Assembly (NCBI GenBank): GCA_018645725.1
Contig: JABGWD010000455.1
Span: 1 to 38,885, forward strand
Origin: Opitutia bacterium
GTDB taxonomy: Bacteria; Verrucomicrobiota; Verrucomicrobiia; Opitutales; Seribacteraceae
Length of the DNA stretch: 38,885 bases
Direction: 5' to 3'
In this document: one piece after another, positions 1-38,885 of the stretch
Layout of the letters: every line of letters starts with the position of its first letter
Position numbering within the stretch: position 1 is the stretch's first letter
The notes under the pieces: model-generated
The model's database searches: none
What the model was told of the DNA's origin: nothing
The model's input: only the letters and a program-made list of their open reading frames with translations
Translations under genes and position numbers: made by a program

Positions 1-378
1 CACGTCCAGACGCGTCCGTTCCTGTCCGTTTGATTCACTCATGTCCAAGGCCAACATGGAAGCCGATAGGTCGATCGCCAATACGATGTCAACCCCGCTC
101 GAAAGAACGGTTTCCGTGCTTCGATCGTATTGGGGTCTGGAAATGGCAAGAATGAGAAAGGCCACGGACGAGTGACGAAGCAGTTGGGGAATCCATGTTT
201 TGAAGCCGCTTTTGCCTGATTTTGCCCTACTGATGGTGTCCAGAGTCGAAAACCGCAAGGCCGAGTTTTCGATTTGTCCCTTTAGCCGAAGCCATATGAC
301 CAGGGGGATTGCAATCAGCAACAAAAGCCAATGCGGTTCCGCAAGCGCAAGACGATCCCATTCGATGAAGTCGATCAT
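1..378 (-). CDS. VWA-domain membrane protein (BatA-like), C-terminus truncated by window start
   Basis: Reverse-strand reading from ATG at 378: MIDFIEWDRLALAEPHWLLLLIAIPLVIWLRLKG...GVDIVLAIDLSASMLALDMSESNG; N-terminal TM plus MIDAS-like D-L-S-A-S; ATGA overlap with the next gene at 375-378; follows MoxR/DUF58/DUF4381-like genes. Confidence 0.85.
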   Translation of the reverse strand, partial: MIDFIEWDRLALAEPHWLLLLIAIPLVIWLRLKGQIENSALRFSTLDTISRAKSGKSGFKTWIPQLLRHSSVAFLILAISRPQYDRSTETVLSSGVDIVLAIDLSASMLALDMSESNGQERTRLDV

Positions 379-986
379 TTCGAATTTGTCGCGTTTGCCG
401 GCTCCGGTTTCATTTTCTCTTCCTGAAGCCTCATGTGGGTATCTTTTACGATATGGAGAGCGGTGTTGAGAAGTTGATTCATTTCATCTTGCCCCATGAG
501 TTCCTTGGAATACTTGACGCGGTCGCCCCGTTCCACGAATTCGCGCAGAAGGTCCTCGTAGCGATTGCGAAAAAAAGCATGAGAAACAATTTCACGCATG
601 AATTCTTCGCTTGTCAGCTCCATGGCGGGCACCTTGAAAAGCTTTTCCACGTAGACCCGGAGGATCTCGGAAAGCCTGAAAACAAAAGGTTTTGGCTGCA
701 GGCCAGGCTTTCTGCCTTGGAGTTCTGCGATATTGTCAATCGCTTCCTGATAGGGATCGACAGGAGGGGGAATGACCTGTTCGACCGATGAGGCTGATCG
801 TTTGCGAAAATATATCCATGTCAAAAGCCCTGCGAAAAGAAGCAGAGCGAGCAGACCGAAGGCCAAGGAGTTCTCGCCGATTATCTGTGTCAATGGTTTG
901 AATACGGGGATTGGCTGATCCTTCTGGATTGACGGATCCAACCAGGATGTCTCGCCTTGGACTCGAAACGGATTACTCCAATTCAT
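375..986 (-). CDS. DUF4381-like single-pass membrane protein of MoxR/VWA operon
   Basis: 203-aa ORF with one TM (LAFGLLALLLFAGLLTWIYF) and a helical C-terminus; position between DUF58 and VWA genes; ATGA overlaps on both sides. Confidence 0.7.
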   Translation of the reverse strand: MNWSNPFRVQGETSWLDPSIQKDQPIPVFKPLTQIIGENSLAFGLLALLLFAGLLTWIYFRKRSASSVEQVIPPPVDPYQEAIDNIAELQGRKPGLQPKPFVFRLSEILRVYVEKLFKVPAMELTSEEFMREIVSHAFFRNRYEDLLREFVERGDRVKYSKELMGQDEMNQLLNTALHIVKDTHMRLQEEKMKPEPANATNSK

Positions 987-1915
987 CGGTTTCTTCGAAC
1001 CTCCCGCATGCGAAAGAATTCTTGTAGGGTACCGATGTAATCGGAGTCGGTCGCGAATTCAAAACTGTCGACTCCTCTTCTTCGCAACCTTTTGCCAAAC
1101 TCCTCCCGCTCTTCCTTGAGGGTTTGGGCATATTCTTCCCTGAAATTTGCCTGAGAAGTGTCGACGATGATTTTTTCACCGGTTTCAGCATCTTCAAGCC
1201 GAACGATGCCTACGTTTGGTATTTCCAACTCGCAAGGGTCGTGAATGCGCGCGCAAACCAAGTCATGCTTGCGGCGAGTGGCGGCCAATTCCTTGAAAAA
1301 CAGATCTTCGAGGGATTCTTCCGTCGAGTCATATTCAGGGATGATGAAATCGGAAAGGAGAAAGACGACTGCCCTTCTTCTCATTACGCGGTTGATGAAC
1401 CGCAATCCTTCGTTCAAGTCCGTTCCCTTGCTTTGGTTGGGATGAAAAAGAACTTCCCGAAGAATTCTCAGGACGTGTTTTTGACCTTTGTTGGGGGGGA
1501 GGTATTTCTCGACTTGATCCGAGAAAAGCAAAAGTCCGATTTTGTCCCCGTTCTTGTTTGCCGAGAATGCCAAGAGGGATCCCAGTTCGGCCAGTCTCTC
1601 TCGCTTGCTCCGCTTGGTTGAGCCAAAGGTCCCGCTTTCGCTTACGTCAATGGCCAAGAGAATGGTCAGTTCCCTTTCCTCCCTGTATTGTTTTACGAAG
1701 GGCGTTCCCATTTTTGCGGTGACATTCCAATCAATGGATCGAACTTCGTCTCCCGCCTGATATTCCCGCACTTCCTCGAAATCGATTCCCTGTCCCTTGA
1801 ACGCACTGTGATAGGAACCGGCCAAGGCTTCCGAAACCAGGCGATTCGAGCGAATTTCGATTTGCCTGACCTTGCGGAGGATTTCACGGGTGAATTCTTG
1901 GTCCGGTTGGTCCAT
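983..1915 (-). CDS. DUF58 domain-containing protein
   Basis: 310 aa; GQGIDFEEVREYQAGDEVRSIDWNVTAKMGTPFVKQYREERELTILLAIDVSESG is the typical DUF58 signature. Confidence 0.92.
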   Translation of the reverse strand: MDQPDQEFTREILRKVRQIEIRSNRLVSEALAGSYHSAFKGQGIDFEEVREYQAGDEVRSIDWNVTAKMGTPFVKQYREERELTILLAIDVSESGTFGSTKRSKRERLAELGSLLAFSANKNGDKIGLLLFSDQVEKYLPPNKGQKHVLRILREVLFHPNQSKGTDLNEGLRFINRVMRRRAVVFLLSDFIIPEYDSTEESLEDLFFKELAATRRKHDLVCARIHDPCELEIPNVGIVRLEDAETGEKIIVDTSQANFREEYAQTLKEEREEFGKRLRRRGVDSFEFATDSDYIGTLQEFFRMREVRRNR

Positions 1916-1945
1916 ATGGAAATGAATTGAGGAAAAAGGATCGAA

Positions 1946-2959
1946 TCAGGGAACGGGCACCGTCTCGAAAATCTTTTTGATGATGTCGTCGCTCGTGACG
2001 CTTTCGGCTTCCGCTTCGTAGCTTACGATTACTCTGTGTCGCAGGACGTCGAGTCCAACGTCCTTGATGTCTTGCGGGGTTACGAAGCTTCTGCCTTGCA
2101 TGAAGGCAACGGCTTTGGAGGCCAACGCCAGGCTGATGGTGGCTCGGGGGGATGCTCCGAACCGGATGAAAGCAGCCAATTCCGATGCCCCGCAAAGGCC
2201 CGGATCCCGGGTGGCGAGAACCACGTCGACGAGATAGGCCTTGAGTTTGTCGTCCAAGTAAATGCCGTCGATCAGTTTTCTTGAGCGGAAAATGGTCTCG
2301 GCATCCACAACGGGGTTGACCTCATGGATTACCGAAACGTTCGCGTTGGCCTCGAGTATCTTAAGCTCTTCTTCACGATTGGGATAATCCACAAGCAATT
2401 TGAGCATGAATCTGTCCATTTGGGCTTCCGGGAGAGGGTAGGTGCCCTCTTGGTCAATGGGGTTCTCGGTGGCGAGAACCAAAAAGGGTTGGGGCAGAGG
2501 GAACGTTTCGTCTCCGATCGTGACCTGCCTCTCCTGCATGCCTTCGAGTAGAGCGCTTTGTACTTTGGCCGGAGCCCGGTTGATTTCGTCCGCCAGCAAC
2601 AGGTTTGCGAAAATCGGACCCTTTTTGGTTGTGAACTCACCCTTGTTCGGGCTGTAAATCAAGGTTCCGACCACGTCGGCGGGGAGCAAGTCGGGCGTGA
2701 ATTGGATACGCTTGAATTCCGCGCGCATGCATTGGGCGAGCGTCTTTACGGCAAGGGTCTTGGCAAGACCGGGTACTCCTTCGAGCAAGACGTGTCCATT
2801 GGCCAATAACCCGACGATCAGTCGATCGACCAGGTATTTTTGGCCAACGATGACTCGGCCCATCTCCTGACGGAGAAGGTCTACCCATGCTGCTTCGGAC
2901 TTGATGCGTTCCTGCTCTTCGGGAGCAGGAGGAAGATTGTTGCTTTGTTGTTCGATCAT
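1946..2959 (-). CDS. MoxR family AAA+ ATPase
   Basis: GVPGLAKT Walker A, LLADEINRAPAKVQSALLEGMQE Walker B, ATENPIDQEGTYPLPEAQMDRF; start set at MIEQQSNN (ATG 2959); the ORF track extends to 3061. Confidence 0.93.
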   Translation of the reverse strand: MIEQQSNNLPPAPEEQERIKSEAAWVDLLRQEMGRVIVGQKYLVDRLIVGLLANGHVLLEGVPGLAKTLAVKTLAQCMRAEFKRIQFTPDLLPADVVGTLIYSPNKGEFTTKKGPIFANLLLADEINRAPAKVQSALLEGMQERQVTIGDETFPLPQPFLVLATENPIDQEGTYPLPEAQMDRFMLKLLVDYPNREEELKILEANANVSVIHEVNPVVDAETIFRSRKLIDGIYLDDKLKAYLVDVVLATRDPGLCGASELAAFIRFGASPRATISLALASKAVAFMQGRSFVTPQDIKDVGLDVLRHRVIVSYEAEAESVTSDDIIKKIFETVPVP

Positions 2960-3125
2960 AGTGTTTGAAAATGGGGGCAAATCTCTAAGCGTAAGCAAAC
3001 GGAGCATTTGTCCAAGGCAAAAGAGCCCTTTGCCAAGAGTGAATTTCTTTTGGTTTGCCAAGAAGCGTAAGGTTGAGATTGTAGGTAGAGGAGTATATCC
3101 CTCAAACCCTCAACCTTCTCAACCC

Positions 3126-6100
3126 ATGTTTAAGTTAAGCAAGGAATCCAAGATCACCTTCATTGGTCTTTTGACCGTTCCTCTCATTTGGATTGTCCTC
3201 AATCATTTTGGCCTCTTGGATTTTTTGGAATACAAGTCGGTGGACTTGCGGTTCAAGGTAAGGGGGAACGCTTCACACAGGGAAGAACCGCTTGCCGACG
3301 AGCGGGTAACCGTTGAAGGGAACAAGACGGTCCCGAGGGTTCCCAGGGTGATGTACGTGAATTTTGATTCCGACACGCTTAGCATGGATGAGGTAGGAGA
3401 ACGCCCCTGGAATCGAGGCTTTTTCAGAGACGTCGGAAAGATATTGCTTGAGGAAGGGAAGGCGAGGGTCGTGGGGTATGACTTCATCTTTTCTCCGAAG
3501 AGCACATCGAGCATGGTTCCCGAAAGGAACGTTTTCGTCAGTGATTCGGCAATTGCCGATCTTGTGGGCAAATATCCCAATCAAGTTGTTTTGGGTTCGG
3601 CATTCACAAACGTTCAGACACCCTTCCTTAAAAACGAATTCGTTGATTTTCTCGCAGGTCCTCCCAACCTCAACGAAGGCTATGACTCCACCAAGATGGG
3701 TTTTCGTTATCCGGAGAGCCCGACTTACCCTATATTTTCTTATGGAAACGGAAAATATCTTGGTATCAACGCCCCGATAACGGTCGCTCCGAACAAGGTG
3801 GATGGGATGCAAAGAATTGTTCCTCTTTGGTTTCCGGGAGGCGGCAAGGCTCATGCATACAATGTCTTGGGTGGCAAAATGGCAAAACTGGGCCTAGAGG
3901 GAATTGACCTCAATCAATCTCGCTCTCCTACCTTGGTTGAGGATGGAGACCGGCTCAAGCTGGTTTGGAAAGAATCGAACAATACCTTGGTTGACTCTCA
4001 GCCCAATTCCATGCCTTTGGTCCGCGACCGGAGCTTTTTTCACTTTGGGGTGGAGGCATTGATGGCCTATTATGGAGTGGACGAGAAGTCCGTGGAGATT
4101 GCCGAAGGCAACAAGAATCTCGTGATCCGGAGTCTTGAGGGGGAAACCTTGGTTGATGCTTCCATGATTGAAGAACAGGGCATGGAGATCAATTGGTTTT
4201 CCAATTGGAAGGATGAGGCGGAGGCAGAAGAACTCTATTCGAAAGCAAAGGGATTCTTCAATCAGGGTGATTTTGAGGAATACGCGGCTAAGGGACCAAA
4301 GATCATACGGTTGTATCTTCAGAGGATAGAAGGACTCGAATTGCCTTCGAGTGACTCGGATTTGGTTGGCACGCTCAAGGGTTTGGAGTTTGACGAGAAA
4401 ATGTTGAAGACGGCTGAGCAGATGATCAAGGCTGCTGCGGGTAGGGTTGCTCCTGAAAAAGCGCCCGATGTTGTTGAGTTTGAAAAATTGCTTACCAAAA
4501 TTGCAGATAATTACATCCCGCCCGACTTGTTTTCCGAGTACAACCCGATGTGCGGCATCGATGACGTACTGAATTACAAAACATATTTGGAAGACAAGAA
4601 TGCTCAGGCCCGAAATGCCGATGCAGTCGTTTTGAAAATGAAAGGTGCGTTGGTTGGATTCAGAAACCTGCATTACCAGTATTCCGAACACAATGAATCC
4701 CGCGATCTTTGGGCAAAAATCAAGGAAATGAATTCAAATCCAACCAAGGAGCAAGCGATTCTTTTGGACGAGCTTTCTGCCCTTGAAAAATCATCTGAAA
4801 TCTTCAAGGGTTTTGCCGAGGAACTCCGCACAAACGAAGAAGCGGATCTGTTGGCTTCGGATTTGGGGAATCTCAATCAAAAGCTCCGTGAGTTGTCTGT
4901 TGCCCGTGACTTGAAACGCAAACTCGAAAAGTGGAAAAACCTGGAAGAGCAAAAACTCGCCATCGTAAACGAAGTAAACGAACTTAAAAAAAGGGTGGAG
5001 CAATTTCCTGCTTTGTCCGCTGTCATTCAAAAGTCGCAAATTGAGCCCAAGGAAAAGGAACTGGACTCCTTGCAAAAACAAATAGCCAAACTGGACGGTG
5101 TATCGAAAACAAGGTTGGAAGAGCAAAAACTCGCCATCGTAAACGAAGTAAACGAACTTAAAAAAAGGGTGGAGCAATTTCCTGCCTTGTCCGCCGTCAT
5201 TCAAAAGTCACAAATTGAACCCAAGGAAAAGGAACTGGACTCCTTGCAAAAACAAATAGCCAAACTGGATGAAATCTCCAAGGGTTCGTCCCAAGACGAG
5301 TTTTCGTCTCAAGAACTTTTGCAAAGTTCAGCTGGCGCTATTTCGAAAACAAAGGCCCTGTTGGCTTTCAACCAAGCCAAGATAAAGGAAGCTGACATTG
5401 AGAGGAATCAATATCTTTCCTTTTTCAAGCAGTTTGAAGACGCAATCGTTTTGGTTGGCCCGACGGAGGCCACTTTTCAAGATTTGTCCCCTACGCCTAT
5501 GGACAAGGATCCGATGCCGAAGGTTTCCGTCCATGGCAACGTAATCAAAACCTTGTCCAGCGGAATTTTCTTGAGAAGGACTCTTGATGGAAAGCTATCT
5601 TCTTCCCTTTTGATATTAGCCGTATGCTTGGTCGTCGGATATCTCGCCGTCAACAGCGCTCCATGGTCCAATTGGCTTGGGGCGATCGTCTTGGTGTTGT
5701 TCGTTGCACTGGCCTTTTTCCTCTTTTCCAATAACCATACCATTATGCCTTTGGCCGTTCCGGCCACGGCTGGAGCGAGTACCTTCTTTCTTGGCTTGAT
5801 CGTCATGATGGTAGTCGAACAGAAAGCCAAGGGGCGCCTGAAGGGCATGTTCGGGAGTTACGTTTCAGCCGAATTAGTCGATCAGATGGTGGAGTCTGGA
5901 GAGGAACCTCACTTGGGGGGCGAAGAGACTGCAATTACTGCCTTCTTCAGTGACGTTCAGGCATTTTCGAGTTTCTCGGAATTGCTTACCCCGACGGGGC
6001 TAGTTGATCTGATGAACGAATACTTGACGGCTATGACCGACATTTTGCAGGAAGAACGCGGAACTTTGGACAAATACATCGGGGATGCGATCGTTGCGAT

Positions 6101-6773
6101 GTACGGTGCCCCTATTCCAATGAAGGACCATGCCTACCAGTCCGTAAGAACGGCCTTGCTTATGCAGGAAAAGCAACTCGAGTTGCGCGACAAGTGGGCC
6201 ATGGAGGAGGATAAATGGGGGAAGTGCTATGGCTTGGTCAAGCAAATGCAAACGCGTATCGGATGCAATACGGGGACCGCTACGGTTGGAAATATGGGTG
6301 CATTGGATCGTTTCAACTACACCATGATGGGAGATATGGTTAATCTGGCCGCCCGGTGCGAGAGTGGTGCCAAGGCCTATGGCGCTTACATCATGATTAC
6401 CGAGGAGACGAAACTTGCGTCCGAAAAAACAAAGGACGACATTGCATTTCGATACCTCGACAAAATCGTGGTCAAGGGGCGTTCGCAACCCGTTTCAATG
6501 TACGAACCGACTGGGTTCATGGCCGACTTGGGCCAGGAGACTCAGGATTGCTTGGATTGCTTCAGGCAGGGCATAGACAAGTATTTGCTTCAGGATTGGG
6601 ATAGCGCGCTCAAAATGTTCGAGAAGGCGAAGGACTTGGAGCCAAACAAGCCAGGCATTACGCCCGGGGTGAAGGACAACCCATCCATGATCTTGATCGA
6701 CAGATGCCAAGTGATGAAGGAGAACCCTCCTGGCGACGATTGGGATGGGGTTTACGTCATGACGAGCAAATAA
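3126..6773 (+). CDS. CHASE2 domain-containing class III adenylate/guanylate cyclase with large extracytoplasmic coiled-coil insert
   Basis: MFKLSKESKITFIGLLTVPLIWIVLNHFGLLDFLEYKSVDLRFKVRG (CHASE2 N-terminus), FKQFEDAIVLVGPTEATFQDLSPTP...VSVHGNVIKTL (CHASE2 C-terminus), three TMs, cyclase motifs FFSDVQAFSSFSE, DKYIGDAIVAMYGAP, GCNTGTATVGNMG, YTMMGDMVNLAARCE; start set at ATG 3126 (ORF track begins 2901). Confidence 0.92.
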   Translation: MFKLSKESKITFIGLLTVPLIWIVLNHFGLLDFLEYKSVDLRFKVRGNASHREEPLADERVTVEGNKTVPRVPRVMYVNFDSDTLSMDEVGERPWNRGFFRDVGKILLEEGKARVVGYDFIFSPKSTSSMVPERNVFVSDSAIADLVGKYPNQVVLGSAFTNVQTPFLKNEFVDFLAGPPNLNEGYDSTKMGFRYPESPTYPIFSYGNGKYLGINAPITVAPNKVDGMQRIVPLWFPGGGKAHAYNVLGGKMAKLGLEGIDLNQSRSPTLVEDGDRLKLVWKESNNTLVDSQPNSMPLVRDRSFFHFGVEALMAYYGVDEKSVEIAEGNKNLVIRSLEGETLVDASMIEEQGMEINWFSNWKDEAEAEELYSKAKGFFNQGDFEEYAAKGPKIIRLYLQRIEGLELPSSDSDLVGTLKGLEFDEKMLKTAEQMIKAAAGRVAPEKAPDVVEFEKLLTKIADNYIPPDLFSEYNPMCGIDDVLNYKTYLEDKNAQARNADAVVLKMKGALVGFRNLHYQYSEHNESRDLWAKIKEMNSNPTKEQAILLDELSALEKSSEIFKGFAEELRTNEEADLLASDLGNLNQKLRELSVARDLKRKLEKWKNLEEQKLAIVNEVNELKKRVEQFPALSAVIQKSQIEPKEKELDSLQKQIAKLDGVSKTRLEEQKLAIVNEVNELKKRVEQFPALSAVIQKSQIEPKEKELDSLQKQIAKLDEISKGSSQDEFSSQELLQSSAGAISKTKALLAFNQAKIKEADIERNQYLSFFKQFEDAIVLVGPTEATFQDLSPTPMDKDPMPKVSVHGNVIKTLSSGIFLRRTLDGKLSSSLLILAVCLVVGYLAVNSAPWSNWLGAIVLVLFVALAFFLFSNNHTIMPLAVPATAGASTFFLGLIVMMVVEQKAKGRLKGMFGSYVSAELVDQMVESGEEPHLGGEETAITAFFSDVQAFSSFSELLTPTGLVDLMNEYLTAMTDILQEERGTLDKYIGDAIVAMYGAPIPMKDHAYQSVRTALLMQEKQLELRDKWAMEEDKWGKCYGLVKQMQTRIGCNTGTATVGNMGALDRFNYTMMGDMVNLAARCESGAKAYGAYIMITEETKLASEKTKDDIAFRYLDKIVVKGRSQPVSMYEPTGFMADLGQETQDCLDCFRQGIDKYLLQDWDSALKMFEKAKDLEPNKPGITPGVKDNPSMILIDRCQVMKENPPGDDWDGVYVMTSK
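4942..5095 (+). repeat. Tandem duplication copy 1 (period 174 bp) inside the cyclase gene
   Basis: Encodes LEEQKLAIVNEVNELKKRVEQFPALSAVIQKSQIEPKEKELDSLQKQIAKLD, identical in protein to copy 2. Confidence 0.95.
5116..5269 (+). repeat. Tandem duplication copy 2 (period 174 bp) inside the cyclase gene
   Basis: By eye, differs from copy 1 at four positions in 154 bp, all synonymous (GCT/GCC, GCT/GCC, TCG/TCA, GAG/GAA); the next base (GAC/GAT) is also synonymous. Confidence 0.95.
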
Positions 6774-6815
6774 GCTCGGTTGCTTCGACTTTGTTCGTTG
6801 GAATGGGCCTCAGCC

Positions 6816-7397
6816 TTAGCTCTTGAAGTAATCCGGTTCGTTTCCCGGCTTCCATTTGACGTTGCATCCCATGCTCGGATACTGAGGCTCGGGCGGGGGA
6901 TCTCGCTGGAGAAGCCGGTCAATCGCATTCTTGAGGTCGACTCCGTTTACGGAAATTCCGTTTCCGGGTCTGGACTCGTCGTATCTACCCCTATAGTAAA
7001 GGGAGAGTTCATGGTCGAAGAGGAAAAAATCCGGTGTGCACGCGGCCTTGTAGGATTTGGCGACGCTTTGTGATTCATCATAAAGATAGGGGAAACGGAA
7101 GCCACTGTCGATGGCCAGTTCCCTCATCTTGGAAGGGCTGTCGGCAGGGTATTTCTCTACGTTATTGGAGGAAATCAGGTAAACCGCAATGTTTTCGCTT
7201 TCCAATTGGTTGAAGTATTCGGTGAAATGCTCGAGCAGGTGAATGACAAACGGGCAGTGGTTGCACACGAAGGCAACGACATGACCGGTGCTCTCGTTCT
7301 GCTTGATCGTGACGGTCTTTTGGTTGGTGACGTTCAAAAGCTCGAAGGAAGGGGCTTTTGTTCCGATGGGAATCATTGTCGAGGGTGTGGCAACCAT
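6816..7397 (-). CDS. Thioredoxin-like/AhpC-TSA family redoxin
   Basis: PIGTKAPSFELLNVTNQKTVTIKQ...VVAFVCNHCPFVIHLLEHF; CxxC-type NHC motif, KAACTPDFFLFD cis-Pro region; start may be at the internal Met MIPIGT. Confidence 0.85.
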   Translation of the reverse strand: MVATPSTMIPIGTKAPSFELLNVTNQKTVTIKQNESTGHVVAFVCNHCPFVIHLLEHFTEYFNQLESENIAVYLISSNNVEKYPADSPSKMRELAIDSGFRFPYLYDESQSVAKSYKAACTPDFFLFDHELSLYYRGRYDESRPGNGISVNGVDLKNAIDRLLQRDPPPEPQYPSMGCNVKWKPGNEPDYFKS

Positions 7398-7403
7398 GGT
7401 AAT

Positions 7404-10040
7404 TTATTGATTATGATTCAGGCTTGCGTCCTCACGGGCAAGTTTTTTCCTCGTGAGGTCGAAATACGCCTGAAGGATATCCCGAGCCACGGGCGTGGCG
7501 GTCAAACCGCCTTGGATTTTGTCTTGAGGGATGATGCCCTCGATAAGCACGGCAATGGCAACTTCAGGGTTTTCCAAAGGGGCAAAACCGACAAACCAAG
7601 CAAGGTTGAGCTTCATGTTGTGATTGCGCCATTGACCGGTTCCGGTCTTTCCGGCGATGTCTATGCCTTCTATTTTGCATCGGTGGGCGGTGCCTTTTGT
7701 GGTAGCCAAGTGCATTCCCTCGTAGATAGCCCGCAAGGAGGATTCCTGAATGCCCAATGGCTGAGGGGGTGAGGTTTTGGGGGTGGACCGAAAGAGAATT
7801 GATGGCTCGAAGGTGAGGTCATTGGAAGCAAGTTTTGCGGTCATGCATGCAATTTGCAGGGGGCTTTGACTCAGTCCACCTTGGCCTATGGTTATGTTGA
7901 AGGTATCCTCCAGGGTCCAAGCGACTCCCGTTGCTTTCTTTTTCCATTCCGGGTCCGGCACGATAGGGGTTCCCGTGGAGGGCAACTGAATGGATGGCGA
8001 CAGGTGCATGTTCAGTCTGCGGGCTTCACGAATCAAGCCAAGATGGCCAATTCGTTCGCCCATTCGATAAAAATAAACGTTGCAGCTTCGGGCGATTGCT
8101 TCCCGGAAGGTAAGTTCACCGTGCGAACCGGGGAAGACGTGACATATCATTCCTTTGTGTTTTCCTTCGCAAAGAAGCTTCTCCTCGGGATCGAGAACCT
8201 TTTGCCTGAAACCTGCCAGTGAAGTAACGAGTTTGAAGGGCGAGGCGGGTGCGTATCCGGGGTGCAATGCACGCGGCAACCATGCCTCGGATCTCTCGAT
8301 TTCGTCGTAGGTCGATTGACTGAGAATTGGTGAAAAGTCCTGCAGGTTGTAGTTGGGTTTGCTTGCGAGGACAAGGACTTCACGGGTCTTCAGGTGTATC
8401 AGGACAGCCGCTCCCGGAGGTGGGGGAGGGGAGGCCAGGACATATTCGTCCACTTCGGGGTTTGCCTTTGCCAGGACTCCTTTCGAGTAGAGCAAGCGCA
8501 GCAAGCGGTCCGCATCCTCGGAGGTTCCCTTGAACCCCGCAACAGTGGAGGCTTGGCGTCCGCTCAATGGGAAAGGCGCGTCTTTGAACGAATTGAGAAG
8601 CAGATCGGGACTGAGTTCCTTTTCGTTTGCCCTGATCAATTCACGGCGCGTTCTTTTCTCAATTGTTTTCAGCCAATCGGAGTCAGGAAGAATTCTATGG
8701 GTTGCGACCCGTTGCGACATTTGCCGGAGGGATCGTTCGGCCAAGCCTTGCAATTCCGAGTCTATGCTCAACCTGACGGGCGAACCTTTTTGAGCAGGTT
8801 TTGATTCCATCAGTTCGACCCTCAACCCGCTCGGACTGATACGCCAAATGTCGCTGCCGTCTTTCCCTCTTAGGTGGGAATCGAAAAAAACTTCGATCCC
8901 CTCTTTCCCCTTTTTCCCTTTGATCTCAAAAGTTCCCAAATCCTGTCCTTCGAGTCCCTCGTCATCGGCCTCGTATCCGCTTCCGACGTAACCAAGGATA
9001 TGCGATGCCAAGGAACCCATGGGGTAGTGCCTGATGGCTTGGGAGTTTACTTGGAGTGGGGAATCCGGATCGATTTCATCGATAAGCTTAGCGTATTCTT
9101 CAGCCGTCAGGTTTCCGGCGAGCTCCAAAGGAAGGATTGATTTTTGTCTCCAGTGAGATTTGAGTTTGCGAAAGGGTATGATCCGGTCCCTTCCGGTCAG
9201 TCGGTTGACTTTGTTTTGGTATCTTTTGACGACATTGTATCGGGCTTCCCATTCGATTGAGGTATGGGTGGTCGTCCTTGCGTCGTTTTGCTCGAATTTA
9301 ATCGTACTTGAGCCAAACTTGAGCTCGGCTTCTTCCGTGTCAAAAAATTCAAGAAAAGAGAATCCGTCCCTCTCGCGTTTCTCCTTTTTCAAGCGGTAAC
9401 GGTTGTCTCGATGAAGAAAAAGATCGGTTGCAAAAAGTCCGGGGACGCAGATCTTGAGATTAGGTTGCGAACCTTCGACTCTCAAGGAAGGCTTGTCTTT
9501 GGGGCTCCAATTCTTGATTGAACAATGCCAAAAGCCACTGGCGGTTTGATTGACGGTGATCCTCGATTTTTGGAAATATAGTTTTACCCGCTCAAAATCA
9601 TTCCCTGTTCTTGCGCTTTTCCCCGTTATGATGATTCCCCGGTTACGGATGGTGGTGTTCTTCATGCAGTGGTTGATCAGCGCATCGCCAGTAAGATCTG
9701 GAATGGCAAGGAGCTCTTCGATCAAGGATCCGGCCGTTTCTCCCAGGGAAACCCTTTCCTCCCAAATTTCTTGCTTGAGGAATTCCAATTGCAGAACTGC
9801 CGAAAAATGCGCCTTGTTGCCAATGAGCAATTGACCGTTTCTGTCCAAGACGTCACCCCTTGCCCCGGGTCGGAGAATTCTGCGCTGCCCTTGAATTCTC
9901 TCGCGGTTCTCAAATTCTTCGGTTTCAAAGGTTTGTCGAACAATCAAGCAACAAGCGAGGGTAAGAAACAAGGATCCGTAGACGAACTTGAACACCCTGA
10001 GCCTTCTTTTTTCGGGAAGGTGTTTCTCAAGCAATTTCAA
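7404..10040 (-). CDS. mrdA: Penicillin-binding protein 2 (peptidoglycan D,D-transpeptidase MrdA)
   Basis: SPFK (SxxK), SCN, KTGT motifs; N-terminal TM; follows mreBCD; start set at TTG 10040 behind AAAGGAG and overlapping the mreD stop (TTGA); ORF track extends to 10220. Confidence 0.9.
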   Translation of the reverse strand: MKLLEKHLPEKRRLRVFKFVYGSLFLTLACCLIVRQTFETEEFENRERIQGQRRILRPGARGDVLDRNGQLLIGNKAHFSAVLQLEFLKQEIWEERVSLGETAGSLIEELLAIPDLTGDALINHCMKNTTIRNRGIIITGKSARTGNDFERVKLYFQKSRITVNQTASGFWHCSIKNWSPKDKPSLRVEGSQPNLKICVPGLFATDLFLHRDNRYRLKKEKRERDGFSFLEFFDTEEAELKFGSSTIKFEQNDARTTTHTSIEWEARYNVVKRYQNKVNRLTGRDRIIPFRKLKSHWRQKSILPLELAGNLTAEEYAKLIDEIDPDSPLQVNSQAIRHYPMGSLASHILGYVGSGYEADDEGLEGQDLGTFEIKGKKGKEGIEVFFDSHLRGKDGSDIWRISPSGLRVELMESKPAQKGSPVRLSIDSELQGLAERSLRQMSQRVATHRILPDSDWLKTIEKRTRRELIRANEKELSPDLLLNSFKDAPFPLSGRQASTVAGFKGTSEDADRLLRLLYSKGVLAKANPEVDEYVLASPPPPPGAAVLIHLKTREVLVLASKPNYNLQDFSPILSQSTYDEIERSEAWLPRALHPGYAPASPFKLVTSLAGFRQKVLDPEEKLLCEGKHKGMICHVFPGSHGELTFREAIARSCNVYFYRMGERIGHLGLIREARRLNMHLSPSIQLPSTGTPIVPDPEWKKKATGVAWTLEDTFNITIGQGGLSQSPLQIACMTAKLASNDLTFEPSILFRSTPKTSPPQPLGIQESSLRAIYEGMHLATTKGTAHRCKIEGIDIAGKTGTGQWRNHNMKLNLAWFVGFAPLENPEVAIAVLIEGIIPQDKIQGGLTATPVARDILQAYFDLTRKKLAREDASLNHNQ

Positions 10041-10570
10041 CTGAGCTCCTTTCTTCCTTCCGGAAACAAATTTGTCAACCCAAGCAATGATTCGGCAAAC
10101 CTGGGCATCCATATGGCAAGCGGGATCAAGGCAAGGGTCGAAGCGATCAGATCGATGCCCCATCTGCCCCATGTCCATTCCATCTTTCCGTTCTCGAATA
10201 TTTTGATCCAAAGCAACCACAGGATAAAGAACAGCAGGTTTGCCGGAAGCTGGAGGGCCAGGGTAACAAAGTCCTTCCGATAGTTGACTCCGCGGAACCA
10301 GTTCGAGCCCAACAAGTGAAAGGTGGACAAGGCAAAGGCATGAAAACCGAAGGTAGTTTCAATTTGTTGGTCGAGTAGCAATCCGGTCACGAATGCCAAT
10401 GGTATGCCTCTTGAATTGTCCAGGCAAAGAGCTCCCGGAAGAAAGAAAAGGGCAGGGAGGTAAAGAAAGACTCCGTGCTGGCCTATGGTCGCGTTGACGG
10501 AACCAAGCAGAATGAGCGTCACTAGGTTTACCCCCAGAAGAACAAACGCTGCCTTGTTTTGTTTTTGCAC
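10037..10570 (-). CDS. mreD: Rod shape-determining protein MreD
   Basis: 177-aa multi-TM protein between mreC and mrdA; GTG start. Confidence 0.75.
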   Translation of the reverse strand: MQKQNKAAFVLLGVNLVTLILLGSVNATIGQHGVFLYLPALFFLPGALCLDNSRGIPLAFVTGLLLDQQIETTFGFHAFALSTFHLLGSNWFRGVNYRKDFVTLALQLPANLLFFILWLLWIKIFENGKMEWTWGRWGIDLIASTLALIPLAIWMPRFAESLLGLTNLFPEGRKELS

Positions 10571-10576
10571 GGTTTC

Positions 10577-11434
10577 TTATTGATGGGGAACCAAGACAGT
10601 CACTTCCATCAGTTGATTCAGGCTTAAATCCAAGGTTACGTTGCCGGACTTGAACAAACCTTCTTCCCCATCGCCCAAATCCTTTACTACGCCAAGCGGA
10701 ACACCTCGTGGGAAAATCGCACTAAGATCGGAGCTTATGAGCGTATGGGGCTTTTCTGGTGTTGGGGTCAGGTCATGGGGTACGTCCAGGGCTAGCCCGA
10801 CAGGTGTTCCTCCCAGGGCAATTCCACTTCCCTGGAAGGTGACCGGTCTGTCGTCTCCCTCGAAATGAGCGACCATTCGGAAAGAAGGGTTTGTGATCAG
10901 TTCGATTTCAGACGAACGCGTTCCGACTGATTTGATTCTTCCGACTACGCCTCGGTTTGAAATGACTCCGAGCCCGGGTTTCAAGCCATGTGAACTTCCT
11001 TTTCTGATGGTAATTTTTTGCCACCAACCACTCAAGCTTCGGTGGGATACTCTGGCGACTATGGGCTCGAATCTCTGGGATGATCCCAGGTTCAAGCTAG
11101 TCTCCAGTTTGCTCAAGGAAGCTTTCAAGCTCCGTAGTCGGACGATTTCCTCTTGAATGGCATTCGATCTATTGTCTTGAAGATCCAAGTCCGCCTGCAA
11201 TCGGGAAGAGTCCTTGGCTTTTTCGATCAAGGTTTCCTTCGAGTCACTGAGGTGACCCCAATAATTGCTCAAATCTTCGGTTCGTGAGGAAAGGTCCCAA
11301 AGGGGGGCGTGGAATTCCGCGAACGCCGATTTCGTGAAAATCTTCCATGAGGCGGGTATTCCCCACCACACGATTAGAAAAAGACCAAGAAAGAGGAAGG
11401 GCTGAGACTTGCGTCTGTCTGTCTTCTTGACCAA
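10577..11434 (-). CDS. mreC: Rod shape-determining protein MreC
   Basis: N-terminal TM, coiled coil, then PIVARVSHRSLSGWWQKITIRKGSSHGLKPGLGVISNRGVVGRI; adjacent to mreB; TTG start. Confidence 0.9.
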   Translation of the reverse strand: MVKKTDRRKSQPFLFLGLFLIVWWGIPASWKIFTKSAFAEFHAPLWDLSSRTEDLSNYWGHLSDSKETLIEKAKDSSRLQADLDLQDNRSNAIQEEIVRLRSLKASLSKLETSLNLGSSQRFEPIVARVSHRSLSGWWQKITIRKGSSHGLKPGLGVISNRGVVGRIKSVGTRSSEIELITNPSFRMVAHFEGDDRPVTFQGSGIALGGTPVGLALDVPHDLTPTPEKPHTLISSDLSAIFPRGVPLGVVKDLGDGEEGLFKSGNVTLDLSLNQLMEVTVLVPHQ

Positions 11435-11442
11435 ATCAAAAT

Positions 11443-12483
11443 CTATTGGGTAACGAGACGGTCAACTTGTTCGCGACTCAAGTTCCCGAGAAGGTTGAGG
11501 AACTTCCCCGTTCCGTTTGCCACGCAACACAAGGGGTCTTCCGCTTGGATTACGGGTAAACGTGTCGCCTCGCTGATTACCTGATCCAGTCCACTGATCA
11601 AAGCTCCTCCTCCCGCGAGCACGATGCCCCGGTCGATTAGGTCTGCGGAATGCTCGGGTTGACAACGATCCAAAGCGCTTTTGACCAAGTCGACAATTTG
11701 AGAGACGACTTCCTTGAGTGCCTCCTCGCGTATTTCCTGGGAAGTGATGTGCACAGTGTTGGGCAAACCATGGGTGGCTTCACGTCCTCGGACATCCATA
11801 CTGAGTTCCCCTGTTTCAATGGGTCCGGCGGATCCGACGGTAAACTTGATGTCCTCAGCGGTTCTTTCCCCGATGAGCAACCCGTAGGCTCTTTTCATGT
11901 ATGCGATAATGGCTTCATCCAACTCGTCCCCTCCGACGCGTATGCTTCTTTGGTAAGAAACCCCTGAAATAGAAATAATGGCAACCTCCGTCGTGCCCCC
12001 GCCAATGTCGACGATCATGTTCGCATATTCCTCATCGATCGGTAGACCGGCCCCGATCGAGGCAGCCATCGGTTCTCCAAGCAAAAGGACTTCCCTGGCA
12101 CCGGCTCTGATTGCCGAATCCTTGACAGCCCTCTTCTCGACGGCAGTTATTCCGGAAGGTACGGCAATGACTACGCGTGGAGGGACGAGTTTTCGTTTGT
12201 CCACTTTCTCAATGAAATACCTGAGCATGGCTTCGGAAATCTCAAAGTCAGCGATCACTCCATCCTTCATCGGTCTGAGTGCTTCGATTGTTCCGGGTGT
12301 TCGACCAAGCATCCTCTTTGCATCGGAGCCGACCGCACAAACCTTCTTGCTGCTTTTGTACCGGGCGACCACGCTTGGCTCGCGAAGCACGATGCCTCGA
12401 TCCCTGACGAAGACCAAGGTGTTTGCCGTGCCCAAGTCTATGCCGATGTCATTTGAAAGAAACCCAAAAAAATTGCCTATCAT
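11443..12483 (-). CDS. mreB: Rod shape-determining protein MreB (actin-like)
   Basis: DIGIDLGTANTLVFV, GEPMAASIGAGLPI, MIVDIGGGTTEVAIIS, RGIVLAGGGALI. Confidence 0.97.
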   Translation of the reverse strand: MIGNFFGFLSNDIGIDLGTANTLVFVRDRGIVLREPSVVARYKSSKKVCAVGSDAKRMLGRTPGTIEALRPMKDGVIADFEISEAMLRYFIEKVDKRKLVPPRVVIAVPSGITAVEKRAVKDSAIRAGAREVLLLGEPMAASIGAGLPIDEEYANMIVDIGGGTTEVAIISISGVSYQRSIRVGGDELDEAIIAYMKRAYGLLIGERTAEDIKFTVGSAGPIETGELSMDVRGREATHGLPNTVHITSQEIREEALKEVVSQIVDLVKSALDRCQPEHSADLIDRGIVLAGGGALISGLDQVISEATRLPVIQAEDPLCCVANGTGKFLNLLGNLSREQVDRLVTQ

Positions 12484-12602
12484 TTAATTATGCTGTCCTG
12501 TGTTTGTTCTCTCTTTCTTTTGTCAGTCCTGTCAAAGATAATTCATTCACACTTGAAAAATAATGTGATCCCATAAGGTCGCTCAAGTCTTCCTTGCATT
12601 CG

Positions 12603-13448
12603 TTATGCCCGTAACTTTTTGGCCCTTGCTTCCGCTATTCGAATAAGAATGGCACCACCCAAAACCAGAAAAAGCGAGTAGAACTGACCGCGGGACATCC
12701 CCATGATCAGAGATGCGTCGGGTTGTCGAAAGAATTCGTTGACGATCCTTGCAATGGCATAGGCAATCAAGAATTCTCCTGCCAATCTCCCCGGAGCCCT
12801 TTGGGTGACGTCGGATTTCCAAAAACGCCATTGAACGAAGGCAAAGGTGCACAACCCCTCGAGGGTCGCGGCGTAAAGTTGGGAAGGATGCCTCGCCACG
12901 CCCTCGATAAACCCGGGCGCCTTGGGGAACAAAACCCCCCACGAGACCTCTGTGGTTCGCCCCCATAGCTCGCCGTTGATGAAGTTGGCGATTCTTCCGA
13001 AAAAGAGCCCCGGTGGCACGACGCTGACGATTATGTCTCCGATGGGAAAAGGGGATTGCTTGGAATGGCGGGCGTACCAAAGAACAGCGATGCAAACGCC
13101 GATGAATCCCCCATGACTGGCCATCCCTCCTTCCCATACCCGAAGCAAGATCAAGGGGTCTTCGGTGAAATCGTTCCACCGGTAGAGGAGAGCATAGCCT
13201 ATTCTTCCTCCGAGCAATACGCCGATGACCATAAAGGTCATGAGATTCATGACCTGTTCGCTGTCGTAAGGGCTTCTTTTGCACCGGTGGTATCGTTTGA
13301 GAAGAAAAAAGGCGCTTATGAATCCGGCAAGGTATGCAATTCCGTACCAACGGATTCCCCCCGGTCCCCAATGAGAAAAGGAGTCGGGGAATTGCCAAAG
13401 GAAAGGATCCAAATCGTGAACCCAATAATTGGATGTCGTTACTTTCAA
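12603..13448 (-). CDS. lgt: Prolipoprotein diacylglyceryl transferase
   Basis: GGIRWYGIAYLAGF, GGRIGYALLY, GGMASHGGFIG, GRIANFINGELWGR, HPSQLYAATLEG; TTG start overlapping the upstream stop (TTGA, 13445-13448). Confidence 0.95.
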   Translation of the reverse strand: MKVTTSNYWVHDLDPFLWQFPDSFSHWGPGGIRWYGIAYLAGFISAFFLLKRYHRCKRSPYDSEQVMNLMTFMVIGVLLGGRIGYALLYRWNDFTEDPLILLRVWEGGMASHGGFIGVCIAVLWYARHSKQSPFPIGDIIVSVVPPGLFFGRIANFINGELWGRTTEVSWGVLFPKAPGFIEGVARHPSQLYAATLEGLCTFAFVQWRFWKSDVTQRAPGRLAGEFLIAYAIARIVNEFFRQPDASLIMGMSRGQFYSLFLVLGGAILIRIAEARAKKLRA

Positions 13449-14539
13449 TCGGATGACTGTGGTTTTTGGTTTATGCGAGCCCTGTGCTTGCGTTTGGCGA
13501 ATTCCCTCATGTCGACAGCCATGTCGTCATGCTCGAAAATTTCTTGACCGAGGATGCTTTCGATAATGTCTTCCATGGCCAAGACTCCGGCGACTGACCC
13601 AAATTCGTCGACAACGATCGAAAGTTGACAATGTTCGGAAAGCAAAAGCCTGAGAGCTTTGTCGGCCGATGCGTTTTCAGGTACGAATATGGCCTCTTGG
13701 GAAAGATCCTTCAATGATTTGTCCGGTGTTTCTTCCACCATTGCGCGGTGCAAGTCTCTCCTTCTTACGATTCCACAGATATGATCAATAGTCTCCCGAT
13801 ACAAGGGTATGCGGGCGAAAGGGACGTTGGGATGCATACGAAAAACTTCTTCGACGGTAAGGTCCTGATCAAGCGCCAGCATTACCGTCCGGGGCGTCAT
13901 GATTTCGTGAACTTGAAGGTTGTTCAGTCGCAACGCATTCGCGACCAAATTGCTTTCTTCATCGGTAAGGGTTCCTTTTTGGGCTCCTTTTCTCGCCAAC
14001 AGAATGATTTCTTCTTCATCACTGTCTTCGGATTTTTGCTTTTCGGGAACCATTGCCTTGACGGTTACTTTGCAAATTTTGGAGAAGGGAAACATCAGTC
14101 TTCTGACAATGAACAGGGGGATGACGAGTTTTCCGAGCATGTCGGCTCGGTATCTGACGGTCATGTTCTTGGGGAGAATTTCAGCGAAGAAGAGAATTCC
14201 CAAGGTCATGCCGCAAGCAAACCAAAGCATGTCCGTCTGTCCGTCCCCGAGGTGTTTCTTGGCGAGTCCGCCTACCAAAGTCGCTCCCAAGGTGTTGGCG
14301 ATCGTGTTGAGGCTTAGGATTGCGGACGTGGTTTCCTCCATTTCGTGGTGGAACTTTTCCATCAGGAGCCCTCTTTTCGGGGAAGCTTTTTTAAAGCTTT
14401 CCAATTCTGCCGAACTCACGCTCAAGATCATGGCTTCAAGCGTAGAGCAGAGCGCGGAAATTCCAATGGTCAGCGATATTGCTACGATTAACTCGGGATC
14501 CGAATACCAGGAAGTCACGATCTTGAGTCTAGGCGACAA
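13445..14539 (-). CDS. CNNM (DUF21)/CBS-domain hemolysin- or CorC-like membrane protein
   Basis: DUF21 TM region with AILSLNTIANTLGATLVG; tandem CBS region (IMTPRTVMLALDQDLTVEEV..., LSIVVDEFGSVAGVLAMEDIIESILGQEI). Confidence 0.9.
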   Translation of the reverse strand: MSPRLKIVTSWYSDPELIVAISLTIGISALCSTLEAMILSVSSAELESFKKASPKRGLLMEKFHHEMEETTSAILSLNTIANTLGATLVGGLAKKHLGDGQTDMLWFACGMTLGILFFAEILPKNMTVRYRADMLGKLVIPLFIVRRLMFPFSKICKVTVKAMVPEKQKSEDSDEEEIILLARKGAQKGTLTDEESNLVANALRLNNLQVHEIMTPRTVMLALDQDLTVEEVFRMHPNVPFARIPLYRETIDHICGIVRRRDLHRAMVEETPDKSLKDLSQEAIFVPENASADKALRLLLSEHCQLSIVVDEFGSVAGVLAMEDIIESILGQEIFEHDDMAVDMREFAKRKHRARINQKPQSSD

Positions 14540-14681
14540 GTGCTTCGCTCAGTTGGGAGAAAGTTGGATGAATAGATAACGGGTAACACGCTTTTGGTTG
14601 ATTTTTTTCGAATCACTGAGAGCATCTCGATAATCTAAAGAGAATGGAAGCAAAATACGCAAGACAAGGTTATGGGAAATA

Positions 14682-15815
14682 ATGAACAATTTGCAAAAAT
14701 TGCAGTTACACGACTTTCACCTGAATAATTCGGCAAAGCTTGTTCCTTTTGCGGGTTGGGAAATGCCCGTTTCCTTTGGCCGAATTATCGATGAGCATAT
14801 GCAGACGAGGGACAGGGCCAGTCTTTTTGACGTCAGCCATATGGGGGAAATAGAGATTCAAGGTCCTGACGCTGAGCCTTTCCTTGATTTTCTGCTTGTC
14901 AATTCAGTGAGTTCGCTCGATTTGGGCAAGGGTGTTTATTCCCCGATGTGCTCGGAGGATGGAGGAACGATTGACGATCTTATCGCCTATAAAAAAGGCA
15001 GGGATGCTTTCCTTTTGTGTGTAAACGCGTCGAACACGGACAAGGATTTCGAGCATTTTCAAAAACACAAGGGCGGATTTGATTGCGAAATATCGAACCG
15101 CTCGGCTCAGTTCGGTCAGCTTGCAATTCAAGGTCCATCCAGCGCCCGAGCCCTTTTCAATGCAACTGGAGTTGAATTCGGTGATATTCCCAAGATGTCT
15201 TTTCGTGAAATCGATTTGTTCGGTGATTATTGTCTTGTTGCGAGAACTGGCTACACGGGAGAGGATGGGTTTGAAATCTATTGTCCGGCAGAGAGGACTG
15301 TAGATTGGGCTCGTGCCTTTGAAGGGGACCATTCGTCCGGGATGGTTCGATGGGCGGGTTTGGCTGCCCGAGACAGCTTGAGGTTGGAGGCTGGGTTTCC
15401 TCTCTATGGGCATGAATTGAGCCAGGAGATCTCTCCTTTTCAGGCAGGTCTTGGTTGGGCGATCAAGTGGAGCAAGGAAACTTTTTTGGGAAAAGAGTCT
15501 CTTTTGCGGGAAAAAGAGTCGGGTGGTGCGGGCAAGGTGATATTTTACGAAGTGGATGATCGGCGCATCCCAAGGCAAGACGACAAGGTTTTTGCTTCTG
15601 ACCGGGAGGTGGGCAGGGTGTTGTCCGGAGGTTATTCTCCCTTGGTCGAAGGACCAATCGGGAGTGCGTGGATCGATCGTGCTTCGCTTCATTGCAAACC
15701 TCCCGCCGAACTCTCGGCAGAGGTAAGGGCGACACGAGTCAGTCTGAGGAGAGAGCCTCCCGTCCTGAGAAAGTTGAGGAGCAAGCCTCAGTCGGGAGAT
15801 CAAGCTTCTTCCTGA
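14682..15815 (+). CDS. gcvT: Glycine cleavage system T protein (aminomethyltransferase)
   Basis: VPFAGWEMPVSF, SLFDVSHMGEIEIQGPDA, GGTIDDLIAY, RTGYTGEDGFEIY, GLAARDSLRLEAGFPLYGHEL. Confidence 0.95.
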   Translation: MNNLQKLQLHDFHLNNSAKLVPFAGWEMPVSFGRIIDEHMQTRDRASLFDVSHMGEIEIQGPDAEPFLDFLLVNSVSSLDLGKGVYSPMCSEDGGTIDDLIAYKKGRDAFLLCVNASNTDKDFEHFQKHKGGFDCEISNRSAQFGQLAIQGPSSARALFNATGVEFGDIPKMSFREIDLFGDYCLVARTGYTGEDGFEIYCPAERTVDWARAFEGDHSSGMVRWAGLAARDSLRLEAGFPLYGHELSQEISPFQAGLGWAIKWSKETFLGKESLLREKESGGAGKVIFYEVDDRRIPRQDDKVFASDREVGRVLSGGYSPLVEGPIGSAWIDRASLHCKPPAELSAEVRATRVSLRREPPVLRKLRSKPQSGDQASS

Positions 15816-16237
15816 AAACCCTTGATGACGATATCAACGCCACCGAAGTTGGAAAAATTCAAATTTGCTATCATGACTTCTTCCAGTCGTTCCCTGAGTA
15901 GGGTCCGGGTGTGCTTGACGTTGCAATCAGGCTTTACCTTGACGTGAATGTCCAACCTCAGTTCCTTCGCATCTTTTCTTATGCGGGTGGACGGGGAGTT
16001 GACTTCCGGAAAAGCTTCACAAGTCTTTCTTACCAATTCGTGCAGAGCATGAGGCGTTATTTGCACGAGACCTTCTTCATCCGAGAAAACCGGAATGAGC
16101 TCCCTCTTGAAGCTTCTGATTACAAAAAGGGAAGCGATTAGAAAAACGAGAAGACCAATGGCATAGAGGTAAAGCGGTTCGTCGATCGCCTCTGCAAAGG
16201 TCATATGGCATATGTCCTTGATATTGGAAAATGACAT
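15800..16237 (-). CDS. AmaP-like membrane-anchored Asp23-related protein
   Basis: N-terminal TM (LYAIGLLVFLIASLFVIRSF) followed by an Asp23-like domain (VQITPHALHELVRKTCEAFPEV...LRLDIHVKVKPDCNV); directly downstream of Asp23; start set at ATG 16237. Confidence 0.65.
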   Translation of the reverse strand: MSFSNIKDICHMTFAEAIDEPLYLYAIGLLVFLIASLFVIRSFKRELIPVFSDEEGLVQITPHALHELVRKTCEAFPEVNSPSTRIRKDAKELRLDIHVKVKPDCNVKHTRTLLRERLEEVMIANLNFSNFGGVDIVIKGFQEEA

Positions 16238-16254
16238 GTCTTGCCTAAAAAAAC

Positions 16255-16707
16255 CTAGCTCGTCGACTCGCTGGCCCAATCGTCGTCATCTTTTGGGAGG
16301 ATGTCCATTTTGATGTCATCGATGACGACGTCTATGTTCTTTGCATGATCCCCGGTCATGGCTAGTATTTGGTCGCGAATAGCCTCTTGAATGGAAAGAC
16401 CGGTTTTGGCCAAGTCCACACCGAATTGAAGTACGACCCTGACCTCGATATCGTACCCCCCTCCCTCGACTTCGGATACGTTTACGCCCCGTTCCGATTC
16501 TTTCTTTGAGAAGAAATCCGTCAATCCTTCCACAACTCCGCCTCCACCCACGTTCACGACGCCGTCAACGGATTGCGTGGCCAATCGAACGATTCCCGCG
16601 ATTACGCTGTGGTTTATCCGGATTGTTCCCAAAGCGCTTGATTCTTCGGAAATCGTAGGGATTGATTCGATTGTTTGTTCTTCTGCTTCTTTTTTCTTTC
16701 TGGTCAT
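16255..16707 (-). CDS. Asp23/Gls24 (YqhY-like) family protein
   Basis: GTIRINHSVIAGIVRLATQSVDGVVNVGGG...VVLQFGVDLAKTGLSIQEAIRDQILAMTG...IDVVIDDIKM. Confidence 0.9.
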   Translation of the reverse strand: MTRKKKEAEEQTIESIPTISEESSALGTIRINHSVIAGIVRLATQSVDGVVNVGGGGVVEGLTDFFSKKESERGVNVSEVEGGGYDIEVRVVLQFGVDLAKTGLSIQEAIRDQILAMTGDHAKNIDVVIDDIKMDILPKDDDDWASESTS

Positions 16708-16711
16708 TGCG

Positions 16712-18091
16712 TTAATCCTTGCTTGGTTTGTCGAGAAAATCCTTTGGTACCCGGGCAAGGAATTCCTCTATGTAGGAGGTCGTGGCTTCCCCTTGCCTGA
16801 AAGCGGGATCCATAAGCACCGCTTTCAGGAAATCAACGTTCGTATCGATGCCCCGGATCAGATACTCGCTTAGAGCTCGATACATGCGGTCCAAAGCAAT
16901 CTTACGGGTTCTTCCGTAGGTGATGACTTTGCTGATCATGCTGTCGTAGTAGGGAGAAACCAAGTAACCGCCATAGGCATGGGAGTCCACCCGGACTCCG
17001 TGCCCGCCGGGAGCCGAATACAGTCCGATTTCGCCGGGGGACGGGATGAAGCCTTTGGCGGGGTTTTCGGCACAGATTCGGCATTCTATGGCATGCTTGG
17101 TCAAGGTTATGTCCTTTTGAGCAAAACCAAGCCTGTTTCCACTGGCAATTTGAATCTGCTCTTTGATCAGATCAATCCCTGTCGCCTCCTCGGTAACCGC
17201 ATGCTCGACCTGAATGCGAGTATTCATTTCGATAAAGTAGAAGTTACCCTTGGCATCAACGAGAAATTCAATCGTTCCGGCATTGACGTAGTCGGCCGCT
17301 TGGGTGGCTTTGAGGGCCGCTTTCCCCATCCTGTTTCTCAGGTTTTTGTCCAGAAAGGGGGAAGGGGATTCTTCGATCACCTTTTGGTGTCTTCTCTGAA
17401 CCGAGCAGTCCCGTTCGCCAAGGTGGACCATGTTGCCATGCATGTCGGCCAATACTTGAAACTCAATATGGCGGGGGCTTTCCAGGTACTTCTCAACATA
17501 CAGTTCACCGTTGCCGAACGCTTTCTCTGCCTCGAGTCGGGCCGATTGAAATTCTTTGGCGAAGGTCACGGCATTGCGGGCGATGCGCATGCCTCTTCCC
17601 CCTCCTCCGGCAACAGCCTTGATGATTACCGGAAAACCAATTTTTTGAGCGACTTTCGTTGCGGAGTGTTCGTTTTCAAGAGGCCCGTCGCTTCCGGGGA
17701 TGATTGGCACCCCTGCTTTTGCAACGGTTTCCCTCGCCTTTGCCTTGTCTCCCATCTTCAGAATGGTTTCGGATCGTGGTCCGATAAAGATGATGTTGCA
17801 CGACTCGCACTGCTCGGCAAATTCAGAGTTTTCGGATAAAAATCCGTACCCCGGATGAATCGCATCGACGTCGCCGATTTCGGCAGCGCTTAGTATGCGG
17901 TCCGCGCGCAGATAACTTTCCGAACCGGGAGCGGGACCTATGCAAATCGCTTCGTCGGCCAATTGGACATGGAGAGATTGCTCGTCTGCCTCCGAGTATA
18001 CCGCCAACGTCTGGATTCCAAGTTCCCGGCAGGCCCTGACGATTCGCAACGCTATCTCACCTCGATTGGCAATAAGGATCTTTCGGATCAT
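16712..18091 (-). CDS. accC: Acetyl-CoA carboxylase biotin carboxylase subunit
   Basis: [71 protein letters not shown]. Confidence 0.98.
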
Positions 18092-18099
18092 CGGGGAGC

Positions 18100-18558
<459 letters not shown>

Positions 18559-18640
18559 AATTCGTTCCTCCTATGAAATCATGTTGTTTATGCCTATCAA
18601 ATCCAATTTGACGGATCATGCAATGCTTGAATTCTGCAAT

Positions 18641-21334
18641 TCACTTGCTCTTTTTCCTTAACGGCAAGATTTTGTCCAATGGATTGATGAACTCAGTCTC
18701 GGGGTTTTTCCAGTCTCCGGAGATTCTGATTTTCGGCAAGGGATCCGCCAGATTCAGGATATTCTTCAAGATTGGTATCTTCAGGTTGCCAATGAGTTTG
18801 AGTTTTGAGGTAACGTCGATTTCGCCCGAAACGAGATTTAGGCGTCCGGTAGCTTCGAGTCTCGACAAGGGTCCCGAGAGAACAATGTTGTCGGAGTGAA
18901 CTTGGTCATTTTCCAGGCGGAATGGAATTTCCAACATTTCGAAAGAGAATGAACCGGATGGAATGGGTAATTTGATGGCGTCAAGCCTTTCCGATATTAC
19001 TCCGAGCAGGTTCACCTTTTGCAAACTTTCTTCGATCAGACGAATATGCCCCGTCCCCGTGAATTGTAAAAAATCGTCAAAAGGACCTTTTGCCTGAATA
19101 CGCAGGTCGATTTTACCAGTGGATTCTTTCGTGGAATCAATGTTTTCCACGATATGTTTTCGGGAGTCTGGGTTCAAATGCCTCGATTTTGAAACTGCAG
19201 AAACCAAAGCCGTTCGATCTGCCCCTTTCAAATCGAACTTGAAGTCAAGGATCCGATTGCCTCCCTTTTTTTCCGCGGTGAAGTCCAAAGTCGCCATGCC
19301 GCGGCCAAGACCGATCGATGGAAATCGGCCGGATATCACCAGGTTTTTGTAAGTGATCTCTCCTCCATGGATGTGCTTTGTGGGAATGTTCCATAGTGAG
19401 GCGTTCTGGTCCGTTGATATCTTGATCTTGTAATGCGTTTGGTTACTCTCGCCCGAAGCATCCTTCAAGGAATTGAAAATCGACCCCGAAGCTTCGCAGA
19501 GCAGATTGGTCGCGTTGAAGTCGGCGAGATGTCTTTCGACTTCGGCCCCGAAAGCCTTTCTTCCGCTATTCAAAGGATAATCGCCGTTGAAATCGAAACT
19601 CAGCAGTTTTCCCCCGGGATGCGTGTTTCTGGGAAAACTCAAGTCGCCTCGCAGTTGACCTTCTTTGTGCCTGATGATCGCACGGACTGACGTTTGATTG
19701 GAGTCGGCTTCAATCAAGGCGGAGGATTGGGTGACGGGAAAATTTCTGTAGGACAGCTTTTGCGTTCTTGCCATACCGTAAACTGCCGTATCGGATTGGG
19801 GTGATATCCAATTTCCCGAGATCGAAAAATCAGCCCAAGGAGTCACTTCACCGAAACGGAAATCATTCCAGATGGATTTCCACCAGAATCCGAACCAGTT
19901 GCTGATATCGGAGGGCAGGAATGCACCTCTGAGCAAAAACCTGAAATTGTGGGGAAACCAGGATTGGGAATAGGTCCCGGACACTTCGCATCTTCCAAGT
20001 TTTGCCCAAACCGAGTCGACTGATATCGAGTAATCGGGAGCAATCATCCCACTGAGGGAAAACGCGCCGCCGGGAGTTTCCATGACGGAAAGTCTTCGGG
20101 TGGTGGCCCGAAAGCGCATGGGGGCGACGGATCGCGTGGGGGTTTCGTTCCTAAATAGGGTAAGGGTACACTCATCGCCGTCGATGACTCGAAGCCTTCC
20201 TTTTTTCGTATTACAGTAAAGATCGAAGAATTTTGGGGCAAAGATCGCTTCCCCATGAAGTGAAACAAGGGAATCGTATCGATAGCCCAATGCAACCTTC
20301 GTTCGATTCGATTCCGAAAGGAACATCCCTTCCTCAAGCCCTTCCGCACTGTTGGAAATTATGCTGAAGGCGGGAAGCCGTCCTTCCACCTTGCCTTTCA
20401 ACTCGGTTTCGCCAACCCGCAGACTGGATTCTCCGAAATTGTTCCTCAGGGTGTCGAGGTGTTGGAATGGGATCGATTGATTGGAAAAGGACAGGTTTCT
20501 CAAGACGGTCACGATGCGTTCTCGCCTGATCGTCAAATCCTTTAGCTCGGCTTTCAGGCTAGCGACATGGTGTTTGTCGTCTTGATCTGAAATTCGCAGG
20601 GTGGCCCGAAGTCCTCTTAGCAACCCGATCGATTCGGAGTTGCCTCCATCCGACTGAGACAGACCGAGTTCTCCGTTGGGGGAGCCATTGACGAAAGATT
20701 GCAGGTGAAGACTTCCTGTCTCCCTTAGGGCGGTTCTTAGTTCGTCGATGGAACTTAGAACGCGATCCATCGAGTCACTCAATTCGAATCGGTGTTTCTT
20801 TTTGGGGGGTGCCTTGAATAGAGACTTAAGATAATCGAAATCCAAAGCCCCCTTCACTTTCAGGGAGGAATGACCGGAATGAATCGATGCATTCAGGAAA
20901 TGCTCCCCGTTTTCCTTCCTGTGGACGTCAAGGTCATCCATACGCAAACACGGTTTCACTTCGCCCATGGGACAAAGGGTCGCGCTCTTGACCTTCAGAC
21001 CCTTCAAGTCATCCCATTGCCCCCAAGGCAGTTTTAAAAAAGGGTATTGAATTTTTAGCTCATTGACCACTGCGGTCTTGTGACCGTTCTTCAGAATGAC
21101 GAACTTCCTTACGGTGATCTTATCGGGAAAAGACAATGCAACCTCCTCAAAGTCAAACGAGACACCTTTTGTTTCGTAGTCTTCCAACAGTTTTTCGGTG
21201 AGTTCGACAGGGACCGGAATGGTGATCCGGAAAAGAGATAGCAGGAGGACCTGAAATGCAAAAAGAAGGAAGAGCAACTTGTTCCCTCTGCCTTTTCCCT
21301 TGTAGAGAGAAAGATAGCTTTTGTACGGTTTCAC
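18641..21334 (-). CDS. Large AsmA/YhdP-like envelope protein
   Basis: 897 aa, N-terminal TM (LLFLLFAFQVLLLSLFRI), long beta-rich body, C-terminal AsmA-like stretch (GTGHIRLIEESLQKVNLLGVISERL...IPFRLENDQVHSDNIVLSGPLSRLEATGRLNLVSGEIDVTSKL). Confidence 0.65.
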   Translation of the reverse strand: MKPYKSYLSLYKGKGRGNKLLFLLFAFQVLLLSLFRITIPVPVELTEKLLEDYETKGVSFDFEEVALSFPDKITVRKFVILKNGHKTAVVNELKIQYPFLKLPWGQWDDLKGLKVKSATLCPMGEVKPCLRMDDLDVHRKENGEHFLNASIHSGHSSLKVKGALDFDYLKSLFKAPPKKKHRFELSDSMDRVLSSIDELRTALRETGSLHLQSFVNGSPNGELGLSQSDGGNSESIGLLRGLRATLRISDQDDKHHVASLKAELKDLTIRRERIVTVLRNLSFSNQSIPFQHLDTLRNNFGESSLRVGETELKGKVEGRLPAFSIISNSAEGLEEGMFLSESNRTKVALGYRYDSLVSLHGEAIFAPKFFDLYCNTKKGRLRVIDGDECTLTLFRNETPTRSVAPMRFRATTRRLSVMETPGGAFSLSGMIAPDYSISVDSVWAKLGRCEVSGTYSQSWFPHNFRFLLRGAFLPSDISNWFGFWWKSIWNDFRFGEVTPWADFSISGNWISPQSDTAVYGMARTQKLSYRNFPVTQSSALIEADSNQTSVRAIIRHKEGQLRGDLSFPRNTHPGGKLLSFDFNGDYPLNSGRKAFGAEVERHLADFNATNLLCEASGSIFNSLKDASGESNQTHYKIKISTDQNASLWNIPTKHIHGGEITYKNLVISGRFPSIGLGRGMATLDFTAEKKGGNRILDFKFDLKGADRTALVSAVSKSRHLNPDSRKHIVENIDSTKESTGKIDLRIQAKGPFDDFLQFTGTGHIRLIEESLQKVNLLGVISERLDAIKLPIPSGSFSFEMLEIPFRLENDQVHSDNIVLSGPLSRLEATGRLNLVSGEIDVTSKLKLIGNLKIPILKNILNLADPLPKIRISGDWKNPETEFINPLDKILPLRKKSK

Positions 21335-21361
21335 CTGAGGTTGTTTCTATACGGCTTGCCG

Positions 21362-23143
21362 TCAGGGTGAAGGCAGGGCTTCGGGTGCGATGACAAGCCC
21401 GAGTTGGTCTATTATGCCAATGGGCAAATTGAAAGTTACGCCTTGGTCTTCGGATCCGCAATACCAGGAGGTTGCGCCTTTGCGTTCACTAAGATGAAAT
21501 TCAGGTTTGGTAACTGAATCAGGGAAAGTTTTGAAGGAAATCTTGTATTTCCACGGAAACCAGTTCCCCTCCACCCAGGTCCCTTCTTTGTCGAATTTGT
21601 TGGACAGGTATTTCTCTGCCTTGAATGAATCGAAGAAGTCACCTCCGTTTTCAGATGAATTTTGATCGCTAGAGTACAGTACTTCCTCGCTTTCCAGTTC
21701 GATCAAGTCATAAGCCTTGACCGACAGGTTTTCCGGGAGAAGTGTTTTAGTCCGGAACGACAAGTTTTCGGTGGATAGGATTTCGGCAAGGTTTTCATCC
21801 ACCACGCAAATGAGGGCCTGCTCGGAATCGTAAATTTTCGAAAGGGACGCATCTTCAATTGATTCGCTTACCAGAATCGTCTGCTTGGTTGTGTCGGACT
21901 TCAGAATGCCAAGGGTGTATCCGGGAGATGAAAAGCCATTTTCGTCGAGATATTCCTTGTCCGGGGTAAAGGCCAGGAATTCCTTTATTCTGATTTGATT
22001 GAGAGATCGCACGAACCGTTCGATGGATTCATTTTCCGATTCGACCTTGTTCAGGGTCGTCGAGTTTCCTTCCGCGGCGAACCAAATGCCGTTTTCTTTG
22101 CTTAACTTGAGGAAATTTTCCTTTTTTTGAATTTCAATGGATTGAAGGGTTCCGGAATCGAGATCGAATATGGTCCTTTCCCTAAGCTGTGTGCTTAGAT
22201 CGGAAAGTTTCTTGGTCACGAAATCCTCATTGATGAGGAAAATAGTCGAGGACCGGGATGATTGTGCCGCCCGGTAGATCTTGTCGTTGCCGGAACTTCC
22301 GAGCACAAAGACGTCTTCCCGTGTTCCCATGCTGTCGATGGAAACCCTTACCCTCCAGTTATTCTTTAACTTTTGGTTTAACGTTTTGTCCGGGGACCGG
22401 ACGAAGCCTTCGATTTTTTCCGAAATCAAACTATTGAGGAAAAACAAAACCTTTTCTTTGTTTGCAGAGGCTTGAAAGGGTTCCGTGAATTTCCAACCGG
22501 AACCGTTTTTTTTCAACCTCGTTTCACTCGTGTTGTTTGTTTCCGTGCGGAAGGTTACGGAAAATTCATCGATTGAATAAAGCGGTTTGTTGACAAAGGC
22601 CGAAATCCCCCAATGCGAAGGATTGGCATTGGTGACTTCGACGATGTCCTTGGATACTTTCCAGATGCTTTTGGCTTCGTCCGATGAGCGCTCGATTTGA
22701 GCGTAAACGGATTGTTCGTCTTTGGTTTCTTTCCCGAGGGTCAACCTCAATGCGGATTTCACGGCCTTGATTTCCAAAACAGTGGAGTTCTCGTCCAATC
22801 CGTAATCTTGGACGATCTCGCCCCTTTTCTCGATTTCATCAATGGAGTATAATTCTTTGAAATTCAAGTGGGCGAACTTCGTCTTGAAATTCGAAAGGAC
22901 AAGCTTTTCAGCCTCCCACGAAAACGGTTTTTCGAGAACCCACTTTTCATCCTTTTTGACTATCTTGACATACTCGTCCTTGGCGGGTTCGGATATGGAT
23001 ATGAAATGCAGGTTGGATAGAATTTCAACGACTTCCGTCTCGATATCTCTTTTGTGCTCATCATCATCATCGTAGATGCTTACGAAGATAAGGAGCGCGA
23101 TGACAACGTTTGCCAGCAGAAGGAGTATCTTGATCTTTTTCAT
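21362..23143 (-). CDS. DUF4340 domain-containing protein
   Basis: 593 aa, N-terminal TM, repeated (F)xF...EPxxW-type modules typical of DUF4340; directly downstream of the GldG-like gene. Confidence 0.75.
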   Translation of the reverse strand: MKKIKILLLLANVVIALLIFVSIYDDDDEHKRDIETEVVEILSNLHFISISEPAKDEYVKIVKKDEKWVLEKPFSWEAEKLVLSNFKTKFAHLNFKELYSIDEIEKRGEIVQDYGLDENSTVLEIKAVKSALRLTLGKETKDEQSVYAQIERSSDEAKSIWKVSKDIVEVTNANPSHWGISAFVNKPLYSIDEFSVTFRTETNNTSETRLKKNGSGWKFTEPFQASANKEKVLFFLNSLISEKIEGFVRSPDKTLNQKLKNNWRVRVSIDSMGTREDVFVLGSSGNDKIYRAAQSSRSSTIFLINEDFVTKKLSDLSTQLRERTIFDLDSGTLQSIEIQKKENFLKLSKENGIWFAAEGNSTTLNKVESENESIERFVRSLNQIRIKEFLAFTPDKEYLDENGFSSPGYTLGILKSDTTKQTILVSESIEDASLSKIYDSEQALICVVDENLAEILSTENLSFRTKTLLPENLSVKAYDLIELESEEVLYSSDQNSSENGGDFFDSFKAEKYLSNKFDKEGTWVEGNWFPWKYKISFKTFPDSVTKPEFHLSERKGATSWYCGSEDQGVTFNLPIGIIDQLGLVIAPEALPSP

Positions 23144-23146
23144 TGC

Positions 23147-24757
23147 TTAGAGTTCCTTGCGTAACCAACCAACGAAGATGCCCATCAAGGCAATCAACCC
23201 GGGTACGATGGAAAGAGAATAAAGGAGTTTGTCAAAGTTTTCGCCAGTCATGGAGACTGAGTAGGTATCAAGCGGTTTGGGTGGTATTTCAAGCATTCCA
23301 TAGGAGTTTTTCATCCAGTAGATAATGTTCTGGGCAAGAAATTGATTTCCGATGTTTGATTTCAATCGTTTGTTGGAGAAAATTTTGGAGCAACCGACGA
23401 CCGCAATTCTTCCCTTGGACAAAAGGCTGCCGGTTTTCCCCTCTTCATCTGCATAGGATGAGACTGAAGCAATGGGTATGGGACCTTCGACGTCAAGAAG
23501 CGGATTTTTCACCGGTGGGCTCTTTCGGTTTGCCCAGCCCGAAACCGCCCACGATTTGCTTGAGGAATATATCAGGGAGACAGGGTTCAGTCCCACAGGG
23601 TGGTCGGGGTCCACTTCAACCGGTCGGCACCTGTCTGCCTGAACCGAATATCCCTGCTCTGCCAGCATGCTCACGGTCGGGTGGGGGTTCTTGCTCGAGT
23701 AGGTTCTCAGGGAGTAGTCTCCGGAGAAAAAATCGTAGTTTTCCTTGGTCGGGTCATAAACAAGCATGTCGTGACACCTCAATCCCCATTCCTTGAACAA
23801 GGGACGCAAGCCAAAGGCCGGCCGGTCAACGACCGAAAGGCTTTCGGTCGGATCCAACGCAACGAGAAGGTTTCCGTCGTTTTGGTTGATGAAATTTCTT
23901 ATCAACGATACCTCTTTGTCAAGAAAAGTGGCTTTGGGGCCGGCGATGATCAGGAGTTTGGCATCCTTCGGGATACTCTCCTGAACACTAAGGTCAATGT
24001 CCGAAACCATGAGGTTTCGGTCTTCAAGGAGTCTTCTGAGCTCCGAATAACCTTTCTCTGCATTGACGTCCGCGGGGCTGCTTTCCCCGTGCCCCCTGGT
24101 AAAATAGGCAACTCTTTTGGTTTGCGGTTTTCCGGCAACTTCGAGAATTGCTCTCGTTATGACCTCTTCCCCCCTGAAAACCTTTGGCTCCAGGACACCG
24201 TTCGTGGATTCTGTCCATTCTCCATAAAGACCCGACTCCCATAAGGATTCGCGAGCCAAGGAATCTTCGGAACGGAAGGAGTCGTTCGGGTCATACGGGT
24301 TGACTCCCTCCAAGTCTTCGTGCCTGAAGACAATCTTCTTGTCTCCTCTTGGCGAAGCGACCATAACCAGATTCGCTTCCGTTATCTTGTATCTGTTGAT
24401 GACGTCCGAAGACATTTTGGCAGAGTTGACGTCCACTCGATGCACCCTGATTTTCCCGGCCGAAGCCGAGTGCTCGAAACTTTCAAGGAGGAGACCGAGA
24501 TCGTGCAGGAGTTTTTGAATGACCTTGGGGAGCTCATTGTTGTCTTGAATGGTTATGACGACGTCGACGGGGCTCTCCATTTGATTGAGCAAAGCCAGGG
24601 TTTCTCTGGACAGGGTATACTTGGATCCAGGCGTAAGATCCAATTGACTGTCGATTCTGGAAACCAAAAAGTTAAGCCCCGTGGCAAGTGAAAGGAGCAA
24701 CAACACCATCAACCAAGTGTCGTATTTGCGGTTTCTTTTTGCCTGCTTGAAATCCAT
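23147..24757 (-). CDS. GldG-family ABC transporter auxiliary protein
   Basis: TM near N-terminus, LDLTPGSKYTLSRETLALLNQMESPVDVVITIQ, RVAYFTRGHGESSP, LLIIAGPKATFLDKEVSLIRNFINQNDGNLLVALDP, C-terminal TM. Confidence 0.85.
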   Translation of the reverse strand: MDFKQAKRNRKYDTWLMVLLLLSLATGLNFLVSRIDSQLDLTPGSKYTLSRETLALLNQMESPVDVVITIQDNNELPKVIQKLLHDLGLLLESFEHSASAGKIRVHRVDVNSAKMSSDVINRYKITEANLVMVASPRGDKKIVFRHEDLEGVNPYDPNDSFRSEDSLARESLWESGLYGEWTESTNGVLEPKVFRGEEVITRAILEVAGKPQTKRVAYFTRGHGESSPADVNAEKGYSELRRLLEDRNLMVSDIDLSVQESIPKDAKLLIIAGPKATFLDKEVSLIRNFINQNDGNLLVALDPTESLSVVDRPAFGLRPLFKEWGLRCHDMLVYDPTKENYDFFSGDYSLRTYSSKNPHPTVSMLAEQGYSVQADRCRPVEVDPDHPVGLNPVSLIYSSSKSWAVSGWANRKSPPVKNPLLDVEGPIPIASVSSYADEEGKTGSLLSKGRIAVVGCSKIFSNKRLKSNIGNQFLAQNIIYWMKNSYGMLEIPPKPLDTYSVSMTGENFDKLLYSLSIVPGLIALMGIFVGWLRKEL

Positions 24758-25536
24758 CAGTGATTGAGCCTCTCTATTTGCAGGGTAGCCAGGCTCAAGA
24801 AGAAGAATCCCAAGATCAATTGATGGAAGATTGTCCCGACGTCGATTAAGCCGACGGCAAAATGCTGAAGTTTATGCAGCCCGTTTCCGAATGAACCTAG
24901 GCTCGCGTCCCAAAAGTCAGAAAAATGATCTATCGATTCGGTCGGTGACGTATCTCCCAAGGAAAAGGCCATGATCGCCAGATAAAGCGTAAGTAGGGTG
25001 AAGGAAAGCATGCCGGCGACCATTTGATTCCGGGTAACGGAACTGGCGAAGATTCCAACCGCAGAGAAGCTGGCCCCGAAAGCCATCAGGAAGAGCCATC
25101 CCCCGATCCATTGCTCGAAGTTAGTGAACCCGAGAGTCTCTCCTTGGTCGGGAAACATGAGGAGAAGTAGCAGTGGAAAACAAAAGGCGCAGCCACAAAT
25201 CAGGAGAAAGAACAGGTAGCTTGCGCTCCATTTCCCTAAAACAAGCGATAGGCTCCCCACCGGGGCGGACATCAGGGTTTCCAGCGTGCCAAGCCTTCTT
25301 TCTTCGGCAAAAGATCTCATGGTCAGGAAGGGAATGAGCGCGGGGGCTCCGAATACCAGTCCTGTTACAAGTGATGCGAGGGGAGGGAGAATCCAATCGG
25401 TCGTGGCAAAACTTTCGATGAAAAACCTGAATCCGATCGCGAGTAAGGACAGAAAGTAAAAACTTGCCACGTAGGTGGCGGGGGAGATAAACAGCCCGAA
25501 AAGTTCCGCTCTAAGTATTACGAGGTATTCGCGCAT
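24757..25536 (-). CDS. ABC transporter permease (ABC-2/GldF-like)
   Basis: Six-TM-like protein; LIPFLTMRSFAEERRLGTLETLMSAPVGSLSLVLGKW is typical of GldF/ABC-2 permeases. Confidence 0.9.
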   Translation of the reverse strand: MREYLVILRAELFGLFISPATYVASFYFLSLLAIGFRFFIESFATTDWILPPLASLVTGLVFGAPALIPFLTMRSFAEERRLGTLETLMSAPVGSLSLVLGKWSASYLFFLLICGCAFCFPLLLLLMFPDQGETLGFTNFEQWIGGWLFLMAFGASFSAVGIFASSVTRNQMVAGMLSFTLLTLYLAIMAFSLGDTSPTESIDHFSDFWDASLGSFGNGLHKLQHFAVGLIDVGTIFHQLILGFFFLSLATLQIERLNH

Positions 25537-25545
25537 GGCATGGAT

Positions 25546-26583
25546 TCATTTGTTTTTTTCTCCGACAATCTTGGGGCGTTTCTTGTTTCTGCCCAGGAAA
25601 TCTTGATCTTCCCAGTTCTTCTTCGTTGCCCGCAGAAATATCGTTTCCAAATCGGGTCTTGTGATTTGAAATTCGGACACCCTGAATTGGTCTACCTCAA
25701 GGAGTTGCTTGAGAATGCTTTCCGCGACATCACTCCCTTTTTCCGTGGCGAAAGTAAACCGGCGCTTGCCGGTAACTTCAACCGGGTCGTCTTGAATCAG
25801 TTCACATGTCTCGTCAATTTTTCTAATTACCCGTTGGAGTTCTATGCGGTTCCCGAATGCGACGATTTCAAAGACCGTGCTGTTTATGAATTCTTTCTGA
25901 AGATCCAACAAAGTCCCTTCGGCGACAATCTGACCATGACTCAGGATAATCATTCTGTCACAACAGGCTTCCACTTCGGACAGGATATGACTGGAAAGGA
26001 GGAAGGATACTTCGCCCCGCAATCTTTCCATCATTTTTCTGGTGATGGCCGATTGCCTCGGATCAAGTCCGATGGTCGGTTCGTCGAGAATGACCAAACG
26101 CGGTTCGGCAAGCAGTGAGTCTGCAATTCCAACTCGTTGCCTGAAGCCCTTGGACAGGTTCCCGATTTTTCGTTCGGAGACCTTCCTTTCCAGGTCACAA
26201 ATATCCAGTACGATTCTAATTCTTTCGCGCTTCCTGCTCCCCCCCAATCCTTTGAGCTTGGCCCTGAAATCAAGGTATTCGACAACCCGCAAATCTTCCG
26301 GAAGGGGGTTGTTCTCGGCTAGATATCCGATGTGCCTTCTTACCTCTCCCTCCTCTTCGGCCAAGTCGACTCCGCATACCTTTGCTTCACCCGAGTCAGC
26401 CGGTATCAAACCCGAAAGAATACGCAGCGTGGTGCTTTTCCCTGCCCCGTTTGGTCCGAGGAATCCGACTATTTCTCCTTTGCCAATGGAAAAGCTGATT
26501 CCCTTCAATGCCTGAATCGCTCCATATTTCTTTCTTAAGTCAAGAACTTCGACAATGGGTAGAGGTTTTGCTTCGGTAGTCAT
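25546..26583 (-). CDS. ABC transporter ATP-binding protein (GldA-like)
   Basis: GPNGAGKST Walker A, LSKGFRQRVGIADSLL signature, LVILDEPTIGLDP Walker B. Confidence 0.96.
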   Translation of the reverse strand: MTTEAKPLPIVEVLDLRKKYGAIQALKGISFSIGKGEIVGFLGPNGAGKSTTLRILSGLIPADSGEAKVCGVDLAEEEGEVRRHIGYLAENNPLPEDLRVVEYLDFRAKLKGLGGSRKRERIRIVLDICDLERKVSERKIGNLSKGFRQRVGIADSLLAEPRLVILDEPTIGLDPRQSAITRKMMERLRGEVSFLLSSHILSEVEACCDRMIILSHGQIVAEGTLLDLQKEFINSTVFEIVAFGNRIELQRVIRKIDETCELIQDDPVEVTGKRRFTFATEKGSDVAESILKQLLEVDQFRVSEFQITRPDLETIFLRATKKNWEDQDFLGRNKKRPKIVGEKNK

Positions 26584-26592
26584 GTCGCGCTT

Positions 26593-27363
26593 TCAGACAA
26601 TGACGTTGTTTTGCGCAAAAGCCAAGGCAACGCCTTCCAAAGTAAGAAATGGTCGATTCTCGCATCGGGGCATGTCCAAATGATGTGATGCTCCTCCTGC
26701 AAGAATTACTTTGGGCTCTTTCCCGTGCGTTCTTAGCATTTCTTTCTCCAAATGGCTCAATATGCCTCCGACCATCGGGGCAAACCCAAGGTGAGCCCCC
26801 AAAAGCATCGCATCAATCGTATTTGTTCCAATTGGGCAGATGGGTCTTTTGTCTTCAATGGTCACCTTTGGCAAGAGAGCCGTATTTTGATGAAGAAAAT
26901 CAAGGAACCCCTGAGGGCCCGGAGCGATTACCCCCCCCGCGTATCCCTCCTTTGCTCCAACGACGTCGAAGGTGGTTGCGGTTCCTATGTCTATGACCAG
27001 TGCCGGAAGTTCGCAAGTTTTGTAAACCGCCAGTGAATTGGCGATCCGATCTTGCCCGATTTCATCGGGGTGCGGATAGGTGATCGGGAAATCACCACAA
27101 GTAAGGGCATTGAGGTTGAAGAGTTCCGATCCCGATTCACTCGCCCAATCTTGCAATGCCGCTTCGGCCGGAGGAGAAACCGAGCAGTAGGCGATCGTCG
27201 GAGGCAAGGCAGGATATTGACCCGTGAGACTCTTCGGATTTGAGAGGAACGTCTTGGTGCTGACGAATCTTTCCTGCTTTATTTTTCCATTGCCGTAAAG
27301 GCCCATTCTGCATGTCGAGTTCCCCAAGTCCAGGGAGGCGATCTCTTGCCCTGAGGGAGTCAT
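26593..27363 (-). CDS. coaX: Type III pantothenate kinase
   Basis: IASLDLGNSTCRMGLY, PDEIGQDRIANSLA, LVIDIGTATTFDVV, YAGGVIAPG, ILAGGASHHL; start set at ATG 27363 overlapping the birA stop (ATGA). Confidence 0.95.
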   Translation of the reverse strand: MTPSGQEIASLDLGNSTCRMGLYGNGKIKQERFVSTKTFLSNPKSLTGQYPALPPTIAYCSVSPPAEAALQDWASESGSELFNLNALTCGDFPITYPHPDEIGQDRIANSLAVYKTCELPALVIDIGTATTFDVVGAKEGYAGGVIAPGPQGFLDFLHQNTALLPKVTIEDKRPICPIGTNTIDAMLLGAHLGFAPMVGGILSHLEKEMLRTHGKEPKVILAGGASHHLDMPRCENRPFLTLEGVALAFAQNNVIV

Positions 27364-28415
27364 CTGCGAAGCGTCACTTCTCCCGCCTGTACGATCCGCA
27401 CCCGACCGTTTCTCAGTTTGACCCGAAGGCCTCCGGACAAATCTATTCCCATGGCCTTGCCGGTAATCTTTTCCTTGCCCATGGAAATTTGAACCTTCTG
27501 CCCGGCCAAGGCATCCCACTCGTTCCATTTTTCCATCAAGGCGCTTTCTATGCCTCCCGTCACACAATCCTCGTAGGCATCCAGAGTTGTCTTGATGATC
27601 TTTGCTGCAATCTCGTGAATTCGAAAGGTTTGTCCCGTTGCGCTCTCTATGGAGGTAGCGATTTTCGCCAAGGATGCAGGGAACCTGGATTTCGGGCAGT
27701 TGACGTTAAGCCCAATTCCGAAGACAAGCGATCTCACGCGCTCGCAATCGATCGAAGCCTCGGTCAGCATTCCTCCAATCTTCTTTTGTTCATATACGAG
27801 ATCGTTTGGCCATTTGACGGATATTCCTTCGATTCCGGTCAATGAGCGAAGGAGCATGGCAATCTTCAGGCCTTGCCACAGGGTAAAGGATCGAAGCTTG
27901 ATCAGGTCGACGTCAGGCCTGAATCCCATTGACAGGTAAAGGTTTCCTCCTTTCGGACTGTGCCAACTTCGGCCCAGTCGACCTCTTCCCTTCTTTTGGG
28001 TGTTGGCAAGAACGGCAAAAGGAGCTTTTTCCCCATTCGCCAAGAGCCTTTCCGCTTCTGAGTTCGTACTGTCCAATTCATCGTGGACGAAAACCTTGCA
28101 GCTCTTGCGGCACTCCTTCAACCAGGCTTCAAGCAAGGGTTGGTTGAGAAGGTTCGGTTCGGCTACCAGCCGATAACCGCGGTTTTGGGAGGCATCGATC
28201 GACAAGCCCGCTTGGCGCAGTTTGTCGACTCTCGACCAAACGCCCACACGGGACATCTTCAGTTTTTGAGCCATGATGCTTCCGGAGACGTAATGGGGAG
28301 ATGCTGCAAGCAGCATCCTCAAAACGTAACTGCTTGGGTTTTCGGTTTTTTTTACCCGGGCTTTCCCCTTGGCTGGTGGAACGCTCTTTCTCTTACCCGG
28401 CGGATACTTCGACAC
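27360..28415 (-). CDS. birA: Biotin--[acetyl-CoA-carboxylase] ligase with N-terminal HTH domain
   Basis: HTH-like N-terminus (SGSIMAQKLKMSRVGVWSRVDKLRQAGLSI), ELDSTNSEAERL, KKGRGRLGRSWHSPKGGNLYLSM, SVKWPNDLVYEQKKIGGML, GIGLNVN. Confidence 0.96.
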   Translation of the reverse strand: MSKYPPGKRKSVPPAKGKARVKKTENPSSYVLRMLLAASPHYVSGSIMAQKLKMSRVGVWSRVDKLRQAGLSIDASQNRGYRLVAEPNLLNQPLLEAWLKECRKSCKVFVHDELDSTNSEAERLLANGEKAPFAVLANTQKKGRGRLGRSWHSPKGGNLYLSMGFRPDVDLIKLRSFTLWQGLKIAMLLRSLTGIEGISVKWPNDLVYEQKKIGGMLTEASIDCERVRSLVFGIGLNVNCPKSRFPASLAKIATSIESATGQTFRIHEIAAKIIKTTLDAYEDCVTGGIESALMEKWNEWDALAGQKVQISMGKEKITGKAMGIDLSGGLRVKLRNGRVRIVQAGEVTLRR

Positions 28416-28423
28416 GGTTCCGG

Positions 28424-29356
28424 TTAGTTGCGGGATTGGATCCAGTCCAGTCCCAAATCAAGCCAGCGACTTGCGTGAACGGGCGCACCGGTTGAAATGA
28501 AATGAGGTTTGGCTTGAGCATAGAGCGAAATGTTTTTTTCATTAATTCCACCGCTTGCTTCCAAAATGGCTCGGTCATGGTTCAGGTTCACTGCCTTTGC
28601 GATGTCATCCGGCGAGAAATTATCCAGCAAAACCGCGTCTGCTCCTCCTTGCAGTACCGCATCGAGTTGATCAAGGCCGTCCACCTCGACTTCCACGAGG
28701 AATCCGGGCTGGCTTTTCTTCAAGTCCCTCACGAACAATTCCAATTTTGCCGGGTTGTCCACGGAGGCTGCAGCCAAATGATTGTCCTTGGCCAAAATTC
28801 GATCGTAGAGACCCATCCGGTGATTGTAACCTCCTCCGCATCCAGTTGCGTATTTTTCGAGAGACCTCAAGCCCGGGGTGGTTTTACGAGTGTCCAGGAG
28901 TCCCACCCCATGCTGTTCGATCAGGCTGACGAAACGTTTTGTCCCGGTTGCAATGCCACAGAGTTTTTGCAGGAAATTCAGGACCGTCCTTTCGATCAAG
29001 AGAATCTGGGATTGGGGCCCGATCAGGGTCCCTATGGATTGGCCCGGTTGCGCTTCGGTCCCATCGTCCAGGTTTTCATGCAAGGTAACTTCACCTGCTC
29101 CAAAGGCGTCGGCTATGAGGGGAATGAGCTTGATCCCACAGACGATCATGGGCTCGCGGACCACAATCATGGCTTTTCCCTTACCCGATATTTTGCAGGC
29201 ACTCGAGGTGACGTCCCTCGCTTGGCGAGAACCGTCAATTTGCCCGAGTTCTTCCATTAGGCAAAGACGAAGCTGGGAGGAGATGAAACCCTCATCGAGT
29301 TCTTCCCAAGAAATTCTCTTCTTGAATTGACTGAGGGAGGGTGGGGAGGTTCTCAC
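28424..29356 (-). CDS. nadC: Nicotinate-nucleotide pyrophosphorylase (carboxylating)
   Basis: ERTVLNFLQKLCGIATGTKRFV, LLDTRKTTPGLRSLEKYATGCGGGYNHRMGLYDRILAKDNHL, VEVEVDGLDQL, ASGGINEKNI; GTG start overlapping the purA stop (GTGA). Confidence 0.97.
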   Translation of the reverse strand: MRTSPPSLSQFKKRISWEELDEGFISSQLRLCLMEELGQIDGSRQARDVTSSACKISGKGKAMIVVREPMIVCGIKLIPLIADAFGAGEVTLHENLDDGTEAQPGQSIGTLIGPQSQILLIERTVLNFLQKLCGIATGTKRFVSLIEQHGVGLLDTRKTTPGLRSLEKYATGCGGGYNHRMGLYDRILAKDNHLAAASVDNPAKLELFVRDLKKSQPGFLVEVEVDGLDQLDAVLQGGADAVLLDNFSPDDIAKAVNLNHDRAILEASGGINEKNISLYAQAKPHFISTGAPVHASRWLDLGLDWIQSRN

Positions 29357-30930
29357 GTCGGTCGGGAAACGGAGTGGGTGAAGCTTTCTTCGGTCATGAG
29401 TTTTTCAGTGGGAGGAACGTCCGAGATGATTTGCCCGGGATCCGGGCCAACTCCGATAAACCGGATTTGTGGCAGTTTGAAGTCATCATGGCCCTCGGGG
29501 TAGGCTACCTCGAGAAGACTTCCAACCATCCGGCATAGGTAGGCCTTGGCCTCCTTGGGGAGCTGGTGGTATGAAGTGATGGAGCCGAGGTCTTCTTTCC
29601 ATCCGTCCAACGTTTCATAAACGGGCTCAAGGGTTTGGCGGATTTCTTCGCTTCGCGGGACGCTCGTGGTCAGCGTTCCGTCAGGATAACGGTAGGCAGT
29701 GCAAATCCTTAACTTTTCCTCCCAGCCTTGATCCATCGAGAGAGCATCGAGCTTGTTGATGACCAATTCGTCAAAACCGCCATAGCGCAGGGCATTTCCT
29801 TTCTCTACGGAATCAAACCATCCGACCATTCGTTGGCGGCCGGTAGACGTGCCGAATTCCAATTTGGCTAGCTTTTTGCCAAGACGATCGACTTCGTGAT
29901 CGATTTGAGTGAGGAAATGATGAGTCCCGACTTTGGTGTCATAGGCCTTGCAGCAACCGATTTCCTTCACGTCCTGAAGCGGAATCCCTCCGGAATGAAA
30001 CAGTTCTGCTCCGGTCGTATGGGAAGCCGTTACGTTCGGAGTGAACCCGTGCCTCTTGTCCAGCCAGTAGGCTTGGCCAAATTCAGCCACCACGGGCCGT
30101 CCGGACTTTTTGCTTTCGAGCAGGACCGCGCGAACGTCGCCGATACTGGAAGCGAGTTTGCTCCCGGCTTGCCAATAGACTTCCTCGAGCAAGTCGAATT
30201 CCAAGCCAAAGCAATCTTTCCCTTGAAAACGCGTGAAGTCAAATTCACCGGGAGAGAAAATCCCTTCCTCTACCGACTCCTTGTTTGCCCGTAGTTCCGT
30301 TTCGTTAAGCTTCTCGAAGAATGAACACCAATCCTCTTCGGAAACCTTGCAGACGTGACGGATCGTGTCCAATGCTCTTTGGACCCGCCCTTGTAACGCG
30401 GATGCAAATAGTTTCCTGTCTTGCTTGAAGGCAAGATAGAATATTTGCCACTGACCTGTCTCGTCCGAATAGGCCGGGCTTATGCCTCGCCCCGTTGACC
30501 CTCTGCTCTCCATCCCGAGCTGCTTGACCCTGTAGTTTTCCCATGCCAAATCGAGGAGTCTGTGGGTCAGATCGCTTACTTGGGCTTTTTCGTCTATGAG
30601 CAAGCGGGGCAAAACGGAAATGTTTCTTGCTTCCAATGGCTTGGCTTCCCAAAAAAACTTCCGAGGGTCTGCTACGACGCCGGCTCCAATAAGGAGCTTT
30701 TGCACACGCGGATTCCCCACTCCCGACGGCAGCAAGTTGAGTTTGAGCCCAGCGGCGGTGTGGCCGGCGTTTGCTCCGCCGTTCACCTTCATCACGCCGG
30801 CGGCAGGTTCTCCGGAATCGTTTTCGATTTGCTCGAGGATCTCGTGGACGACCCGTCCTTTTCCTTCGTCTCCCATGCTGATTCCGGATACGGAAAAAAG
30901 GTTCGTTTCCATACTATTTCCCATCTTCAT
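29353..30930 (-). CDS. Adenylosuccinate synthetase-like protein, divergent
   Basis: SMGDEGKGRVV, VNGGANAGHTAAG, RGSTGRGISPAYSDE, LDKRHGFTPNVTASHTTGAEL, KLEFGTSTGRQRMVGWFD. Confidence 0.85.
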   Translation of the reverse strand: MKMGNSMETNLFSVSGISMGDEGKGRVVHEILEQIENDSGEPAAGVMKVNGGANAGHTAAGLKLNLLPSGVGNPRVQKLLIGAGVVADPRKFFWEAKPLEARNISVLPRLLIDEKAQVSDLTHRLLDLAWENYRVKQLGMESRGSTGRGISPAYSDETGQWQIFYLAFKQDRKLFASALQGRVQRALDTIRHVCKVSEEDWCSFFEKLNETELRANKESVEEGIFSPGEFDFTRFQGKDCFGLEFDLLEEVYWQAGSKLASSIGDVRAVLLESKKSGRPVVAEFGQAYWLDKRHGFTPNVTASHTTGAELFHSGGIPLQDVKEIGCCKAYDTKVGTHHFLTQIDHEVDRLGKKLAKLEFGTSTGRQRMVGWFDSVEKGNALRYGGFDELVINKLDALSMDQGWEEKLRICTAYRYPDGTLTTSVPRSEEIRQTLEPVYETLDGWKEDLGSITSYHQLPKEAKAYLCRMVGSLLEVAYPEGHDDFKLPQIRFIGVGPDPGQIISDVPPTEKLMTEESFTHSVSRPT

Positions 30931-30957
30931 GATAAGGTCAGTTAGACGGAGGGAAAA

Positions 30958-32511
30958 TCAGGATCGAGCGAAGTCGCTTCTCTTTACCTCAATGACGTCA
31001 TGGGGTGAAGATTCCTTTTGCCCAGCGGGGGTAACTTGTACGAATCGGGCTCGTTCCCGGAGGGCGTTTATGTCTTCCGCTCCCAAATATCCCAATCCGG
31101 CCCGCAATCCTCCGGCAAGGCTTTCGACTGTTTCGCTGACCGATCCCGCTACTTCCTTGAGGGCTTCGATTCCTTCCGGGGTACTTTTTGAGCTCAAGTC
31201 TTCCTTCTGGTGACCATAGCGAGCGGCGGATCCGTCCTTCATCGCTTCCATACTTCCCATCCCCCGGTACTGTTTGTAGTACTTGCCTTCGATTTCGACG
31301 ATTCTGCCGGGCGCCTCCTTGCAACCCGCCAAAAGACCTCCGCAAATAACGGCTTGCGCCATCGTGAGGGCCTTGACGATGTCCCCCGACTTGGTGATTC
31401 CTCCGTCCGCCAAAATAGCCGATCCTTTCTTGCGGGCGCCCAAGGATGCCGCGTACAAAGCGCTCATTTGCGGCACTCCTACGCCGGCGACCACTCTGGT
31501 TGTGCATATGGAACCGGGGCCTTGTCCGACTTTTATTGCGTGAGCCCCGGCATTGGCGAGAAATTCGACTCCTTCTCCCGAAGTCACGTTGCCCGCCATG
31601 ATGGTCAAATCCGGAAAGGATTCCCTGATGAATTTTGTGGCGTCACCCACTCCTTTCGTATGCCCATGGGCCGTCGAGACCGCAACGACATCGAGCCCTT
31701 GTTCGACCATTTCATCGATATGGGTATGCAAATTGTCCCGATCAATCTCTCCGTCTTGCTTCCGGGGGACCGAAACCGCGGCTCCGCAGAGCAGACGGAA
31801 CTTGGAGTCACGCGCCGGCTTAACGTGCTCACGGCTTTCTTCCATGATGCGTTCGATGTCGCTAAGCGTGTAAAGCCCCCGCAGTCGGTCCTCCTTGTCC
31901 ACGACCAAAAGTTTGTGGATTCCCATATGCTGGCTGAAAAAGCGATCTGCAGTTGTGATCGGATCGTTTCCGATTTCATCCTCGCGAATCGTGTAGACCT
32001 CGTTTCTGGCAAGCATGCCCTCGGTCACCTTGCGATCGCGATATCTTTGCTTGACCACTCGGCCGGGGAGGAGTCCGAGCAACTTTCCTTTTTCGTCCAC
32101 GATGGGAAAGGTTTTGAATTGGAAATGCTTTTCGTCAATCAGCTCGATGATGTCCCCGATATGCTTGTCTGCGGTTATGGTTATGGGGTTTTGAATAAGG
32201 CCGTGAACGTGATACTTGACCCGGGCGACTTCCTTGGCCTGCTGGCGGTTGCTCATATTGTAGTGGATCAGGCCGATTCCTCCGCAAAGAGCCATTGCGA
32301 TGGCCATTTCGGACTCGGTCACCGTGTCCATGTCCGAGGACAGAATGGGAATGCTCAGTTTGATTGCCTCGGAAAGGGAAGTTTCGAGACGGACCTCTCT
32401 TGGCACGACTTCGGAGTAGCGAGTTGCCAGAGAAACGTCGTCAAATGTCAGGCCGGTTGGGAGACATCGTTTGAAGAAATCATCAGCCTTTAGGTAAAAG
32501 TCATCATCCAT
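30958..32511 (-). CDS. guaB: Inosine-5'-monophosphate dehydrogenase with CBS domains
   Basis: [83 protein letters not shown] upstream of ATG. Confidence 0.97.
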
Positions 32512-32542
32512 AATTCGTCCTTACGTCATCGTATGAGTATGT

Positions 32543-32573
32543 TGTATATGATAGAAAGCATTTATTCCCTCAA
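32543..32573 (-). promoter_or_regulatory. Putative sigma-70-like promoter for guaB (TTGAGG / TATACA, 19-nt spacer)
   Basis: In the 71-bp divergent guaB/menC spacer; hexamers match the consensus only partially and the spacer is long. Confidence 0.2.
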
Positions 32574-32582
32574 GAATATTCC

Positions 32583-33527
32583 ATGAACGCATCCCGTCAG
32601 TTTCGTATTTATGATGAAAAATTCGCTTTTCCCCTGCGGACGGCGCACGGGGTATGGGAGCGGCGCAGGAGCATGATTCTGAGAGAGGAAAAGGACAATG
32701 GTCTTGTTTCTTACGGCGAAGTTGCGCCGACCCCTGGTTTTGCCGATTGCAGTCTTGACGATTTTTTGCCCGAGGGCCGGGCTTGGGTTCGTGGGGAGAG
32801 CCCGAACCACAGTCCGCTTTTTCTTTCCGCTCTCTCCTGTCTTTCGAGTGAAATTTGGCAACCGGTCGATGGTTTTGAAAAAAAGCCCGTGCTTTGCGCC
32901 GGGCTTGATGCTTCGGGGGAGAACGCTCCTTCCCACACGCGAAAAAGAAAAATAGGCTTGGGTTCTCTCAAAGACGAAATTGATGAGATTCTTGGGTGGA
33001 TGTCGAATTTGCCTGACCGGAGCAAGGTGCGGCTTGATGCAAACGGGTCTCTGAACGTCGAGTCGCTCCGGTTGTGGATCGATGCGCTGGAAGGGGAGAG
33101 CAGATTGGAATTTGTCGAGCAACCTCTCCCGGACGCTCAATTCGATGACTTGAAACTTCTTTCCCGCGAGACTTCCGTCCTCTTTGCTCTCGACGAGACA
33201 ATCGTTTCCGCGGGAGGACCGGAAGCTTTGAGGCAAAGAGGTTGGGAGGGGTATTGCGTGATCAAACCGTCTCTCATCCCTGATTGGAGGGAAACCATTC
33301 GATTCATCAAGTCGGAATCCGAAAAATCAATCGTGTCCACTGTTTTCGAAAGTCCTTTTGGCTATGAAGCGGTTTGTCGGTGCGCGTCCCATTCCATTGC
33401 CGTTGCCGGGCTGGATCGGTCTTTGTTTCGGGGCAACTCGAAAGAGTTCGTTGAACATCACGCCCGTCCTTTGATCCCGAATGCGGTGGGTATTCGCCAA
33501 TTGGACCAACTCTGGGCATCCTTATGA
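32583..33527 (+). CDS. menC: o-Succinylbenzoate synthase-like enolase superfamily protein
   Basis: VRLDANGSLNVESLRLWIDALE, LEFVEQPLPD, LFALDETI, GYCVIKPSLI; overlaps a MenE-like gene by ATGA. Confidence 0.85.
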   Translation: MNASRQFRIYDEKFAFPLRTAHGVWERRRSMILREEKDNGLVSYGEVAPTPGFADCSLDDFLPEGRAWVRGESPNHSPLFLSALSCLSSEIWQPVDGFEKKPVLCAGLDASGENAPSHTRKRKIGLGSLKDEIDEILGWMSNLPDRSKVRLDANGSLNVESLRLWIDALEGESRLEFVEQPLPDAQFDDLKLLSRETSVLFALDETIVSAGGPEALRQRGWEGYCVIKPSLIPDWRETIRFIKSESEKSIVSTVFESPFGYEAVCRCASHSIAVAGLDRSLFRGNSKEFVEHHARPLIPNAVGIRQLDQLWASL

Positions 33528-34654
33528 CAGACCGGTATCCCATTCGGTTCGATCTCTGGCTCGATCCCGACAATGACCCGAATGATCCCAGGCTTCTTTT
33601 TGCAAAGAAGACTCTTGGTCTTTTTGAGGATATTTCCGCGGTTGATTTTACGCGGGGAAAGCCGATGGATTTGTCGGGCATGGATCTTTCCGGTTTTCCG
33701 AATGCTCAACTCCTGGCTTTTGACACCGGAGGAACGTCAGGAAAAACTTCCAAAGTAATTCACTCGACCGATACGCTTTCCCGGGCGGTCGAAGGATTGC
33801 AGTCCAAAATCGGATTCGATCCGATTTCATCCGTTTGTTGCCTGCCATTGCATCACTTGGGTGGATGGATGCAGGTTCACCGAGCTATTCGGACGTCTGG
33901 TTCCGTCTTCTTTTGTTCCTATCGTGATCTTGGTGACGATCGGTTGGGCTCAAAGCTCAAGGATCGTTGGTTGTCCTTGGTTCCAACCCAACTTTTCCAT
34001 CTGCTCAAGTCCCCCCCAGTCGTCAAGAACCTAAGACGAGCCAAAGGTATATTCGTCGGTGGAGCGGCGATGAGCGCAAAACTGATTGACTTGTGCCGGA
34101 AAGAGAATCTCCCTATTTGGCCCACTTACGGAATGAGTGAGACGGCGGGAATGATAACGTTGCTTTCAGCAGATGAATTTCTCAACGGGCGGGAGGGAGT
34201 GGGGAAAGCGCTGCCTCACGCCGATTTGTGTTTGCCGGCTGACAAGAACAGAATATCGGTGAAGGCAAAAAGCCTTTGTTTGGCGAAACCTCCCGATACG
34301 TTTGGTCCGGGGGATTCCTTTCAAACCGAGGACTATGGGGAAGTCGATCGGTTGGGTTATTGGAAAGTGCTAGGAAGGGGGGACCGGGTTATCGTAACCG
34401 GTGGCGAACAAGTTGATCCTGGTTTTGTTGAGAAGGCCATCTTGGATACGGGCTTGGTCGAGCAGTGCCTGGTCATGGGTATCAAGGATGAGCAGTGGGG
34501 GCAAAGGGTGACGGCATACCTGTCGCCCTCGGGGGCGGATTTGAGCCGTATCAAGGAACTTGTCCGGGTAACCGTTTTCGGGGCAAACTATCCGAAAGAA
34601 TGGATTCTTGCGGACGAACTTCCCTTGTCGGAAATGGGCAAGCCTCTGCTTTGA
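33524..34654 (+). CDS. menE: o-Succinylbenzoate--CoA ligase-like, compact ANL-superfamily enzyme
   Basis: FDTGGTSGKTSKVIHS (A3-like), FVGGAAMSAKLIDLC, PIWPTYGMSETAGMI, FQTEDYGEVDRLGYWKVLGRGDRVIVTGGEQVDPGFVE, LPLSEMGKPLL; 376 aa; coupled to menC. Confidence 0.82.
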   Translation: MTDRYPIRFDLWLDPDNDPNDPRLLFAKKTLGLFEDISAVDFTRGKPMDLSGMDLSGFPNAQLLAFDTGGTSGKTSKVIHSTDTLSRAVEGLQSKIGFDPISSVCCLPLHHLGGWMQVHRAIRTSGSVFFCSYRDLGDDRLGSKLKDRWLSLVPTQLFHLLKSPPVVKNLRRAKGIFVGGAAMSAKLIDLCRKENLPIWPTYGMSETAGMITLLSADEFLNGREGVGKALPHADLCLPADKNRISVKAKSLCLAKPPDTFGPGDSFQTEDYGEVDRLGYWKVLGRGDRVIVTGGEQVDPGFVEKAILDTGLVEQCLVMGIKDEQWGQRVTAYLSPSGADLSRIKELVRVTVFGANYPKEWILADELPLSEMGKPLL

Positions 34655-34655
34655 A

Positions 34656-35231
34656 TCAAATCTTTTCTACGATTTGGTCGGCCAATCCGTATTCGATGGC
34701 CTCCTTGGCGTTCAAGTAAAAGTCACGATCCGTATCAAGTTGGATTTTCTCCAAATCTTGACCGGAGGTCTTTGCCAAAATGCCGTTTAACTCCTCCCTG
34801 AGTTTCTCCATCTCCTCGGCTTGAATGTTAATGTCTACGGCGGCGGCAACCATCCGGCCGGTGATGAGAGGCTGGTGGATGAGAACTCTTGAATGAGGGT
34901 ACAAGTAGCGCTTTCCTTTTGTCGCGCCGCAAAGGAGAATCGATCCCATGCTCGCTGCCATTCCGGTTACAACTACCTTGATGGGGGAGCTGATGAGCTG
35001 CATTGTGTCAAAGATAGCCATCCCCGCAGTAATCGATCCACCCGGGGAATTAATGTAGAAGGTGATTTCCTTTCCTGGCTCGGAGGCTTCCAAGAAGAGA
35101 AGCTTTTCCGTCAGATCTCTTGCCGATCGATCGCTTACTTCTCCCCACAGAAATATCTTTCGTTCCTCAAGAAACTTGCTTTGAATCATTTCGGTGACGG
35201 AATCACGCTTTTTGTCTTTGTCTTCGCTCAT
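34656..35231 (-). CDS. clpP: ATP-dependent Clp protease proteolytic subunit
   Basis: FYINSPGGSITAGMAIFDTMQ, GMAASMGSILLCGATKGKRYLYPHSRVLIHQPL, DTDRDFYLNAKEAIEYGLAD; start set at MSEDKDKK (ATG 35231). Confidence 0.97.
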   Translation of the reverse strand: MSEDKDKKRDSVTEMIQSKFLEERKIFLWGEVSDRSARDLTEKLLFLEASEPGKEITFYINSPGGSITAGMAIFDTMQLISSPIKVVVTGMAASMGSILLCGATKGKRYLYPHSRVLIHQPLITGRMVAAAVDINIQAEEMEKLREELNGILAKTSGQDLEKIQLDTDRDFYLNAKEAIEYGLADQIVEKI

Positions 35232-35259
35232 AAAAATATTTGCATTTACTCTAGGGAAA

Positions 35260-35715
35260 TTAATTGGAAGAGTCGAGCATCTCAATGCGTCTCGAATGCC
35301 TGCCCCCTTCAAAGGTCGCATTCAACCAGGCGTCCACGATCTCAAGCGCGAGTTCCTTCGGGATTTGTCTTTGGCCGAGGGAAAGCACGTTCGCATCGTT
35401 ATGTTCCTTGGCTAACTTGGCAGTCTCAACGGACCAACAAAGTGCACACCTGATTCCCCTGACCTTGTTTGCCGCCATTGCTTCTCCGTTTCCGCTTCCC
35501 CCTAGCACTATACCCAAATCGCACAAGCCTTCGGCCACAGCCTCGGCTGCAGGACGGATGAAATCGGGGTAGTCAACGGATTCTTCGGAGAAAGTGCCAA
35601 AATCCTTGGTCTGGTAGCCTTTTTCCAGAAGGAAGGAATTTATTGCTTCCTTGTAAGCGAAACCGGCGTGGTCAGTCCCTAAAGCGATACTAGTGGTTTT
35701 GCTATCGATAGTCAT
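35260..35715 (-). CDS. rpiB: Ribose-5-phosphate isomerase B (RpiB/LacAB family), Glu-type active site
   Basis: IALGTDHAGFAYKEAI, YPDF, GIVLGGSGNGEAMAANKVRGIRCALCWSVETAKLAKEHNDANVLSLG. Confidence 0.92.
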   Translation of the reverse strand: MTIDSKTTSIALGTDHAGFAYKEAINSFLLEKGYQTKDFGTFSEESVDYPDFIRPAAEAVAEGLCDLGIVLGGSGNGEAMAANKVRGIRCALCWSVETAKLAKEHNDANVLSLGQRQIPKELALEIVDAWLNATFEGGRHSRRIEMLDSSN

Positions 35716-35764
35716 CTTTTTAGCCTAGCTTGAATAGGGCGGCGGCGGGAAAGGACAAGAAGAA

Positions 35765-35779
35765 AACCCGCCTCGGGCT
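35765..35779 (-). terminator. Possible intrinsic terminator after sufT
   Basis: Reverse strand AGCCCG-AGG-CGGGTT followed by TTCTTCTT; ~6-bp stem with one G-T pair, overlapping the sufT stop codon. Confidence 0.3.
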
Positions 35780-36329
35780 AAATTAGTCCCAATTCCATCT
35801 TCCCTTCTTCCGAAATCAAGTCTTGGGTCCATGGGGGATCCCAGACGATCTCGACCTCTGCATCATCAATTCCGGGAAGTTCCAAAACCTTGCCCTTCAC
35901 GTCTTCCGCAATGACGGGTCCCATCCCACAGCCCGGGGCCGTCAAGGTGAGATCGACGAAGGCGACCCTTCCCTTCTCTTCGACATCCTCAATTTCAATG
36001 CGATAAATGAGACCCAGGTCAACGACGTTAACGGGTATTTCCGGATCAAAGACAGACTTCAGGTTTTCCTTGATTTGTTCGACGCTTGCCGGTTCCTGAT
36101 TGCCTTCTTGAGCTTTGGGAAGAGATTTGGTCGCCGTTTCCCCAAGAGCATCGGAATCTTTGGCGGCTATCCTGTACATGCCCTGAAGTGTCATGACGGT
36201 GAAGTTTCCGCCGAGACGATGGGTAACGGTAACTTTTTCTCCCTGGGACAGATTGAATTCCTCGCCATGGGGAATCAAGGTCGCCGTTACGTCTCTGGTC
36301 AGTTCTATTTCTTCTTGGTGTGTGGACAT
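35778..36329 (-). CDS. sufT: SufT-like Fe-S assembly protein (DUF59/MIP18 domain)
   Basis: LIPHGEEFNLSQGEKVTVTHRLGGNFTVMTLQGMYRIAAKDSDALG followed by DUF59 (VFDPEIPVNVVDLGLIYRIEIE...LTAPGCGMGPVIAEDVKGKV); start set at ATG 36329. Confidence 0.88.
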   Translation of the reverse strand: MSTHQEEIELTRDVTATLIPHGEEFNLSQGEKVTVTHRLGGNFTVMTLQGMYRIAAKDSDALGETATKSLPKAQEGNQEPASVEQIKENLKSVFDPEIPVNVVDLGLIYRIEIEDVEEKGRVAFVDLTLTAPGCGMGPVIAEDVKGKVLELPGIDDAEVEIVWDPPWTQDLISEEGKMELGLI

Positions 36330-36343
36330 GACTTGAAATCCGG

Positions 36344-37597
36344 TTACTCGGTGAAGGAGCGAGCGATTCTTTCTCTGACTTGGTTGAGTTGCTCTTCCAT
36401 TCCTATTTTTTCTATTACCTCTTCGAAAAAGCCGAGGACAATCAAGCGCTCGGCGACGGAACGGCGGATGCCCCGGCTCAGAAGGTAGAAAAGTTCCTGG
36501 TCGTCTATCTTGCTCGTGGTTGCGCCATGACTGCATTTGACCTCGTTGGCAAGAATTTCCAATCCCGGCATCGAATCCGCCTCGGCTTCGTTGCTCAAGA
36601 GCAGGTTTCGGTTGGTTTGGTAGGAGTTGGTCTGCTGAGCTTCGTTTTCAACTTTTATAAGACCGGAGAAAATGGACTTTGCCTCATCGGCCAAGGCATT
36701 TTTGAAGGTGAGTCTGCTTTTCCCGTTCGGAGCCAAGTGGTGCTGCATGGTTCTTTGGTCAAACAATTGTCCTTTCCTTCCCAGGGTAACGGATGAATTC
36801 TCAAAGTCAGCGCCTTCCCCGGTCAGCATACCTTTCGATTCCACACGGGTTTGGGCGGATCCAAGGTGTATGGCGAGGTTGCTCAGCGTGGCGTTCTTTC
36901 CGACAACCATATTTTCCAAATTGTGAAACGAACTGAGTTCGTTCATCTCTTGTATGACTATCCTGTTGATCTTCGAACCTTCCCCGGCCTTGACGTGCGT
37001 GAGATTAGTGAACAGTCCTCCCGAATCCCGGTCTGTGGAACTGATTCTCTCGACAAGGGTCACTTCGGAAAATGGTTCGAGTTCGATTAGATTCAAATGA
37101 AACCTTGCTTGTCCTCCGCAACTTGCCCGGTGATTGACGAAAAGAGGGGAGTCCATACACTGGTTTTTGCTAACGCGCAAATAAAAGCCTGCCTCGGAGA
37201 ACGCACGGGCCCAAAGGAAACTTTCGTCAGCGCCTAAGTCCGGACCCGCGAGATTGGGGAGATCAATCAATACTTTGGGGTCTTGCAGGATTATGCGGTC
37301 CAACTGTTCGAGGGTAACCCCCGTTTTGTCAGGGGAGTCAAACGCAATGCTGTCCTCGGATTGAGCGAGCCCGGAGACTTTTGAATACCCTAAACGAGCT
37401 TTGGGAGAGAACCGCCAGCGATCATCTTTCGGATTTGTGGGCAAGTGTTTGGTTTTTTCCCAGTTTTCCCTCCGGAAATCGACAAGCCAGCCAGGTTCCC
37501 ATGATCTTTTGTCCGCAAATTCATCGAAAAAAGAGCCAGAGGAAAGAACAGAAGAATCCGACCCGGTTGGGACTGAAGAAACGCTCATGTTCGGCAT
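36344..37597 (-). CDS. sufD: Fe-S cluster assembly protein SufD
   Basis: SufBD C-terminal core: NRNLLLSNEAEADSMPGLEILANEVKCSHGATTSKIDDQELFYLLSRGI; 417 aa; next to sufB. Confidence 0.94.
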   Translation of the reverse strand: MPNMSVSSVPTGSDSSVLSSGSFFDEFADKRSWEPGWLVDFRRENWEKTKHLPTNPKDDRWRFSPKARLGYSKVSGLAQSEDSIAFDSPDKTGVTLEQLDRIILQDPKVLIDLPNLAGPDLGADESFLWARAFSEAGFYLRVSKNQCMDSPLFVNHRASCGGQARFHLNLIELEPFSEVTLVERISSTDRDSGGLFTNLTHVKAGEGSKINRIVIQEMNELSSFHNLENMVVGKNATLSNLAIHLGSAQTRVESKGMLTGEGADFENSSVTLGRKGQLFDQRTMQHHLAPNGKSRLTFKNALADEAKSIFSGLIKVENEAQQTNSYQTNRNLLLSNEAEADSMPGLEILANEVKCSHGATTSKIDDQELFYLLSRGIRRSVAERLIVLGFFEEVIEKIGMEEQLNQVRERIARSFTE

Positions 37598-37603
37598 GCC
37601 GGC

Positions 37604-38885
37604 TTAACCGACGGAATCTTCCATTTCCAAGTCGATGAGCCTTTTGAGCTCGACGCTATATTCCATGGGGAATTCCCGGATGAGATCATTGACGAAACCA
37701 TTCACGCACAAGCTCATGGCCTCACCTTCATTCATTCCTCTTTGTTGCATGTAGAAAATTTGCTCGGCGCTTACCTTTGAAACACTCGCTTCGTGTTGAA
37801 CGGAATTTTCACTGCCCTTTACCGTAATGGCTGGGTAGGTGTCCGTCTCGCTCTCGCTGTTGATAAGAAGGGCATCGCATTCCGTGTTGTTGCGGCAATG
37901 CTTGAGATGCCCGGGGATTTGAACCAAGCCACGGTAAGAGGATCGCCCTTTGCCAATCGAAATGGACTTGGCGATGACGTTGCTCGTGGTTTCATCGGCC
38001 GCGTGCACCATTTTCGCTCCCGTGTCTTGATGCTGTCCTTCGTTGGCCAAGGCAATTGACAAGACTTCGCCCCGCGCTTTTCTACCCCGCAGGATTACGC
38101 CCGGATATTTCATTGTCAGACGCGATCCAATGTTGCAGTCAATCCATCGCACTTCAGCTTCCTCGTGGGCCATCGCCCTTTTGGTAACCAAATTGAAAAC
38201 GTTGTTGGACCAATTTTGAACCGTAATGTATTGAATCTTCGCCCCGGGAAGAGCGACGAGTTCGACCACTGCGCTGTGAAGGGTAGTCGTTTCGAATTTG
38301 GGTGCGGTACATCCCTCCATGTAAGTGATTTCCGATCCTTCGTCTGCAATGATCAAGGTACGTTCGAACTGCCCGAAGTTTTCGGCATTGATACGGAAAT
38401 AAGCCTGGAGTGGTTGCTCCAACTTAACCCCTGGCGGGATGTAGATGAAACTTCCTCCACTAAAGACCGCACTGTTGAGAGCGGAAAACTTGTTGTCAGA
38501 GGTGGGTATGACTTTGCCGAACCATTTTTTGAAGATTTCCGGATGATTCTTCAAACCTTCCGTGGAACCCACGAAAATCACGCCCTTTTCCTCAAGATCG
38601 TCTTTCATGCGTGAGTAAGCTGCCTCGCTGTCAAACTGGGCTTCCACGCCTGCCAGAAACTTTCTTTCTTGCTCAGGGATGCCTAATCTTTCGAAGGTAT
38701 TCTTTGCGTCGTCCGGAACCTCATCCCATGTCCTGCTAGGCGTTTGCCCTTTGGCCAAGTAGTAACGGATGACGTCGAAATTGATATTTTCCAAGTCCTT
38801 GGTGGCCCAGTGCGTAGGCAAAGGTTTCTTCTCGAAGGTTGATAGCCCTTTCATTCTGAAGTCCAGCATCCACGGATCTTCTTCC
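37604..38885 (-). CDS. sufB: Fe-S cluster assembly protein SufB, N-terminus beyond window end
   Basis: [68 protein letters not shown]; reading frame stays open through the window end (…[14 protein letters not shown]), so the Met at 38869 is probably internal. Confidence 0.96.

Follow-up and report, generated by a model that had tools for sequence, protein, structure and literature searches.

CyaD1, CyaD2 and CyaK of Sinorhizobium meliloti have been called CHASE2 cyclases (PMC13001267). In Sinorhizobium the outer-membrane receptor NsrA cooperates with CyaK and CyaD1/D2, cyclases of the inner membrane (PMC7529298). Signal transmission by CHASE2 is little described in the papers we found, and our literature search returned no paper on inserts in this domain. 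Here we describe a gene from a window of 38,885 nucleotides (the whole analysed stretch, contig JABGWD010000455.1 of an Opitutia bacterium). Like the CHASE2 cyclases CyaD1, CyaD2 and CyaK (PMC13001267), its product combines a CHASE2 sensor with a class III cyclase, here in the order TM – CHASE2 – 3 TM – cyclase. The CHASE2 domain is interrupted by two inserts, and comparison of orthologues suggests that a stalk built of repeats has changed its position between them, which we regard as the notable finding of this work.

Results

Domain organisation

The coding sequence lies on the forward strand at 3126..6773 and encodes 1215 aa, as supported by the open reading frame and Pfam. The mechanical open reading frame starts at an upstream TTG; the ATG at 3126 is preferred, since it aligns with the starts of related proteins. 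The order of domains is TM1 – CHASE2 (with inserts B1 and B2) – 3 TM – class III cyclase – TPR-like tail, the tail being a weak Pfam match below cut-off (6558..6647, + strand). The cyclase catalytic domain (PF00211; 5931..6488, + strand; residues 936-1121) was aligned with CyaB (3r5g) and CyaC (1wc0), and the catalytic residues D943, K983, D987, T1066, N1073 and R1077 are all present. We take D943 and D987 to serve in metal binding, K983 and T1066 in ATP binding, and N1073 and R1077 in stabilisation of the transition state. With this full set of residues the protein is predicted to be a class IIIb adenylate cyclase.

Three TM helices (5592..5852, + strand) are predicted from the sequence and the AlphaFold2 model at residues 823-842, 846-870 and 877-909. 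CHASE2 is flanked by a predicted helix at 6-27 and by those at 823-909, and in the presumed topology it is extracytoplasmic. The extracytoplasmic part ahead of the three helices measures about 790 aa, in good agreement with the original prediction of some 800 aa followed by three TMs and the cyclase.

CHASE2 (PF05226) was matched by Pfam at 78.5 bits, the cut-off being 26.3, in two pieces. The first (3186..3695, + strand, E 1.0e-9) covers profile positions 5-101 and the second (5235..5633) positions 147-254, of 257. Since the cut-off is passed, the protein is a CHASE2 member with insertions. CHASE2 domains are usually contiguous and about 250-350 residues in size, which is no strict requirement; here profile positions 5-254 are stretched over nt 3186-5633, or 816 codons, because of B1 and B2. 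From the end of the INWFSNW sequence (nt 4208) to the start of the DAIVLVGP strand (nt 5439) there are about 410 residues. CHASE2 fold elements are modelled on both flanks of the inserts, and the last strand and helix of the domain, DAIVLVGP...VSVHGNVIKTL (5439..5591, + strand), fall within the second Pfam piece and correspond to strand 773-779 and helix 800-812 of the model.

The insertion consists of two blocks separated by a segment that CHASE2 conserves, NPMCGIDDVL (4539..4568, + strand; strand 475-477 and the start of helix 478-518 in the model). This segment was recognised by alignment with unexpanded relatives, where its counterparts are NPRCSLAELF (L036) and NPRCSIKDVI (L037). In these two proteins 12-29 residues separate INW from the NPRCS-type sequence and a further 35-108 lead to the last strand; the corresponding distances in the window protein are 117 and 300 residues. 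Of the two, L037 (958 aa) shows a B2 of modest length, 108. The original prediction of an insertion of about 400 aa that splits CHASE2 is thus borne out in the two-piece match and in size, but there are two inserts and not one. Its premise that CHASE2 passes straight from the 'inw' strand to the 'gkiVlvG' strand does not hold, as an NPMCGIDDVL-type segment intervenes also in unexpanded relatives.

Insert B1 (4209..4535, + strand, ~109 aa by alignment and model) contains a predicted five-helix bundle at residues 366-460, modelled mostly at pLDDT >90. Its length is near-constant across the family (113-125 aa from INW to NPMC), and no match was found for it in Pfam or NCBIfam. Insert B2 (4569..5426, + strand, ~285 aa) is a predicted helical stalk with helices at 478-518, 523-567, 570-626, 628-684, 686-719 and 728-768. 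In the model it exits from a CHASE2 helix and re-enters at strand 773-779, and helix breaks at 627 and 685 coincide with the prolines of the two repeats. The AlphaFold2 run used 38 homologues and gave a mean pLDDT of 84.6 and a pTM of 0.75. The CHASE2 strands and helices on both sides of the inserts are modelled with confidence; residues 566-593 and 718-726 fall below pLDDT 50, and the packing of B2 at 520-600, its tip and its turns are of low confidence. Sequence and model agree on a long insertion inside the extracytoplasmic sensor of a nucleotide cyclase, as had been proposed.

Lys/Glu/Leu-rich, heptad-like helices had also been proposed for the insertion. The composition agrees, with E, L and K at about 12% each in residues 362-768. 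Heptad periodicity does not reach significance in any helix (p 0.09-0.57; a 3.5-residue period is best supported at p 0.088-0.111 in three helices, with higher values in the rest), in what is a weak test on short helices. The evidence favours a helical stalk kinked at prolines over a heptad coiled coil.

In a sequence search of solved structures every match was to the cyclase domain and none to the CHASE2 part, and a search by fold with the model found no structure at E <= 0.001. The fold matches of high probability, 2q00 and 3mfn, are to small proteins at E of about 0.3-1.6; we set them aside. In Pfam and NCBIfam the stalk matched CA109-like (25.2 bits, cut-off 27), DUF5847 and VPA1267_fam, all below cut-off; we regard these as composition matches. 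A mobile element or intein as the source of the insert was rejected, as the Pfam search found no such domain. Likewise, Pfam found no outer-membrane- or peptidoglycan-binding domain in the protein. An assembly chimera was rejected as well, because an independent MAG (G023) and the isolate AH-558-J18 share the architecture.

The repeat unit and selection on the inserts

A 174-bp tandem repeat at 4942-5269 (97% match), missed by the original prediction, lies inside the insert. It corresponds to two copies of a 58-aa unit, delimited by repeat search, profile and alignment: copy 1 (4941..5114, + strand), with the motif LKKRVEQFPALSAVIQKSQIEPKEKEL, and copy 2 (5115..5288, + strand), 95% identical in DNA to copy 1 over 159 bp. 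Each unit is modelled as helix-kink-helix. The family motif, N-F-x-x-T-L-x-A-N-P-A-L-S-A-V-I-x-P-Q-I-x-x-R/K, is strongly conserved in 45 units, and the best-conserved part of the unit is the kink motif NP..PQ, not a heptad core. The copies are 95% alike in the window, compared to 77% in G023 and 80-82% between species. By this measure the window copies have been homogenised or re-duplicated recently.

This difference shows that slippage or conversion is ongoing, and would suit a neutral expansion of repeats without function. We consider this very unlikely. Comparison of the window gene with its G023 counterpart gave dN/dS ratios of 0.017 for the cyclase domain, 0.06 for the first part of CHASE2 and 0.09-0.15 for B1 and B2, values that are rough as synonymous sites are near saturation (dS 0.85-2.5). 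The inserts evolve faster than the cyclase domain; judged by these ratios, they are nonetheless under purifying selection. Conservation of the unit motif also speaks against neutrality, as does the retention of a stalk, at one of two sites, in every complete family member examined.

Distribution and orthology

The protein of G023 also has 1215 aa and is 85% identical to the window protein. Another relative, G024 (AH-558-J18; 1156 aa), has the same architecture, and complete homologues of the same family (f1) mostly measure about 1240-1370 aa. Outside f1 and its sister family f18 the best matches in 273 genomes of the order are mostly in frames of 740-920 aa; therefore enlargement of the sensor is mainly a trait of these two families. 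B1 occurs together with the stalk in both. The unexpanded orthologues of the order have neither B1 nor a stalk at either site. It had been asked whether the insert is a standard feature of related genomes: within the family it occurs regularly, but most other genera of the order in which the gene is present lack it.

The gene order DUF58-MoxR / cyclase / redoxin / mrdA-mreD-mreC-mreB is common to the window and the examined f1 relatives, with the sole exception that mreD was not detected in the L099 block. The window and f1 cyclases are therefore orthologues, and paralogy as a source of the difference in stalk position described below is rejected by this synteny.

Three side observations were made. 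In the same-family orthologue G329:C14:48724-52443 the two matched stretches contain in-frame stops (4 TGA, 3 TAG and 3 TAA; 1 TGA and 1 TAG), which suggests gene decay or low sequence quality. G017 has two copies of the DUF58-to-mreB block (L093, L094) with different cyclases; the MAG (3% contamination) may combine two strains, or the duplication may be real. In the window the PBP2-like neighbour (7404-10220, 938 aa from GTG) takes 348 residues to cover 171 profile positions of its PBP dimerisation domain, which suggests an internal insertion in this protein too.

Position of the stalk in orthologues

In most f1 members the repeat-bearing part of the insert sits at another site than in the window. 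Alignments place this site A at 3909..3929 (+ strand) of the window, where it is empty. Most f1 members carry there, after the AYN helix and before the strand that follows it, a helical stalk of 240-345 aa with 1-3 repeat units; their B2 is a short hairpin, with about 91 residues from NPC to the strand. The model of one such orthologue (L053, mean pLDDT 81.4) has a helical stalk at residues 257-567 and the short hairpin at B2. The reverse holds for the window, G023, G024 and G010, which have a site A of minimal length and a B2 of 225-300. Both sites vary in length and repeat number across the family. In the sister family f18 the stalk is at site A with looser repeats, weakly matched by the repeat profile.

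This profile was built from site-A units of other species, with the clade of the window left out, and was searched at Z = 1000. It matches B2 of the window (E 1.5e-9), L034 (4.7e-9), L004 (1.6e-8) and, weakly, L074 (0.005). In the whole genome of the window it matches just the two B2 copies, and among the matches listed from 57 related genomes it matches in this gene. HHalign of B2 against site A gave a score of 66 (E 3.7e-9). The controls scored 26.8 +/- 5.0 (max 37.8) for 20 shuffles of 7-column blocks, 11.8 +/- 2.3 for 20 single-column shuffles and 22.8 for the reversed alignment. On these profile comparisons the B2 repeats are homologous to the site-A stalk of the orthologues.

In a tree built from columns outside the inserts, the four B2-type sequences form one clade (100/100) nested inside the site-A members, and an earlier tree agrees; the long outgroup branches call for caution in reading this placement. 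Forcing the site-A members to be monophyletic was rejected (AU p 0.00637, log-likelihood 37.3 lower), the constrained group having been chosen from the alignment before the tree was built. With this nesting and the site-A stalk of f18, site A is most likely ancestral, and the module most likely moved to B2, or was copied there and then lost at A. No intermediate with stalk repeats at both sites was seen among the family members compared. L076, with a single repeat at A and a B2 of 141 that lacks the motif, may represent a partial state.

Movement is what we infer, and the same pattern could arise without it. An ancestor with the unit at A as well as at B2 might have given rise to the clade of the window by loss of A and amplification of the resident B2 copy. 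We give this somewhat more than one chance in three. A weak motif in the same register is found at the tip of the B2 hairpin in L090 (ENPELEAQAEPLL, z = 5.1), L056 (z = 3.0) and L077 (z = 2.0). However, the B2 units of L034 and L074 have N at -5, which is near-fixed in the site-A units of the family (42/45) and absent from the B2 copies of L090, L056 and L077. The short B2 hairpin of the siblings did not match site A (HHalign probability 1.8), which also argues against a shared resident copy. The fuller statement, that a repeat-built stalk changed loop within the same sensor domain of one orthologous gene and that the protein stayed functional, we put forward only tentatively, as somewhat improbable when taken as a whole.

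Discussion

What B1 and B2 do can be approached from the model. The original prediction had offered a span across the periplasm or dimerisation of the sensor as possible roles. We see about an even chance that the protein is a CHASE2 receptor cyclase with a B1 bundle and a periplasmic B2 stalk that contacts another layer of the envelope or a partner, the cAMP output reporting this contact. B1 would be a compact five-helix bundle and B2 a long stalk, built partly from the 58-aa helix-kink-helix repeat, that carries the sensor further out from the inner membrane. The tip of the stalk may meet peptidoglycan, the outer membrane or a partner protein. A precedent for such a partner is NsrA, the outer-membrane receptor with which CyaK and CyaD1/D2 work (PMC7529298). 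Since B2 starts from a helix of CHASE2 and ends in the last strand of the domain, events at its tip could reach the membrane-proximal part of the sensor. A pull, movement or binding at the tip would then pass through this part to the TM helices and the cyclase dimer, and cAMP would report the contact. The geometry of the stalk, its partner, the signal and the direction of the response are putative in this scheme.

Class III cyclases act as dimers, and it is conceivable that the inserts serve dimerisation or rigidity of the receptor, so that the paired stalks of two protomers fix the geometry of the cyclase dimer and no distant partner is involved. The length of the helices, their high content of E, K and L, and the helical models of the window protein and L053 are consistent with this. 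We nevertheless find it unlikely: orthologues of 740-920 aa across the order manage without a stalk, placing the stalk at A or at B2 would alter the geometry of the dimer, and conservation is highest in the kink motif and not in a heptad core. An equally unlikely role, in our view, is that B1 and B2 form a head domain near CHASE2 that binds a ligand or partner and does not span the periplasm. The near-constant length and high model confidence of B1 are those of a globular domain, and B1 accompanies the stalk in f1 and f18; against this, length and repeat number are variable at B2 and at site A, which suits a spacer and not a binding site.

If the change of site is real, CHASE2 can receive input through a stalk whose point of attachment differs, and cyclases of this kind may monitor the outer envelope by a long reach from the inner membrane. 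The gene would also offer a clear case for studying shifts of modules inside proteins. The series of orthologues (no stalk; stalk at A with 1-3 repeats; stalk at B2) is suited to asking where the input enters CHASE2 and whether length matters.

Among known elements, the S-helix is described as a helical element, some 40 residues long, by which receptor domains are connected to effector domains in signalling proteins, receptor guanylyl cyclases included (PMC1592074). The helices described here resemble it as helical elements in a signalling protein; unlike the S-helix of that description, they lie within the sensor, outside the membrane. In the way it may work, the stalk resembles the alpha-hairpin of AcrA/EmrA-type adaptors, a long helical hairpin that leaves and rejoins a compact domain; the coiled coil of EmrA is 127 A long (PMC4158417). 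The likeness is one of working only: unlike AcrA/EmrA, the host is a receptor cyclase and the repeat is a Pro-kinked unit of 58 aa, and the window protein has no lipoyl or barrel domain (no lipoyl Pfam match up to E 10). Unlike usual CHASE2 cyclases, the window protein has a CHASE2 span of about 816 aa, compared to about 280-450 residues among the best-scoring matches listed from 188 genomes of the class. Closest are the unexpanded orthologues of the order (G055, G043, G048, G044 and others, ~740-920 aa), with 42-57% identity in the C-terminal part; unlike G055, G043, G048 and G044, the window protein has B1 and the B2 stalk.
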